64,000 bases of DNA from Crocinitomicaceae bacterium (GTDB lineage: Bacteria; Bacteroidota; Bacteroidia; Flavobacteriales_D; Crocinitomicaceae): positions 1 to 64,000 of the forward strand of contig JAQWHI010000006.1 in NCBI GenBank assembly GCA_029249445.1. Direction: 5' to 3'. Position numbers and translations under genes: made by a program. The notes under the pieces were generated by a model that saw only the letters and a list, made by a program, of their open reading frames with translations, was not told the origin of the DNA and searched no databases. Positions 1 through 64,000 of the stretch are shown here, in pieces (position 1 is the first letter of the stretch; every line of letters starts with the position of its first letter).

Positions 1-1368
1 ATACGTCCACGTAACCACTGTTAGGCCTTGAGCGTTTAATGGGAAGGTTACATCTGCAACACCAAGTATTGTTCCTGCACATGCATCCGTCGCCAACGGA
101 GTTGGAGGAGTCAAGTCACATTGTCCTGATAAATCTGGAAGGCTCGCATTGTTGACAACAGGAGGCGTTCCATCGATACCATTTATAATGACATTTTGTG
201 TTTGAGTAATTGTATTCGTACCGTCTGTATAGGTCCATGTAACAACAGTTGTTCCCACTGCTGTAATAGGGAAAGCAATATCTGGTGTTCCAACAATCCC
301 TCCTACACAATCATTTGACGCGGTTGGAGCTGTAGGAGTCGAAACACAATCTTCAGTTATGTCTTGCAAAGAAACAAGATCAGCAGCCAAAGACCCAACA
401 CTTGGATTACATAAACTTATAATCGTCACCGAGCCGTGAATATATCCTGAAGTTGCTCCAGTAACACCGGCTATATTTGTCTGATTTGAACCACTATTGA
501 AGGACCCAGCTCCTGCTCCTGCTCCCCAAACGCTTCCGCTATAGTCGTTTCCACCGCCACCGCCGGTATAACCGCCGCCGCCGCCGCCAGGAGAACCATT
601 ACCATCAGAACCCCCACCGCCGCCAAAGCCGCCGTGTAATAAATCAATTCCACCATCACCGCCAACAAAAGTTGTACTGTTACCTCCAGTTGCCGCACCA
701 CATGTTGGTAAACCACCATTCGATGACCATCCAGCACCTCCGGCACCGTGACCTCCAAAAGAACATCCAGACCCCGGATTTCCACCTAAACCAACACCTG
801 GACTTCCACCATTTCCAGTGCCATAAGCACCATTAACGATAGCAGTTGTCGCACTTCCGCCACCACCATGTGCCCCCGAAGGAACAGAACCCGATCCGTG
901 ACCATGACCACCGCCTCCGCCAGCAGCAACCAGCAATCCTGCACCTCCTGGATTTCCAGAATAAACGAAGGTTCCTCCTCCTCCTCCAGAGCCATTGTCT
1001 CCGTATGTGCCTTTCTGACCAACGACAACATTTATGATTGTTCCTGAGGTCAAATAAAATTCACCGGAAATAGATGCACCTGTTCCAGGAAGACCGGGAA
1101 AAAAAGTTCCTTGAAGTTCTCCTCCACAGGCACCAACAGCACTGATTGAGTAATTTCCACTTGAGGGCACAACCCATTGTTGTATCCCCTGACCTGTAAC
1201 AGTAACCAAGCCATCCAAGCTGGTTCCGACATAGGCTGAATTCACTTGTGCTTGCGTAGGACCAAAACGGCCTGATGCTGTTGCATTGTTAAAATCGTAC
1301 GTTTGCGCAACTGAAGTCATGACAGTTCCTGCAAACGCACACCATAATAGTAGCGTTTTTTTCTTCAT
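1..1368 (-). CDS. Secreted glycine-rich protein with ALK-like glycine-rich domain and HYR-like repeats (3' end outside window)
   Basis: The 456 codons from the ATG at 1368 stay open to the window edge, so the C-terminus is missing. Residues 1-21 form a signal peptide ending SVA, followed by QTYDF. Residues 30-83 carry ATASGRFGPTQAQ, then QQWVVPSSGNYSISAVGACGG. This pattern is typical of the glycine-rich domain of ALK/LTK receptors and bacterial relatives (Pfam Gly_rich type). Residues 118-290 are dominated by runs of four to six glycines. From residue 341 on there are two HYR-like repeats with the core TPPTPLATDACAG and a VTWTY end; a further T9SS sorting domain beyond the edge would be expected but cannot be seen. 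The likely role is a surface adhesin or matrix protein. Several overlapping open frames on both strands are by-products of the glycine codons. Start and reading frame are certain; function is inferred. Confidence 0.85.
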   Translation of the reverse strand, partial: MKKKTLLLWCAFAGTVMTSVAQTYDFNNATASGRFGPTQAQVNSAYVGTSLDGLVTVTGQGIQQWVVPSSGNYSISAVGACGGELQGTFFPGLPGTGASISGEFYLTSGTIINVVVGQKGTYGDNGSGGGGGTFVYSGNPGGAGLLVAAGGGGGHGHGSGSVPSGAHGGGGSATTAIVNGAYGTGNGGSPGVGLGGNPGSGCSFGGHGAGGAGWSSNGGLPTCGAATGGNSTTFVGGDGGIDLLHGGFGGGGGSDGNGSPGGGGGGYTGGGGGNDYSGSVWGAGAGAGSFNSGSNQTNIAGVTGATSGYIHGSVTIISLCNPSVGSLAADLVSLQDITEDCVSTPTAPTASNDCVGGIVGTPDIAFPITAVGTTVVTWTYTDGTNTITQTQNVIINGIDGTPPVVNNASLPDLSGQCDLTPPTPLATDACAGTILGVADVTFPLNAQGLTVVTWTY

Positions 1369-1445
1369 AGTAGTAGTATTTAATTAGCAGTTACTCTAAT
1401 GTACGAAAAAAGTTAAACAACTACAAATCAACATTTAAAGAAAAT

Positions 1446-1469
1446 GCCCTCTCAATCTATTGAAAGGCC
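1446..1469 (-). terminator. Rho-independent terminator of the S46 peptidase gene
   Basis: GGCCTTTCAA and TTGAGAGGGC (minus strand) pair over nine of ten positions around a TAGA loop and are followed by ATTTTCTTT. It lies 22 bases past the peptidase stop codon, between two minus-strand genes. Confidence 0.6.
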
Positions 1470-1491
1470 ATCTCACTCCAAACTATAAAAT

Positions 1492-3735
1492 TTAATCCAC
1501 TTTCGTCATCTCATCTACCAAATGACCAGCGCCGGCATAAATATCTATAACCCACATAACATAGCGTATATCAACTGCAATATTTCTACAGCGAGAGGCA
1601 TCAAACATAAAATCACTCATTGTACTTTCCCAAGACCGATCAAAATTCAATCCCATCAAATTGCCTTCTGCATCAATAACTGGAGAACCTGAATTTCCTC
1701 CAGTCGTATGATTGGAACCACTAAAACAAACCCAAAGTTCGCCATCTTGTGCGTAAGAACCATAAGAACGCTGTGCTGCCAATTCTTTCATTCTAGGCAA
1801 CAATTCAAAGTCAGGATTGCCAGTGTTGTTCTTGGCAATAATACCGTCAAGCGTTGTGTGCTCTGTATAAGTCATTCCATCATGCGGAGCGGAACCTTCT
1901 AATTTTCCATATGTAATTCGCATTGTTGAATTTGCATCTGGCCAGTGTTTGTCCTCTGCAAACATAATCATCTTTCCTGCAACATACGTCTTTAATAATT
2001 CTTGCATTTTTGATTTGTAGATGCGTACCTCTGGCAACGAAGTTGCTCTAAAATGTGATATCGTCAAATTCCACAAATCGTGACCGTTGTCGTTAATCGT
2101 AAATGGTCCGAGGTCTTTTCTTTTCTTTATTGGCTTTGTCTCGTTCTTCGAAAATTTCTCCTTGTACTTCTCAAATGAGCTGAACTTGAGTTCGTCCAAA
2201 AAATTCATAAACCGTTCTTTGTTTGTTAAAACGGAACTTGAATACACCATTTCAGTCAATTCTTGCGCTGACTTCTCTTTCATTATTGCTGGAACATTTT
2301 CTCCCATCTGCTTCACGTACTCCTCAGTGAGCAATAAGAAAATTTTCCTATCTGTCGCCTCATCATAATTCTTAAAAAATCCTTCCGCTGAAGTTCGTTG
2401 ATTTGCAATTTCGGCAACAAACTCTTCCTCGTTATTCATCATCAAACATGATTGAATAAACTGATCCATAGTGCGGGCGCGCTTGAACATTTCTGGTCCA
2501 ACATACAAATATTCAATAGCCATAGAATACCCGAACTCCGCTCCTTTGTATTTTTGAACCAAAGCATTCATATCTTGAACTACCGAACCATAGATTGCCT
2601 TCCACTCCGGGTTTGAAGCTGCCATTGTATTGAACCGTTTTTCTCGATCCAATTTAATTTGGATTGCATCTACAGTCTTAAGTCCTCCGAGTTGACCGAT
2701 CCACTTTTTCCAAGCATTCGCAATACGCGCTTGCTTGGACGCATACATTATACGCAAAGCATCAGAGGAACCCATGCTCGCATTAATGACACTCAACGAC
2801 AGGTCCCTCATACGAATGCGTGCAGGACGCTCTTGGTCCATAATAAATTTCAAGTTTTCTGAGGAAAGATGTTGCTCCGTTGTGCCTGGGAAACCATACA
2901 CCATTGTAAAATCTCCAGTATTTTTTGACTTCATTGAAACAGGTAAATAATGCAACGGCTGGTAAGGGACATTGCTATCACTGATCTCATTGGGTTGATT
3001 GTTCGCTCCAGCATATACCCTGAAAACAGAAAAGTCTCCTGTGTGTCTCGGCCAAACCCAGTTGTCAGTATCTCCACCAAACTTGCCTATCGAATTTGGC
3101 GGTGTTCCAACCAATCGAACATCTTTGAAAGTTTCCTCAACCACCATGAAATACGCATTCCCGTAATTGAACGCCGATACCTTAGCTGAAAACCCATTCC
3201 CTGTAGTTGCATCTCTCTGAATTACCTTGATATTCTCACGAATCTTCGCATTTAAAGCGTCACCAATCAATCCTTCAATTCCGAATAAAACAGTAGCTGT
3301 TACATCTTGAATACGAACAACTCTAGATGCTAGGAGCCCAGGATTTTTTAACTCATCGGCCTTTGTTTTGGCCCAAAATCCATTTTTTAAATAATCATTT
3401 TCAACAGATGAATGCGATTGAATTTGTGAATAACCACAGTGATGGTTTGTCAATAACAATCCCTCACTTGAAACCAATTCGGCCGTGCAACCGCCACCAA
3501 AGTGAAGAATGGCATCTTTCAAACTGGAGTTGTTTACACTATATATATCTTCAGCTGAAAGCTTCATTCCAAAAGCTCTCATGTCGTCCTCAAAAGCAGA
3601 AATTAGTGATGGAATAAGCATTCCCTCCTCAGCAGAGGATTTAAACAATGTAAAAAGAGTAAGAAGTGCAACCATCGTAATTTTTAAGGTTGCATTAGCA
3701 AAACGGGGCATTCTTGGATTGGTCATGTTTTTCAT
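1492..3735 (-). CDS. S46 family dipeptidyl-peptidase, DPP11-like (Asp/Glu-specific)
   Basis: Exported serine exopeptidase that removes dipeptides from peptide N-termini, probably in the periplasm where it feeds peptide use as an energy source. From the chosen ATG (747 residues) there is a signal segment with hydrophobic core MVALLTLFTLF. Next comes the catalytic His motif TNHHCGY (His 98/99), then the Ser motif GGNSGSPV with Ser 682. Eighteen residues after this Ser lies Arg 700 (NFDRSWE). In characterised family members this spot is Arg in DPP11 (acidic P1) and Gly in DPP7 (hydrophobic P1), so DPP11-type specificity is predicted. Length matches the family (about 720). A longer open frame starts at TTG 3768, but that start overlaps the divergent gene and lies upstream of the candidate -7 box at 3756-3763, so I prefer ATG 3735 (or 3726). 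Confidence 0.92.
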   Translation of the reverse strand: MKNMTNPRMPRFANATLKITMVALLTLFTLFKSSAEEGMLIPSLISAFEDDMRAFGMKLSAEDIYSVNNSSLKDAILHFGGGCTAELVSSEGLLLTNHHCGYSQIQSHSSVENDYLKNGFWAKTKADELKNPGLLASRVVRIQDVTATVLFGIEGLIGDALNAKIRENIKVIQRDATTGNGFSAKVSAFNYGNAYFMVVEETFKDVRLVGTPPNSIGKFGGDTDNWVWPRHTGDFSVFRVYAGANNQPNEISDSNVPYQPLHYLPVSMKSKNTGDFTMVYGFPGTTEQHLSSENLKFIMDQERPARIRMRDLSLSVINASMGSSDALRIMYASKQARIANAWKKWIGQLGGLKTVDAIQIKLDREKRFNTMAASNPEWKAIYGSVVQDMNALVQKYKGAEFGYSMAIEYLYVGPEMFKRARTMDQFIQSCLMMNNEEEFVAEIANQRTSAEGFFKNYDEATDRKIFLLLTEEYVKQMGENVPAIMKEKSAQELTEMVYSSSVLTNKERFMNFLDELKFSSFEKYKEKFSKNETKPIKKRKDLGPFTINDNGHDLWNLTISHFRATSLPEVRIYKSKMQELLKTYVAGKMIMFAEDKHWPDANSTMRITYGKLEGSAPHDGMTYTEHTTLDGIIAKNNTGNPDFELLPRMKELAAQRSYGSYAQDGELWVCFSGSNHTTGGNSGSPVIDAEGNLMGLNFDRSWESTMSDFMFDASRCRNIAVDIRYVMWVIDIYAGAGHLVDEMTKVD

Positions 3736-3755
3736 GTTCGAATTTTGATTGACCC

Positions 3756-3791
3756 TAAAGATAATCAATGAGGTGCATTTAACTATATTTA
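3756..3791. promoter_or_regulatory. Divergent promoter region, candidate -7 boxes facing both ways
   Basis: On the minus strand TATCTTTA (3756-3763) lies 21 bases upstream of the peptidase ATG. On the plus strand TATATTTA (3784-3791), followed by CG, lies five bases upstream of GTG 3797. Both resemble the Bacteroidota -7 element TAnnTTTG with A in the last place. No convincing TTG -33 element is seen for either, so this is tentative. Confidence 0.35.
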
Positions 3792-3796
3792 CGCCC

Positions 3797-4453
3797 GTGG
3801 AATTATTGGACTTTATCTTTCGACTGGGCGTGATATTCGCAATCTATGGTTTCTTGTGGGGAATTTTTGAACTCGTATTTAAAATTGTGAGCGGAACACG
3901 CCAACGCTCGCAAATGGAATCATATGTGATTCGGGGAATCAAATACATACTTTTGGCACTGGTGACATTCGTGTTTTGCTATCAAAAAGATGTTAACGAT
4001 TCAATGAACAGCACTACTCAACTGATCCTGGGTGGCATTGTTTTGTTGACCTACTTTATTGGAAAATTACAAAATCAACAAAACAAAAATCAGATGCAAC
4101 GTGTGATGGGGATGATGATGCCCAATCAAGGAATCTCTCATGCATTTAATAACAAAGCTGAAATCCTTATCATTGCTATTGCAATGGGAGTTTTTGGGAT
4201 GTTGATTTTATTCCCCAACTATGCCTATAACGATATTTCAAAATGGTTTGTCGCAAGTATCTTAGACATCGAAAATACTGCTATTATCGGTTTTATTTTT
4301 AAAGTCATCGGATTTTTCTTTCTACTCAATTTACTTTCAAAGTTCATGCAAGGCATCAGTTTTATCCTCGGACGCAATCAACTCAACAAGAACATCAATA
4401 ATCGCAACAGCCAAAGCGATGATCAATTTGATGACTACGAGGAAATCAACTGA
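3797..4453 (+). CDS. Uncharacterised multi-pass membrane protein
   Basis: About 218 residues with several hydrophobic helices: near the N-terminus (FIFRLGVIFAIYGFLW), two centrally (YILLALVTFVFCY; LILGGIVLLTYFIG), and two to three toward the C-terminus (ILIIAIAMGVFGMLILF; IIGFIFKVIGFFFLLNLL). A Met/Gln/Asn-rich loop (QQNKNQMQRVMGMMM) lies between them, and the tail is acidic and Asn-rich (SQSDDQFDDYEE). I do not recognise a family. There is no ATG near the start. Candidate starts are TTG 3749, GTG 3773, GTG 3797 and TTG 3806; I chose 3797 because it directly follows the candidate -7 box. Its 3' end overlaps the convergent coaE gene by 19 bases. Existence is well supported by length and helix pattern; the start is unsure. 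Confidence 0.7.
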   Translation: MELLDFIFRLGVIFAIYGFLWGIFELVFKIVSGTRQRSQMESYVIRGIKYILLALVTFVFCYQKDVNDSMNSTTQLILGGIVLLTYFIGKLQNQQNKNQMQRVMGMMMPNQGISHAFNNKAEILIIAIAMGVFGMLILFPNYAYNDISKWFVASILDIENTAIIGFIFKVIGFFFLLNLLSKFMQGISFILGRNQLNKNINNRNSQSDDQFDDYEEIN

Positions 4454-5016
4454 CTTATACACTGCTCAACCTGAGCGAGAACCGGTTGGGAATTGTCGTT
4501 AATGATTCTAAAGTCGCTAAAAGTTTGTTTTCTGGTATCATACCACTGTTTCTCCATTCGCAACTTCACTTCTTCCTCAGTCACTCCATCTCTCTTCATG
4601 ACGCGCTTCAAACGAAGCTGCTCGGGCGCTGTAACGAGAATAATGCAATCTAAGTTTTTATAAGCACCCGTTTCAATCAGGATGGCCGCTTCATTAAAAA
4701 TAAGATCTGAAGTTGAAGATGTACAGAACTGATTAAATGCTGTGCGAACGCGAGGATGAATGATTGTATTGACACTCTTGAGGACTTGATCATTTGAAAA
4801 AATTTTTTTCGCAAACAATGCGCGATTGAGAGTGGCTCCAGAATAAATTTCTTCACCGCAAATCGAAACCAATGCAGCACGAACTTCTGGATCTGTATTT
4901 AGACATTTTTTTGCCGCATAATCAGAATTGAATACAGGGTATCCCATCGACTCAATCACTTTGGAAACAAGTGTTTTTCCAGATCCAATACCTCCCGTAA
5001 TACCAACTTTTTTCAT
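4435..5016 (-). CDS. coaE: Dephospho-CoA kinase
   Basis: Catalyses the last step of coenzyme A synthesis: ATP-dependent phosphorylation of the ribose 3'-hydroxyl of dephospho-CoA, in the cytosol. The 193-residue protein starts MKKVGITGGIGSGKT with the P-loop at residues 8-15. The family motif with a conserved Asp (YPVFNSDYAAKK) follows at about residues 26-37, then IIHPRVR and the lid segment RMEKQW. Length is typical (about 200). It is transcribed alone, towards the membrane protein gene, and the two coding ends overlap by 19 bases. A canonical -7 box TATCTTTG lies about 50 bases upstream of the ATG. Confidence 0.95.
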   Translation of the reverse strand: MKKVGITGGIGSGKTLVSKVIESMGYPVFNSDYAAKKCLNTDPEVRAALVSICGEEIYSGATLNRALFAKKIFSNDQVLKSVNTIIHPRVRTAFNQFCTSSTSDLIFNEAAILIETGAYKNLDCIILVTAPEQLRLKRVMKRDGVTEEEVKLRMEKQWYDTRKQTFSDFRIINDNSQPVLAQVEQCISQLISS

Positions 5017-5064
5017 CTTTACAAACTGCTATGCATCTTTTATTTAAATGAAAACCTTCACTAT

Positions 5065-5072
5065 CAAAGATA
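5065..5072 (-). promoter_or_regulatory. Candidate -7 box for coaE
   Basis: The minus strand reads TATCTTTG, an exact match to the Bacteroidota TAnnTTTG element, implying a leader of roughly 40 bases. A -33 TTG at the usual spacing is not present. Confidence 0.4.
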
Positions 5073-5104
5073 GGTAAATCAAATGAAGAAATTAAAAGAT
5101 AATG

Positions 5105-5112
5105 TACCTTTA
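5105..5112 (+). promoter_or_regulatory. Candidate -7 box for the methyltransferase gene
   Basis: TACCTTTA followed by CG, with only six bases between the box and ATG 5119. If used, the transcript would be leaderless or nearly so. No TTG -33 element is apparent. Confidence 0.33.
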
Positions 5113-5118
5113 CGCATT

Positions 5119-5853
5119 ATGAAAAACAATGAGTGGTTTGCATCTTGGTTCGATACGAAGTATTATCACCTGCTTTATAAAAACCGAAACGACGCGGAGG
5201 CTCAAGTATTTATTGAGAACCTCACAAAGCACCTCAACCTTCAAAAAGGATCAAAAGTTCTCGATTTGGCGTGCGGAAAAGGACGCCATTCAATTACCCT
5301 CAACAAATTGGGATTTGAAGTAAACGGCGTTGACCTTTCTGCCAAAAGCATTGCAGCTGCCAAAAACCATGAAAATGAATCGCTCCGTTTCTTCGTTCGT
5401 GACATGCGCGATTCAAATGGCGAAAATTGTTTTGATGCTGTATTTAATCTCTTTACCAGCTTTGGATACTTTGATAGTACTCACGACAATGAAAAAGTAA
5501 TCGAATCGGTACATAATTCATTAAAGCAAAATGGAATCCTTGTCCTTGATTTCATGAATACGCAGCGAATCATTGATACTCTAGTTGCTTCCGAGACAAA
5601 AGAAATTAGCGGTATACAATTCGACATATCAAGAAATTACGACGGAAATCATATTTTTAAAACAATTACATTCGAAGATGATGGAAAAGAGTATGAATAC
5701 ACCGAACGTGTACAAGCTCTTTTCCTCGATAACTTTACACACATATTAAAGTCCAATGGATTCAATATTCTTAGTACTTTTGGAAACTTCGAATTGGATA
5801 CTTTCGATGCGAAAACTTCGGACCGTTTAATTCTAATTGCTCAAAAACACTGA
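5119..5853 (+). CDS. Class I SAM-dependent methyltransferase
   Basis: A cytosolic 244-residue methyltransferase with the SAM-binding motif I VLDLACGKGRHS, motif II acidic residue in GVDLSAKSI, and a later VLDFMNTQRI strand. It belongs to the small-molecule type (Methyltransf_25-like); the substrate is unknown. The N-terminus NNEWFASWFDTKYYHLLYKNR matches the usual start of Bacteroidota homologues, so I chose ATG 5119 rather than the in-frame ATG at 5083, which lies upstream of a candidate -7 box. Its TGA overlaps the ATG of the ZIP transporter by one base, so these genes are probably translationally coupled. Confidence 0.85.
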   Translation: MKNNEWFASWFDTKYYHLLYKNRNDAEAQVFIENLTKHLNLQKGSKVLDLACGKGRHSITLNKLGFEVNGVDLSAKSIAAAKNHENESLRFFVRDMRDSNGENCFDAVFNLFTSFGYFDSTHDNEKVIESVHNSLKQNGILVLDFMNTQRIIDTLVASETKEISGIQFDISRNYDGNHIFKTITFEDDGKEYEYTERVQALFLDNFTHILKSNGFNILSTFGNFELDTFDAKTSDRLILIAQKH

Positions 5854-6593
5854 TGGAGATTTTTTTAATTGTATTTGGACTTATTGCTTCTGTTCTTTTG
5901 GGTGGGGGATTGGTATCAATACTGCAGCGCTCAGAAAACGAACAACTCATAAAGTTAATGTTGGCCTTCAGTGGCGGATTTCTTCTGTCAATCGCATTCA
6001 TACATTTCATTCCTGAGTTGTATGAGCATACCGAGCTCAATATAGGCGTATTTATTTTGATTGGATTTTTGATTCAACTGATCCTTGAATTCTTCTCGGG
6101 AGGCATTGAACATGGACACATGCACTTGCATAAAAATGCGAAACTCCCCGTAGGAATGATTTTAGCATTGTGTATTCATTCCTTTTTAGAAGGAATTCCA
6201 CTAGGGAATCAATTGGCAGGAATTGAAATCGCAACAGCACACCATCATGACAATGATCACACCTTATTTTTTGGAATACTCTTCCACAGGATACCAGTTG
6301 CCATAGCTCTAATGACTCTTTTGTATACGGCAGGCATTGGATGGTTAAAATCTTGGTGGATTCTCGGAATATTCGCAATTACGACTCCTCTTGGACTGTT
6401 GATTGGATTCAATTCTATGAATCTCACTTATCTAAATGCTTTCGATTTTAATATTATTTTGGCTATCGTTGTGGGAATGTTTCTTCATATCTCAACAACA
6501 ATTATTTTTGAAACAAGCGAGAATCACAAATTCAACTTTTTGAAACTCATCACTATTTTTATTGGTTGCTCTATCGCTTTTCTCATGCATTAA
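5853..6593 (+). CDS. ZIP family divalent metal transporter
   Basis: Inner-membrane importer of Zn2+ or related metals, 246 residues with about eight helices. Helix IV carries HSFLEG (His109, Glu113), the metal-site signature. Helix V has HRIPVAIAL (His145), where the Glu residues of the common HEIPE motif are replaced by Arg and Val, as in the branch related to eukaryotic ZIPs rather than ZupT. Two histidine-rich stretches (HGHMHLH at 87-93, HHHDNDH at 130-136) flank the helices, typical of metal sensing or delivery loops. It sits between a methyltransferase (1-base overlap) and a PAP2 phosphatase (ATG one base after its stop), suggesting one transcript. Confidence 0.88.
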   Translation: MEIFLIVFGLIASVLLGGGLVSILQRSENEQLIKLMLAFSGGFLLSIAFIHFIPELYEHTELNIGVFILIGFLIQLILEFFSGGIEHGHMHLHKNAKLPVGMILALCIHSFLEGIPLGNQLAGIEIATAHHHDNDHTLFFGILFHRIPVAIALMTLLYTAGIGWLKSWWILGIFAITTPLGLLIGFNSMNLTYLNAFDFNIILAIVVGMFLHISTTIIFETSENHKFNFLKLITIFIGCSIAFLMH

Positions 6594-6594
6594 A

Positions 6595-7233
6595 ATGAAG
6601 AATGGACTAAAGCAAATATCGAATGCCAAAAGCTTCATCATCACCTCTCTGATTTTCGTTCTAATTGGCGGACTTCTTCTAATGACTCAGGATAAAATAG
6701 AAATTCATTTGAGCATAAATGAAAAACACAATTTATTCCTTGACTACTTTTTCTCTTTTTGGACCCATTTGGGTGACGGGCTGTTCACATTCGCTGCGGT
6801 CGTAATCATTGGATTGTTTGCATTCAAAACCTATCGGTACTCAACGTTCGCACTCGGAATTTCAACATTGGTTCTGGCGGGTGCACTTTCCCAACTTCTA
6901 AAACGTGTAGTTTTCGATGATGCTCTTCGTCCCAAAGAACTTATTGGAGCTGAAAAATTGTATTTCGTTCCGGGCATAGATGTTCATTCGTTGCTTTCAT
7001 TTCCCTCAGGACATACGGCTGCAGGATTTGCTTTCATGGGATTTGTGGCCTGTCTATTTTTCTCAAAAAACAAATTTGCCCAATTGCTACTCGCAATAAC
7101 TGCAGTGTTGATTGGATATTCTCGGATGTATCTGTCCCAACATTTCTTGGAAGATGTAGTTGCTGGTGCGATTTTGGGAATACTTTCCTTTTCTATTGCG
7201 TTTTTTGTGAAAGGGACTTTTCAAAAAAAATAA
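6595..7233 (+). CDS. PAP2-family membrane phosphatase
   Basis: Integral membrane phosphatase, probably acting on a lipid phosphate such as undecaprenyl diphosphate or phosphatidate. About 213 residues with six predicted helices. All three family motifs are present: KRVVFDDALRP (K-x6-RP), PSGHT, and SRMYLSQHFLEDV (SR-x5-H-x3-D). I chose ATG 6595, one base after the ZIP stop codon; a TTG at 6562 in the same frame lies inside the ZIP gene. Next to polysaccharide cluster A it could recycle the undecaprenyl carrier, but this is inference. It ends seven bases from the convergent sugar transferase gene. Confidence 0.9.
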   Translation: MKNGLKQISNAKSFIITSLIFVLIGGLLLMTQDKIEIHLSINEKHNLFLDYFFSFWTHLGDGLFTFAAVVIIGLFAFKTYRYSTFALGISTLVLAGALSQLLKRVVFDDALRPKELIGAEKLYFVPGIDVHSLLSFPSGHTAAGFAFMGFVACLFFSKNKFAQLLLAITAVLIGYSRMYLSQHFLEDVVAGAILGILSFSIAFFVKGTFQKK

Positions 7234-7240
7234 TCCAGCT

Positions 7241-7837
7241 TTAAGAAATCAGCTTTTTAAAGGTTAGCCACATGATCTTAATATCATGTCCAATTGTCGG
7301 CGCGGCCAAATACTTTTTATTCAATTCAAGTTTTGCAGGCATCACATCTTCAATATATGCTTTTTGAGGATCGTCTGCCTTTCCTAAAATTTCATTTTCT
7401 TTAAAATATTCTATGGAAGCATAATCGGTAATTCCAGGCTTAACATCCAAAATCTTAAGCTGCTCCGCAGAATACAAGTCAACATACTCTTGTACTTCAG
7501 GCCGTGGTCCTACGATACTCATTTGACCAATTAAAACGTTTAAAAATTGAGGGAATTCATCAAGCTTAAACTTCCTCAAAAAATAACCAATCTTAGTAAT
7601 TCTTGGGTCGCGCATGCCCACAGTTAATTTGCCCGCCTTATCTGAATCTGGTCGCATTGTGCGGAATTTAAATAATCGGAACACCTCGCCTTTCTTCCCT
7701 ACCCGCTCTTGACGGTAAAACACACCCCCTCTTGAACTTAAAACAATAATGCATGATAGTATCACGCCAAATGGAAAGAATATGGACAAAATTATCGCAG
7801 AAATGAATATGTCAAAAAGTCGTTTCATCATAATCAT
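7241..7837 (-). CDS. PglC/WcaJ-type phosphoglycosyl transferase (initiating sugar transferase)
   Basis: Transfers a sugar-1-phosphate from a UDP-sugar to undecaprenyl phosphate at the inner membrane, starting a repeat unit. At 198 residues it is the short monotopic PglC-like form. Seen: start KRLFDIFIS, one re-entrant hydrophobic segment (residues 10-33), YRQERVGKKGEVFRLFKFRTM, and the catalytic Asp-Glu pair in FKLDEFPQFLNVL followed by MSIVGPRPE. It is the last gene of cluster A in transcription order, nine bases after the aminotransferase. Which sugar it uses is not visible. Confidence 0.92.
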   Translation of the reverse strand: MIMMKRLFDIFISAIILSIFFPFGVILSCIIVLSSRGGVFYRQERVGKKGEVFRLFKFRTMRPDSDKAGKLTVGMRDPRITKIGYFLRKFKLDEFPQFLNVLIGQMSIVGPRPEVQEYVDLYSAEQLKILDVKPGITDYASIEYFKENEILGKADDPQKAYIEDVMPAKLELNKKYLAAPTIGHDIKIMWLTFKKLIS

Positions 7838-7846
7838 TGTTCAACT

Positions 7847-9064
7847 TTAGGCAGGTGATATCACCTTATTTACCGCTTTAACTACTGCACCAATAACAGT
7901 TCGTACTTGATCATCAGATAAGTTGAAATAGACGGGAAGACTAATCTCATTGGCATAACTGTTATACGCTTCGGGATAATCGGTCATTTGATATCCGCGT
8001 TTCTTATATGCAGTCAATAAAGGTAGTGGCTGAAAGTGAACATTTACTGAAACATCCTGCTCAAAAATCTCTTGAACAATTGCATCACGTTGTGTTTCAG
8101 TTATACCTGCAACTCTTAGCAAGTAAAGGTGGTAACTTGAAGTCTTCCGATCCGTCTTGTAAAGCGGTCGTATCGCCCAGTCTTCATTTTGAAATCCGAA
8201 GTCATACAACTGAAAAATCGCTTTCCTTCGATCCAAATTCTCCTGATAACGCTGCAATTCAACCAATCCGATAGCTGCTTGCAAATCTGTCATATTGCAC
8301 TTAAAGCCAGGCTCTTCGACATCATACTTCCAATTGCCTTTTTGTGTTTTGGCGAGTGCATCCTTACTTTGACCGTGAAGAATTTTACTACACATTTCTT
8401 TATAGATTGCAGCATGATCGAAACCCTCTGGAAGATTAAAGCAAAGTGCTCCTCCCTCTGCTGTCGTTAAATTTTTGACTGCATGAAAAGAATATGTCGC
8501 AATATCGGACTGAAGTGCAGCTTGCTTCCCATTCATCACAGCACCAAAACTATGAGCGGCATCACTGAGAAGTAAAATACGCCCTAAGGTATTCTGAAGT
8601 TCATTGTTCCCTCTGAACTTAGATTTAATCTCGGGCTCGTTAATGAGTTCCATCAAATGATCATAGTCCGCTGGAAACCCTGAAATATCGACCGCTAAAA
8701 TGGCTTTCGTCCTTGGAGTGATTGCCTCACGAACCCGATCTACACTCAGATTAAAATCTTCTTTGCTAATATCTATCATAACGGGTTTGGCTCCAGCGTG
8801 CACAATTACATTTGCACTTGCACAATAGGTGTAAGCCGGAATGATTATCTCATCACCTTCTTTAATTCCCCACCAATCCAATAAAACTTGCATGCCCATT
8901 GTCCATGAATTCACGGCAACAGTGGCTTTGCATCCAATGTACTTCGTAATCTCCTTTTCGAATTTTTTTGTTCTAGGTCCTGTAGTGATCCAACCAGACT
9001 TCAACGCTTCGGTAACCTCTGCAATAGTGGCATCGTCAATACGAGGAGGAGAAAATGGTATCAT
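7847..9064 (-). CDS. DegT/DnrJ/EryC1/StrS-family PLP aminotransferase
   Basis: PLP-dependent transaminase that aminates a keto-sugar nucleotide, 405 residues. The N-terminal segment IPFSPPRIDDATIAEV and SGWITTGP are family hallmarks. The PLP-contacting Asp is at 168 (LLSDAAHSFGA) and the Schiff-base Lys is K197 in SFHAVKNLTTAEGG. It lies between a WbpI-type epimerase and a PglC-like transferase, so it likely makes an amino sugar for cluster A. A matching UDP-GlcNAc 4,6-dehydratase is not in the window. It is distinct from the WbpE-like aminotransferase of cluster B. Confidence 0.9.
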   Translation of the reverse strand: MIPFSPPRIDDATIAEVTEALKSGWITTGPRTKKFEKEITKYIGCKATVAVNSWTMGMQVLLDWWGIKEGDEIIIPAYTYCASANVIVHAGAKPVMIDISKEDFNLSVDRVREAITPRTKAILAVDISGFPADYDHLMELINEPEIKSKFRGNNELQNTLGRILLLSDAAHSFGAVMNGKQAALQSDIATYSFHAVKNLTTAEGGALCFNLPEGFDHAAIYKEMCSKILHGQSKDALAKTQKGNWKYDVEEPGFKCNMTDLQAAIGLVELQRYQENLDRRKAIFQLYDFGFQNEDWAIRPLYKTDRKTSSYHLYLLRVAGITETQRDAIVQEIFEQDVSVNVHFQPLPLLTAYKKRGYQMTDYPEAYNSYANEISLPVYFNLSDDQVRTVIGAVVKAVNKVISPA

Positions 9065-9074
9065 CTTTCTTAAA

Positions 9075-10151
9075 TTAAAAATTTAGCACAACATCAACAA
9101 TTTGCTCACCCGAGCGACCATCGCCGTAGAGTTTTGTCGAAAAATCAGATGTTTTATTGAGCATTTCCAAAGCAAACTTTTGGATCAAAGCACCGTCAGC
9201 ACCGGCAAGTTTGTTCGCTCCGTTTGCAACGAGCTCCACCCATTCGGTTTCGTCACGTAAGGTAACACAATTCTTTTCAAAAAAATAGGCTTCTTTTTGA
9301 AGTCCGCCGCTGTCTGTCATCACAAGGCTACAATTCTTCAATAATTCAATCATATCGAAATAACCAACAGGATCAATTAAATCGATCTTTAATTTGAATC
9401 CATATTTATCAAGTAACTTCGCTGTTCGGGGGTGCAGTGGCATAACGATTCGAGTTGACTCATGAATTTTATTCAAGGCCTCAACAATTGAATGCAATCG
9501 CTCTGGATCATCTGTATTTTCAGCACGATGAAGTGTACAAAGAATAAACTTCCCTTCTAAAATTCTTTTTGGCAGCGTCATTTTCTCACCTGAATGCTGT
9601 GCATAATACAATGCAGCATCTAGCATCACATCTCCACTTCGTTCAATTTTTGCATCAATTGAGTCATAACCCTCATTCATCAGGTTATCCACTGCTGCTT
9701 GCGTAGGGGCAAACAAAACATCCGAAATTCGATCCGTTAAAATTCGATTTACCTCCTCAGGCATTTGCATGTTGAAACTTCGCAGTCCTGCCTCGATATG
9801 CGCCACTCGAATCTGTAGCTTTTTTGCTGCTAATGCTCCCGCAATTGTTGAATTTGTATCACCATAAACAATCACCCAGTCTGGTTTCTCTTTCATCAAA
9901 ACCTCCTCAATCTTTTCGAGCATCTGACCAGTCATCGCACCATGTCCAAGACCATTTATACTTAAATTATACTTGGGGCGTGGAATCTCCATTTCTTCAA
10001 AAAATATGTCTGACATATTGTGATCAAAATGTTGACCAGTATGTACAAGGATTTCCTCAACATCATCTCTTTTCTGAAGCAATCGACTGATTACTGCAGC
10101 TTTTACAAATTGTGGCCGAGCTCCTATTATTGTTATAATTTTTTGTTTCAT
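9075..10151 (-). CDS. UDP-GlcNAc 2-epimerase family, WbpI-like
   Basis: Non-hydrolysing 2-epimerase, cytosolic, 358 residues. Motifs: IGARPQFVKAA at the N-terminus, YGDTNSTIAGA, HIEAGLRSFN, MPEEVNRILTD, and CTLHRAEN. The C-terminal region TDSGGLQKEAYFF with ETEWVELV resembles WbpI/WlbD (UDP-GlcNAc3NAcA 2-epimerase) more than the enterobacterial WecB type, which usually has SGGLQEEA and different residues here. That assignment fits the WbpA/B/D/E-like set in cluster B. Plain UDP-ManNAc synthesis (WecB function) remains possible. A gap of 40 bases separates it from the upstream glycosyltransferase. Confidence 0.88.
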   Translation of the reverse strand: MKQKIITIIGARPQFVKAAVISRLLQKRDDVEEILVHTGQHFDHNMSDIFFEEMEIPRPKYNLSINGLGHGAMTGQMLEKIEEVLMKEKPDWVIVYGDTNSTIAGALAAKKLQIRVAHIEAGLRSFNMQMPEEVNRILTDRISDVLFAPTQAAVDNLMNEGYDSIDAKIERSGDVMLDAALYYAQHSGEKMTLPKRILEGKFILCTLHRAENTDDPERLHSIVEALNKIHESTRIVMPLHPRTAKLLDKYGFKLKIDLIDPVGYFDMIELLKNCSLVMTDSGGLQKEAYFFEKNCVTLRDETEWVELVANGANKLAGADGALIQKFALEMLNKTSDFSTKLYGDGRSGEQIVDVVLNF

Positions 10152-10191
10152 AAAATGGTCTTAACTCTTTAGTCAACAGCAAAGCTAGTGA

Positions 10192-11208
10192 TTATCTCGA
10201 CATCCGTTTTTGATTTTGAGAAGGTTTTCTATTTAATATCATAAATTGAATCAGTCCAATTAAATAGCCCAATCCATAACTAATATGGAGCATTAAATAC
10301 GTGAAAATTAAACTTACAAATTCAGTACTATTTTTAGCATTCTTGGTACTGAAAATAATATTCAATACAATGTGAATCACAGTAGGAGCCAACCACAGTA
10401 CCCCAAAGTTTGAACCAAATAAGAATGCCAAAGGAACAGTAAATAAATACAACACAAAAAAAGGCGGTACCAATTGCCTCATGGTCGTTATTCCACCATG
10501 CTTTTTATTTACATAGACCTTCCAATAACCATATTGATAGAACTGCCGGCGCAAACCTTTAAAGTTTCCTCGCACATAATACTTTAATGAAATATCATGA
10601 TCATAAAATACCTTACCTCCCTCTTTATGAACTCGATAATTGAAATCATCATCTTGATTTCGAATCAACTCTTCATCAAAGAAACCTATCTTTTCAAAAA
10701 CCCAATAAGGATACATCGGACTCGTCACGGTATCCGTATATCCTGATTTAGAAAGTGTTCTAAAATTGCCAATACCCATGCCGAAACTCGTTCCCATTGC
10801 TTTAGCGATTGTTTCTCCCGTGCCATTAACATATTCATTGATGATTCGTCCGCCAACACACCAAATTGCTGAATTTTCAGTCAAGCGTTGAATACAACAC
10901 ATCAAATAATTTTGACTTAGGATATGACGAGCTCCGACAATTTGTACGAAATCCACCTTCCCTCCTTCATAAATACCCCAATTAAACGCAAAAGGTGTCA
11001 ACTCTTTTTTGTTGTCTACCAAATAAAGCGTTGAATACTTCAATTTTAATTCATTAATAACCTCTCGAGTTCCATCATCAGACATACCATCAACAACAAA
11101 AACGGACATATCAATATTGGTCGGTAATTCACATTTGTAAATTGCATCGATGCATTCGGCAATATATAAAGCCTCATTCCTACACGGTACGACTACTGTT
11201 AATTTCAT
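10192..11208 (-). CDS. Family 2 glycosyltransferase with C-terminal membrane helices
   Basis: GT-A fold enzyme adding a sugar to a lipid-linked glycan on the cytosolic face. Its 338 residues start LTVVVPCRNEALYIAECIDA, with the nucleotide-binding FVVDGMSDDGT at about 37-47 and an acidic RNQDDDFNYRVHKEGG (ED-type motif) near residue 185. Two to three hydrophobic helices follow residue 245, ending with a basic tail. Its ATG overlaps the TGA of the upstream membrane polymerase (ATGA, 4 bases). The acceptor and donor sugars cannot be read from sequence. Confidence 0.88.
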   Translation of the reverse strand: MKLTVVVPCRNEALYIAECIDAIYKCELPTNIDMSVFVVDGMSDDGTREVINELKLKYSTLYLVDNKKELTPFAFNWGIYEGGKVDFVQIVGARHILSQNYLMCCIQRLTENSAIWCVGGRIINEYVNGTGETIAKAMGTSFGMGIGNFRTLSKSGYTDTVTSPMYPYWVFEKIGFFDEELIRNQDDDFNYRVHKEGGKVFYDHDISLKYYVRGNFKGLRRQFYQYGYWKVYVNKKHGGITTMRQLVPPFFVLYLFTVPLAFLFGSNFGVLWLAPTVIHIVLNIIFSTKNAKNSTEFVSLIFTYLMLHISYGLGYLIGLIQFMILNRKPSQNQKRMSR

Positions 11209-12449
11209 GTCTGAATATGTTCTTTATCCTTTTCAAGGACTTTTAATGATAGAAGAAGTAAAAATAAAGTCACGGGGATCAATCCAGCCTGCGTTTCTAA
11301 AAATGATTCGAACAACATCGTCAATACAAATGTTGATGTTGTGATAAAAAGTATCAAATTTCGCTTTCGAATGGCAATAGCAAACGAAGTTAAAAATGCA
11401 AAGAACATCGGGAGCAATCCCACGAGACCTAACTGCACACCCGTATTCAAATATTGATTGTGCGAGTTAAGACTGTGTTCAACAACTCCTAAATTTCCGA
11501 GCTCCTCGTTGCGCTGATCTAAGGCATCTCGAACATCTCCTGTTCCCACACCAACAAAAGGATGTTCAGAGAACAACTGAAGAGATGTAGTCCACATTAT
11601 CATCCTCGAGGCACTACTTTCAAAAGATGTATTCGAAGTTGACTGGTGGTTTACAAATCCATTCACCATTAATTCAAACCGTGAACTAAGCCGATCACTC
11701 GATCCAATACCAACAGCAAATGCAAAGATGAAAAATAGGACAGTAAGCACTGCATAACCTCTTTTGTAGTGCTTTGCAATAAGATAATAACCAATCGGAA
11801 CAATCAAAACAAGAAGAATTAGGATTCCCGCTTTTGAAAATGTGAGTGCCGTACTAACAAGAAAAACAACGCTCAATAAGAAGTAATAGTTTCGCCACTT
11901 GGCATCATCAAAAAACCGAACAATCGAAATCAATGCTCCTAACGCAAGATACGTGGCAAAGTAACTTCGATGCATCAAAAATGAAAAATACGATTCTGTA
12001 AAGTACCCGAAGTGGTTATCTTCTGGTGCATCAATCGATCGAAAAACAGCATAGGAATAACAAACAAATACAGCAATCAACAGAGCAATTAAATAGGTGT
12101 TCACGATATGTTTTATTTTCAATCGAAGCTTTGTACTAACGAGAAAAATAGGAACGGCTATGAGAGACGCTTTCATACCAATATCAGCTACTCCAAATTC
12201 AGTGTTTGTCGTATTCAACATCCCTGAAACATGAGCAAGAAAAAAGAGAACAAACCAAACAAACGGATAGCGAATACTGAATAATTTTTTAATTTCTTTT
12301 GTGTCATTTCGAACTGCGATTAAGGTCAATGCGCAAAGCACCATAACCGCAGGCATTACTTTGTTCCAAACTGCAAAAATCAAGATCAACAGTATGATAC
12401 CATAATCTGGCAGCCTCCAATTGTTCGCTATTTGTTTCAAGTTCATCAT
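11205..12449 (-). CDS. O-antigen polymerase/ligase-type membrane protein (Wzy or WaaL), copy 1
   Basis: Multi-pass inner-membrane protein of about 414 residues with roughly 11-12 helices. The large periplasmic loop contains the Wzy_C-like motif HPFVGVGTGDVRDAL and HSLNSHNQYLNTGVQLGLVG, which is characteristic of WaaL/Wzy. It would polymerise repeat units or ligate glycan to an acceptor. The chosen ATG at 12449 overlaps the flippase stop (ATGA); an earlier TTG at 12467 is less likely. A second protein of this class lies at 15050-16378; which one is polymerase and which is ligase is not decidable here. Confidence 0.85.
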   Translation of the reverse strand: MMNLKQIANNWRLPDYGIILLILIFAVWNKVMPAVMVLCALTLIAVRNDTKEIKKLFSIRYPFVWFVLFFLAHVSGMLNTTNTEFGVADIGMKASLIAVPIFLVSTKLRLKIKHIVNTYLIALLIAVFVCYSYAVFRSIDAPEDNHFGYFTESYFSFLMHRSYFATYLALGALISIVRFFDDAKWRNYYFLLSVVFLVSTALTFSKAGILILLVLIVPIGYYLIAKHYKRGYAVLTVLFFIFAFAVGIGSSDRLSSRFELMVNGFVNHQSTSNTSFESSASRMIMWTTSLQLFSEHPFVGVGTGDVRDALDQRNEELGNLGVVEHSLNSHNQYLNTGVQLGLVGLLPMFFAFLTSFAIAIRKRNLILFITTSTFVLTMLFESFLETQAGLIPVTLFLLLLSLKVLEKDKEHIQT

Positions 12450-13702
12450 TTTCTTTTCCAAAACCAAGGCATATCAATTAATCGTGAACTGACTCCCCAA
12501 GTTACAATAAATTGCAATCCCATCGCAATCATGGTTGCGACAGCAGCACCCTGAAGCCCATATTTTGGAATGAACATAAAATTCAAAATTACATTTACAA
12601 TCGCCACACCAAATGAAGTCATCGCGATAATAAAAGTCTTCTCTAAATAATAGATGTATACACTGACCATTTTGTACATCCCATTAAAAGCAAATCCCAA
12701 AGCAATCCATAAGACCAATTGCATTCCCTCACTGAATCTGTCTCCAATAAAGTAAGTGTAAATAATAGGAAGCATTAGCCACAAGAAAAAGACAAGAAGC
12801 AATATTCCAATCAAATAATAATACGTGATTTTAACCATTCTACTTTTGTCATTTTCACTTCCTCCTTTGAGCTTTTGAAAGGCCCAAGGAACCCATGCTT
12901 GATTGAATGAGTTCTGGAGCAATCCGATTGCTTGACCAATCATGAAACCAACAGTATAAATTCCGTTGTCTGCCTGACCATGGTAATAGGTAATAATTAA
13001 CTTGTCAGAATACATTATGATTACGCCACTCAATGTATGCGGAATGAGAGGAACTCCGAACTTTACAGCATGTCTCAAGAAGTCCATACTGAACGAACCA
13101 AAAAGTAAATTTTTGCGCATCAAGAGAACCAACGCAACAACAGAACCTAGTCCATATGCTGCCATCATACCGTAAATAGAACCTTCGAAATTCATTTCCA
13201 ACCCGATGACGAAAAATAGGACAAGAGATAGTTCAATGAGCGTTCGAACAATACGAAAGATACCATAGTTAATTGCAGCATCTTCCATTCTCCATATAGC
13301 AAGTAGAACTTCAATGATCACGTTAAAGAGTGCATACAGAGCGATAAAATAAAGGAAGAACTTTGGAACTTTTATAAACTCCTCCAAAGTTCCACCCAAA
13401 AAGAGAAGAGCGATTGAAAACAGAAGAGTTAGTGTCAAAGCCAATCGAAGCCCCGTTGACATGTAGCTTTGATTGTCTACCTCCTCTTTTATGTATTGCA
13501 CCTGGACTGAAGCCATAAGGTTTATGCCGACCAGTGGTACCATGAAATTTGCTATGGCATTAAAATTTGAAAGTACACCATAATCCGAGGGATCAAGATA
13601 ACGAGTTAAAACGGGCAACAATAAAAATGGAATGGCCGCATTTAGTACATTCGAGATTGTATAAATCCCCATTGACTTCACTATGTTAATGTTGCGCTTC
13701 AT
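12446..13702 (-). CDS. Wzx-type oligosaccharide flippase, copy 1
   Basis: Membrane protein of 418 residues with about 12-14 helices in the polysaccharide-synthase (MOP/MATE) superfamily. It starts with IYTISNVLNAAIPFLLLPVLTRYLDPSDYG, the hallmark N-terminal region, followed by later PLIPHTLSGVIIMYSDKLI. Its job is flipping undecaprenyl-linked repeat units to the periplasmic side. Its ATG overlaps the stop of the 457-residue transferase (ATGA) and it overlaps the next polymerase gene. A second, sequence-distinct flippase is encoded at 16378-17649. Confidence 0.9.
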   Translation of the reverse strand: MKRNINIVKSMGIYTISNVLNAAIPFLLLPVLTRYLDPSDYGVLSNFNAIANFMVPLVGINLMASVQVQYIKEEVDNQSYMSTGLRLALTLTLLFSIALLFLGGTLEEFIKVPKFFLYFIALYALFNVIIEVLLAIWRMEDAAINYGIFRIVRTLIELSLVLFFVIGLEMNFEGSIYGMMAAYGLGSVVALVLLMRKNLLFGSFSMDFLRHAVKFGVPLIPHTLSGVIIMYSDKLIITYYHGQADNGIYTVGFMIGQAIGLLQNSFNQAWVPWAFQKLKGGSENDKSRMVKITYYYLIGILLLVFFLWLMLPIIYTYFIGDRFSEGMQLVLWIALGFAFNGMYKMVSVYIYYLEKTFIIAMTSFGVAIVNVILNFMFIPKYGLQGAAVATMIAMGLQFIVTWGVSSRLIDMPWFWKRK

Positions 13703-15072
13703 TCGACTGTTCTATTCAAAAAATTTTGAATGTTGTGCTTGTATCCTGGTTTGATATTGAATCGATTGCTCTCTTGTATAACTCGTTTATCTATAAATTG
13801 AATTTTTTCAATGGCCGCAATAAATGATGGAACCGTATCTACTATTTTTGTAAAGGGATTGTCTTTTAACTTCGATGATAAGTGCGTAACCGACAAACCA
13901 TCGATATTCACAAGGATATTTTGACGCCCCAATGACAGCGCCTCAATTGCTGTTGTAGAATATACCGTAACGTGCACATCAGATTCAATTAATGCTGCAT
14001 AAACACTGTCATTACTAAATTCTACAGAGTGCAATGCAGGATATTTTTTGAGATAATATTCTGGCGATGTTCTGCGTGTTTGGACGATTATTTCAATTGA
14101 ATTTATTTGCTCACTCAAATCAGCGATGAAAGAGGCGAATTTATCTCCAATTGCAGTATCTTGAAGTGCAAATAGCACACGCAATGGCTGTGAAAAATAA
14201 CTTTTTTCATCCTTATCAGAATAATGATCCAGAATAAAACTCCCAACGGGGATCACATCTTTGACAGGAAACGCATTTCCGTTTCCAAATACATTTAATT
14301 CTTGTTCACCTACGGTTACAATTTGATCTGGAAATTGAACAGGATCAAATGATTGCTTGTACCAATACGCACTGTGATTTGAGGTAATTAGACCGTGTTG
14401 AAATTCTACAACCTGAATTCCCTTTTCTTTAAATGCGCGAATGTATCCGAAATTGGTATAGCTTACACTGACATATACCACTTTCGGATTTGGCAATACC
14501 TTCAACCAAAAACGCATCATTCTATACTGCGACAAATACTTTTTTATGATCTCTTTCTGAGAAATACTGCTCTCGAATTGCAAGTTCAGCTCCACCAATA
14601 CCTCCTCATTTGTGATTTTTGGTAAGCGCAAAATAAAACGAGAGTAAAACTCCTCTAGAAGAATGAAAATTGACTTCGACACAGCCCTCTTAGAGGCTAT
14701 TTTACGATAGGGGTAATAGGTGAAAAGACGCAATTCAATTAGGAGCATTTTTTTTCCGCATTCGTTCCCAATATAATCGAAAAGTTTGTCGTAATATTTT
14801 CCATTTACAAGACGGCGTTCTGTGCTATTGGTAAATGCCCAAATTTCATTTTTCGAAAATAAATTCCAACAACCATAGAAGACCGAAAGAACTTGTCGAA
14901 ACAACAACCCAATTGTTTTCTTTTGTAATGTTTCAGTCCCTGTCTGTTCCTTATAAAGTATCTTACTACGAAGCCATGGATAAATCTGGAAAACACGTCC
15001 AAACTTCTCCACGGTGATTGTATTCACGTCAATTTTACCCTCAATGTCCTCAATCTTCTCTTGCGTAGTCAT
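13699..15072 (-). CDS. Putative GT-B-like glycosyl/glycerophosphate transferase of cluster A
   Basis: A cytosolic protein of 457 residues without clear membrane helices. I do not recognise a named family. The visible clues are VVEFQHG (residues 222-227), a motif common in capsule-polysaccharide and CDP-glycerol transferase-like proteins, then IPVGSFIL, and a C-terminal VTVYSTTAIEALSLGRQNILV (about 370-390), which resembles the nucleotide-binding half of GT-B enzymes. It overlaps its upstream neighbour by 23 bases and its downstream flippase by 4, so it is firmly within the cluster. The role is probably transfer of a sugar or alditol phosphate; this is inference. Confidence 0.72.
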   Translation of the reverse strand: MTTQEKIEDIEGKIDVNTITVEKFGRVFQIYPWLRSKILYKEQTGTETLQKKTIGLLFRQVLSVFYGCWNLFSKNEIWAFTNSTERRLVNGKYYDKLFDYIGNECGKKMLLIELRLFTYYPYRKIASKRAVSKSIFILLEEFYSRFILRLPKITNEEVLVELNLQFESSISQKEIIKKYLSQYRMMRFWLKVLPNPKVVYVSVSYTNFGYIRAFKEKGIQVVEFQHGLITSNHSAYWYKQSFDPVQFPDQIVTVGEQELNVFGNGNAFPVKDVIPVGSFILDHYSDKDEKSYFSQPLRVLFALQDTAIGDKFASFIADLSEQINSIEIIVQTRRTSPEYYLKKYPALHSVEFSNDSVYAALIESDVHVTVYSTTAIEALSLGRQNILVNIDGLSVTHLSSKLKDNPFTKIVDTVPSFIAAIEKIQFIDKRVIQESNRFNIKPGYKHNIQNFLNRTVE

Positions 15073-16378
15073 AGCTATCTTTAAATTTGAGCGTTAGTAG
15101 AACAATGAACATCACATCCAAGTAGGAAAATCCCCAAAAAATTCCATAATTGAACAATGAATATAAAAGTACCGTCAGAAGGACGAGATAATTTTTTGAT
15201 CTAAAATTGAACCAATAAAATAGCAGGTATAAGCCAAAGATGAGTATTCCATTCGCCGCAATTAGCATAAGAAAAGAATTGTGCGCATGGAGGAGTTTGT
15301 ACTTCTCCGTTTTCTCCTGCCATGATCGCAACATCATGCGAGAACTGCCATTCCCAAATAATAAATTGTTTTCAATGAAATTCAAATAATTGATCCAAAT
15401 AAGCTTTCTTCCTGAAGATTGAATGTTCTCAGCCGGTGCCATTAGCTTTTCTCCCCATCCCTGGTGTGACGGATTCATTTCTCCAGGAACAATATCAATT
15501 GCATGAGTTTCAGAACAGCTTGTTGGATCAATACGTTCTTGCGGAGACAAAATCGATTGATGTACCGATTCTGCTTCATGTTCTCCCCGAAATAGTTGAT
15601 GAACTACCTGCCCATAAAATACAATTGTAAAAAACAGCAATACTGCAGCAAACTGAAAGCTAGGAGAATAAAAAACACGCCGGTCCTTAATTCCTAAATA
15701 GACCCCGTACACCAAACGACCAATCCAAAAAACAATTAAAACTAGTATTACAGATCGACTGAAAGAGATCAAGACACCAGCCAAAAGAAGCAGACGAAAT
15801 AACCAAGCCACTAGCTTAGAAATCCGGACGTACTCAAGTAAAATAAAAGCAAGCAAAATTTTATACCCGAAAATGGAAGAGTTAGCACTCAAACCAAAAC
15901 AGCGGCTATTGTACAATAAGGAGCGATCTACGATTTCATTGTAGTCGACAGATCCGAAAAAAACTGAGCGATAACCCGTGAAATATTCAAAAACCCCAAC
16001 AAACACCTCCAATAAAGTAATCAGAATCAGAAACTTAAACACTTTTGGATTACCATAAAATTTAGATATCAAAATAAGTAGAGGAAAAAGGTAAAAGGAT
16101 GCGTAATAATCACGCAAACACAAAATATCGATACCATTGAAGATTTTGTTCCCAAGTGAGATTAAAAATAGAAGTGCTATGAGCCAAAACGATGTCAAAT
16201 AGTTTCGTGCAAAAGGGTTCTTCTTAAATGCAATTGCCTCACTGAGCAGTGCTTTTCGTTCGAAAAAAAGAATAGCGCCAATTGCAATCAAAAAAAACTC
16301 TACGCGAACATAAGCAAGCGTTGGAAGATATAGCAAGATTGCATAAAAGGCATATTTGAAGTTCTCACTAATCGCCAT
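15050..16378 (-). CDS. O-antigen polymerase/ligase-type membrane protein (Wzy or WaaL), copy 2
   Basis: About 442 residues with many hydrophobic helices and a large periplasmic loop. In the loop and after it are QSSGRKLIWINYLNFIENN, FGNGSSRMM and LLHAHNSFLMLIAANG. The HAHNSFL stretch is the Wzy_C signature His region. It overlaps the downstream transferase by 23 bases and its ATG shares one base with the upstream flippase stop (TGATG). It pairs with flippase copy 2, as copy 1 pairs with the other flippase, so the cluster contains two export/polymerisation pairs. Confidence 0.82.
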   Translation of the reverse strand: MAISENFKYAFYAILLYLPTLAYVRVEFFLIAIGAILFFERKALLSEAIAFKKNPFARNYLTSFWLIALLFLISLGNKIFNGIDILCLRDYYASFYLFPLLILISKFYGNPKVFKFLILITLLEVFVGVFEYFTGYRSVFFGSVDYNEIVDRSLLYNSRCFGLSANSSIFGYKILLAFILLEYVRISKLVAWLFRLLLLAGVLISFSRSVILVLIVFWIGRLVYGVYLGIKDRRVFYSPSFQFAAVLLFFTIVFYGQVVHQLFRGEHEAESVHQSILSPQERIDPTSCSETHAIDIVPGEMNPSHQGWGEKLMAPAENIQSSGRKLIWINYLNFIENNLLFGNGSSRMMLRSWQEKTEKYKLLHAHNSFLMLIAANGILIFGLYLLFYWFNFRSKNYLVLLTVLLYSLFNYGIFWGFSYLDVMFIVLLTLKFKDSYDYARED

Positions 16379-17649
16379 CAAACCAGTCTCTTTTTATCAT
16401 TTCTCCTGATTATTATACCGTAATATACAAGCAAAAGAAGATTAATCCCAATTTGAGTCAACGCCACAATTTCCAATAAATCTTCCAAAGGAATTTGATT
16501 GTTCAAATAAATAGGAACGACCGTTGCCAAAATAAGACAAAGCGTTCGAATAATGTTCAGAGCAAAATAACTGCCTTGTTGCTTCAGAACAATAGGCAAA
16601 AAAGAGATTGGAGAGACAACAAAAAGAACCATCGACCACCAAGCAATCACTTCTGCGTATCGTCCTGCATCGCACCAATCAGCTCCCAAGAAAAACTGGA
16701 AGAGTTCTACCCCATACTCCGAAACAAGCCAAAAGGGGACAAATGAAACCAGTGACAGTCCAGCGACAAGCTTCAAAACAAAGGGCCCAATTTTTTGGTT
16801 CGCTTCTATAAGTTTAATAAGCTTTGCGAATAATGCTTGACCAATTGCTTCACCTACGAACATTAAAGGTAGGCGTAAAACAATATAGGCTTGACTGAAA
16901 GAGCCATAATCATGTGTACTACAAAACGAAACAATTATGGAGGCTAAAACAAGATCACGTGTAAGGTCAACGAGCACATGCGGCAGATTAAACAGGCGAA
17001 AATCGCGGTGTTTATGCATCAATTCCTTCTCTCTTACCGACCCTTTTTTGTAAGGGAATAACTTGAAAACACGAAAGACATCCTTTGCGTAGACCGCAAC
17101 CGCAGCAAACATTCCAATTAAAACACTGACAATCAATCCAACACCACCAAAATTTAAAAACCCAAATATGACTTTTAAACTGTTGGTTGAAAAAGATCGA
17201 ATCAAACGAGCGGCAGAAATAGTTTTAAATGCATCTTGTGCTAGTGACCAATACATCCCAATATTAAATAAGGCATGCAGCAACGCCCCAAGCGGAATAA
17301 AAAGTGCCACCCAAAACAATGCAAAACTGAAATCTTCCTTCCACGATAGAAAAGGCACGAAAAATAAAGATATTGCGCTAAATAAGACGGCAAATCGAGA
17401 AGCAAAACGCAGGATGGTATAGCGGTCTGAATCCTCTTTTTCTAGAGGGATTGCAAGCTCCATTCGAAGCGTAGCCACAACAGTAATAAATGTTACGATT
17501 TGCAAATAAAAATTGAGAACCCCAACTTCATCCGGAGTATAAACCCTAGAGATGATTGGCATAAAAGCGATGTTCAATACCTGAGCGATGACGGTACCAC
17601 TCAGAAGAACAACCAATGATTTTAAAAAGTCTCCTTTAAAAAGATCCAC
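16378..17649 (-). CDS. Wzx-type oligosaccharide flippase, copy 2 (GTG start)
   Basis: Polysaccharide-synthase/MOP-superfamily membrane protein, 423 residues, about 12 helices. Signature N-terminal region: LSGTVIAQVLNIAFMPIISRVYTPDEVG. The start codon is GTG; no in-frame ATG lies before the signature region. It is the first gene of cluster A, 31 bases after the rny stop codon and on the same strand, so cluster A may be partly co-transcribed with rny. It is only generally similar to flippase copy 1, so the two probably move different substrates. Confidence 0.88.
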   Translation of the reverse strand: MDLFKGDFLKSLVVLLSGTVIAQVLNIAFMPIISRVYTPDEVGVLNFYLQIVTFITVVATLRMELAIPLEKEDSDRYTILRFASRFAVLFSAISLFFVPFLSWKEDFSFALFWVALFIPLGALLHALFNIGMYWSLAQDAFKTISAARLIRSFSTNSLKVIFGFLNFGGVGLIVSVLIGMFAAVAVYAKDVFRVFKLFPYKKGSVREKELMHKHRDFRLFNLPHVLVDLTRDLVLASIIVSFCSTHDYGSFSQAYIVLRLPLMFVGEAIGQALFAKLIKLIEANQKIGPFVLKLVAGLSLVSFVPFWLVSEYGVELFQFFLGADWCDAGRYAEVIAWWSMVLFVVSPISFLPIVLKQQGSYFALNIIRTLCLILATVVPIYLNNQIPLEDLLEIVALTQIGINLLLLVYYGIIIRRNDKKRLV

Positions 17650-17680
17650 TCATTTATGATTGCATCCGAAGATGTCTGTT

Positions 17681-19213
17681 TTATTTTGCGTAATTCACAG
17701 CGCGTTTTTCACGTATTAAGGTCACCTTAACCTGTCCAGGATAGGTCATCTCGGTTTGAATACGTTGTGAGATTTCAAAAGACAACTCATCTGCTTTCGC
17801 GTCGGATACTTTTTCACTCTCAACAAGAACGCGCAACTCTCTCCCCGCTTGAATTGCATAAGCAGAATTCACACCATCATATGCCAAGGCAAGCCCTTCA
17901 AGATCTTTAATTCTTTTGATATATGACTCAACAATTTCTCTTCGTGCTCCTGGACGCGCTCCTGAGACAGCATCACAAACCTGAACAATAGGGGAAATTA
18001 ATGTCGTCATTTCAACTTCATCGTGATGCGCACCAATTGCATTACATACGTCTGGTTTTTCTCCAAATTTCTCGGCCAATTTCATGCCGAGAACAGCATG
18101 TGGTAATTCTGGTTCTTCATCCGGAACTTTACCTATATCGTGAAGCAATCCTGCACGCTTGGCCAATTTTACATTTAAACCAAGTTCAGCCGCCATTATT
18201 GCACACAAATTGGCAACCTCTCTTGAATGCTGCAACAAGTTTTGTCCGTAGGATGACCTGTATTTCATTCGACCAATCATACGCGTAAGTTCAGCGTGCA
18301 ATCCATGAATTCCTAAATCAATACATGTTCTGCGTCCAGTCTCAGCAATTTCTTCGTCCAATTGCTTCTTGGTCTTCGCCACCACTTCTTCAATACGAGC
18401 TGGGTGAATCCTTCCATCAGATACCAACTGGTGCAGTGCCAAACGAGCGATCTCTCTTCGTACCGGATCAAAACATGATAAAATAATCGCTTCTGGAGTA
18501 TCATCAACAATAATCTCAACACCAGTAGCGGCTTCAAGAGCACGAATATTTCGCCCTTCACGACCAATAATTCTTCCCTTTACCTCATCAGATTCAATGT
18601 TAAAAACTGAAACTGAATTCTCAATGGCTTGCTCCGTTGCAACGCGCTGAATTGTTTGAATCACAATCTTTCTCGCCTCTCGATTGGCATTTAGTTTTGA
18701 TTCTTCGACAATTTCATTGATGTGCGCCATTGCCGATGTTCGGGCTTCATCCTTCAATGATTCCACCAAACTCGCTTTGGCGTCTTCCGCAGACATTCCG
18801 CTCACTTTAGAAAGCTCCGTTACATGCTTTTGATGTACTTTGTCTAGTTCTGATTGCTTGGTTTCAAATGCTTTTATTTTAGCTTCAAGAACTCCTTTGC
18901 TTTTCTCCATGTTGCGATCCTTACGATTCGCCTCTTCCAGCTTCTGAGTCAACGATTTCTCTTTGCTCTTAATGCGATCTTCTGAAGATTGTAATTTTCG
19001 CTCCCGGTCCTTAATTTTTCTCTCGTGATCTTCCTTAAGCTTTAAAAACTTTTCTTTCGCTTGAAAAATTTTATTCTTTTTCAAATTCTCCCCTTCTTTC
19101 TCAGCGTCTTTAAGTATCTGATTCTTTCTTTTCTTGAGAAGAACGGTTTGCACAATGACAGCCAGTGCGACACCTCCTGCCAATCCACCTGCCAATCCTA
19201 TAATCATTTCCAT
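17681..19213 (-). CDS. rny: Ribonuclease Y
   Basis: Membrane-anchored endoribonuclease that starts mRNA decay. The 510 residues show, in order, an N-terminal transmembrane segment ([21 protein letters not shown]), a long charged coiled coil (about 30-190), a KH domain with [19 protein letters not shown] (about 215-232), and an HD domain with [17 protein letters not shown] and the metal ligands in LLHDIGK. Length is typical of RNase Y (about 520). A terminator separates it from upstream zapA, so it probably has its own promoter. Confidence 0.97.
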
Positions 19214-19231
19214 ACGTTTACTTTTTTAAAT

Positions 19232-19275
19232 AAAAAACCCACCTCAAAAGCACTCATAAAAATGATTTGGGTGGG
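19232..19275 (-). terminator. Terminator after zapA
   Basis: On the minus strand CCCACCCAAA and TTTGAGGTGGG pair with one bulged base around an AT-rich loop and are followed by TTTTTTATTT (stem 19238-19275, T run 19232-19237). It lies 24 bases past the zapA stop and just before rny. Confidence 0.75.
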
Positions 19276-19298
19276 AAAACAGTATGTAAAGTATGCTT

Positions 19299-19586
19299 CT
19301 AGCTCTCGAAACCGTCCGATAAATCTTGCAGCTTCTGCTCAATATCTTTCAATTCCGCAGCACTCGATTCAGAACCAACTTCCTTAGATTCCGGTTTCGA
19401 AGCCAACTGCAGAGCGGTCATCGCAAGTAAGTCTTGCATGTCTTTCACTGCGTAGTTGTCCTTAAGCAACTTGATTGCCTTGTTAATGTCTTCGGCAGCC
19501 TTTAAAACCCTGTCCTGTTCGTCTTCACTAACAGAGAGTGGATATGTTCTACCAGCAACAATAACCTTTAAGGATAACTTTGCCAT
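19299..19586 (-). CDS. zapA: Cell division protein ZapA
   Basis: Small FtsZ-ring stabiliser that crosslinks FtsZ filaments. The 95 residues start KLSLKVIVAGRTYPLSVSEDE, the globular ZapA head, followed by a coiled coil (VLKAAEDINKAIKLLK) and an acidic C-terminal tail. Its ATG is three bases after the stop of the upstream coiled-coil gene, so the two are one operon under the promoter at 19916-19945. Confidence 0.88.
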   Translation of the reverse strand: MAKLSLKVIVAGRTYPLSVSEDEQDRVLKAAEDINKAIKLLKDNYAVKDMQDLLAMTALQLASKPESKEVGSESSAAELKDIEQKLQDLSDGFES

Positions 19587-19589
19587 ACT

Positions 19590-19898
19590 TTATTTCTTTA
19601 ACTGCACGATGCAGTATTCTATTTCCTTCACCAATTCATCAATTTGCTCATCTGTAACACCTGTCACATCAGAACTAGAGATACTTTGTTCTTTTTCCGA
19701 TTCGATACTTTGATTCAATTCGCTCATTTTATGTGTCAATCCAACAAGCGCTTCGTCTTTCAATAAAACTTCTTGACTTAGACGTTGGACTTCAAGCGTA
19801 AGCTCCTCGTTTCTAGCTTTTTCAGACGCAATTTGATTCCGAAGGAGAGAAGTTTTCTCTCGGATGGTTTCAATTAATTCGTTTATACGATCTGACAT
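19590..19898 (-). CDS. Small coiled-coil protein, partner gene of zapA
   Basis: A 102-residue protein that is almost entirely predicted coiled coil (residues 1-72, heptads such as INELIETIREKTSLLRNQI), with a Ser-rich linker and a short amphipathic C-terminal segment (VKEIEYCIVQLKK). I recognise no named family. Immediate coupling to zapA (3-base gap) suggests a division role, perhaps analogous to the coiled-coil ZapB of Proteobacteria. This is inference only; there is no detectable sequence evidence of homology to ZapB. Confidence 0.75.
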   Translation of the reverse strand: MSDRINELIETIREKTSLLRNQIASEKARNEELTLEVQRLSQEVLLKDEALVGLTHKMSELNQSIESEKEQSISSSDVTGVTDEQIDELVKEIEYCIVQLKK

Positions 19899-19915
19899 TC
19901 AAAACGGTTTAATTA

Positions 19916-19945
19916 CAAAAATAGCATTGTAAAAGACAAGGGCAA
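19916..19945 (-). promoter_or_regulatory. Consensus promoter of the coiled-coil-zapA operon
   Basis: The minus strand reads TTG (19943-19945), 19 bases, then TATTTTTG (19916-19923), an exact match to the Bacteroidota consensus. The ATG is 17 bases downstream of the -7 box. Confidence 0.7.
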
Positions 19946-19962
19946 GATTTTTTGTCCGATTG

Positions 19963-19993
19963 TTGCGGTTATTTTATCAAAAAATTAATTTTG
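19963..19993 (+). promoter_or_regulatory. Promoter of the M23 peptidase gene
   Basis: TTG (19963-19965), 20 bases, then TAATTTTG (19986-19993), matching the consensus. The ATG at 19999 follows five bases after the box, so the transcript may be leaderless. The spacer and box lie inside a perfect inverted repeat (19971-20000). Confidence 0.6.
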
Positions 19994-20000
19994 ATAAAAT
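19971..20000. repeat. 30-base inverted repeat across the M23 promoter and start codon
   Basis: Arms ATTTTATCAAAA and TTTTGATAAAAT (12 bases each, perfect) around AATTAA. The right arm ends on the first two bases of the ATG at 19999. It covers the -7 box, so it is a candidate operator for a dimeric repressor. Confidence 0.6.
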
Positions 20001-21690
20001 GATTTACACCTTTCGTATCCTTTTTTGTTTGACGATCTTCAACCCTGTATTGTTTGCTCAAAATAAGACAGATATGGAATATCATCCTCCTCTTGGAATT
20101 CCATTGGTACTTGCATCAAATTTTGGTGAATTACGCCCAAATCACTTTCATATGGGCTTGGATTTCAAAACGAATTCCAGAACCGGATACAAAATTTACT
20201 CTATTGAAGAGGGGTATGTCTCACGTGTAAAAATTTCACCTTATGGGTATGGGAAAGCCATATATATCGATCATCCAAATGGCATCACTTCTGTTTACGG
20301 TCACTGCAGTGTTTTTAAAGGTGAAATCGATTCAATAGTCAGAGCTGCGCAACTAAGAGAAACGAATTATGCAGTTGAGATTTTTCCAGAAAAAAACTCA
20401 ATTAAAATAAAAAAAGGTCAAGTTATCGCCCTTTCTGGAAATACTGGAGGATCAACGGGTCCACATTTACACTTTGAGATTCGTGATACAAAAACAGAAC
20501 ATGCACTGAATCCGCTTGTATTTGGTTTTGATATCGCAGATAAGAAAACTCCGGTCATACGAGGTATTAAATTATATGCATTAACGAAAAATGGATACCG
20601 CTATCCAAAGAAGGAAATAAGTAAGCCAATCACAAAAGGTTCAACTGGATATGGCATCACTGGAAATCAAATCAATGTACCAGCGAACTATTGTACGACT
20701 TCCGGTGGAATTGGACTTGCATTTGATGTTATCGATAAACTGGATGGAGCAAACAACAAATGCGGACTCTATGGAAGCTATTTAATTGTTGATGGAGATA
20801 CCGTTTTTGGACAGCGCACTGATCGAATTCCTTTTGAATCGACACGGTATGTGAACTCTCATAAAGATTTCAAAGCCTATCAAACATTGAGAAAAAAATA
20901 CCACAAGTGTTTTCGAACACGAGAAAATGACTTGCCTATTTATATCAACAATAGTATTGGTGTCATACCAGCGAAACCAGGTGATAGATTAAACGTGACT
21001 TACATTGCCTACGACACCAAAGGAAATACCTCTTCAATCACCTTTGTGATTAACGTTCTCCAGGGCGCAGCAGGGAACGAAAAGAACTTCCTATCAAAGT
21101 CGCCTTATTTATTTCCTGATAGCACTTATTATTATGAATCAGACGACCGCCAATTAGAATTTGGACACGGGACCGTATACGAGCCATGTCCAATTGAATA
21201 CAGTAAGCTTCAATCCGTCATTGCCAAAGGTGCTACACCAGTTAATCGTTCCTACCGGATTAAAATTAAAACGACCGAGAAACAAGACGGTAAACACTAT
21301 GTCTCTATCGTCACTAATAAGGGCAGAGAAAAATCACTATCTATACGTTATGAGGATGGTTGGGCTGTTGCGGAAAGTAGCTATTTTGGATCCTACACAT
21401 TGAAACGAGATGAAACAAAGCCTAAACTAGTTCCACTATCTCTTCCCAAAAACTTGAATTCAACAAGTGCAACTAAGTTAAAGTGGCATATAAAAGACAA
21501 TCAGAGCGGAATAGAAGATTACGACCTTTATATTGATGGCCAATGGATGCTTGTCGAATATGACTACAAAACCGATTGCATCACCTATACACGACCTAAG
21601 AACTTCAAAGGAGAGAAATCTCTACTAATAAAGATTGCAGATTCGTGCGGAAATACCACAACCTGGGAAGCAAAAGTCAATTTCATCTGA
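19999..21690 (+). CDS. M23 family metallopeptidase (peptidoglycan endopeptidase), exported
   Basis: Predicted periplasmic zinc peptidase, 563 residues from ATG 19999. Residues 1-20 form a signal peptide (IFNPVLFA, then QNKT). The LytM zinc site is present: H51 and D55 in HFHMGLD, and H156/H158 in GPHLHFE. The catalytic domain (about 30-180) is N-terminal. It is followed by about 380 residues of beta-rich sequence without a recognised domain (Ig-like segments such as KPGDRLNVTYIAYDTKGN). The C-terminus is not a T9SS sorting domain. It may cleave peptidoglycan cross-links or be a regulatory LytM protein acting with division genes across the divergent promoter region (zapA operon). A TTG at 19960 in the same frame is upstream of the promoter box and is not the start. 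Confidence 0.9.
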   Translation: MIYTFRILFCLTIFNPVLFAQNKTDMEYHPPLGIPLVLASNFGELRPNHFHMGLDFKTNSRTGYKIYSIEEGYVSRVKISPYGYGKAIYIDHPNGITSVYGHCSVFKGEIDSIVRAAQLRETNYAVEIFPEKNSIKIKKGQVIALSGNTGGSTGPHLHFEIRDTKTEHALNPLVFGFDIADKKTPVIRGIKLYALTKNGYRYPKKEISKPITKGSTGYGITGNQINVPANYCTTSGGIGLAFDVIDKLDGANNKCGLYGSYLIVDGDTVFGQRTDRIPFESTRYVNSHKDFKAYQTLRKKYHKCFRTRENDLPIYINNSIGVIPAKPGDRLNVTYIAYDTKGNTSSITFVINVLQGAAGNEKNFLSKSPYLFPDSTYYYESDDRQLEFGHGTVYEPCPIEYSKLQSVIAKGATPVNRSYRIKIKTTEKQDGKHYVSIVTNKGREKSLSIRYEDGWAVAESSYFGSYTLKRDETKPKLVPLSLPKNLNSTSATKLKWHIKDNQSGIEDYDLYIDGQWMLVEYDYKTDCITYTRPKNFKGEKSLLIKIADSCGNTTTWEAKVNFI

Positions 21691-21707
21691 ATTGACTACC
21701 CGGAGTG

Positions 21708-22148
21708 CTAATCTACTTTAATAAACCTTAAAGTATGAAGACTCGGACCATTTTGAGATTCAAACTCCATCGAAGAATTGCTAACACTCGTTACAATCCA
21801 ATCATCGTTAAGACTGTAATACAAGGAGTCATAAAATCCTGAGAAATACATAGTAGTAGGTTCTTTATTGAGCCCTATATTGTAATTTCCCTGAGTTAAA
21901 GTATCAGCTTCCAATACCTTCACTTTTCCATTTTCAGTGAATTCAAACGTTTTACCATTGTAAACATCCTCAATGGCTTGTCCTTGAAAAATGAAACTGC
22001 CAATTCTCCAAGTATCTTTTTGAACAATCCGTTCCAATTTATTTGGTGTTACTCGTTTCTCACATGAGGATAGGACGACAAAAGAAACAATTAAAAATGT
22101 GAAACCTCCTAGGATAGTAGTTCTTGCCAATTTATAAGTAGTAATCAT
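21708..22148 (-). CDS. Putative lipoprotein, lipocalin-like size, function unknown
   Basis: A 146-residue protein with an N-terminal hydrophobic segment and a lipobox VLSSC (Cys at residue 29), so it is a predicted lipoprotein. The mature part reads WRIGSFIFQGQAIEDVYNGKTFEFTENGKVKV, a beta-strand pattern seen in small Bacteroidota lipocalin-like lipoproteins. No named family is recognised. It follows the DUF3467 gene by 39 bases on the same strand. Confidence 0.75.
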   Translation of the reverse strand: MITTYKLARTTILGGFTFLIVSFVVLSSCEKRVTPNKLERIVQKDTWRIGSFIFQGQAIEDVYNGKTFEFTENGKVKVLEADTLTQGNYNIGLNKEPTTMYFSGFYDSLYYSLNDDWIVTSVSNSSMEFESQNGPSLHTLRFIKVD

Positions 22149-22187
22149 AGTATTGATTGTTTATTATTAAGTAGATGAGTATTCATT

Positions 22188-22496
22188 TTAAGCCTGTGTT
22201 GTTGGCGTACCAAAATTCATTGGGGGCATAGACATATTTCCTGAATCGATTGCGCCATGTGTTTGCTCATATTTAGCAACATTCTCTTTCAAGGCCTCCA
22301 ATAAGCGTTTTGCATTTTGAGGCGTCATGATGACACGAGATCGAACTTTTCCTTTCGGAACTCCCGGCATCATCTGTACAAAATCAGCAACAAATTCAGA
22401 TGGAGAATGAGTAATAATCGATAAGTTCGAGTAAACACCATTCGCCATATCATCAGTTAGCTCAATGTTCACTTGATTTTCATTTTTTTCTTCCAT
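22188..22496 (-). CDS. DUF3467 domain protein
   Basis: A cytosolic 102-residue protein. INIELTDDMANGVYSNLSIITHSPSEFVADFVQMMPG in content, followed by KVRSRVIMTPQNAKRLLEALKENVAKYE, matches DUF3467, a short domain common downstream of rpoC in Bacteroidota. Function is unknown. A terminator after rpoC (22616-22650) separates it from the RNA polymerase operon. Confidence 0.88.
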   Translation of the reverse strand: MEEKNENQVNIELTDDMANGVYSNLSIITHSPSEFVADFVQMMPGVPKGKVRSRVIMTPQNAKRLLEALKENVAKYEQTHGAIDSGNMSMPPMNFGTPTTQA

Positions 22497-22615
22497 AGCC
22501 TAAAAATAATCATTTCCCATGTAATCATTGCTATTGGGCAAATGCAATTGTTTTGTTATCTCTTGCCCGATACGTAAAATCGAACACCCAATACATATTC
22601 GCAGTATAACAAATC

Positions 22616-22650
22616 AAAAAAAAGCCCCGGCACGTTAATCGTTTCGGGGC
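22616..22650 (-). terminator. Terminator of the rpoBC operon
   Basis: The minus strand reads GCCCCG (22645-22650), a 15-base loop, CGGGGC (22624-22629), then TTTTTTT. It lies 24 bases past the rpoC stop codon. The remaining bases up to the DUF3467 start show no gene. Confidence 0.85.
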
Positions 22651-22673
22651 TTGTAATTACTATTTTGGTAAGA

Positions 22674-25600
22674 TTAATCCTCTTCTCCTTCTTCTAATGC
22701 AGTCATATGAGCCTTAGAACCAACCAGCATTTTCTGGAAGTTTCGCACCCCTGTTCCTGCAGGAATAAGGTGACCAACAATTACGTTTTCTTTTAGTCCC
22801 ATTAGATGATCTTCTTTACCTGATATTGCTGCTTCGTTCAGTACTTTCGTTGTTTCTTGGAACGATGCCGCAGAAATAAACGATTGCGTTTGAAGCGAAG
22901 CTCTAGTAATACCCTGTAATAGAGGAGTTGATGTTGCCGGTACAGCATCTCTCGACTGAACCAACGCTTTATCAGCGCGCTTCAATTGTGAATTCTCATC
23001 TCTCAACTTGCGCGCAGTAACAATCTGTCCTGCTTTCAATTCAGTTGAATCTCCCTGATCAATTACGACTTTCATACCATAAACCGCATCATTCTCTTCA
23101 GAAATATCCGCTTTATGCACCGATTGCCCCTCCAAGAAACGTGTATCTCCTGAATCAACAATTTGCGCTTTAAGCATCATCTGACGAACAATTACTTCGA
23201 AGTGCTTATCATTAATTTTTACACCTTGAAGACGGTAAACCTCTTGAATCTCGTTCACTAAGTACTCTTGTACCTTTGTCGGTCCTTCTATATTCAAGAT
23301 ATCGTTTGGAGTAGTTGCTCCAACAGAAAGTGGTTGACCTGCTCGAACAAAGTCATTTGCTTGAACAAGTATGTGCTTAGACAAAGGAACCAGGTATTTA
23401 CGTACTTCCCCTGTTTTCGAGGTAATTTGGATCTCACGATTACCACGCTTGATCTTTCCATATTCAGCCACACCATCAATCTCAGAAACAACTGACGGAT
23501 TTGATGGGTTACGTGCTTCAAACAATTCCGTTACACGTGGAAGACCACCTGTGATATCCCCAGACTTACCAGCCTTACGAGGAATTTTTACAAGAATTTG
23601 TCCAGCAATCACTGCATCACCTTCTTTCACATTAATATGAGCATCAACTGGTAAGTTGTACTCTCTGAGTACTTCTTTCGTCTTCGCATCGATGATATGA
23701 ATCGCTGGCATTTTCTTTTTGTCTCGCGACTCAGTAATTACTTTTTCAGTAAATCCGGTTTGCTCATCCACCTCTTCACGGAAGGTAATACCATCCATGA
23801 TATTTTCGAACACGACTTTACCTTTCGCCTCTGTGATAATAACAGCGTTGTATGGATCCCATTTACAAATCACATCACCTTTCTTCAACTTCGCCTTATT
23901 CTTAGTTACCATCTCGGCACCATAAGGGATGTTTCCGTTCATTGTGACGTTTCCTTTTGAATCGGTAATCTTCAATTCAGCCGAACGACCAACAACTACA
24001 GTTATCTCATTACCATCTTTATCTTTGGTGTCAATCGTTCTCAATTCATCGATTTCGATTAAACCATCAGTTTTCGCTTTCAAATCGTTTTCATCAGCAA
24101 TATTCGATGCGGTCCCACCGACGTGGAAAGTACGCAACGTCAACTGTGTTCCAGGCTCACCAATTGACTGAGCAGCAATAACACCGACAGAATCCCCTTG
24201 TTGAGCTGGACGATGTGTAGCCAGGTTACGACCGTAACACTTAGAACATACTCCTCGACGCATCTCACATGTCAATACAGATCGGATTTCAACTTCTTCA
24301 ATCCCCGCTTGATCAATTTGTTCAGCAATTTGCTGAGTAATTAATTCTCCAGCTTCTAAGATCAATTCATCATATTCAGGATTGAATATATCATGAACGG
24401 CTGATCTACCAATAATTCGATCAGACAATGGTTCTACGATTTCGTCATTTTTCTTCAATGCAGTTGCAACCAAACCTCTCAACGTTCCACAATCCTCAGA
24501 ATTGATCACTACATCTTGAGCAACATCGACCAAACGACGTGTTAAGTAACCAGCATCGGCTGTTTTCAGGGCTGTATCAGCAAGACCTTTTCGTGCACCG
24601 TGAGTTGAAATAAAGTACTCAAGAATTGAAAGACCTTCTTTAAAGTTCGAAAGAATCGGATTTTCAATGATATCTTGAGAAGATGCTCCAGATTTTTGAG
24701 GCTTCGCCATCAAACCACGCATTCCAGAAAGCTGGCGAATTTGCTCTTTCGAACCACGAGCTCCTGAATCGTACATCATATAGATTGAATTAAATCCTTG
24801 TTTGTCGGATTTCAATTTTCCCATCAATGTATGCGTTAAACGCGAATTGGTGTGCGTCCAAATGTCAATAATTTGGTTGTATCGCTCATTGTTTGTAATC
24901 AGACCCATGTTGTAATTCGCCATAACGTCTTTTACATCTGTTTCAGCCTTATTTACAAGAACCTCTTTTTCTTTCGGAATGATAATGTCATCCAGGTTGA
25001 ATGATAGTCCACCGACAAATGCCATGTGGTATCCCAATTCCTTGATCTCATCCAAGAATTGGACAGTACGCGCTGTTCCACAAATTTTCAATACATGTCC
25101 AATGATGTCACGCAAGGCCTTCTTGGTCATTACATCATTAATAAAACCAGCTTCCGTTGGTACTTTTTCGTTGAACAATACGCGTCCACAAGTCGTCTCA
25201 ATCATCATGACTTCTTGTTCTCCGTTTTCATTCAAATCAGTAGTTCGTACCTTTATTGATGCGTGAAGATCAAGTGCTCCTTCATTGTGCGCTATGATAA
25301 CTTCCTCCGGAGAGTAGAATGTTCCTCCTTCTCCTTTGACCAAGTCAGTCTTTGTACTTTTCTTGTATTTTGTAATGTAATACAGACCCAAAACCATATC
25401 CTGGGAAGGAACGGCAATTGGTGCACCATTCGCTGGATTCAGAATGTTGTGCGATGCAAGCATCAACAACTGTGCCTCTAAAATCGCTGCATTACCAAGT
25501 GGCAAGTGAACGGCCATCTGATCACCATCAAAATCGGCGTTAAAAGCTGTTGTTACCAATGGATGAAGCCGAATCGCTTTACCCTCAATCAATTTTGGCT

Positions 25601-26966
25601 GGAATGCCTGAATACCAAGTCTGTGAAGCGTAGGAGCTCTATTCAGGAGAACTGGATGTCCTTTCAACACATTTTCTAATATATCCCAAACGACTGGCTC
25701 CTTTCTATCTACAATTTTCTTTGCAGATTTCACTGTTTTTACAATACCACGTTCAATCATTTTACGGATAATAAATGGCTTGTAAAGCTCTGCTGCCATT
25801 CCTTTTGGAAGACCGCATTCGTGCAATTTCAAATCTGGACCGACAACAATTACAGAACGTGCAGAGTAATCAACACGCTTACCAAGTAAGTTTTGACGGA
25901 AACGCCCTTGTTTACCTTTCAAAGAATCGGATAATGACTTGAGCGGTCTGTTTGATTCTGTTTTTACTGCAGATGACTTACGTGAGTTATCAAACAGTGA
26001 GTCAACAGACTCTTGAAGCATACGCTTTTCATTTCTCAAGATCACTTCAGGAGCTTTTATCTCAATCAAACGCTTCAAACGGTTGTTTCTGATAATTACT
26101 CTTCGATACAAATCATTCAAATCAGACGTTGCAAAACGTCCTCCATCCAAAGGTACCAATGGACGCAATTCCGGCGGAATTACTGGAACAACTTTTACAA
26201 TCATCCATTCTGGACGATTTTCAATACGGTTTTGAGAGTCACGCATTGATTCTACCACCTGCAAACGCTTCAATGCTTCGTTCTTTCTTTGAACTGAAGT
26301 TTCCGTGTTTGCTTGGTGACGCAAATTGTAAGACGTCTCCTCCAAATTCATTGTTTTAAGCAAATCATATAGTGCTTCAGCACCCATCTTTGCAATAAAC
26401 TTATTTGGATCTGTATCCTCTAAATATTGATTTTCTTTTGGAAGGGTATCCAATATGTCAAGGTATTCCTCTTCCGTCATGAAATCCAAACGTGTCAACT
26501 CTTCACCATCCGCTGATTGCGCAATACCCGCTTGGATAACCACATAACGCTCATAGTAAATAATTTGATCCAATTTCTTTGTCGGAAGCCCTAACAAATA
26601 ACCAATTTTATTTGGCAAAGATCTAAAGTACCAGATATGAGCAACTGGAACAACCAATGAAATGTGCCCCATACGCTCACGACGTACTTTCTTTTCTGTC
26701 ACCTCTACTCCACAACGGTCACAAACGATTCCTTTGTATCGAATTCGTTTGTATTTACCACAGTGACACTCATAATCCTTAACAGGACCAAAAATTCGTT
26801 CACAAAACAAACCATCTCTCTCCGGTTTGTATGTTCTATAGTTTATTGTTTCCGGCTTAAGCACTTCTCCACTTGATCTCTCCAAAATTGTCTCTGGAGA
26901 CGATAATGAAATCGTAATCTTATTGAAGCTACTTTGCTTTTTCGGTTGTTCTTTTCTATAAGCCAT
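22674..26966 (-). CDS. rpoC: DNA-directed RNA polymerase subunit beta'
   Basis: Large catalytic subunit, 1430 residues. The N-terminal zinc site [20 protein letters not shown] is present near residues 67-85, the active-site loop [12 protein letters not shown] carries the three Mg-binding Asp residues, and the second zinc site [13 protein letters not shown] is intact, as is the trigger-loop region [19 protein letters not shown]. The length is usual for Bacteroidota. It lies 32 bases after rpoB and ends the operon. Confidence 0.99.
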
Positions 26967-26998
26967 AATACTTTTTTCTAATGTTCAACTCTGATGAA

Positions 26999-29900
26999 TT
27001 AGTCCATAGTTACATTGAGACACAATCCTCTCAATTCATGTAACAATACATTAAACGATTCTGGGATTCCAGGTTCTGGAATATTGTCCCCTTTAACAAT
27101 CGCTTCGTACGCTTTCGCACGACCAATTACATCATCCGATTTCACTGTCAGGATTTCTTGTAAGATGTTTGCAGCACCAAACGCTTCAAGCGCCCATACT
27201 TCCATCTCACCAAATCTTTGACCACCAAACTGAGCTTTACCACCAAGTGGTTGTTGAGTAATCAGTGAGTAAGGACCGATAGAACGCGCGTGCATCTTAT
27301 CATCCACCATATGTGAAAGTTTCAGCATGTAGATAATTCCTACAGTTGCAGTTTGATGGAAACGTTCTCCTGTTCCACCATCATATAAAAATGTTTTCCC
27401 AGATGTAGGAACTCCTGCCTTTTTGGTCCAACCGTCAATTTCTGAAGGATGCGCCCCATCGAAAATCGGTGTAGCGAATTTCATCCCCAGTTTCTCTCCA
27501 GCCCAACCAAGAACAGTTTCATAAATTTGACCTAAGTTCATACGTGACGGCACCCCAAGTGGGTTCAACACGATATCTACTGGTGTTCCATCTTCCAAGA
27601 ATGGCATGTCTTCTTGGCGAACAATATTTGCAACAATACCTTTGTTACCATGACGTCCGGCCATTTTATCACCGACCTTCAATTTGCGCTTCTTGGCAAC
27701 ATATACTTTGGCCATTTTCACAATTCCAGATGGAAGTTCATCTCCAACTGAAATATGAAACTTCTTGCGCTTGTAGGTTCCAAGTAAATCATTCGATTTG
27801 ATATTGAAGTTGTGAATGACGCGTCCAATCAAAATGTTGATTTTGTTATCGGACGTCCAATTCGTTGGATTTACAATAGAGAAATCAATTGCACCAAGAT
27901 TACGGGCAGAAAACTTTGTTCCCTTTTTGATGATTTCCTCTTTGAAGTTATTTGCAACACCTGCTGATTTATTGTCACCAACTATTTCCAATAACTTCTC
28001 AACTAATGTTGCTTTCAATCCAGCAAACTCAGTATCGTATTCAGCATCTAAACTCTCTAGAACTGGCTTGTCCTGTGCCTTCGCCTTTCGATCTTTGATC
28101 GCACGAGAGAACAATTTCTTGTTGACAACCACACCTCTAAGTGAAGGTCCTGCCTTCAATGATGCATCCTTCACATCTCCAGCTTTGTCACCAAAGATTG
28201 CACGAAGAAGTTTTTCTTCCGGAGAAGGATCAGTTTCACCTTTTGGAGTAATCTTTCCAATTAGAATATCACCTTCTTTAATTTCTGCACCGATTCGGAT
28301 TAAACCGTGTTCATCCAGGTCTTTCGTTGCATCCTCGCTCACGTTTGGAATATCAGAAGTAAGTTCTTCCATTCCACGTTTTGTATCACGAACATCCAAA
28401 GAGTATTCATCAATATGTATTGAAGTGAATACATCGTCACGAACAACTCGTTCTGAAATAACGATGGCATCCTCAAAGTTGTATCCTTTCCAAGGCATGA
28501 ATGCTACTTTCAAGTTTTGACCAAGAGCCAATTCTCCTTGTTGCGTTGCATAACCTTCACAGAGCACTTGTCCCTTTTCGACTTTGTCACCTTTTTCTAC
28601 GATTGGCTTCAAGTTGATACATGTTCCCTGATTTGTTTTCGCAAACTTCGTCAAAGGATACGTTGTAACTTCACCATCAAAACTTACAAGTTTATCTTCT
28701 TTGGTCCAATTGTAGCGAATCACAATTTCATTCGCATCTACGTATTCAACAACACCTTTCCCCTCAGCATTAATCAAAACACGAGAATCCTTTGCAACAA
28801 GCTCTTCAATACCTGTTCCAACAATTGGTGAATTTGGTTTCAATAAAGGAACAGCTTGACGCTGCATGTTCGATCCCATAAGTGCACGGTTCGCATCATC
28901 GTGCTCTAGGAATGGAATTGAAGAGGCCGCAATCGAAGCAATTTGATTTGCACCAACATCCATTAGACTCAATTCACTTGGTGGGACTACTGGGAAGTCA
29001 TGCCCTAAACGCGCTTTGACTAACTCTGTTTCGAATTTACCACTGTCATCCACTTTTGCATTTGCCTGAGCAATGATCTTTTCATCTTCTTCTTCAGCAG
29101 ATAAATAAATTGGTTCGTTCTTCGTATCCACCTTTCCGTTTGAAACACTTCTGTACGGAGTTTCGATAAATCCTAGTTTGTTCACTTTTGCGAATACGCA
29201 CAGTGATGAAATCAAACCAATGTTCGGTCCTTCAGGCGTTTCAATCGTACAAAGTCGACCATAGTGTGTATAGTGAACATCACGCACCTCAAAACCTGCT
29301 CTTTCTCTCGAAAGTCCACCAGGTCCAAGTGCGGACAAACGTCGTTTATGTGTTACCTCAGAAAGTGGATTCGTTTGATCCATAAACTGAGAAAGTTGAT
29401 TCGTTCCAAAGAATGAATTGATAACAGAAGAAAGTGTCTTCGCGTTGATCAAATCAATTGGAGTAAAAACTTCATTGTCTCGAACATTCATACGCTCACG
29501 AATTGTTCTTGCCATACGCGCAAGACCAACACCAAACTGAGAATACAATTGCTCACCAACTGTTCTTACACGTCTGTTAGATAAGTGATCAATATCATCT
29601 ACATCTGCCTTTGAGTTAATCAACTCAATCAGATATTTGATAATCGAGATCATATCCGCTTTTGTCAGTACACGGGAGGTTTCCTCCATGTTTACTTTCA
29701 ATTTTTTGTTCAACCGGAAACGTCCTACCTCACCGAGATCATAACGTGTATCGGAAAAGAATAATTTTTCAAATACCCCCTTTGCCGTCTCATAATCTGG
29801 TGGCTCAGCATTTCTTAGTTGACGGTAAATGTGTTCTACTGCTTCTTTTTCAGAATTTGAAGTGTCTTTTTGAAGCGTATTGTAAATGATTGTGAAATCT

Positions 29901-30817
29901 GCACTGTTGATGTCCTCTTTATGAAGAATGATCGTTTTTGATCCAGAATCAATAATCAAATCAATGTGTTCTTCTTCAAGAATTGTCTCTCGATCTAACA
30001 GTACTTCATTTCTCTCAATTGAAACAACCTCTCCGGTATCTTCGTCAACAAAATCTTCAACCCAAGACTTTAAAACTCTCGCCGCTAATTTACGCCCAAG
30101 AGCTTTTTTCAGATTTGTTTTCGTTGCTTTGAGTTCATCGGCAAGATCAAAAATCTCGAGAATATCCTTGTCACTCTCATACCCAATTGCTCGGAACAAT
30201 GTAGTAACAGGAAGTTTTTTCTTTCGGTCAATATAAGCATACATCACGCTGTTGATATCTGTCGCAAATTCAATCCATGATCCTTTAAAAGGAATAACAC
30301 GGGCTGAATAAAGCTTGGTACCATTTGCGTGACGGCTTTGCCCAAAGAAAACTCCAGGTGAACGGTGTAATTGCGATACAATTACTCTTTCTGCACCGTT
30401 TACCACGAATGATCCTTTCGGCGTCATATATGGAATCGTACCCAAATACACATCCTGCACGATTGTTTCAAAATCTTCATGCTCAGGGTCTGTACAGTAC
30501 AATTTTAATTTTGCTTTTAGTGGGACACTGTATGTCAATCCACGATCGATACATTCTGCAATAGAATATCGTGGCGGATCGATAAAATAGTCCAAAAACT
30601 CCAATACAAATTGGTTTCTTGTATCAGTAATAGGGAAGTTTTCAGCGAAAACTTTGAACAACCCTTCACTCTCTCTATTTTCTGGAGTCGTTTCCAGTTG
30701 AAAGAATTCTTGGAAGGATTTTAATTGAATATCCAAAAAATCTGGATATGCAAATGGATTTTTGCTTGACGCAAAATTCACTCTTGTCGAAATACTGTTT
30801 GATGATGCCAAGGCCAA
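26999..30817 (-). CDS. rpoB: DNA-directed RNA polymerase subunit beta (TTG start)
   Basis: Catalytic core subunit, 1272 residues. The N-terminal region [22 protein letters not shown] is typical of Bacteroidota. The rifampicin region reads [27 protein letters not shown], with Asp, His and Ser at the positions of E. coli 516, 526 and 531, so a rifampicin-sensitive form is predicted. The start codon is TTG; no in-frame ATG occurs before the conserved N-terminal region. The 128-base spacer from rplL is rich in stem-loops (30841-30918), so its expression may be tuned at the RNA level. Confidence 0.98.
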
Positions 30818-30840
30818 ACGTTTTTATTAGTGAATAAATT

Positions 30841-30918
30841 TGTGCTTAACGCACATTTTTTAGGTATTTAAAAGCACCTCTGCTTTAAAACAGGAATAGG
30901 CATCCGTCAAATGACGGA
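30841..30918 (-). promoter_or_regulatory. Structured rplL-rpoB spacer with three stem-loops
   Basis: Three short perfect stems: TCCGTC/GACGGA (30903-30918), AAAGCA/TGCTTT (30871-30886) and TGTGC/GCACA (30841-30855). None has a proper T run, so they look like processing or attenuation structures rather than a full terminator. E. coli has an attenuator and an RNase III site at the same place. Confidence 0.5.
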
Positions 30919-30945
30919 CACCTTTCCTTAAAATTTGTAAGAAGA

Positions 30946-31323
30946 TTACTTAATCTCTACTTCAGCTCCCGCCTCTTCTAGTGATTTTTTCAAACCTTCT
31001 GCTTCGTCTTTAGCTACACCTTCTTTCAAAGTTGCTGGTGCACTATCAACCATTTCTTTTGCATCTTTCAATCCTGCTCCAGTCAATTCTTTTACAAGTT
31101 TAACTACAGCTAGTTTAGATCCACCAGCAGCTTTAAGAATCACATCGAATTCTGTTTTCTCTTCTGCAGCTTCACCACCTCCAGCAGCACCTCCAGCAGC
31201 AACTGCTACAGCAGCAGCAGCAGGCTCAATACCGTACTCGTCTTTAAGGATTGTTGCTAGTTCATTTACGTCTTTAACTGTCAAGTTAACTAACGCTTCT
31301 GCCATTTCTTTCAAATCAGCCAT
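30946..31323 (-). CDS. rplL: 50S ribosomal protein L7/L12
   Basis: Stalk protein that recruits translation GTPases to the ribosome. The 125 residues show an N-terminal dimerisation domain, an Ala/Gly-rich hinge ([21 protein letters not shown]) broken at about residues 35-56, and the C-terminal domain [25 protein letters not shown] with LKDAKEMVD. It follows rplJ by 41 bases. Confidence 0.98.
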
Positions 31324-31364
31324 TTTATTTTGTTTTAAAAAATTCGTAAAAAATTAATTATTGT

Positions 31365-31886
31365 TTATGCTCTTTCTTCGAGCGTTTTTAAGATACCAGC
31401 CAATTTACCGCCAGCACCTTTAAGTCCAGACACAACGTTCTTCGCAGGACTTTGAAGTATTGTGATAATCTCACCAATCAACTCTTCCTTCGACTTGATA
31501 TCTGAAAGTAATTTCACTTGGTCATCGCCAATGTAAACCCCTTCATCAATCCAAGCACCCTTAAGAATTGGCTTATCTGCTTTCTTGCGAAAATCTTTGA
31601 TAAGCTTTGCTGGCGCATTACCAACCTCCGAGAACATAATTGAAGTCGCTCCTGCAAGTGTGTCTTTCAACGCACCGAAGTCTTTATCTTCAACCTTATC
31701 CATCGCTTTTTCTAACAAGGTGTTTTTCACAACTCGCATAGAAATGTTCGCGTTGAATGCTTTTCTTCTCAGACTGTTCACTGTCTCTACTGTAAGTTCC
31801 GCAGTATCTGTTAAATAGATAACATTGTTCTCAGCAAGCTGAGCTGCCAAATCGTCTACATACTTTGCTTTTTCTTCTCTTGTCAT
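31365..31886 (-). CDS. rplJ: 50S ribosomal protein L10
   Basis: Base of the ribosomal stalk, binds 23S rRNA and L7/L12 dimers. The 173 residues begin TREEKAKYVDDLAAQL, with RRKAFNANISMRVVKNTLLEKA in the rRNA-binding part and a C-terminal helix for L7/L12. In many bacteria the L10-L12 complex represses its own mRNA; a leader structure was not evaluated here. Confidence 0.97.
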   Translation of the reverse strand: MTREEKAKYVDDLAAQLAENNVIYLTDTAELTVETVNSLRRKAFNANISMRVVKNTLLEKAMDKVEDKDFGALKDTLAGATSIMFSEVGNAPAKLIKDFRKKADKPILKGAWIDEGVYIGDDQVKLLSDIKSKEELIGEIITILQSPAKNVVSGLKGAGGKLAGILKTLEERA

Positions 31887-31897
31887 TTCAATAAAAT

Positions 31898-32593
31898 TTA
31901 AGCAATTAGTGATTTAGTATCAATTTGAATACTTGGACTCATTGTAGAACTGATGTAAACACTTTTCATGTATGTTCCTTTCGCTGAAGATGGTTTTAAC
32001 TTGATAAGCTCATTCAACAACTCATCTGCGTTGTCTTTGATCTTTTCACCATCAAAACTTGCTTTAGCGACCATCGCATGCACGATTCCGTATTTGTCGA
32101 CTTTAAAATCAATTTTACCTGCCTTTACTTCGCTTACTGCTTTAGCAACATCCATTGTTACAGTACCCGTTTTTGGATTCGGCATCAACCCTCTTGGTCC
32201 TAAAACACGACCTAAGGCTCCTACCTTACCCATACACGCTGGCATGGTAATGATAACGTCGATATCAGTCCAACCTCCTTTGATTTTTGCGATGTAATCG
32301 TCCAAACCAACGTGGTCAGCACCAGCCGCCTTTGCTTCTTCCTCCTTGTCAGGAGTACACAGTACAAGAACTTTAACGTCCTTACCCGTACCATGAGGCA
32401 ATGCAACAGTACCTCTCACCATTTGATTTGCTTTTCTTGGATCAACCCCAAGACGAACACAAATATCAACAGAGGCATCAAATTTAGTAGTTGAAACTTC
32501 CTTAACTAAGTTACATGCTTCTGTTAAGGAGTACGCTTTAGAAGAATCAATCTTCGCTAGAGCGTCTTTTCTCTTTTTTGAAATTCTTCCCAT
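31898..32593 (-). CDS. rplA: 50S ribosomal protein L1
   Basis: L1 stalk protein involved in E-site tRNA release. The 231 residues contain the signature region MPNPKTGTV at about 132-140, flanked by [10 protein letters not shown], and [11 protein letters not shown] at the C-terminus. It lies 11 bases downstream of rplK and 11 bases upstream of rplJ. Confidence 0.98.
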
Positions 32594-32604
32594 AACAATT
32601 ACAC

Positions 32605-33048
32605 TTATTTAGTTGGTGCTTCACCACCTTTAACATTAACTCCCATCGAGCGAGCTGTCCCTGCTACCATACGCATGCCTGACTCAACTGTAAAACAGTT
32701 CATGTCTGGCAATTTGTCTTCTGCAATCTCTCTAACTTTATCCCAAGAAATTGTTCCTACTTTGGAACGGTTTGGTTCGGAAGAACCCTTCTTCAGTTTT
32801 GTTTTTTCGAGAATTTGGACCGCTGCTGGCGGAGTTTTAATTACGAAATCAAACGATTTGTCACTGTAAACAGTGATAACCGCCGGTAAAACCTTTCCAG
32901 CTTTGTCTTGCGTACGAGCATTAAACTGCTTGCAAAACTCCATAATGTTTACCCCTTTTGCACCAAGTGCGGGACCAACTGGAGGAGCTGGATTGGCTGC
33001 ACCACCTCTGATCTGTAATTTGATCAAACCTGCTACTTCTTTAGCCAT
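32605..33048 (-). CDS. rplK: 50S ribosomal protein L11
   Basis: Part of the GTPase-associated centre. The 147 residues start [28 protein letters not shown], the conserved proline-rich N-terminal domain, followed by [15 protein letters not shown] and the C-terminal rRNA-binding domain ending [10 protein letters not shown]. The 82 bases between it and nusG show no gene. Confidence 0.98.
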
Positions 33049-33130
33049 TTGTTTTTAAATTGTGTAGTCAAACATGGTTACTTACAGGAAGCTTTAATTG
33101 CTTTCACCACTCCTACGGTTAATATACTCT

Positions 33131-33685
33131 TTAAATTTCTTTCTCAACTTGCATATAGCTCAGCTCTAGCAAGTTCTTTCTTCCAAATATCTTTACCATT
33201 ACTTTCAGCTTCTTCTTGTCTTCATTGATTTCATCAATGACGCCGCTAAAATTGTTAAATGGTCCATCTATAACCTTTACAGATTCACCAATAACAAATG
33301 GTATTTTCATTTCTTCTTCTGTTTCTGATAGCTCATCGACTTTACCCAAAATACGATTCACCTCAGACAATCTCATTGGCGCTGGATCTCCACCTTTTTC
33401 GGTTCCAAGAAATCCAATTACGTTTGGAATCCCCTTAATTACATGGGGTACCTCACCAACCAAAGAAGCTTCGACCAATACATAACCAGGCAAGTAAGCT
33501 TTTTCTTTACTTACTTTCTTCCCTTTGCGCATTTGAAACACCTTTTCTGTAGGAATCAAAACTTGTCCAACAAAATCATCGAGCTTCAAACGAGAAATCT
33601 CCATATCAAGGTATTCCTTCACCTTTTTCTCTTTTCCACTAATGGCTCTCACCACATACCAACGCTTCTTTATTTCTGCCGCCAT
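33131..33685 (-). CDS. nusG: Transcription elongation/antitermination factor NusG
   Basis: Binds RNA polymerase and couples transcription to Rho or ribosomes. The 184 residues have the NGN domain (RWYVVRAISGKEKKVKEYL, then YLPGYVLVEA) and a C-terminal KOW motif (VIGESVKVIDGPFNNFSGVI) at about 130-150. It follows secE by five bases. Confidence 0.97.
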   Translation of the reverse strand: MAAEIKKRWYVVRAISGKEKKVKEYLDMEISRLKLDDFVGQVLIPTEKVFQMRKGKKVSKEKAYLPGYVLVEASLVGEVPHVIKGIPNVIGFLGTEKGGDPAPMRLSEVNRILGKVDELSETEEEMKIPFVIGESVKVIDGPFNNFSGVIDEINEDKKKLKVMVKIFGRKNLLELSYMQVEKEI

Positions 33686-33690
33686 GCTTT

Positions 33691-33918
33691 TTAGTTTAAA
33701 TCTAGTTTGTAGACAAAACCAATAATTCCTCTCCAGAACGACTGATCATCACCAGCAATACCGAAAGAGAAATCCATTCCGAAAATGATAAGCGAAATCA
33801 GAACAGATGCAATTACAACAATGATTGTGTTGCTCTGCAATTCCTTCCATGTTGGCCATGTAACACGATGAACCATCTCGGTTACAGTCTCATTTATATA
33901 CTCTTTAACTTTTGACAT
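33691..33918 (-). CDS. secE: Preprotein translocase subunit SecE
   Basis: Small clamp subunit of the SecYEG channel in the inner membrane. With the ATG at 33918 it is 75 residues: KVKEYINETVTEMVHRVTWPTWKEL, the conserved amphipathic region, and one transmembrane helix (TIIVVIASVLISLIIFGMDF). The open frame extends further upstream to 33978, but this extension would run into tRNA-Trp, so 33918 is the start. Confidence 0.93.
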   Translation of the reverse strand: MSKVKEYINETVTEMVHRVTWPTWKELQSNTIIVVIASVLISLIIFGMDFSFGIAGDDQSFWRGIIGFVYKLDLN

Positions 33919-33931
33919 CTCATCTATTTTG

Positions 33932-34004
33932 CACGGGCGGTAGGGCTCGAACCCACGACCAATGGATTTGGAATCCACTACTCTACCAACTGAGCTACAC
34001 CCGT
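33932..34004 (-). tRNA. tRNA-Trp (anticodon CCA)
   Basis: A 73-base cloverleaf. Acceptor ACGGGTG pairs with CGCCCGT (one G-U), D arm GCTCAGTTGGTAGAG, anticodon loop TTCCAAA, T arm GTGGG TTCGAGC CCTAC. The 3' CCA is not encoded. It lies between tuf and secE in the same transcript. Confidence 0.97.
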
Positions 34005-34095
34005 GTATTAACAGTATTTCTATTCGATCTACCGCTTTCTTTCAATTTCGGATTATACACATGCAAACCCTAAATTGCCAGATTTTTGTTCGTGT

Positions 34096-34116
34096 AAAAA
34101 GGGGAGCGAACTCCCC
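34096..34116 (-). terminator. Hairpin terminator after tuf (bidirectional form)
   Basis: GGGGAG CGAA CTCCCC (34101-34116) with T runs on both sides. It lies between the tuf stop and tRNA-Trp, so transcription of tRNA-Trp-secE-nusG may need partial readthrough or its own promoter. Confidence 0.8.
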
Positions 34117-34142
34117 TTTTTTAAATTATTTATATCAGTTGA

Positions 34143-35330
34143 TTACTCAATAATCTCAGTAACCTGACCAGCACCTACAGTTCTACCTCCTTCACGGATT
34201 GCAAAACGAAGACCCTTGTTCATTGCTACTGGTACGATCAATTTCACTGTAATCGTTACGTTATCTCCTGGCATAACCATCTCACGACCTGCTTCCAAGA
34301 AGATTTCTCCTGTTACGTCAGTTGTTCTTAAGTAGAACTGAGGACGGTATTTGTTGTGGAAAGGAGTGTGACGACCACCTTCTTCTTTCTTCAACACGTA
34401 GATTTCTGCTTTGAATTCTTTGTGTGGAGAAGTAGAATCTTTTTTACAGATTACCATTCCACGCTTGATTTGAGCTTTTTCAATACCTCTCAATAACAAA
34501 CCTACGTTATCTCCAGCTTCACCTCTATCAAGAATCTTACGGAACATTTCAACACCTGTAACAGTTGACTCTAATTTTTCGTCGCCCATTCCTAGGATAT
34601 CAACTGCGTCTCCTGAGTTGATCACTCCTGTTTCGATACGACCTGTTGCAACTGTACCACGACCAGTAATCGTAAATACATCTTCAACTGGCATAAGGAA
34701 GTCTTTGTCCACTTCACGAGGAGGAAGCTCAATCCACGTATCAACTTTTTCCATCAATTCGTTTACTGTAGCAACCCACTTATCCTCACCGTTCAATGCA
34801 CCAAGTGCAGAACCAGCAATGATCGGAGTGTTATCTCCATCGTACTCATAGAAATCAAGTAATTCTCTTATTTCCATTTCAACAAGCTCTAAAAGCTCTT
34901 CATCGTCAACCATGTCAACTTTGTTCATGAAAACAACCATTCTTGGAACACCAACTTGGCGACCTAGAAGGATGTGCTCACGTGTTTGAGGCATTGGCCC
35001 ATCAGTTGCAGCAACTACCAAAATTGCTCCATCCATCTGAGCAGCACCAGTAACCATGTTCTTTACGTAATCCGCGTGACCTGGACAGTCAACGTGCGCA
35101 TAGTGACGGTTATTCGTTTCGTACTCAATGTGCGATGTGTTAATAGTAATACCACGTTCTTTTTCTTCAGGAGCGTTGTCAATTGAAGAGAAATCGCGAG
35201 ATTCAGCAAGACCTTGAGAAGACAATACAGATGAGATTGCCGCTGTCAAAGTTGTTTTTCCGTGGTCGACGTGACCAATTGTTCCGATGTTTACGTGTGG
35301 TTTGGAACGATCAAATGTTTCCTTAGCCAT
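34143..35330 (-). CDS. tuf: Translation elongation factor Tu
   Basis: GTPase delivering aminoacyl-tRNA to the ribosome, 395 residues. G1 [10 protein letters not shown] (19-28), G3 [13 protein letters not shown]4 NKVDM, and the C-terminal domains ([20 protein letters not shown]) are all intact. It lies 96 bases after tRNA-Thr(GGT), so it belongs to a tRNA-tuf transcript as in E. coli thrU-tyrU-glyT-thrT-tufB. Confidence 0.99.
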
Positions 35331-35426
35331 TGTTCTTTTTGTTTCTTAGTTAAAAAATAAACTTCTATATATACAAAAATTCCATTCGCCAACTGACGGA
35401 TGAAAAAATTTTCATTCTCTTTCTCG

Positions 35427-35498
<72 letters not shown>

Positions 35499-35520
35499 GC
35501 AAATCGTTCTTTTAAAATTG

Positions 35521-35593
35521 AGCGGGAGACGAGATTCGAACTCGCGACCCTCAGCTTGGAAGGCTGACGCTCTACCAACTGAGCTACTCCCGC
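35521..35593 (-). tRNA. tRNA-Gly (anticodon TCC)
   Basis: A 73-base cloverleaf: acceptor GCGGGAG with CTCCCGC, D arm GCTCAGTTGGTAGAGC, anticodon loop CTTCCAA, T arm GCGAG TTCGAAT CTCGT. Confidence 0.97.
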
Positions 35594-35614
35594 TTGTATT
35601 CATTTAAACTTTTG

Positions 35615-35696
35615 TGGGGAGAGCAGGATTCGAACCTACGAAGGCGTAGCCAGCAGATTTACAGTCTGCCCTCGTTGACCGCTTGAGTATCTCCCC
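35615..35696 (-). tRNA. tRNA-Tyr (anticodon GTA)
   Basis: An 82-base class II tRNA with a long variable arm: acceptor GGGGAGA with TCTCCCC, anticodon loop CTGTAAA, T arm TAGG TTCGAAT CCTG. Confidence 0.97.
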
Positions 35697-35713
35697 AAAA
35701 TTATGTTTTTTTG

Positions 35714-35787
35714 AGCCGATGGAGGGACTCGAACCCCCGACCTGCTGATTACAAATCAGCTGCTCTAGCCAGCTGAGCTACATCGGC
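35714..35787 (-). tRNA. tRNA-Thr (anticodon TGT)
   Basis: A 74-base cloverleaf: acceptor GCCGATG with CATCGGC, D arm GCTCAGCTGGCTAGAGC, anticodon loop TTTGTAA, T arm GGGGG TTCGAGT CCCTC. First gene of the transcript from the promoter at 35854-35883. Confidence 0.97.
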
Positions 35788-35828
35788 ACAATGTTGGTAT
35801 TTTTCAATATTTAAAAGAACTTTAAAAA

Positions 35829-35851
35829 CCCCCTACCTTTCGTTTAGGGAG
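35829..35851 (-). promoter_or_regulatory. Terminator-like hairpin at the start of the tRNA-tuf transcript
   Basis: On the minus strand CTCCCTA and TAGGGGG pair over seven positions (one G-U) around AACGAAAGG, followed by TTTTT. It begins about three bases after the -7 box, so essentially at the predicted transcription start. It may be an early attenuator or a 5' stabiliser. Confidence 0.5.
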
Positions 35852-35853
35852 TG

Positions 35854-35883
35854 CAAATGTATGAAACAAATTTCTTTTTACAA
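35854..35883 (-). promoter_or_regulatory. Consensus promoter of the tRNA-tuf-ribosomal protein-RNA polymerase super-cluster
   Basis: Minus strand TTG (35881-35883), exactly 19 bases, then TACATTTG (35854-35861), an exact match to the Bacteroidota consensus. It lies 67 bases upstream of the first tRNA. Confidence 0.8.
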
Positions 35884-35903
35884 CAAAAAAAAGTAAAAAA
35901 AGT

Positions 35904-35936
35904 AAAAAAAAATAAGGGTGGAAAAATCCACCCTTA
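35904..35936 (-). terminator. Terminator of hpf
   Basis: TAAGGGTGGA and TCCACCCTTA form a perfect ten-base stem with a four-base loop (35913-35936), followed on the minus strand by a T run (35904-35912). It insulates hpf from the strong tRNA promoter. Confidence 0.88.
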
Positions 35937-35960
35937 TAACCAATTCTTCAATTGCCTGAT

Positions 35961-36254
35961 TCAGGAATGCTTACCCTTTTTCTTCTCCACCTGTTTCTTC
36001 AATGCAGAAACCGCTTGATCTGTAGCTTCTTCAAAACTTTTGCATTGCTTTTTAGCGAACAACTCACTTCCAGGCAATAGAATCTTAACCTCTGCAATTT
36101 TGTTTTCTGCAGCGCCGTTTTTGTCAAGCTTCAGATAAACTTCGCTCGAAATTATTTTATCGTAAATCAATTCTAATTTTTTTACTTTGTCCTGAACGAA
36201 TTGAACCAGTTTTTGATCGGCTGTAAAATGGACAGCATTTACTTTAAAATCCAT
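35961..36254 (-). CDS. hpf: Ribosome hibernation promoting factor (HPF/RaiA, short form)
   Basis: Binds the 30S decoding region and inactivates ribosomes in starvation. The 97 residues (DFKVNAVHFTADQKLVQFVQDKVKKLEL, then AEVKILLPGSELFAKKQCKSFEEATDQAVSALKKQ in content) match the short HPF/YfiA domain; there is no C-terminal dimerisation domain as in long HPF. It follows xerC by four bases, giving the order rpsU-xerC-hpf. Confidence 0.9.
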   Translation of the reverse strand: MDFKVNAVHFTADQKLVQFVQDKVKKLELIYDKIISSEVYLKLDKNGAAENKIAEVKILLPGSELFAKKQCKSFEEATDQAVSALKKQVEKKKGKHS

Positions 36255-36258
36255 AGGT

Positions 36259-37131
36259 TTATTTTTTGTGTCCCCTCGGGTGAGACTGTGAATAAATCGT
36301 TGTTATCTCAGAAAAAGAGTTGTGCGTGTATATCTGTGTAGCAGACAAACTTGCATGACCAAGGAGTTCTTTTAGTGCTTCTAGGCCCGCACCATTGTTT
36401 AACATGTGAGTCGCAAAGGTGTGGCGCATAACATGAGGACTCTTTTTCTCCAAATCTGTTACCAATCCAAGGTACTTATTAATTTTCCGGTAGACAAATT
36501 TCGGATAAAGTTTCTTGCCACTATTTAAAACAAAAAAATAATCGTTATTTGCCAAAAGTACTTTGCGTAAATCACGGTATCGATTGATCAATTCTCCAAG
36601 CTGCTCTCCTATTGGAATGATACGCTCTTTATTTCGCTTACCCAAAACCTTAATCTGCTGCTTATCAACATTTACATCACGTAAATTGACCAATTCACTC
36701 GAACGAATGCCCGTTTGATACAAAACCTCAAACATCAACTTGTCGCGAACACCATCAAAATCTTCTCCAAACAAAACCTTAGTTTTACTCTCCTTGAACT
36801 CCTGCTGCTGTGCAAAGGATGGGAGTCGTTTCTCAGCCTTCGGTCCCTTAATGGACTGCATTGGATTTGTATCAATTGTTCCCGTTTTTGCAAGCCAACC
36901 AAAATAGGTCCGCAATGACGAAAGCTTCCTATTGACAGATCGATTCACATAACCATTGTCAATTAAATCAACGATCCAACCTCTGATCAACTTGGCTTCA
37001 ACTTCAAGAAGCTCTGATTGTTGAATAACTCCAGAAAATTCAATGAATTGCTCAATGTCTTTTTTGTATGCAAGACATGTATGCTCTGAAAAACGTCTTT
37101 CAGTAGATAAATAGTTTAAAAAATCATGCAT
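36259..37131 (-). CDS. xerC: Tyrosine recombinase XerC
   Basis: Resolves chromosome dimers at dif with a second Xer protein. The 290 residues have an N-terminal SAM-like core-binding domain (SEHTCLAYKKDIEQF) and the catalytic residues R143 (GIRSSEL), K165, H233 and R236 (SPHVMRHTFA), H259 (LGHASLSATQ) and Y268 (IYTH). The frame is open to ATG 37146, but that codon lies inside the rpsU terminator stem, so ATG 37131 is the better start. No mobile element surrounds it; this is the housekeeping enzyme. Confidence 0.93.
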   Translation of the reverse strand: MHDFLNYLSTERRFSEHTCLAYKKDIEQFIEFSGVIQQSELLEVEAKLIRGWIVDLIDNGYVNRSVNRKLSSLRTYFGWLAKTGTIDTNPMQSIKGPKAEKRLPSFAQQQEFKESKTKVLFGEDFDGVRDKLMFEVLYQTGIRSSELVNLRDVNVDKQQIKVLGKRNKERIIPIGEQLGELINRYRDLRKVLLANNDYFFVLNSGKKLYPKFVYRKINKYLGLVTDLEKKSPHVMRHTFATHMLNNGAGLEALKELLGHASLSATQIYTHNSFSEITTIYSQSHPRGHKK

Positions 37132-37157
37132 AAAAAAAGGAGCCATATAGGCTCCTT
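37132..37157 (-). terminator. Terminator of rpsU
   Basis: AAGGAGCC and GGCTCCTT (37137-37157) form a perfect stem with a five-base loop, followed on the minus strand by TTTTTTT. It abuts the xerC start codon at 37131, so readthrough probably supplies xerC and hpf. Confidence 0.75.
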
Positions 37158-37184
37158 AACGTATTTTATCACAAAATGTTGCGC

Positions 37185-37376
37185 TTACATCTCAGCAGAT
37201 TCCATCCTTTGCTTGTAAGACGCACGAATTTTTTCTTGTCTTTTAGAAATAGACGGCTTCGTAAATTGTTTACGGTCTCTCAATTGTCTCATCACTTTAG
37301 TTTTCTCGAATTTCTTCTTGTACTTTTTGATGGCTCTCTCGATGTTTTCGCCTTCTTTAACTGGTATAATTAGCAT
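37185..37376 (-). CDS. rpsU: 30S ribosomal protein S21
   Basis: Small subunit protein near the anti-Shine-Dalgarno region. The 63 residues contain the family pattern EGENIERAIKKYKKKFEKT and a basic C-terminal part (RKQFTKPSISKRQEKIRAS). In Bacteroidota, S21 is tied to sequestration of the 16S rRNA tail, in line with rare use of Shine-Dalgarno sites. Confidence 0.97.
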   Translation of the reverse strand: MLIIPVKEGENIERAIKKYKKKFEKTKVMRQLRDRKQFTKPSISKRQEKIRASYKQRMESAEM

Positions 37377-37477
37377 ATCTTGTTTATTTCTATTCTTTTA
37401 TTGGATGGCAAATATACAACTAAAAATTAAAATTCAACTTATTGTTGTGAATAATTTTAGTTGAGTGGCATCTTCGA

Positions 37478-38620
37478 CTAAGATGTGAGTATTTCGCGTG
37501 AAATCACAAGTTTCTGAATCTCAGAAGTACCCTCTCCAATTGTCATTAAACGTGCGTCACGTAAAAATTTCTCGGCAGGATACTCCTTTGTATATCCATA
37601 ACCTCCCATTATCTGCATCGCTTCATTGCCACATTTCACTGCAACTTCACTCGCATAATATTTTGCAAACGCGCCTTCTTTAGTCAAAGGAAGTCCATTA
37701 TTTTTAAGATAAGCTGCCTGGAAAGTTAGCATTTCGGCCGCTTCAATTTCAGTAGCCATATCGGCCAGTTTGAATCCTATCGCTTGAAAATGGGCAATCG
37801 GTTTACCAAACTGTTCTCGTTCCTTCGCATATTTGACAGAAGCCTCATACGCCCCTCTAGCAATACCGCAACTCAAAGCTGCTATTGATATACGACCTCC
37901 ATCCAATACTTTCATCGCTTGAATAAATCCCATACCTACTTCACCAATAACATTCTCTTCTGGAACGCGGACATCATCAAAAATCAACTCCGCCGTTTCA
38001 CTTGACCGAACACCAAATTTGTCTTTAATTTTTACAGCTGAAAAACCCGGAGTGCCTTTCTCTATTATGAAGGCAGATATTCCTTTACTATCGAGTAATT
38101 CTCCCGTTCTAACAAGAACAACTGTGAGGTCACCAGAGAGTCCATGCGTAATCCAATTCTTGGTACCGTTAATAACCCATTCATTACCAACTTTTATTGC
38201 CGTTGTCTTCATACGCATCGCATCAGACCCCGTGTTTGGTTCCGTCAGCCCCCAAGCACCGATATATTCTCCAGAAGCCAATTTGGGTAGATACTTCTTT
38301 TTTTGCAACTCATTTCCATGGTAAAAAATATGTCCCGAGCAAAGCGAATTGTGCGCAGCAACACTCAAACCGATGCCGCCACAAACACGACCAATTTCCA
38401 TCAAAGCAGTAGCATATTCAAAATATCCCATTCCACTTCCTCCAAACGATTCAGGAATATACACTCCAAGTAGACCTAGAGCACCCATCTTTTTCATGAC
38501 ATCAATTGGAAAGAATTCATTCTCATCCCATTCAATCATATTAGGTCGAATCTCTTTCTCAGCAAAATCACGCACCATTTGTGCAATCATTAGTTGACTT
38601 TCGTCTCTCTCAAAATTCAT
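37478..38620 (-). CDS. Acyl-CoA dehydrogenase (short-chain type)
   Basis: FAD enzyme for the first oxidation step of beta-oxidation or branched amino acid breakdown, cytosolic, 380 residues. Seen: N-terminal helical domain, FAD/acyl-binding AWGLTEPNTGSDAM (about 132-145), GVRSSETAELIFDDVRVP (about 203-220), and the catalytic Glu E363 in GEGTSEIQ, the usual position for short-chain enzymes. The exact chain specificity is not readable. It follows apt by 17 bases. Confidence 0.95.
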   Translation of the reverse strand: MNFERDESQLMIAQMVRDFAEKEIRPNMIEWDENEFFPIDVMKKMGALGLLGVYIPESFGGSGMGYFEYATALMEIGRVCGGIGLSVAAHNSLCSGHIFYHGNELQKKKYLPKLASGEYIGAWGLTEPNTGSDAMRMKTTAIKVGNEWVINGTKNWITHGLSGDLTVVLVRTGELLDSKGISAFIIEKGTPGFSAVKIKDKFGVRSSETAELIFDDVRVPEENVIGEVGMGFIQAMKVLDGGRISIAALSCGIARGAYEASVKYAKEREQFGKPIAHFQAIGFKLADMATEIEAAEMLTFQAAYLKNNGLPLTKEGAFAKYYASEVAVKCGNEAMQIMGGYGYTKEYPAEKFLRDARLMTIGEGTSEIQKLVISREILTS

Positions 38621-38637
38621 TTTAGTCGCAATAAATA

Positions 38638-39168
38638 TTAATAGGTCACTAAATTAGTAATATTGTTAGAGTATTTTTTCAATTTATCAGATCCATTCAG
38701 GAATTCTAGCGCTACTAAAAAATTGAATCCAGCTACCTTAGCTCCTGCCTTTTCAATAAGCATTCCGGCACCATATGCCGATCCACCAGTGGCCAATAAA
38801 TCATCATGAATCAATACCTTTTGTCCTTCAGAAAGTGCATCTATATGCATCTCAATAGTTGCACTTCCATATTCAAGATCACAGTCCACACTTATAACCT
38901 CATGTGGAAGCTTTCCTTTTTTTCGAATTAAAACAAAAGGAATACCGAGCCTCATCGCCAACGGATAACCAAAGAGAAAACCTCTGCTTTCAATACCCGC
39001 AACAGCATCCAAATCAGCGCCCTTATATAGCATATACAAATGATCAACTACTGCTTTTGAAAGCTCAGGGTCCATCATAATTGGTGTAATATCCTTAAAT
39101 ACTATTCCTTTTTTGGGAAAATCTTGTATGTCGCGAATTGCTGCAGTCAATTTATGTTCTAACGTCAT
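38638..39168 (-). CDS. apt: Adenine phosphoribosyltransferase
   Basis: Salvages adenine with PRPP to AMP. The 176 residues show IRDIQDFPKKGIVFKDITP at the N-terminus, GIESRGFLFG, and the PRPP-binding loop VLIHDDLLATGGSA at about 117-130. Its ATG overlaps the stop of the helix-hairpin-helix gene (4 bases). Confidence 0.97.
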   Translation of the reverse strand: MTLEHKLTAAIRDIQDFPKKGIVFKDITPIMMDPELSKAVVDHLYMLYKGADLDAVAGIESRGFLFGYPLAMRLGIPFVLIRKKGKLPHEVISVDCDLEYGSATIEMHIDALSEGQKVLIHDDLLATGGSAYGAGMLIEKAGAKVAGFNFLVALEFLNGSDKLKKYSNNITNLVTY

Positions 39169-40016
39169 TGCTCAACTTTTAAATAGGTTCTTATTTTTTC
39201 AAATAATTCTCGATCGATTAACTTCGACTCAAGCAGTTCCTCTAAGTCGTAATAATCACCGTGTGCTTTTCTCATTTTCACAATTGAATTCGCTACGCTA
39301 TAGGAGATATAGGGGTGATTCTTTAACTGCTCAAATGTCGAATTATTCAGATCCAATCGTTCTATGATTCTGCTATCCACCGTAAGAAATTGTTCCAAAT
39401 GTTCAAGGTGAACGTATTCTTCAAACTTCCAAATCTCTCTCAGCTGTTCTATCGAAACATATCCTCCCAAATTCTCTCGATACGAAATGATTTTATCCGC
39501 ATAAAAAGCCCCAATTCCCGGGAGATCAATAAGTGCTTCTCTGGTCACTGAATTTAACTCAACAGACTCAATCACTTTTTTTTCAAAAACCGGTTTTTCC
39601 TGCTTAAGCTCTGGATAAAATGTTGAATCTTTTATTTTGTTAAATAGTTCTTTTGGAAGCACAAAAATATTTTCAAGATCTTCATTAGAACTCAACCCTC
39701 TTTGTGAAAACCTACAAACAACTGCGGCTTGTTTCTCTGACAAACCAAGCTTCATCCAATCCTTTTTACTATAATCATTTGGATTAAACGCTTGCTTTGG
39801 TGTTAAAAATTTCTCTTCCCTTATTTTTTTCTTCTTTACTTTTTTAATGGCCTGATGCTCCTTAATTTCTTCTTCCAATCTTACAATCTCCTCAAAAGAA
39901 ATTTCAAGTTCTTCTTCTCCAGCATAACCAATTAATATGCGCGGCATATAAGCAACAAGAATCCCAAGCAGCAATAACAGAAAAAGACCCCTTCTATTTC
40001 TTTTCGAAATGGGCAT
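39165..40016 (-). CDS. Helix-hairpin-helix (ComEA-like) protein with N-terminal membrane anchor
   Basis: 283 residues: a membrane segment (GLFLLLLLGILVAYMPRIL, about 10-28), a charged coiled region, then several helix-hairpin-helix units: LNSVTREALIDLPGIGAFYADKIISYRE (about 150-180), LDLNNSTFEQLKNHPYISYSVANSIVK (about 225-250). This resembles ComEA-type DNA-binding domains, so it may bind DNA outside the cytosol during natural uptake. Bacteroidota carry many such proteins of unproven role. It overlaps the symporter stop by one base. Confidence 0.85.
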   Translation of the reverse strand: MPISKRNRRGLFLLLLLGILVAYMPRILIGYAGEEELEISFEEIVRLEEEIKEHQAIKKVKKKKIREEKFLTPKQAFNPNDYSKKDWMKLGLSEKQAAVVCRFSQRGLSSNEDLENIFVLPKELFNKIKDSTFYPELKQEKPVFEKKVIESVELNSVTREALIDLPGIGAFYADKIISYRENLGGYVSIEQLREIWKFEEYVHLEHLEQFLTVDSRIIERLDLNNSTFEQLKNHPYISYSVANSIVKMRKAHGDYYDLEELLESKLIDRELFEKIRTYLKVEQ

Positions 40017-41926
40017 TATGCCTTTTTAATTGCCGTTTTATACCGTACCAATTCTTGCTTTACTTTTGGCGCTAATAAAATCAGCCCAATTATATTCGGG
40101 AATACCATCGCAAATATCATTGCATCCGAGAAATCAATCACAGCACCCAAGCTAATGGATGCGCCAATCACAACAAATAAGAGAAAGATCAATTTATAGG
40201 CTGTATCCGCTGCTTTTCCTTTTCCAAACAAATATTTCCATGCTTGGAGGCCATAATAAGACCAAGACAACATTGTCGAAATCGCAAACAATACCGCTGC
40301 AATCATAAGAACCCAATCAAAATAAGGAATGGTTGTATTAAATGCTGTAGCAGTTAACTCGATTCCCCCAACACCAGAGACACTCCCGTAATCAATGAAA
40401 CCTCCATCAATGTTTGTAATAATTAGCACGAGTGCAGTCATTGTACAAATCACAACAGTATCAATGAAAGGCTCCAACAATGCAACAATTCCCTCGCTCG
40501 CTGAGTATTTTGTTTTGACAGCAGAATGGGCAATTGCCGATGAACCAACTCCTGCCTCATTTGAAAATGCAGCCCGTTGGAACCCAACAATCAAAACACC
40601 AATTATCCCTCCAAGTGCAGCATCTGATTGAAATGCACCCTTGTAGATCAACCCGAATGCTTCAGGGATCAGTGAATAATGCATCCCAAGAATAACTAGA
40701 GCAGCTCCTACATATATTACAGCCATAAATGGAACCACCTTCTCCGTTACTGAACCAATTCTCTTTATCCCACCAATGATTACAATTCCTACAATAATGG
40801 CCATGATTATTCCGATAACAACACCAGCAGCTCCTCCATCTAAACCTAACTTCCCAGACAATTGGGCAGCGGCTTGATTTGCTTGGAACATATTTCCTCC
40901 TCCAAAAGAACCTCCAATACACATCACAGCAAAAAATACAGCAAGCACCTTTCCAATTCCTGCAAAACCTTTCTCTTTCAATCCTTTTGAGAGGTAGTAC
41001 ATTGGCCCGCCATGTACTGTCCCATCTTCAGTTACCTCGCGGTACTTAACACCCAATGTGCACTCTGTAAATTTTGTTGCCATCCCAAGGAAACCTGCTA
41101 GAATCATCCAAAACGTTGCACCCGGTCCACCCAAAGATATTGCAACAGCAACACCTGCGATATTACCCAATCCAACAGTGGCAGAGAGCGCTGCAGTAAG
41201 CGCCTGAAAATGAGAAACCTCACCTTCTGACTCTACCGCTATAGTTTCAAAAACATCTCCTCCTGGCGTTGAATCGCCTTCAGCGATAACTGAAGTATGA
41301 TGGTCAATTTCATCGTAATCTCCCTTTACAATTTTTACTGCAGTTTTGATTAAGGTAAAGTTCGCAAATTTGAAAAATAATGTGAAAAATAGAGCGCCTC
41401 CAATAAGCACAATTAGTACAAGTGGAATCTGAAAATTGGTTCCTGAAACTTCTAACTCTACTTCTCCAGAAGAACGAACAAGTATATATGCTCCATCCTC
41501 TCCTGATTTTACTGTGGCATCACCCTGAAGAATTTCAATTTCATCAACTGCTTTGGATTGATCAATTTTGAAATCATCCAATTTGACAATCATGCTTCCT
41601 CCAACCTGGGCAAGCTCTGCTTCGGTAACACTAAATGAACATTGTTGTGATGATGTACCGATTTTAATTGGGTAAAATATTATAGTTCCCACAAAATCTG
41701 CTATCGGGCGAAAAAGCGCATCGATTTTCTCGTCAAGACCTTTTTCCTCGCCAATTTCAGTGGTATCACTATTAAATTGCAATACAGCTTGATTCTCTAT
41801 CATAGAATCTGCCACCAATTGGAAGTAATTCTTTACTTCAATCGATTGCTTTTTATTCGTAGTGCTGTCTTGTGAAAAAGACAACAAAGGTAGAATTGAC
41901 AGAAAAAATAAAACTGAATATTTCAT
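40016..41926 (-). CDS. AGCS-family amino acid:cation symporter with inserted soluble domain
   Basis: Inner-membrane Na+- or H+-coupled importer of alanine or glycine. The family signature [26 protein letters not shown] (about 238-263), [27 protein letters not shown] and [14 protein letters not shown] are all intact. Two features are unusual. First, there is a signal peptide ([12 protein letters not shown], then Q) and a 45-residue linker before the first usual helix. Second, about 75 residues of soluble sequence (91-166, with [22 protein letters not shown]) sit between that helix and the next. At 636 residues it is well above the usual 450-500. The insertion should face the periplasm; its role is unknown. 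Confidence 0.92.
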
Positions 41927-42017
41927 ATCTTAAAATTAGAGATTACGATGGGTACTGAACGGAAACAAATATAGTATAAAAACTTTGACTCTTTCAGCTG
42001 TTATTCTTTAGCCCTTT

Positions 42018-43040
42018 TCAATGATTTAAATCAAATCTTTCAACGACTTCACTGATTTGATGGGTATCACCCAAAACGAAAATTTTTGAGCCTGGAATTA
42101 ATTTTTTGTCTTTGGACGGATTGATTTCATAACATCCTGTATCCGTCTTAAAACCAATGATTGTTGCACCTGTAAGTTCTTGTAATTCCAGGGCATCTAG
42201 TGTTATACCTCTGTACTTCTCCGGAAATTCTTCATAGGCAATCGATTCGACGTTTGCACCTTCATTTCCTTGTGCCCGAATACAATCTAAAAACTCCATT
42301 ACATCTGGATTTGCAATCAAAGAAGCCATGTGTGAACCTCCAATGGAATCTGGCATAATAACATTATTAGCTCCTGCCATTTTCAACTTGGAAACCGCAG
42401 AATTCTGAGAAGCTCGACTTACAATTAGAATGTCCTTATTGTTCTCACGTGCGGCCAAAACAACATATATGTTGTTTGCGTCCTTCGGCAAACAAGTAAT
42501 TATGGCACGTGCATTTTTAATTCCAGCTTTCAAAAGAATATCATCATTTGTGCTATCGCCTTTAAGAAATCTGATTTTCTCATGGTCTCGAAAGCCATCA
42601 ATAACTTCTTGATTTTGTTCAAGTACTACAAATTCATCACCTCTGGAAGAGATATCTTTTGCTACTTGCATTCCAACGCGACCAAATCCACAAATGATTA
42701 CATGATCTTTCATTTTATTTGTCTCTCTCATGATTTTGTATTCTTTTAGATAGTACCTGTATTCACCACCGATTAAATATCTAGTTATTGATGTTATTGC
42801 ATAGGCAAAAGTTCCAAAGCTAGAAATGATCAGAAATGATGTAAACAACTTCCCGTACAGTGTCAACTCGAAAACCTCACCAAATCCGACGGTTGAAATC
42901 GTAATAATTGTCATGTAAAATGAATCAATCACTCCCCAATCTTCAATGATCATATATCCTGAGGTACCTCCTCCAACAATCAATGCAATTAATCCGGAGA
43001 AATAGTAAAGTTTAGCAAAAAGTTTCGACTTTAAAATCAT
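42018..43040 (-). CDS. Potassium channel with RCK (TrkA) domains, MthK-like
   Basis: 340-residue channel: TM1 (12-32), pore loop with selectivity filter TVGFGE (50-55), TM2 (62-82), then a cytosolic RCK-N Rossmann domain (HVIICGFGRVG, 113-123; acidic E in VVLEQN) and an RCK-C (TrkA-C) domain (about 235-335). The filter GFG form is a known K+ filter variant. It lies upstream of nothing on its strand within 90 bases and follows the PspC-like gene by three bases, so the DUF2851, PspC and channel genes form one unit. Confidence 0.93.
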   Translation of the reverse strand: MILKSKLFAKLYYFSGLIALIVGGGTSGYMIIEDWGVIDSFYMTIITISTVGFGEVFELTLYGKLFTSFLIISSFGTFAYAITSITRYLIGGEYRYYLKEYKIMRETNKMKDHVIICGFGRVGMQVAKDISSRGDEFVVLEQNQEVIDGFRDHEKIRFLKGDSTNDDILLKAGIKNARAIITCLPKDANNIYVVLAARENNKDILIVSRASQNSAVSKLKMAGANNVIMPDSIGGSHMASLIANPDVMEFLDCIRAQGNEGANVESIAYEEFPEKYRGITLDALELQELTGATIIGFKTDTGCYEINPSKDKKLIPGSKIFVLGDTHQISEVVERFDLNH

Positions 43041-43043
43041 TGT

Positions 43044-43274
43044 TTAGAGCTCCCAGATGGTGTTTCTTTTTTTACGTTGTAACTTAAAATAATGTTTGTG
43101 CTCAAGAATCCATGCCATAATCAAGTAAATTAACAATGGAGAGCCCAAAGCGATGAATGAAGAGTAAATGAATCCCAAGCGAACTTTCGAAGTGCTTATG
43201 CCCAACTTGCTTGCCCACCATGAACAAACGCCAAAGGATTTCATCTCAAAAAAGAAAACTATTTTCTGAATCAT
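43044..43274 (-). CDS. PspC-domain-like small membrane protein
   Basis: 76 residues. FGVCSWWASKLGISTSKVRLGFI, followed by the hydrophobic SPLLIYLIMAWIL, matches the PspC pattern (GVCaGlAeylGid...vRlifv...lYlilw). PspC proteins sense membrane stress in some bacteria, and single-domain copies are common in Bacteroidota with unknown role. A second ATG at 43244 could be the true start; ATG 43274 is three bases after the DUF2851 stop. Confidence 0.78.
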   Translation of the reverse strand: MIQKIVFFFEMKSFGVCSWWASKLGISTSKVRLGFIYSSFIALGSPLLIYLIMAWILEHKHYFKLQRKKRNTIWEL

Positions 43275-43277
43275 TCT

Positions 43278-44423
43278 TCAATTCTTTAATACTTGATTTC
43301 CAATCTCGCAAGATAGACATTTTTTATGACAGCAATTGTATCTGTACAAGGCCAAAAGACCTTGCGAATCAAAAGCAGTATCAATTGAGATTTGTTTCGA
43401 CCTCCATTTCCGAATTATATGGTTGTCCTCTGCCTTTAATTGCGTCAAAATAGCTACCGCTTCATCTTGAAACCGATCGTCTTGATATTTATTGGATAAA
43501 AACCAAAGAAATGGAACCAAACCGTTTATTATTAAATTGTTGCGAAACGATTCAGAGATCTTAAGTTGAGCCTGATTCAAAACTCTATTTAGCTCTGAAT
43601 ACAATTGGCCAATCATTTCCTTTACCTCTATTGATTCGTTAATTTTTGTAAAAGCCATCGCTCCGAGTAGTTCTGAAAATTGCTTCAAGCGAACGGTCGG
43701 AAAATTCCTGGGACGTGTGCTCCTAAAGTGCCAAGTTTCGATTCTCTTATCTTTGGCCAAAATCCCGCTTTCAGAAATCAACAATTTAAATCGTTGAGAA
43801 GCATTCAATAAAATTAATTGCTTCCTTGGAACACTTTGCGCTAGATTAAGAAAAGCACGATTGTTCAGGTTTGAGCCAAATGCGCCAGCGATGAAAAAAT
43901 AGAAGGGTTCTGAATCAAATTGCAGGTAAGACTCAACCAACTTTACCCGATCGTTCAACTTCTGAACAAGTGATTTCATTTTCATATTATGAATGTAGAT
44001 GTCAGGCAGTAATGCTAACGATTTTTCACAAAGAATGTTCTCAGAACCAAGTAGAAGTCGTTTGTGCTTCTCCCAGTGCTTCCAATCAATGTGTTTTTTC
44101 AGTTCAAGAACAGGAAGGTGTCTTCCATCTTGAACGACTTCCTTGTCGTGTTCATAAACGACATGCAAAATCACTGAGTTATAATTTGAATCAAGGTGGT
44201 GTTTATGGGCATACCAATCAGAACTTTTTACATGTATCTCAATCGGACCGTAAAACTTTATTCCATCGAGTTCAATTGCAGCAAAATTAAAGTCTGGTCC
44301 TTTTAGGTATTTATTGTAATTCCCGAAACTTAAAACAGTAAGTGAATTCCCATTAACAAGCGTTAAGTCTGGTGCTAATATTCGCTTATTATTCCACAAA
44401 AAATGTAGATAATCTTCAGTCAT
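43278..44423 (-). CDS. DUF2851 family protein
   Basis: 381 residues from ATG 44423. MTEDYLHFLWNNKRI, followed by GNYNKYLKGPDFNFAAIELDG and GPIEIHVKSSDWYAHKH, is characteristic of DUF2851, a Bacteroidota family of unknown function. The conserved Asp/Glu/Lys set resembles nuclease-like cores, but this is a guess. A cysteine/histidine cluster is at the C-terminus (YRYNCCHKKCLSC). An in-frame TTG at 44453 lies in the upstream terminator and is not the start. A perfect 19-base palindrome lies just upstream of the ATG. Confidence 0.88.
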   Translation of the reverse strand: MTEDYLHFLWNNKRILAPDLTLVNGNSLTVLSFGNYNKYLKGPDFNFAAIELDGIKFYGPIEIHVKSSDWYAHKHHLDSNYNSVILHVVYEHDKEVVQDGRHLPVLELKKHIDWKHWEKHKRLLLGSENILCEKSLALLPDIYIHNMKMKSLVQKLNDRVKLVESYLQFDSEPFYFFIAGAFGSNLNNRAFLNLAQSVPRKQLILLNASQRFKLLISESGILAKDKRIETWHFRSTRPRNFPTVRLKQFSELLGAMAFTKINESIEVKEMIGQLYSELNRVLNQAQLKISESFRNNLIINGLVPFLWFLSNKYQDDRFQDEAVAILTQLKAEDNHIIRKWRSKQISIDTAFDSQGLLALYRYNCCHKKCLSCEIGNQVLKN

Positions 44424-44432
44424 AATAGATAG

Positions 44433-44451
44433 GTTATCTATATAAGATAAC
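44433..44451. repeat. 19-base palindrome upstream of the DUF2851 gene
   Basis: Arms GTTATCT and AGATAAC around ATATA, ending nine bases before ATG 44423. Candidate operator or 5' hairpin. Confidence 0.45.
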
Positions 44452-44482
44452 AAAAAAGGCGCCTTGAATTATCAAGGCGCCT
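44452..44482 (-). terminator. Terminator of the PorE-like gene
   Basis: AGGCGCCTTGA and TCAAGGCGCCT (44457-44482) make a perfect 11-base stem with a four-base loop; the minus strand continues with a T run (44452-44457). It lies 18 bases past the stop codon. Confidence 0.9.
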
Positions 44483-44500
44483 CATTTTTTTTCGCTGCAA

Positions 44501-46660
44501 CTATGGATATCTTAAAAACTGCAGGTATTTTTTGTTGGCCGGCGGTGCAGTGCTTGGATCAAAATCCATCTGCATTACATCACCTTCAGTACGTCGATTC
44601 AACTGGTGCAACAGTTCAAACGTTTTTTTATCGGAACTTCTAAATTTGTTGATGTATGACTCTTTGAGCGTAATTTCCGTGTAATCTGAAACAACATCAT
44701 CTCCTGGATAATCCACATAATAAGTACCATCCTTTAACCAAACTTTACGTGCCTCTCGTTCTCCACGGCCCACAGGAATAATCCGTCTTGAATCCACTCC
44801 TTTTTCTTCTACTAAGAACTTGTAGCAAGAACGTGCTCTGTTTTCTGAAAGTTTTTGGTTGGGTCCATCTCCACCTCTTGAATCCGTATGCGAACTCAAC
44901 TCCAAGACCATTCCTGGATATTCCTCTAACATTTCAAGTACGAATAATAAAGAATCTTTCGAATTGATTGTAGAGTCTACCAATAATTTCCAGCTGTTAA
45001 ATGCATAACGAACTTCTGGGAGACGAATTGGTTTTTTCGGAATCATCGCCATGTCGACAATAAAGTCTTGGTTGTAATCCAACCCTTTTGTTGTTATGCT
45101 CTGACCGTCTGGAACAGGGTGGTATTTTGTTTCATCACCAAATATATTAATCGTGTAAGACACAGATTCATTGATGTAGCGGTTGCCATAATTTACATCT
45201 GTTGTAGGTCTCTTATCCCAATAAACAGAACCATTTTCGTCCGAGTACCCTTCCCATTTTGATCCATCAGATCCAGAAATTGCGACACGTACATCCTCTA
45301 ATTTTTTTGATTTGTTAACCAATTCTGTAATATTCACTTTTAAAGAGAATAAGTTTGGAGGCAATACGTACGAGAAAATATCTGGATTGTATTCTCCATG
45401 AACGCTTTTGCGCTCAGAGGTATAATAACCTAGTCGCTCTGTTACTTCAATCAAAGCGTAATCATTGTTCGGACCATTAATTGGAGCACCAAGGTTTGTT
45501 GGCTCAATCCATTTATTTTCCTCTCCTACGCGTTTGGCTTTGAAGATATCCAGTCCTCCAAGTCCTGCCATTCCATCAGAAGCATAAATCAAACCTCCGT
45601 CAAGTCCGAACGATGGAAAGAGTTCATTCCCTTTTGTGTTGATCTCTGGCCCCATATTTTTAGGTCCCGACCATTCATCTGTCTTTTTATCGTATGTGGT
45701 GTACCATAAATCCTTGCCCCCGAATCCACCAGACATGTCTGAAGCAAATATGAGGTACTTTCCGTCAATTGTACATGGGTGACCAACAGACACAGTATCA
45801 TTTGACTTTAAACCTGTTATTTTTCTTGGAGCCTTCCATTCTTTTTTATTTTTCGCCTCTGAAACCCAGATATCGCAACCCAAGTTTTCTTTCTTAAATG
45901 AAGGACAACGGGTAAAGAACATTTTTTTATAGCGTCTATCAAATGCTACTGTTCCCTCATTATGTTCGGTGTTGATACTGTCACCAACAACTAAATATGG
46001 TGCAGTCCAATTTCCTTTTTTGTCAAGATCAGAAACCCATAAATCCATAAACGACTGACATGTTCGGGGATCCGACTTTCTTCCGGTAACTCCAGGGCGA
46101 CTTGAACCAAAATACATTTTGACTCCTTTTCGATCACCAAACATCGGAGCCATGTCGAACTCTTCTGTGTTGATCGCAGTTTGGTTCTCTATAACATGAC
46201 GTGTTTTTTCGGCAATAAACTCCTTGTTTCTGTTACATGATTCAAGACCTAATTTAGCAACGTCACTATCAGGAACGACAGCGAGGTAGAGCTCGTACTG
46301 CTCAATAGCCTTATCAAATTCAGTCATCATTCGAAGCATTTCTGCATTAAAAAGATGTACTTCAGGCAATTCTTCTTGATAATCCAACAAGATAGCTCTG
46401 TTGTACCAATCGTTGGCCTCTCTAAATTGTTCTGTGAAACGATAGCAATCAGCTGTTTTGTAGGCCATTTCGCCCTTTAACTTTTTCGCTGACCTTCCTT
46501 TTCGAGTTACTTTACTGTAAGCTGTTTTACAAATCTCAATACCATCACAGTATTCCTGACTTATATAGGCTGCACGCGCTTTTGTTACATATTTACCCTG
46601 AGCGAAAGCTACTGTTGTAAGGCCAAGTAAAAAGATGGTAAAAGCAATTCTTAACTTCAT
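44501..46660 (-). CDS. PorE-like OmpA-family protein with TPR, PD40 propeller and OmpA C-domain
   Basis: 719-residue envelope protein with a signal peptide (TTVAFA, then QGK) and no lipobox Cys. Order of parts: TPR-like helices (about 25-130), PD40/WD40-type propeller blades (KMYFGSSRPG at about 180; YLIFASDMSGGFGGKDLWY; LIYASDGMAGLGGLDIF), a carboxypeptidase-regulatory-like beta domain (about 430-500), and an OmpA-like peptidoglycan-binding domain (LELSSHTDSRGG, LSENRARSCYKFL, RIIPVGRGE). This is the architecture of PorE, which tethers the T9SS to peptidoglycan in Porphyromonas. PorE is a lipoprotein, however, and this protein has no lipid-anchor Cys, so it may be a paralogue. The gene is transcribed singly, with a strong terminator. 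Confidence 0.85.
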   Translation of the reverse strand: MKLRIAFTIFLLGLTTVAFAQGKYVTKARAAYISQEYCDGIEICKTAYSKVTRKGRSAKKLKGEMAYKTADCYRFTEQFREANDWYNRAILLDYQEELPEVHLFNAEMLRMMTEFDKAIEQYELYLAVVPDSDVAKLGLESCNRNKEFIAEKTRHVIENQTAINTEEFDMAPMFGDRKGVKMYFGSSRPGVTGRKSDPRTCQSFMDLWVSDLDKKGNWTAPYLVVGDSINTEHNEGTVAFDRRYKKMFFTRCPSFKKENLGCDIWVSEAKNKKEWKAPRKITGLKSNDTVSVGHPCTIDGKYLIFASDMSGGFGGKDLWYTTYDKKTDEWSGPKNMGPEINTKGNELFPSFGLDGGLIYASDGMAGLGGLDIFKAKRVGEENKWIEPTNLGAPINGPNNDYALIEVTERLGYYTSERKSVHGEYNPDIFSYVLPPNLFSLKVNITELVNKSKKLEDVRVAISGSDGSKWEGYSDENGSVYWDKRPTTDVNYGNRYINESVSYTINIFGDETKYHPVPDGQSITTKGLDYNQDFIVDMAMIPKKPIRLPEVRYAFNSWKLLVDSTINSKDSLLFVLEMLEEYPGMVLELSSHTDSRGGDGPNQKLSENRARSCYKFLVEEKGVDSRRIIPVGRGEREARKVWLKDGTYYVDYPGDDVVSDYTEITLKESYINKFRSSDKKTFELLHQLNRRTEGDVMQMDFDPSTAPPANKKYLQFLRYP

Positions 46661-46803
46661 AGATAGTGTCTTTTTTCGAATCCCGATTCATGAGCCAAAA
46701 TTTATTAGCTCGGAGTATTAGTGTCGTAAAAATAACAAAAAAAGTAACTAATCATACGCCACCATTAATATTTCATAATTCCGCAAGAATGAAATGTATG
46801 TCC

Positions 46804-47835
46804 CTAATCAATGTAGGTATATTTTTCCCACTTTTCAATCACCTTACTAAACCCATCTGGCAAATCTGAATTCAGCTGCACAAATTTATCCTCGACAGGA
46901 TGCTGAAACCCCAATGTCTTGGCATGAAGCGCCTGTCCTTTCAATAAATCAAAACAGTTTTCAATAAACCTCTTGTATTTCGAATTCGTTGTTCCTTTCA
47001 AAATACGATCTCCACCATACTCCAAATCATGAAAGAGGGTATGACCAATGTGCTTCATGTGCACGCGAATCTGATGAGTTCTTCCTGTCTCTAATTTACA
47101 CTCAATCAAGGTCACATACCCATACCTCTTAAGCACTTTATAGTGCGTCACAGCATGTTTTCCATGATCGCCATCAGGATAAACAACAAAAATTTTTCTG
47201 TTTTTAAGTGACCTTCCGATGTTTCCAACAACAGTTCCGTCTTCCTTCACATCACCCCATACCAATGCATAGTAACGGCGTTCCGTTTTTCTGTCGAAAA
47301 ATTGCTTTGAAAGATTTGTCAGTGCAGGCTCAGTTTTGGCGACGACCAAGAGTCCCGTTGTGTGTTTGTCTAGGCGATGAACAAGACCAGGTCTACCAAA
47401 ATAATTGTTGATTTTTTCAGGAAGATTTGCAAAATGAAAAACCAGACCATTTACAAGAGTTCCTGTGTAATTTCCATACCCTGGATGAACAACCATGTCT
47501 GCTGGTTTATTCACAACAATAACGTGGTCATCTTCATAAACAAAATCGAGCGGAATATCCTCTGGAATCAGATCCAGTTCTTGAACGGGATAAGGAAACA
47601 TAACAGAGACAACATCACCAGGTTTGATCTTATAATTTTGTTTGACTACTGTATCATTAACGATTATATTTCCATTCTTGGCAGCATTTTGAATGCGGTT
47701 TCGTGATGTTCCTGGAATGCGATCAATTAAAAACTTATCAATTCGAATTACAACTTGACCAGGATCCGCCACAACTTTGTGGTGTTCATGTAGCTCTTCT
47801 GAATTGCTTTCTCCTATTTCAGGATGTTCACTCAT
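46804..47835 (-). CDS. rluD: RluA/RluD-family rRNA pseudouridine synthase
   Basis: Modifies 23S rRNA uridines (the RluD targets are 1911, 1915 and 1917). 343 residues: S4 domain (VIRIDKFLIDRIPGTSRNRIQNAAKNG in content, about 28-75) and catalytic domain with D156 in HRLDKHTTGLLVVAK. A strong Shine-Dalgarno sequence AGGAGG lies six bases before the ATG, which is rare in Bacteroidota. Precise target sites are inferred from the family. Confidence 0.92.
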   Translation of the reverse strand: MSEHPEIGESNSEELHEHHKVVADPGQVVIRIDKFLIDRIPGTSRNRIQNAAKNGNIIVNDTVVKQNYKIKPGDVVSVMFPYPVQELDLIPEDIPLDFVYEDDHVIVVNKPADMVVHPGYGNYTGTLVNGLVFHFANLPEKINNYFGRPGLVHRLDKHTTGLLVVAKTEPALTNLSKQFFDRKTERRYYALVWGDVKEDGTVVGNIGRSLKNRKIFVVYPDGDHGKHAVTHYKVLKRYGYVTLIECKLETGRTHQIRVHMKHIGHTLFHDLEYGGDRILKGTTNSKYKRFIENCFDLLKGQALHAKTLGFQHPVEDKFVQLNSDLPDGFSKVIEKWEKYTYID

Positions 47836-47875
47836 CTTATGCCTCCTAATTTAAATTTATAGTAGAAAAAGACTA

Positions 47876-50122
47876 CTAATCTCGCAACACCTTATGCAGT
47901 GTAGGTTCTCCATCAACCCTCAAAAAATACATTCCTTTGGGAAGAGCACTCATATCAATACTTGGCACTTCAGAACGAATTAACAATTGACCTTGCATAG
48001 TTAACAGCTCAACTCCAGTAAAAGTTCCATCAACTGCTATATGAACTGATGCTTTGGTAGGATTCGGATAGATGGATACCTCAACATCCTTCTTTGGATT
48101 CGACTCAACACCTAAAATAGAATTCATACCCGTCGAGAATACTGGACGAATCATTACTGATCCCTCAAAAACAGACGTATTCCAACTTGATCCACCATCG
48201 GTACTATAAAATGTATGATCGTTATTTGGAACGTTCATATCCAGCCCAACGTTTAACCTCTCCGGGTCCAATTGCCGCCATCCGACGTAAAATATCTCAT
48301 CAACAGGGACCAATGAATCATCCGGAAACATGTAGGATTTAAACGTATTTTGTGCGTACTCATATTCTGGTGTTCTTGGCACGAAAAGATTGTCCTCATA
48401 CAAAACCTCACCAGGTTCACCGTTATTATCTCCCCAAACAGTAAGTAAAAAAAGATTGTTTGACACATCGGTTACAGATGGCACAAAATGAATGTCTACA
48501 CCCAATAACGAATCTGCTTCGTATGCCACATATTGAATCGCTAGACGTGCCTGAACTCCTGTCGGACCATAGGCCAATTCTGCGCTACCGTCATCATAAC
48601 TGTAATAATTCTCGAACCGTTGCCGCGTGATTGTCGAATCATTCCCTGCATAATTTGGAGTACCACCTGTAGCTTGCGACCGAATTTCAAACTCTTGCCA
48701 GACGCCCGTTTTTGATGGGTCAAAAGCAAAAAGGGCCTGAAGATCATGATTCGAATAAGGAATATCAAGACCTTGGTAGTTATCACTTATATCATCACAA
48801 AGCAAATCACTAATTAACGGAACCGTAGTACCCTCAAAAACTCCACCGTAGTATACCTCCAATGTTCCATCCAAAGAATTAATTGGTCCTGGAAAGCTAT
48901 TTGCCATAACCACTTTCACTTGATCTGAAATGACAGTCGAATGATTGGAAACATTAACATAATGATCCCATGGAACCGCTGTGTAATCGGACAAAAGGGT
49001 TGTTATCGGATATGAAAATGCGACATCTCGTAAGAAAGTATCTGAGAATCCTCCAATTCCAGGAATTGACCTCAAATGCACAAAATCAATGTGGAAATGA
49101 TCCAAACTACCACTAAGTCCGCCATAGTTTTTAAATCGAAATTGAAAACCATCCTTAAAATAATCCACATTTGTAATGGGAATATGTGTCAAACGAAAGG
49201 TATCTAAAGCTGATCCTGAAATACTCCACATGTAATTCCATTGACCTTGATCATGTGCATAAAATTCAAGAACAAGTGAGTCTGTCGATTCTGGCTGATC
49301 ACAAAAGCCTTTTGATTGGGACATAAAACTAAAATAGACAGAATCTGAAGGGGAAACAGAACTCATATCTATTGGTTTTGAAGTCAAATAATCTGCATAA
49401 TTGGTCAACGTCGTCCCTAACGCATATGGATAACCAAACCGATCTAATCCATCAAATGTAACAACACCAAGCGACCAAGGATTCACCGCCATCGTGTAAT
49501 TGTGGAACGCATCATCATCAAGCCAATATGACGACAAATCATTAATGGGCGAAAAAAACTGAGTGGCTGAATCTTGAACTACTGTGGGAGTTAACCAGGT
49601 TGTATCAGGGCTCAAATCAGTGCCATTCGTTGCCAAAAGGGTATCCGTTATATAAAACGGTGGATATACATTTGTAGTTGCATAAACGACGGGGTATGAA
49701 GACAAATCTCCCAACTTAACTTGTTGAACAGCAAATGGATAATCAACGACTGTCAGCAACTCTAAATCGACGACTCGCCGATATGTTTCAATTTCTACAT
49801 AAAGTGAATCATTGGATAAGGGCGTATCATTGAGGTCCAACAGCTGATATTTTTTATCAAATGTTACACCTGGATCAGTAAAACTTGAGCTGTATTCTTG
49901 AAAGTGGCTTGAACTAAAATCGTCAAAGAAAGGCAAGTCGAGAGTATCAGACGTATAAATGAAAGTGCTATCAAAGGTGCCTGGGTTTGCTTTCTGTAAA
50001 TCAGTCAATTTTGCTTTGGATTGAAGTGCAGGATTACCGGTAAGAGGCCCTACCTCTTCACCCAATTGGCAAAAGCCAATGCAAAAAGAAAAAACAAAAG
50101 TAATTGTGCTAAGGTATTTCAT
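47876..50122 (-). CDS. T9SS type A sorting domain-containing secreted protein
   Basis: 748 residues: signal peptide (FVFSFCIGFCQ), a long beta-rich body (PFFDDFSSSHFQEYSSSF; several YDDGSAELAYGP-like stretches), and a C-terminal sorting domain (VSIYPNPTKASVHIAVDG, about 675-748, ending MYFLRVDGEPTLHKVLRD). The C-terminal domain marks it for secretion by T9SS. The body resembles the hypothetical immunoglobulin/MAM-like secreted proteins of Flavobacteria; no enzyme motif is seen. It overlaps the PASTA gene by 14 bases. Confidence 0.92.
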   Translation of the reverse strand: MKYLSTITFVFSFCIGFCQLGEEVGPLTGNPALQSKAKLTDLQKANPGTFDSTFIYTSDTLDLPFFDDFSSSHFQEYSSSFTDPGVTFDKKYQLLDLNDTPLSNDSLYVEIETYRRVVDLELLTVVDYPFAVQQVKLGDLSSYPVVYATTNVYPPFYITDTLLATNGTDLSPDTTWLTPTVVQDSATQFFSPINDLSSYWLDDDAFHNYTMAVNPWSLGVVTFDGLDRFGYPYALGTTLTNYADYLTSKPIDMSSVSPSDSVYFSFMSQSKGFCDQPESTDSLVLEFYAHDQGQWNYMWSISGSALDTFRLTHIPITNVDYFKDGFQFRFKNYGGLSGSLDHFHIDFVHLRSIPGIGGFSDTFLRDVAFSYPITTLLSDYTAVPWDHYVNVSNHSTVISDQVKVVMANSFPGPINSLDGTLEVYYGGVFEGTTVPLISDLLCDDISDNYQGLDIPYSNHDLQALFAFDPSKTGVWQEFEIRSQATGGTPNYAGNDSTITRQRFENYYSYDDGSAELAYGPTGVQARLAIQYVAYEADSLLGVDIHFVPSVTDVSNNLFLLTVWGDNNGEPGEVLYEDNLFVPRTPEYEYAQNTFKSYMFPDDSLVPVDEIFYVGWRQLDPERLNVGLDMNVPNNDHTFYSTDGGSSWNTSVFEGSVMIRPVFSTGMNSILGVESNPKKDVEVSIYPNPTKASVHIAVDGTFTGVELLTMQGQLLIRSEVPSIDMSALPKGMYFLRVDGEPTLHKVLRD

Positions 50123-50951
50123 ATGATTCTTCAGGTTGTTCTAAAAGGTCTTCCACAACAAAATCTTTTGTTGCAACAATGGTAATGGATCCGCCTGAAG
50201 CAACAAAACTTCCAGGCTCATATTCTGGAGATTGGGTATAAACTCGAGCAATAGAAGAGTCTGCAGACGTTTCGCAACCAATGCATGAGCCAACAAAAAA
50301 CTCCATATTCAACATACTTTCTACCCTTTCTTTTGCCTGAGCAATCGTTAAACCATAAAAGTTTGGCAATTCAACAGGGACGCCTATTTCGTTGCGACCA
50401 ACCAATAGGGTAATTCTAGAGCCGATTGGAATCATGCTGCCCTTTTCGATTGTTTTTCCTTTATATATCTGATCAATAACGGCTCCATCTGCTTCGCGAG
50501 AAGGCTTGAACTCAATGTCATATCTAAATTTACGATTCCGAAGTATTCCCTCGGCAAAACGCTGCGACTTATCAATTAAAGCTGGCATTTCTACGAGCAT
50601 AACTCGTTTCGAAACACGCAACTTTATCGTACGTCCAGATTTGACATACAAATCAGAAACTAGTGTTGATTTCGGATCTTGTTCTAAAATTGTACCCACG
50701 GTCTTCGATGGGGCATAGATCGAATCCAAAACTTCAAAGCTCAAACCAGTTCCGGCAAGAAGTTGCTTCACATTGTTCGAATTTTTGCCAATTAAATTCG
50801 GTACTTCAATTTTTTCACCATGATTTGTCGTTGAATTAAGACAAGATTTTAAGGATATGAATACTCCAACATAGACCACAAGAAGTGCTCCGAAATTGAT
50901 CAAAAATGAACGACTCCAAAAGAAATTTCCTATTTTCTTCAATAATTTCAT
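50109..50951 (-). CDS. PASTA-domain membrane protein
   Basis: 280 residues: an N-terminal cytosolic tail, one transmembrane helix (FLINFGALLVVYVGVFISL, about 15-35), then three PASTA units (EVPNLIGKNSNNVKQLLAGTGLSFEVLD in content at about 48; MPALIDKSQRFAEGILRNRKF; ELPNFYGLTIAQAKERVESMLNM). PASTA domains bind muropeptides or lipid II in kinases and PBPs. There is no kinase or transpeptidase domain here, so it may act as a periplasmic sensor or scaffold. It overlaps the T9SS gene by 14 bases. Confidence 0.88.
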   Translation of the reverse strand: MKLLKKIGNFFWSRSFLINFGALLVVYVGVFISLKSCLNSTTNHGEKIEVPNLIGKNSNNVKQLLAGTGLSFEVLDSIYAPSKTVGTILEQDPKSTLVSDLYVKSGRTIKLRVSKRVMLVEMPALIDKSQRFAEGILRNRKFRYDIEFKPSREADGAVIDQIYKGKTIEKGSMIPIGSRITLLVGRNEIGVPVELPNFYGLTIAQAKERVESMLNMEFFVGSCIGCETSADSSIARVYTQSPEYEPGSFVASGGSITIVATKDFVVEDLLEQPEESYEIP

Positions 50952-50974
50952 GGTCTACAGGCAAATATACGCTT

Positions 50975-51655
50975 TTAGAAATTCGGAGAGAGTTGATGCG
51001 ACTTATAAAAATCATCAATATACCTGTAGGCATCTTCCGCCGAATCTACAATTCCAAATAAATCCAAATCCTTTTCTGAGATATTGCCCTCCCTTGCGAG
51101 CATCGTAGTTTTTATCCAATCAATTAATCCAGACCAATACGCTTTACCGATAAAAACCACAGGGCGGTTGTTAATTTTTTTTGTTTGAATCAATGTCAAT
51201 GCCTCAAAGAGCTCATCCAATGTCCCAAAACCGCCAGGCAAAACAACAAATCCCTGAGCGTATTTTACAAACATTACCTTTCTCACAAAAAAGTAATCAA
51301 ACTCAAGGTTGTGTTCTTGATCAATGTATGGATTGTGGTTTTGTTCGAAAGGTAGATCAATATTCAAACCAACAGACTTCCCGCCTCCGTCCTGTGCGCC
51401 TTTATTTGCAGCTTCCATGATACCTGGTCCTCCACCAGTGATAACACCATAACCGCCTTCCGCAAGTAAACGACTCACTTCTATCCCGATCTGATAATAC
51501 CGATTGTCAGGTTTTGTGCGTGCAGAACCAAAAACCGAGACGCACGGGCCAATCTTTGCCATCCGCTCATACCCATCAACAAATTCTGCTATTATTTTAA
51601 AAATTGCCCAGCTATCATTTGTTTTAATATCATTCCAATCTTTTATCTTATTCAT
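50975..51655 (-). CDS. LOG-family nucleoside-monophosphate phosphoribohydrolase-like protein
   Basis: 226 residues with the LOG fingerprint GGGPGIMEAANKGA (about 78-91) and PGGFGTLDELFE (about 142-153). The family cleaves N6-modified or purine nucleotide 5'-monophosphates (e.g. cytokinin activation) and is often mislabelled lysine decarboxylase. The substrate here is unknown. It lies 23 bases upstream of the PASTA gene on the same strand. Confidence 0.9.
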   Translation of the reverse strand: MNKIKDWNDIKTNDSWAIFKIIAEFVDGYERMAKIGPCVSVFGSARTKPDNRYYQIGIEVSRLLAEGGYGVITGGGPGIMEAANKGAQDGGGKSVGLNIDLPFEQNHNPYIDQEHNLEFDYFFVRKVMFVKYAQGFVVLPGGFGTLDELFEALTLIQTKKINNRPVVFIGKAYWSGLIDWIKTTMLAREGNISEKDLDLFGIVDSAEDAYRYIDDFYKSHQLSPNF

Positions 51656-51800
51656 CTGTGTAAATTATAATAGTTAGAGCTTTTGTAGCAAAAGTGAAAG
51701 CCCCTATTTAATAGCCAAAGTAAGACACTTCACTCAAACAAATTTAGTACAATAAAGCAATAACGAAACATTCGTTTTAAAATTATGTTTTGAAGCGAAT

Positions 51801-51830
51801 GAAGTCAATGATTTTATATAAATTGACTTC
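51801..51830. repeat. Inverted repeat ending at the DUF2279 start codon
   Basis: Arms GAAGTCAAT and ATTGACTTC (9 bases, perfect) around a 12-base AT-rich loop; the right arm ends directly before ATG 51831. Candidate operator or start-codon hairpin. The rest of 51656-51830 shows no gene. Confidence 0.55.
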
Positions 51831-52763
51831 ATGCTAAAGCTAATATTCTGTTGTGTATTTTGTTGTTTTACCTCATATTCTGGAGCCCAGGATCACAATA
51901 AAGAGGCATCGATCGAAATAGACTCTTTTTTCCAACCTAGTGAGAACTTCAATAAAAAAAGAGGTGTTTACACTTCAGTTGGAGTGGCATCAGCTTGGAC
52001 TGGAAGTATGATTGGATTGCACCAAGTTTGGTATAAGCAAGTTGAAAAAAGTTCATGGAATACCTTCGATGACTCGAAGAGCTGGTTGCAGATGGACAAG
52101 GCTGGTCATTTTTATACATCTTACAAACTAAACGCTTTAACAACAGATTTATACAGATGGTCTGGTATGCAAACAAAATATGCAACCTGGCTAGGAATTA
52201 CCGTAAGTATTGGATTTCAAACTACATTGGAGTTTTTTGATGCACATACCCAAGATTGGGGTTGGTCATGGACGGATTTTAGCACGAACATTTTCGGTGC
52301 TTCAAGTTACGCAGCACAAATACATTTCTGGAATGAGGAACGATTCATTCCAAAATTCTCATACTCTCCAACTCCATTCGCTGAAATAAGACCGAGTGTT
52401 TTGGGACGCACCTTCTCAGAACGCTTATTGAAAGATTACAATGGCCAAACCTATTGGCTCAGTTTTAGTCCAGGATCCTTTTTTAAAAATAAGAGAATAC
52501 CAGAATGGGCATGTGTTTCCATAGGTTACAGTGCCCACGAAAAACTAGTTGGGTCAGCATCCTATTTTACGGACCCAGAAACAGGACAAGACTATTTTGA
52601 GCAACGAGAAATATTAATCTCATTAGATATTGATTTCAGTAAGATTTCAATAAAACGACCATGGATAAGAACCTTTTTACAACAATTAAACCACTTAAAA
52701 GTTCCATTTCCTGCGCTTCTGTTTCGCAATGGAAACGTACTATTAAAACCCCTCTATTTTTAA
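51831..52763 (+). CDS. DUF2279 family exported protein
   Basis: 310 residues with a signal peptide (FCCVFCCFTSYSGA, then QD). WLQMDKAGHFYTSYKLNALTTDLYRWSG and TLEFFDAHTQDWGWSWTDFSTNIFG match DUF2279, a YfiM-related family of putative envelope proteins of unknown function. The remainder (260-310) is beta-rich. It is one of the few plus-strand genes, transcribed divergently from the LOG-PASTA unit. Confidence 0.85.
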   Translation: MLKLIFCCVFCCFTSYSGAQDHNKEASIEIDSFFQPSENFNKKRGVYTSVGVASAWTGSMIGLHQVWYKQVEKSSWNTFDDSKSWLQMDKAGHFYTSYKLNALTTDLYRWSGMQTKYATWLGITVSIGFQTTLEFFDAHTQDWGWSWTDFSTNIFGASSYAAQIHFWNEERFIPKFSYSPTPFAEIRPSVLGRTFSERLLKDYNGQTYWLSFSPGSFFKNKRIPEWACVSIGYSAHEKLVGSASYFTDPETGQDYFEQREILISLDIDFSKISIKRPWIRTFLQQLNHLKVPFPALLFRNGNVLLKPLYF

Positions 52764-52766
52764 TTG

Positions 52767-54284
52767 CTAAAATTCGGCACGATAATTAAAAGTCACGATA
52801 TTGCCCTCTGAAGCATTTGGAGTCATCCCGAAAAGTGTTCGATCAATCTTCCCTGATCCCACTATAACATGATTGCCTTCTGCTTTAATTCGCTGAAGCG
52901 TTACAATAAGCTCTTTTGTAATTCCAAGCATAGTAAAATTACCGGTAACTTCGAATAAATTACTATCCACCTCGTTAAAACCTACCGCCTCATATTTCAT
53001 GTTAGGAAATTGATCTACTCTAAAGTAGTCGTCTCCGCGAAGCGATGCGTCTCTCATACTAACAAAGGTGGTAAACTCACTCATTGGAAGTATAATTTCT
53101 AAACTGGATTTCTCCATATTTTCATCAATTGATATCGAACCCTTAATTTTTTTGAACGCACCTTTGGTCTGCCCTTGATTGCCCAAAAAGAATTGAACCG
53201 ATGACGACTTACTAATTAATGAATGCCTTCCTTTCAAATCATTCAATGACAATCGATTGGAGCGAACTGAATTTGAATCATCCAGATTGACTGTATCAAT
53301 AATTTTATTTTGACGCTCAAACATGAGTTGTTCCTCATTTACAAGAAAATCAGGAATTACCAGAACTCCACCAAGCAAAATCATAAAAATACTTGCCGTA
53401 ACAAAACCACGGCCAACTATTGCATTCGCCAGAGACATACCAACAAAAATCGCAATGGCAGCATCTATTCCTCCCAGCTTAAAATACAATGTTCCTAGCC
53501 ATAAAATAAAGAATGAAAGACCTAAAAATAGCAGATATACAAGTCCAATTGTTGTGTAATTTCGCTTTTTGGAATTCCACAATTTTTGAATTAGAAATAC
53601 ACCAAACAAACCTATAAAGAGTCCTGAGAGGACATCTCCATCAGTCAAGCTGACTACCTCATTAGGTGCGCTATGAAGCAAAGCTGGAAGCACGGAAAGT
53701 ATTGCAATTGAAACGAAAAAATTACTCGCCTTATCATCGCGGTAATACGAGGCGGAAACAAAAGCAATAGCAACGATATACAACCCAAGGAGAGATGAGG
53801 CAATTGTTGCTAAAAGAATTCCAACTCCAAGCAAAAGAATTAAAATTGAAGAAATAGTATTCTCTATTCCCACTCCTAAAAACAATCTTTCAAACAACTT
53901 GTATTTCAAGACTGCGATCTCAAATGCAAGACATGTAATAAACATCGCACCAACTAAAAAGACATTGACAAGCATATATTGTCCATCTCGCAGAACAATG
54001 GATTGGTTCTGAAATATAACGGTAAAAACCGCAAAGGAAACCATGGGAACAATAAACCGAACCGCTGGCTTTCGCAACATTGAGAGACGAGATAGCACAA
54101 AGTTTGCTGCACATATTCCAATTAAGGCAAACACAACAGAGCCAGAACCTTCATCAAGCGAAGAGAGCAAAATGAGACCAATTGAAGAGGCAATTAAAAG
54201 ATGAAAAAAATCAAGAAATCGATTAACATTGAAATACTGCATCATCAATCCTAATATTCCCAAGACAACTGTTGTAAGTATCAT
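52767..54284 (-). CDS. Multi-pass membrane protein fused to a YceI (lipocalin-like) domain
   Basis: About 505 residues. Residues 1-325 are about ten hydrophobic helices (e.g. ISSILILLLGVGILLATIASSLLGLYIVAIAFV). Residues 335-505 match the YceI fold: VQFFLGNQGQTKGAFKKIKGSI, LPMSEFTTFVSMRDASLRGDDYF, FPNMKYEAVGF, GNFTMLGITKELIVTLQRI and, at the end, KIDRTLFGMTPNASEGN. YceI proteins bind isoprenoid lipids in a barrel and are normally soluble and exported; a long N-terminal membrane domain is unusual. The preferred start ATG 54284 has GGAGG five bases upstream; another in-frame ATG lies at 54296. A TATATTTG box and a palindrome precede it. Function unknown; quinone or polyprenyl handling is a guess. 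Confidence 0.82.
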   Translation of the reverse strand: MILTTVVLGILGLMMQYFNVNRFLDFFHLLIASSIGLILLSSLDEGSGSVVFALIGICAANFVLSRLSMLRKPAVRFIVPMVSFAVFTVIFQNQSIVLRDGQYMLVNVFLVGAMFITCLAFEIAVLKYKLFERLFLGVGIENTISSILILLLGVGILLATIASSLLGLYIVAIAFVSASYYRDDKASNFFVSIAILSVLPALLHSAPNEVVSLTDGDVLSGLFIGLFGVFLIQKLWNSKKRNYTTIGLVYLLFLGLSFFILWLGTLYFKLGGIDAAIAIFVGMSLANAIVGRGFVTASIFMILLGGVLVIPDFLVNEEQLMFERQNKIIDTVNLDDSNSVRSNRLSLNDLKGRHSLISKSSSVQFFLGNQGQTKGAFKKIKGSISIDENMEKSSLEIILPMSEFTTFVSMRDASLRGDDYFRVDQFPNMKYEAVGFNEVDSNLFEVTGNFTMLGITKELIVTLQRIKAEGNHVIVGSGKIDRTLFGMTPNASEGNIVTFNYRAEF

Positions 54285-54312
54285 TACGACCTCCATAAAA
54301 TTTATATTTATA

Positions 54313-54343
54313 CAAATATATAAATTAATTTACCGTGGTAAAT
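54313..54343 (-). promoter_or_regulatory. Promoter box with overlapping palindrome upstream of the YceI fusion gene
   Basis: Minus strand TATATTTG (54313-54320), a consensus -7 box, and seven bases upstream of it the palindrome ATTTACC GT GGTAAAT (54328-54343), where the -33 element would sit. No TTG is seen at the usual spacing, so an activator or repressor site is plausible. Confidence 0.45.
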
Positions 54344-54381
54344 AAATAAAACAAACTGAACGTTAAATAATTTAAAACCAT

Positions 54382-55126
54382 TCAAACAAGGAGCACATTT
54401 TTTAAATTGAGTCCGGACAACTTGTGCAAATATGGAGCTTTGAGATTTTTCTCTAAAATCATTAGGTGCTCCATTCGGTGACAATCAGTAGCTACAAAAT
54501 CAACAAGTTTTTCATCAACAAGCAATTCGGCTTGCTTTTTAATCTCCGGACCATAATGCCCAAATAATGAGTTAATGTTAATCTGAATATCAATCCCCTT
54601 CTCCCTCCAATCTGCTGCTTTATCCATCTGATTAAATAAATACATATCGTTCAAAATGAGCTAAAACAGGCTTATACCCTTGCGACAAAAGCTCAAAAAA
54701 GAGATGATTGATTTGATCTGGCTCAGCATGCATTGAAAATTCAAACAAGAGTTGTTTGTCACCGAATGTTAACAATTCCTCTTTTTTTTCAAGCCGCTCC
54801 AATAAAGTTTCATCAAAATAATATTCAGCTGCTGCATCAATTTGGATTTCAAGATTCAATTCTTTGGCCGTTGATCTGACATCTTCCAACCCCCTTAAAA
54901 TCATTTGAGGTGTATTCCTATAATAGTCACTCATGACATGTGGCGTAGTAATTACCTTTTGGTAGCCTAACGATTGAAATTTGACAAGCATTGCGATTGT
55001 TTGATCCATCGACTTCGATCCATCGTCTATTCCTGGGATCAAATGGCTGTGCATATCTACGCCAAAGATAGAGAGGTCAAAATCTGCAAGTTCTGGTTTT
55101 TTATTTCCAAAAATCTTCCCAAACAT
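54382..55126 (-). pseudogene. CpsB/YwqE-like PHP-type tyrosine phosphatase, broken by a frameshift
   Basis: The first frame (164 residues from ATG 55126) has the PHP metal ligands H26 and H28 (DMHSHLIPGIDDG), TPHVM (H63), E101 and H133, and LAHFER (H157). It ends at a premature TAA at 54632. The rest continues in another frame from about 54650 to 54382: MYLFNQMDKAADW, GIDIQININSLFGHYG and the last ligands in VATDCHR. Both parts align to one CpsB-type protein of about 250 residues. Reading CGATATGTAT as a former CGATATATGTAT would restore the frame, so loss of two bases (AT) is the simplest event. Such enzymes dephosphorylate the Wzc-type kinase that regulates polysaccharide export. It is the last gene of cluster B, directly abutting rfbB. 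A sequencing error is possible. Confidence 0.85.
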
Positions 55127-56185
55127 TTATTTCGCCCCATACATTTTGTCGTAATACGCTTTGTATTCACCACTAGTTACTTGATCAATCCATTCTGAAT
55201 TTTGAAGGTACCAGTCGACTGTTTTCTCCAATCCCTCTTCAAACTTCAAGGATGGTTTCCATCCCAATTCACGCTCCAATTTAGAAGCATCGATCGCATA
55301 ACGCAAATCATGACCAGCGCGATCTTGAACATAAGTAATTAGCCGCTCACTAGATCCTACCTCACGACCTAGCTTGATATCCATGATCTTACATAGGTAT
55401 TTCACCAATTCAATATTTGTCCACTCGTTTAGTCCTCCAACATTATAAGAATCACCGATGCATCCCTTGTGGAAAATTTCATCAATTGCACTTGCGTGAT
55501 CTTCAACCCAGAGCCAATCCCGAATATTCTCACCTTTTCCATAAATTGGAAGTGGTTTCTGATTGACGATATTATTGATCATCAACGGTATTAATTTCTC
55601 TGGAAACTGATGACTTCCATAATTGTTGGAACAATTTGAGATTTTTATAGGTAAACCATACGTGTGATAAAATGCTCGAACGAAATAATCAGAAGAAGCT
55701 TTCGATGCGCTGTAAGGACTTCTCGGATCATACGAAGTGGTTTCTTCGAACAAACCTTCAGTCCCGAGAGAACCATATACCTCATCTGTTGAAACATGAT
55801 GAAAAACATGGTCTTTTTCTCCTCCCCACTTGTCTTTTGCACATTGCAAAAGATTCACAGTCCCAACAACATTCGTCATTACAAATTCCATTGGCCCCTC
55901 GATTGATCGGTCGACATGAGATTCAGCAGCAAGATGGATGACATCCGTTACATCGTAATCTCCAAAAATAGAACGAATTCGTTCCGCATCACAAATATCT
56001 TCTTTTAAAAAAAAATAGCGCTCTGAACCTTCTAGATCGATCAAATTGCTCAAGTTTCCTGCATAAGTCAACTTATCCAAATTGATGATTCGATAGTCTT
56101 GGTATTTATTGACGAACAGTCGAACGAGATGAGAGCCAATAAATCCTGCTCCACCGGTGATCAATATTGTTTTTTCCCATTCCAT
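55127..56185 (-). CDS. rfbB: dTDP-glucose 4,6-dehydratase
   Basis: Second step of dTDP-L-rhamnose synthesis. From ATG 56185 (352 codons): Rossmann motif LITGGAGFIGSHLVR, HLAAESHVDRSIEGP, and the catalytic YSASK (SPYSASKASSDYF). NNYGSHQFPEKLIP is also typical. The frame is open further to 56257, but ATG 56185 lies one base after the upstream stop and gives the usual N-terminus. Works with rfbA and rfbC; rfbD is not in the window. Confidence 0.96.
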   Translation of the reverse strand: MEWEKTILITGGAGFIGSHLVRLFVNKYQDYRIINLDKLTYAGNLSNLIDLEGSERYFFLKEDICDAERIRSIFGDYDVTDVIHLAAESHVDRSIEGPMEFVMTNVVGTVNLLQCAKDKWGGEKDHVFHHVSTDEVYGSLGTEGLFEETTSYDPRSPYSASKASSDYFVRAFYHTYGLPIKISNCSNNYGSHQFPEKLIPLMINNIVNQKPLPIYGKGENIRDWLWVEDHASAIDEIFHKGCIGDSYNVGGLNEWTNIELVKYLCKIMDIKLGREVGSSERLITYVQDRAGHDLRYAIDASKLERELGWKPSLKFEEGLEKTVDWYLQNSEWIDQVTSGEYKAYYDKMYGAK

Positions 56186-56186
56186 A

Positions 56187-57491
56187 TTAAAGACTCCAAT
56201 ATTCCATGGTGTGAATTTTTCCCTTGAAGATTCCTTTAACATCAACAAAAACTCCACTGTCGTCCTTCATGAACTTCTTAAAGTCTTGTTCTACCAGCTT
56301 TTTATATTCCTCATGGTTCACAGCAACAATGACAGCATCGTAGTCATTTGTCGTATCTGTCGCCAAAGCCACTCCATATTCGTGCTCCATTTCGTCGGAC
56401 GACGCATGCGGGTCAATGACATCAACACTTACCTGAAAAGATTTTAATTCCCGAATAATATCAATGACCTTCGAGTTTCGAATATCTGTAACGTCTTCCT
56501 TAAATGTTGCCCCCATCACAAGCACTTTGGCATCTTGAATTGTTTTTCCCTTTGCCAATATTTTTTTAACAGTAGTTTTACCGATGTAGAACCCCATCGA
56601 ATCGTTCACATAACGCCCACTGTTAATTACTCTTGAATGGTATCCGGCTTGTTTCGCTTTATGAATTAAATAGTACGGATCAACACCGATGCAGTGACCA
56701 CCGACAAGACCTGGCGAAAAATTCAGGAAATTCCACTTAGTACCCGCTGCCTCTAAGACATCAAACGTATTGATATCTAACTTATCAAAGATAATGGACA
56801 GTTCATTCACTAATGCAATATTCAGGTCGCGCTGTGTATTCTCGATAATTTTTGCAGCTTCAGCAACTTGGATTGATGGCGCTCTATGCACTCCTGCATC
56901 TACAACTAGTTCGTAAGTCTTTGCAATTTCTTCCAACGAAGTATCACAACAACCAGCAACTACTTTTACAACATTTTGTAGTGTATGCTTTTTATCCCCT
57001 GGATTAATTCGCTCTGGGGAATAGCCAATCATAAAGTCATCTCGAAACGTTAATCCAGACTCTTTTTCTAAAACTGGAACACAATCCTCTTCAGTACATC
57101 CAGGGTAAACTGTAGACTCAAAAACAACATAGTCACCTTTCTTCAATACTTTACCAACAGTTGATGATGCCCCAAGAAGAGGAGTTAAATTTGGGAGATT
57201 TGCGTCGTCAATTGGGGTAGGTACTGCGACGACAAAAAACCTTACCTCCTTTAATTCGTCGAGACGGGAAGTAAACTGAATATCACATCCTTCAAAATCC
57301 TCTTTTCTCAGCTCATTACTTGGATCAATGTTATTTTTCATCAATTCAACTCTCTCCTGGTTGATATCAAAACCTACAACCTTGATCTTTTTTGCAAATT
57401 CTAATGCAATTGGTAAGCCCACGTAGCCTAGGCCGATTACGGCAAGCGAAACATCACCATTTAAGAGTTCCTTATAAATTGATTTGTTCAT
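56187..57491 (-). CDS. UDP-N-acetylhexosamine C6-dehydrogenase (WbpA/TviB/WbpO-like)
   Basis: NAD-dependent oxidation of UDP-GlcNAc or UDP-GalNAc to the uronic acid. 434 residues: AVIGLGYVGLPIALEFAKK (Rossmann, 17-35), VAVPTPIDDANLP, ESTVYPGCTEE, and catalytic Cys C267 in GGHCIGVDPYYL. These motifs set it apart from the UDP-glucose dehydrogenase at 60083. With the WbpB, WbpD and WbpE homologues next to it, a WbpA function is most likely. It overlaps the WbpB-like gene by 20 bases. Confidence 0.93.
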   Translation of the reverse strand: MNKSIYKELLNGDVSLAVIGLGYVGLPIALEFAKKIKVVGFDINQERVELMKNNIDPSNELRKEDFEGCDIQFTSRLDELKEVRFFVVAVPTPIDDANLPNLTPLLGASSTVGKVLKKGDYVVFESTVYPGCTEEDCVPVLEKESGLTFRDDFMIGYSPERINPGDKKHTLQNVVKVVAGCCDTSLEEIAKTYELVVDAGVHRAPSIQVAEAAKIIENTQRDLNIALVNELSIIFDKLDINTFDVLEAAGTKWNFLNFSPGLVGGHCIGVDPYYLIHKAKQAGYHSRVINSGRYVNDSMGFYIGKTTVKKILAKGKTIQDAKVLVMGATFKEDVTDIRNSKVIDIIRELKSFQVSVDVIDPHASSDEMEHEYGVALATDTTNDYDAVIVAVNHEEYKKLVEQDFKKFMKDDSGVFVDVKGIFKGKIHTMEYWSL

Positions 57492-58506
57492 TTCTTACTT
57501 TGTAAATTCGTTCTATCATCTCAACTACTTTTAAACCCTCCAGGGCGTTTGTAGTAGCTGTTGTTCTTCCTTTTAGTGTATCGATCACATTTCTAATAAC
57601 ATAATTGTGATTCGCTGCAGACCCCTTGTAAGGACCGTAATCATTTGCAGGATTCGCTTCCGCTAAATTGGGCATTTCATAATCTTGGATGTTGCATACC
57701 TCAACCTCATTCATATACTGCCCACCAATCTTCACACTTCCTTTTGATCCAATAATTGTAATTGAACTTTCAAGATTTTGATTTGCTACTGCTGTTGAAT
57801 AATTAATCGCTCCCATTCCGCCATCAATAAAATCAAAATTCACAAAGCCTGAATCCTCAAAATCAGTAGAATCCGAATGTGTAAAATCGGCAAACCTCCC
57901 TTTGATGTTATCTATATCACCAAACAGCCAGTACATGATATCAATAAAGTGCGAAAACTGTGTAAACAATGTTCCTCCATCCAAATCTTTGGTTCCTTTC
58001 CAACCTCCTTTTTTATAATAGCGAGAATCGCGATTCCAATAGCAATTAAGCTGTACCATAAAAATCTCCCCGAGAAGCTTTTGATCAACAACAGACTTAA
58101 TCCATTCCGAAGGAGGCGAATATCTATTTTGCATGACACAAAACACATTCTTTGACTTCTGGAGTGATTTGTAAATGACTTTCTCACAATTGTCTTTACT
58201 CAACCCCATCGGTTTTTCACAAACAACGTGTTTTGAAGCATCCAATAAAAGGAGACTCTGTGAGGCGTGTAAACCGTTTGGCGTACAAATATTGGCAACA
58301 TCAAATTCGATTCCTGAAGCCAGTAAATCCTCAATCGAGTTAAAAAAGGGAATGTCATAGTCTTCTGCTCCACACTCCTCTTTTGATCTCACATCAACCA
58401 TTGCAATTAACTCTGACTCTGGCTCTCTGCGAATCATTTCAGCATGTCGTTTTCCAATGTGGCCTGCACCGATTACGGCAAATTTTATTTTGTGATTATC
58501 ATTCAT
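57472..58506 (-). CDS. Gfo/Idh/MocA oxidoreductase, WbpB/WlbA-like
   Basis: Predicted to oxidise C3 of UDP-GlcNAcA before transamination. 344 residues from ATG 58506: FAVIGAGHIGKRHAEMI (NAD fold), CEKPMGLSKDNCE, then CYWNRDSRYYKKGGWKGTKDLDGGTL and HFIDIMYWLFG, a combination seen in WbpB/WlbA. The GTG at 58509 is an unlikely start. Two bases separate it from the acetyltransferase gene upstream. Confidence 0.88.
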   Translation of the reverse strand: MNDNHKIKFAVIGAGHIGKRHAEMIRREPESELIAMVDVRSKEECGAEDYDIPFFNSIEDLLASGIEFDVANICTPNGLHASQSLLLLDASKHVVCEKPMGLSKDNCEKVIYKSLQKSKNVFCVMQNRYSPPSEWIKSVVDQKLLGEIFMVQLNCYWNRDSRYYKKGGWKGTKDLDGGTLFTQFSHFIDIMYWLFGDIDNIKGRFADFTHSDSTDFEDSGFVNFDFIDGGMGAINYSTAVANQNLESSITIIGSKGSVKIGGQYMNEVEVCNIQDYEMPNLAEANPANDYGPYKGSAANHNYVIRNVIDTLKGRTTATTNALEGLKVVEMIERIYKVRNEQINL

Positions 58507-58511
58507 CACTT

Positions 58512-59084
58512 TTATTTTATTTTGAACACCTTATGGTCTTCTAGTCTATACTTCTCATTACTTTCTGGACAGAAAGCGTCTCCATTTTTATCAAACTCAA
58601 GGCGATGTCCATATTCACTTATCCATCCCATTTGTCGCGCTGGATTTCCAACCACTAAGGCGTAATCGAGTACTGTTTTTGTTACAACTGCTCCCGCTCC
58701 TACAAATGCATACTCACCGATATCATGTCCGCATACGATAGTTGCATTGGCGCCAATACTTGCCCCTTTTTTAACTCGGGTTCTAGTGTAGCTGTTTTTT
58801 CGATTTACCGCACTTCTTGGATTCGTAACATTGGTGAAAACCATCGAAGGGCCGAGAAAAACGTCATCCTCACATTCCACACCTGTATATATTGAAACGT
58901 TGTTTTGAACCTTAACATTAGCGCCTAGTTTTACCTCTGGTGAAATAACTACATTTTGACCAATATTGCATTTCTGTCCAATAGAACAGTTTGTCATCAC
59001 ATGAGAAAAGTGCCAAATTTTTGTTCCTGATCCGATGATGCATCCTTCATCGATTACTGCGGTTTCGTGTGCAAAATAGTCCAT
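58512..59084 (-). CDS. N-acetyltransferase, left-handed beta-helix, WbpD/WlbB-like
   Basis: Transfers an acetyl group to the 3-amino group of UDP-GlcNAc3NA. 190 residues made of hexapeptide repeats: [84 protein letters not shown]. This run is the WbpD signature. The ATG shares one base with the UXS stop. A C-terminal tail ([14 protein letters not shown]) replaces the zinc-ribbon-like end seen in some homologues. Confidence 0.92.
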
Positions 59085-60079
59085 TATCGAATAATGTAAT
59101 TATCAAAATTATAGTGCGCCGTCTCATTCAACTCATCATCAGATAATGATTTAAAATAGGCATATGTTCTCTTTAAACCTTCTGAGCGATTCACCTTTGG
59201 CTCCCAGTTCAAAATGGCTTTTGCTCTGGAAATATCTGGCCGACGCTGTTTAGGGTCATTGACTGGCAAATCTTGATAAATCACTTTCTGAGTTGTCCCG
59301 GTTAACTGAATAATCTCATCTGCAAAATCGGCAATTGAAATCTCAGAGGGATTTCCAATGTTAATTGGGTCAGTATGATTGCTGTGCAACAAACTATAAA
59401 TTCCATCCATCAAGTCATCGACGTAACAGAAAGATCTTGTTTGAGAACCATCTCCAAAAATTGTCAAGTCTTGTCCTCTCAGTGCCTGACCGATAAACGC
59501 CGGTAAAACGCGTCCATCATTCAAGCGCATTCGAGGTCCATATGTGTTAAAAATACGAACTATTCTCGTATCAACACCATGAAATGTATGATAAGCCATG
59601 GTTATTGCCTCCTGAAATCGCTTCGCTTCATCATATACACCTCGGGGTCCAACTGGATTTACATGCCCCCAATAATCTTCAGTTTGAGGGTGAACTTCAG
59701 GGTCTCCATAAACTTCTGAAGTCGAAGCAATCAAAATACGTGCATTCTTGGCCTTTGCCAAACCGAGGCAATTGTGAATGCCAAGCGACCCAACTTTTAA
59801 TGTTTGAATTGGAATCTTCAAATAATCGATGGGGCTCGCAGGAGAAGCAAAATGAAGAATGTAATCAAGTGTTCCAGAAACATGTATGTACTTCGTTACA
59901 TCGTGATTGCAAAACTCAAAATTTTCCTCTGGAAAAAGATGCTCAAAATTTTCAATACGACCAGTTATCAAGTTGTCCATCGCAATAACATGGTAGTTTT
60001 TTTTGACAAAAAGGTCGCAAAGATGAGAGCCCAAAAAGCCCGCAGCACCGGTAATTAATATTTTCTTTCTTTTGCTCAT
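59084..60079 (-). CDS. UDP-glucuronate decarboxylase (UDP-xylose synthase)
   Basis: NAD-dependent decarboxylation of UDP-GlcA to UDP-xylose. 331 residues: [70 protein letters not shown] (Tyr-Lys catalytic pair) and [19 protein letters not shown]. The match to the UXS family is near full-length. It uses the product of the adjacent ugd gene, three bases away. Confidence 0.95.
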
Positions 60080-60082
60080 TAT

Positions 60083-61399
60083 CTAGTGCCCCGTAACGGT
60101 AATTCTTCCCATTGAATTATAATAAAATCCTCGGTCTTGCATTCGATCAATATCATAAATATTCCTTCCATCAAAGATGAGAGGTTGTTTTAGAAGTGAT
60201 TTCATCTTCTCAAAATCTGGATGAAGAAAAATCGGCCATTCCGTTGCAATCAACAAACTATCTGCACCGACCAAACATGCATATTGATCCGAAGCATACT
60301 CAATCTTATTGCCAAAACGTTTTTTTACATTCTCTATTGCCTCTGGATCAAATGCAACAATGTTGGCACCTCTTGAAAGCAATGCATCAATCATATTTAA
60401 GGCCGAAGCCTCACGAATATCATCTGTGTCAGGTTTGAAGGCCAATCCCCAGACTGCGAAGGTTAATCCCTCCAGATTTCCAAAATAGGAATCAAGTTTA
60501 TCTACCAACTTCGTTTTCTGGACATTGTTGACGTTTAAAACACTCTTAATTATTTCAAATTTATAGTTTTGCTCATTGCCACTTCTGACCAAGGCTTGAA
60601 CATCTTTAGGAAAACAACTCCCTCCAAATCCAATACCAGGATACAAAAACTTATGACCAATTCTAGAATCCGCGCCAACACCCTGACGAACCTTGTCCAC
60701 ATCTGCCCCGACCAATTCACAAAAATTTGAAATTTCATTCATGAATGTGATTTTGGTCGCCAAAAAAGAGTTTGCGGCATACTTCGTCAATTCTGCACTT
60801 TTTTCGTCCATGACGATAATCGGCCTGCCGCTTTCCACGAAAGGCTTGTACAGTTCCTTCATTATTTCAATAGCTCGTTCGTTCTCGGTTCCTAAAATTA
60901 CACGATCGGGCTTCAAAAAGTCATCCACGGCGAAACCTTCTCGCAAAAATTCTGGATTGGAAACAACAGCAAAGTCAACCGTTGCCGTCTCATTAATCTT
61001 CGCTTGTACCTTCTCGGCCGTACCCACTGGCACAGTAGATTTGTCAACAATTACTTTAAATTGCGTCATTATCTCACCAAGCTGACCCGCAACATTTAAA
61101 ACATAGCTCAAATCAGCAGAGCCATCTTCTCCGGGAGGAGTTGGAAGAGCCAAAAAGATAATTTCTGCAAAATCAACGGCCTTCTTCAAATCTGTCGTAA
61201 AAGAAATACGTTTTGCATTTACATTTCTCTGAAATATTGTATCAAGATGTGGTTCGTAAATAGGAACTACTCCATTTCTCATTTGCTCGATCTTGTCCTT
61301 GTCAATATCAACACAAACAACTTCATTTCCTGTCTCAGCGAAACACGTTCCAGTTACAAGTCCAACATACCCAGTTCCGATAACAGCTATCTTTTTCAT
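60083..61399 (-). CDS. ugd: UDP-glucose 6-dehydrogenase
   Basis: Makes UDP-glucuronate. 438 residues from ATG 61399: KKIAVIGTGYVGLVTGTCFAE, VDKSTVPVGTAEKV, NPEFLREGFAVDDFLKPDR, and catalytic C262 in GIGFGGSCFPKDVQAL; WGLAFKPDTDDIREA follows. A slightly longer open frame starts at ATG 61408, but that codon overlaps the upstream stop; ATG 61399 gives the classical N-terminus. Confidence 0.96.
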   Translation of the reverse strand: MKKIAVIGTGYVGLVTGTCFAETGNEVVCVDIDKDKIEQMRNGVVPIYEPHLDTIFQRNVNAKRISFTTDLKKAVDFAEIIFLALPTPPGEDGSADLSYVLNVAGQLGEIMTQFKVIVDKSTVPVGTAEKVQAKINETATVDFAVVSNPEFLREGFAVDDFLKPDRVILGTENERAIEIMKELYKPFVESGRPIIVMDEKSAELTKYAANSFLATKITFMNEISNFCELVGADVDKVRQGVGADSRIGHKFLYPGIGFGGSCFPKDVQALVRSGNEQNYKFEIIKSVLNVNNVQKTKLVDKLDSYFGNLEGLTFAVWGLAFKPDTDDIREASALNMIDALLSRGANIVAFDPEAIENVKKRFGNKIEYASDQYACLVGADSLLIATEWPIFLHPDFEKMKSLLKQPLIFDGRNIYDIDRMQDRGFYYNSMGRITVTGH

Positions 61400-61400
61400 G

Positions 61401-62537
61401 CTAGGCATTTACTGTTAAGAATTCTTCAATTGCCCCACAAATATAATCCAATTGCTCTTGCTCCATTTCTGTATGGACAGGCAGCGATATAACTCGTTCC
61501 GTGAGCCAATCTGTAACTGGTAAATCTGTTTGCTCGCTTCCAAAAGAAGAAAACATTTTCTGTCTGTGCGCAGGTACAGGATAGTAAATCATTGATGGAA
61601 TGTCACGTTCAGCTAAAAATGCATTCAATTCATTTCTATCGACTCCCTCTAATGTCAAAGTGTACTGATGAAATACATGTTTCGACTCATTTGATCGCAC
61701 TGGAGTTTTTACACCAGGAAATTTTTTAAAAAAAGCATCGTAATGATCTGCAACTTTTCTTCTCGCGGCAATGTAGTCGTCAAGTTTCCTCAACTTAATT
61801 CGCAAAACAGCCGCTTGAATACTATCCAATCGCGAGTTGACTCCAACTACGTCGTGATAGTAACGTTTGCTTTGACCGTGATTAACGATCATTCGAATTT
61901 GTGCAGCAAGTTCATCATCATTTGTGAAAATTGCTCCACCATCACCATAACATCCTAAGTTTTTTGATGGAAAAAAAGACGTGCAACCCACATGACCGAG
62001 AGTTCCAGTTTTGGAATTTGTTCCGTCTAAAAAATGATAGTCACTCCCAATTGCTTGTGCATTGTCCTCAATTACTGCAAGATTGTGTGCATTTGCAATT
62101 TTCATTATCTCTTCCATATTGGCCGCCTGGCCATATAAATGAACTGGAACAATGGCTTTTGTCTTTGGCGTAATCGCTTTTTTAATCGCTTCTGCATCTA
62201 CACAAAATGTATCCCGATCAACGTCAACGAAAACTGGTTTTAAGCCCAAAAGCGCAATGACCTCAGTAGTTGCAATGTATGTAAATGAAGGCGTAATAAC
62301 CTCATCTCCAGGCTTTAGCCCAAGTCCCATAAGGGCAACCTGTAAAGCGTCTGTTCCATTTGCACACGGTATCACATGTTTTGCTCCAAGATACGTCTCT
62401 AAATCAGTTTGAAAACCCTTAACCTCAGGACCATTAATAAATTGAGCACTTTCTAAAATGGATGTAATCGCCGAATTGATCTCAGGTTTTATCTTCTGAT
62501 ACTGCGATATTAAATCGACCATTTGTATTTTTTTCAT
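61401..62537 (-). CDS. DegT-family aminotransferase, WbpE-like
   Basis: PLP transaminase predicted to form UDP-GlcNAc3NA from the 3-keto sugar. 378 residues: QMVDLISQYQKIKPEI, GPEVKGFQ, TPSFTYIATTEVIALLGL, D158 in VIEDNAQAIGS, and Schiff-base Lys K192 in FFPSKNLGCYGDGGA. This set matches WbpE. It is the first gene of the cluster B operon; the ATG is at 62537 (a TTG precedes it). Confidence 0.93.
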   Translation of the reverse strand: MKKIQMVDLISQYQKIKPEINSAITSILESAQFINGPEVKGFQTDLETYLGAKHVIPCANGTDALQVALMGLGLKPGDEVITPSFTYIATTEVIALLGLKPVFVDVDRDTFCVDAEAIKKAITPKTKAIVPVHLYGQAANMEEIMKIANAHNLAVIEDNAQAIGSDYHFLDGTNSKTGTLGHVGCTSFFPSKNLGCYGDGGAIFTNDDELAAQIRMIVNHGQSKRYYHDVVGVNSRLDSIQAAVLRIKLRKLDDYIAARRKVADHYDAFFKKFPGVKTPVRSNESKHVFHQYTLTLEGVDRNELNAFLAERDIPSMIYYPVPAHRQKMFSSFGSEQTDLPVTDWLTERVISLPVHTEMEQEQLDYICGAIEEFLTVNA

Positions 62538-62572
62538 CAATAGATGTTTTTTGTGTTGTAATTAATAGGCGT

Positions 62573-62725
62573 TAAAGATAATTAATTGAAAGAATAAAAC
62601 GTTTGTACTGTAGATTAATTGTATCAACTCGAATTGAAAATTAAACTAAAGAAAGAGACAATTTGTTTTTTAGAACATACCTGATTTTACACTTGAATTT
62701 ACAAAACATAAAATCATTAACTTTA
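62573..62725. promoter_or_regulatory. Divergent promoter region between cluster B and rfbA
   Basis: To the left, TATCTTTA (minus strand, 62573-62580) lies 35 bases before the WbpE-like ATG. To the right, TTG (62693-62695), 22 bases, then TAACTTTA (62718-62725), 18 bases before the rfbA ATG. Both -7 boxes end in A rather than G. The AT-rich rest of the 200-base gap contains no gene. Confidence 0.45.
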
Positions 62726-62743
62726 CACTAAGATTAAAACCAA

Positions 62744-63622
62744 ATGAAAGGAATTATACTAGCCGGTGGATCTGGTACTAGACTTTATCCAATTACAAAA
62801 GGAGTTTCAAAACAACTACTCCCTATTTACGACAAACCAATGATATACTATCCCTTGTCTGTGTTAATGCTCGCAGGACTCAAGGAGATTCTCATAATAT
62901 CAACACCTGAAGATTTACCAAATTTTAAAAAATTGTTGGGAGATGGAAGCAACTTTGGTATATCGCTTACTTATAAAGAGCAGCCAAGCCCAGATGGTTT
63001 GGCTCAGGCGTTCATTATTGGAGAAGATTTTATTGGGGATGATGATGTCTGTTTGGTTCTTGGAGATAATATTTTCCATGGCCAAGGACTTTCTCAAATG
63101 CTAATAAGCGCTCGTGAAAATGTCGAAAATGAGAGAAAATCAACCGTTTTCGGATATTATGTTAATGACCCTGAGCGCTATGGCGTTGCAGAATTTGACG
63201 ATGAAGGAAATGTCATTTCTATAGAGGAAAAACCAACACATCCAAAATCCAACTTTGCTGTTGTCGGTCTCTACTTCTACACAAATGAAGTTGTTGAAAT
63301 CGCAAAAAATATCAAACCATCTGACAGAGGAGAATTGGAAATTACGACAGTAAATGAAACTTTCTTGAAAAAAGGGAAATTAAAGGTTGAATTGATGGGG
63401 CGCGGTTATGCCTGGCTTGACACAGGGACTCATGAATCACTGTTGGAAGCAAGCAGCTTCATACAAACAATAGAAAAAAGACAGGGTTTAAAAGTGGCTT
63501 GCCTTGAAGAGATTGCATACGAAGAAGGTTTTATTTCAGCCGAGAAGGTTCTTGAATTGGCAAAACCACTGGCGAAGTCAGGTTATGGGCAATATTTGAT
63601 AAAACGCGTTCAAAAATCATGA
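62744..63622 (+). CDS. rfbA: Glucose-1-phosphate thymidylyltransferase
   Basis: First step of dTDP-L-rhamnose synthesis. 292 residues: [20 protein letters not shown] (nucleotide-binding, 6-25), [28 protein letters not shown] and [14 protein letters not shown]. Typical RmlA length. Its stop overlaps the rfbC start (ATGA), so rfbA and rfbC form a plus-strand operon running away from cluster B. Confidence 0.97.
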
Positions 63623-64000
63623 AATTAACGCATACAGATATCGATAAATTGGTTGTTTTGGAACCACAAGTTTTTGGAGATGCACGTGGCTACTTTTTTG
63701 AGCCGTTCAATCAAAAATGGTTCAATGAAAATGTAGGACCTACGCAGTTCGTACAAGACAATGAGTCAAAATCTTCAAAAGGTGTTTTAAGGGGCTTACA
63801 CTTCCAGAAACCACCGATAGCTCAAGCAAAACTCGTTCGTGTAATTCAAGGTGAGGTTCTTGATGTTGCTGTTGACCTCAGAAAAAATTCTCCCACATAC
63901 GGTAAAGTGTTTTCGATCCTACTGAGCGAAACAAATAAAAAACAATTGTTCATCCCACGTGGTTTTGCTCACGGATTCGCCGTGATCAGTGAAACTGCAA
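63619..64000 (+). CDS. rfbC: dTDP-4-dehydrorhamnose 3,5-epimerase (3' end outside window)
   Basis: 127 codons are visible. [38 protein letters not shown] (catalytic His in LRGLHFQ), [19 protein letters not shown] and [11 protein letters not shown] are the RmlC hallmarks. It overlaps rfbA by four bases; rfbD would be expected further right. Confidence 0.96.

Follow-up and report, generated by a model that had tools for sequence, protein, structure and literature searches.

The window under study, a 64,000-nucleotide stretch from a Crocinitomicaceae genome, carries an intact single open reading frame of 509 amino acids on the minus strand (52767-54296); position 54284, at which the initial annotation began the gene, is an in-frame internal ATG of the same frame. 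The protein is composed of an N-terminal membrane part (aa 1-319) and a C-terminal YceI barrel (aa 356-509). Pfam assigns the latter to YceI (PF04264; aa 363-502, E 7e-23; score 82 bits, cut-off 23.7), and no credible Pfam or NCBIfam family match was found for aa 1-335. The intact frame and the PF04264 match bear out the initial proposal that a YceI barrel is joined here to a large membrane domain. The features of the locus, in which M-PPase denotes membrane pyrophosphatase and H+-PPase its proton-pumping form, are as follows.

52767-54296, minus strand: whole gene, 509 aa, encoding a membrane scaffold very probably derived from M-PPase and a YceI lipocalin (Pfam, homologues, AlphaFold2, structural alignment)
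53340-54296, minus strand: membrane domain, aa 1-319, 12 predicted helices corresponding to M-PPase helices 5-16 (AlphaFold2, VIA-align, hhalign)
53748-53867, minus strand: helices 10 and 11, aa 144-183; G171 is invariant (alignments, hhalign)
53574-53639, minus strand: helix 13, aa 220-241, GLFIGLF, the part closest to H+-PPases (the TM-only profile matches H+-PPases of class genomes here)
53415-53468, minus strand: helix 15, aa 277-294, following a conserved GG at 275-276, with D/E278, A279 and G286 (23-row alignment)
53232-53339, minus strand: putative periplasmic linker, aa 320-355 (low model confidence, pLDDT below 50 at 334-346)
52770-53231, minus strand: YceI lipocalin barrel, aa 356-509 (PF04264, Foldseek to 1wub/5ixh/1y0g, VIA-align)
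51831-52763, plus strand: DUF2279 (YfiM-like) lipoprotein family, convergent neighbour (Pfam/NCBIfam, gene-order comparison)
54382-55126, minus strand: CpsB/CapC phosphatase, frameshifted, upstream neighbour (open reading frames, gene-order comparison)
55127-56257, minus strand: RmlB-like sugar dehydratase, upstream neighbour (gene-order comparison, Pfam)

The gene was initially regarded as standing alone, with its own promoter and a palindrome. Instead, it ends a conserved same-strand polysaccharide cluster: a ugd-like gene, rmlB, cpsB and the fusion run on one strand, DUF2279 lies on the opposite one, and LOG, PASTA and T9SS-type genes come after it (the names ugd-like, PASTA and T9SS-type are our presumptive assignments). 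The same order is found in most sufficiently long loci of the genus, with L007/L135 as an exception, and DUF2279, cpsB and rmlB also flank the fusion in G369. In more distant genera, DUF2279 is the persisting neighbour in several loci (L174-L177, L181), on varying strands. This setting is suggestive of a tie to envelope polysaccharide synthesis, which uses undecaprenyl carriers. A separate promoter is not supported: a sigma-70-like match of 9 of 12 positions occurs at 54342-54315, and the region contains 10 such matches against 7.0 (sd 2.6) in shuffles. The inverted repeats taken for a palindrome do exist at 54296-54347, but they consist of nearly pure A+T. In the adjacent cpsB/capC, an apparent frameshift, which seems to be a sequencing error or a recent lesion, leaves two overlapping frames (54632-55126 and 54382-54654); in three related loci (L005, L006, L125) both parts lie in one frame.

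The membrane helices, unrecognised in the initial annotation, are assigned to the M-PPase fold by structure prediction and to M-PPase ancestry by profile comparison. The AlphaFold2 model of the fusion, built from 23 aligned rows, has a pLDDT of 83.9 and a pTM of 0.74. The contig-end fragments L024 and L026 were left out of alignment A1. VIA-align superimposes 309 of the 319 residues of the membrane part on residues 171-722 of 6qxa_D (Z 20.8, rmsd 3.9), and 311 residues on residues 223-757 of 6afu_A (Z 20.6), ranges that we take to be helices 5 to 16 of 16, with the numbering fitted to the ranges. The level stated by the tool for helical bundles is Z 13-14. Among the best 50 structural matches listed, M-PPases are the only ones to the whole membrane part, and by Foldseek they rank straight after the YceI proteins (E 3e-3, probability 1.00). 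The barrel aligns with 5ixh_B over 153 residues (Z 19.0). The bundle prediction called for by the initial annotation thus yields an M-PPase fold in the main model, but its replication in the divergent member L028 is weak: that second model is poor (pLDDT 69) and reaches Z 8.8 over 226 aligned residues, under the level that counts for helical proteins, even if M-PPases are again the sole listed structures that match the entire membrane part.

Profile comparison with hhalign agrees with the fold. The match of the membrane part strengthens from P 0.0073 (22 rows against 30 H+-PPases of related genomes) to P 7.8e-5 against 56 H+-PPases, and to P 1.7e-6 with 33 rows against the 56 (probability 89.9, score 56.5). 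In the controls, the highest score of 60 block shuffles is 23.4 against the real 56.5 for 33 rows; for 22 rows, the real 44.3 compares with at most 24.1 in 100 block shuffles and with 17.0 and 20.3 for reversed profiles. The membrane part shares the M-PPase sequence register at helices 10-13 and 15, and helix 15 pairs with the GAEALG.. helix of H+-PPase. When 395 class genomes were searched with a TM-only profile (alignment A2), the own genome and G369, which belongs to its family, were the sole ones with full-length matches; apart from these two copies, 26 of the 28 further loci fetched are H+-PPases, matched at about query positions 193-240 in most listed rows. Weak matches (E ~0.003-0.03) of positions ~4-99 in frames of ~1,020-1,060 aa were also obtained in several genomes, and are taken for chance.

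It might be argued that the membrane part comes from another family and resembles M-PPase as one helical bundle resembles another. Several searches are in keeping with such a coincidence: the Pfam search gave no PF03030 match to the fusion protein, the TM-only profile found no M-PPase chain in the PDB sequence set (best match SID1, E 0.016) and, within the own genome at E up to 10, matched itself only and not the genuine H+-PPase encoded there, and the replicate model is weak as described above. However, the Z value of the main model lies well over the helical-bundle level across 309 residues, the profile evidence is independent and controlled, and H+-PPase operons are indicated by the YceI half as well, as described below. 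Such a coincidence is therefore barely credible to us, and a novel transporter fold was likewise rejected on the structural match. A cytochrome b561-like membrane part was also rejected, since no column of aa 1-319 has His in 80% of the rows and no b561 Pfam match was found; the initial annotation had already set the domain apart from b561. The fusion is thus very probably an M-PPase-derived, catalytically dead scaffold joined to YceI, with fold, topology and common descent being predicted from models and profiles.

The domain had been counted as ten helices, and the AlphaFold2 models and the charge pattern now indicate twelve. In a 12-span topology, Lys plus Arg are more frequent inside than outside in 22 of 22 rows (mean 13.2 against 3.0). 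If the long helix at 144-183 is read as one span, this contrast is nearly gone (9.0 against 7.2), and in the L028 model that helix is broken in two. If helices 10 and 11 are two spans, with the positive charges inside, the C-terminus and the YceI barrel are predicted to be periplasmic, like known YceI proteins.

Little of the pump machinery can be recognised in the membrane part. Helices 1-4 and the cytoplasmic loops of M-PPase are missing, including the active-site loop after helices 10/11, and DNVGD, DNAGG, NAGGAWDNAKK and DPFKDT are absent from all 43 fusion frames checked. The M-PPase active site needs conserved Asp, Asn and Lys, and its ion gate is formed by E6.53/57, D6.50, S6.54, D/N16.46 and K16.50 (both from part of PMC10897367). 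In the 23-row alignment, none of these three residues is conserved in the core helices; across aa 1-319, columns with at least 80% acidic or basic residues are limited to 278 (D/E) and 76, 131 and 137 (K/R), and none reaches 80% Asn/Gln or His. Charge is nearly absent from the middles of helices 5, 8, 11, 12, 15 and 16. In helix 6, 15 of the 23 rows have one or two charged residues, in no conserved column, and neither helix 6 nor helix 16, where the ion gate would be, contains a column with same-sign charges in 80% of the rows. To judge from its sequence, neither pyrophosphate hydrolysis nor ion pumping by the known M-PPase mechanism is possible for the fusion.

Conservation of the membrane part is modest and lies mainly in glycines, as expected of helix packing (G225 and G229 of helix 13 are examples in the 23-row alignment). 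The barrel is better conserved, with 2.70 bits per column compared with ~1.9-2.5 in the membrane part. The fusion frames are intact, and purifying selection is seen in those pairs that permit an estimate. Saturation at synonymous sites affects most of the 11 pairs compared, so that dN/dS was computable for two pairs in the membrane part (0.17 and 0.33) and for four in the barrel. The best conserved helices of the family are 11, 13 and 15. The M-PPase dimer interface is formed by helices 10, 13 and 15 (PMC10897367, in part), and a retained homodimer is plausible because 13 and 15 are conserved, although 10 is not.

The initial annotation suggested a search for the same fusion elsewhere in Bacteroidota, and fusions with full-length homology were found in 22 of 33 other genomes of the genus (two of them split across two contigs) and in two of three other genera sampled in the family. 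Among the rows listed for 23 genomes of other families, matches were confined to the YceI half, save that those of L029 and L031 extend into the linker. Using the TM-only profile, the membrane domain was detected in 44 of 100 family genomes, representing 12 of 24 genera; 20 of the 44 matches were fetched as loci and all are YceI fusions, the remaining 24 being judged by frame length. This recurrence goes far beyond chance. Of the 100 genomes, 15 have both the membrane domain and an H+-PPase, 29 the membrane domain alone, 22 an H+-PPase alone and 34 neither; for the 83 genomes with at least 90% completeness and at most 5% contamination, the respective numbers are 13, 23, 20 and 27. The two are not associated (Fisher p 0.65-0.68). 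Since no PF03030 match was found in 29 of the 44 genomes that have the membrane domain (23 of 36 in the high-quality set), the dead domain occurs without a detected H+-PPase. The own genome encodes one genuine H+-PPase.

Several families of the class have a genuine H+-PPase with a C-terminal YceI domain, or with YceI as the next gene downstream. One protein (L132) scores 869 bits for PF03030 and 144 bits for PF04264. Further fusions of this type are found at L044, L035, L036, L039, L043, L045, L048, L060, L071, L074, L075, L076, L080, L082, L085, L093 and L124, and YceI is the gene next to H+-PPase at L126-L130. Among 79 H+-PPase loci, which are best matches and thus a non-random sample, 16 are fused to YceI, three have it as the next gene and 60 have neither, where L049 is scored as neither with an overlapping YceI frame and the few downstream bases at some loci could hide a next-gene YceI. 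In a tree of 82 YceI domains (duplicate entries for one gene, the partial YceI frame of L091, and L002, missed by the YceI profile, were left out), 26 fusion barrels group with three next-gene barrels (L029, L030, L038) with a support of 99/94; the fusion barrels by themselves are weakly supported (68/70). Two of the five next-gene rows (L041 and L049) fall in another YceI group.

The genuine H+-PPases sampled in the family itself have no YceI, and most of them carry a Cys-rich C-terminal tail of ~9-23 Cys (L058, L040, L042, L047, L050, L052-L057, L059, L061, L062, L141, L142), which is possibly metal-binding. Such tails also occur outside the family (L072, L086). The H+-PPases of L084 and L087 have a different C-terminal extension, whose end we take to resemble an OmpA-like peptidoglycan-binding domain.

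Because the membrane part matches M-PPase and the barrel groups with those next to H+-PPases, both halves point to an H+-PPase/YceI unit with a hollowed pump. The simplest history is that such a unit was duplicated or fused and that its pump then lost catalysis, an order of events which we infer from the comparison of present-day genes. The initial annotation considered that the membrane part might turn out to be a known YceI partner family already described as a fusion. The first half of this stands, as the domain appears to descend from a YceI partner, the H+-PPase; for the second half, no published fusion was found, and the literature searched, which is thin on subscription journals, describes neither the dead fusion protein nor the H+-PPase/YceI pairing.

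Comparison with known systems delineates what has been kept and what has been lost. Relative to the M-PPases of PF03030 with structures from Vigna radiata, Thermotoga maritima and Pyrobaculum, the predicted fold over helices 5-16 is alike and the C-terminus is periplasmic in both, as predicted for the fusion; the fusion, however, has 12 helices instead of 15-17, lacks helices 1-4, the cytoplasmic loops, the active-site and ion-gate motifs and a PF03030 score, and has gained YceI. The H+-PPases with a C-terminal or next-gene YceI (e.g. L044, L093, L126, L128) share the pair of modules and their order, and three next-gene YceI proteins are the nearest kin of its barrel, whereas their pyrophosphatase half is complete and keeps the catalytic motifs. 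The barrel also shares fold and Pfam family with free YceI lipocalins (E. coli YceI, TT1927b, BcnA), which, unlike the fusion, are secreted via a signal peptide and have no membrane domain attached. Most YceI structures contain isoprenoids or ubiquinone-8, and LcoA-BcnA is a pair of cytochrome b561 and YceI lipocalin that is fused in many Alphaproteobacteria, the fused proteins being read as membrane-tethered lipocalins in lipid peroxidation defence (PMC9113575, in part). In LcoA-BcnA, and by prediction in our fusion, an N-terminal multi-helix membrane protein tethers a periplasmic YceI barrel, but the former uses a b561 redox protein, and the fusion has no conserved His and a different fold.

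We take the protein to be very probably a pseudo-pump, descended from an M-PPase by loss of helices 1-4, of the cytoplasmic loops for catalysis and of the ion gate. By analogy with LcoA-BcnA, the 12 helices that are left would form a scaffold, which probably dimerises with itself via helices 10, 13 and 15 of the former interface. This scaffold would keep a lipocalin that binds isoprenoids or quinones on the outer side of the inner membrane. The barrel may then take up lipid from the outer leaflet of the inner membrane, or return it there, in a manner comparable to LcoA-BcnA tethering. We infer the dimer, the ligand and the function from such likeness, and assign a probability of roughly 0.55 to M-PPase-derived identity and tethering function taken together.

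Other functions can be envisaged for the same protein. The hollowed core might itself be a lipid channel, in which an uncharged central funnel would accept the tail of an isoprenoid or quinone and hand it on to the YceI barrel, the ligand thereby moving across or out of the membrane; this makes definite the transport idea of the initial annotation. Near absence of charge in the former ion-pathway helices, intact frames under purifying selection in the two pairs computable for the membrane part, and the isoprenoid lipids bound by known YceI members (PMC9113575, in part) would all fit such a channel, but conservation of the membrane part is modest and mostly of glycines of the packing type, and a conserved polar gate was not found in the 23 rows, leaving it unlikely. 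The opposite view, that the membrane part is a decaying relic serving as a mere anchor while the barrel alone matters, would account for the higher conservation of the barrel. One helix suffices for a plain anchor, however, and here the charge pattern of twelve helices is kept in 22 of 22 rows, the domain is present in 12 of 24 sampled genera and dN/dS is well under 1 where computable; we consider a relic quite unlikely. A regulatory pseudo-subunit pairing with the genuine H+-PPase of the cell would agree with the presence of such an enzyme in the own genome and with the fact that two of the three dimer-interface helices (interface after PMC10897367, in part) are among the best conserved, but the 29 genomes in which the membrane domain was detected and a pump was not, and the lack of association between the two, make a subunit of a live H+-PPase very improbable.

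As ion pumps, M-PPases occur widely, and we know of no earlier pseudoenzyme of this family; none was found described in the literature searched, thin as it is on subscription journals. A doubtful but far-reaching version of the lipid-handling idea is that the M-PPase barrel, having lost its charges and the loops for catalysis, forms a membrane conduit that loads isoprenoid or quinone into the attached periplasmic lipocalin or unloads it. If this were true, a bacterial family would have made a lipid-handling machine out of a primary ion pump, and the ordinary H+-PPase/YceI pairs would represent its working ancestor, linking pyrophosphate energy to isoprenoid handling. For the M-PPase-derived scaffold as such, a conserved family that keeps the M-PPase fold and drops catalysis would imply that this scaffold can serve another purpose. 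The recurrent pairing of YceI with genuine H+-PPase, unreported in the literature searched, offers a lead on the role of YceI lipocalins, and on what use a pump driven by pyrophosphate would have for a lipid-binding partner.
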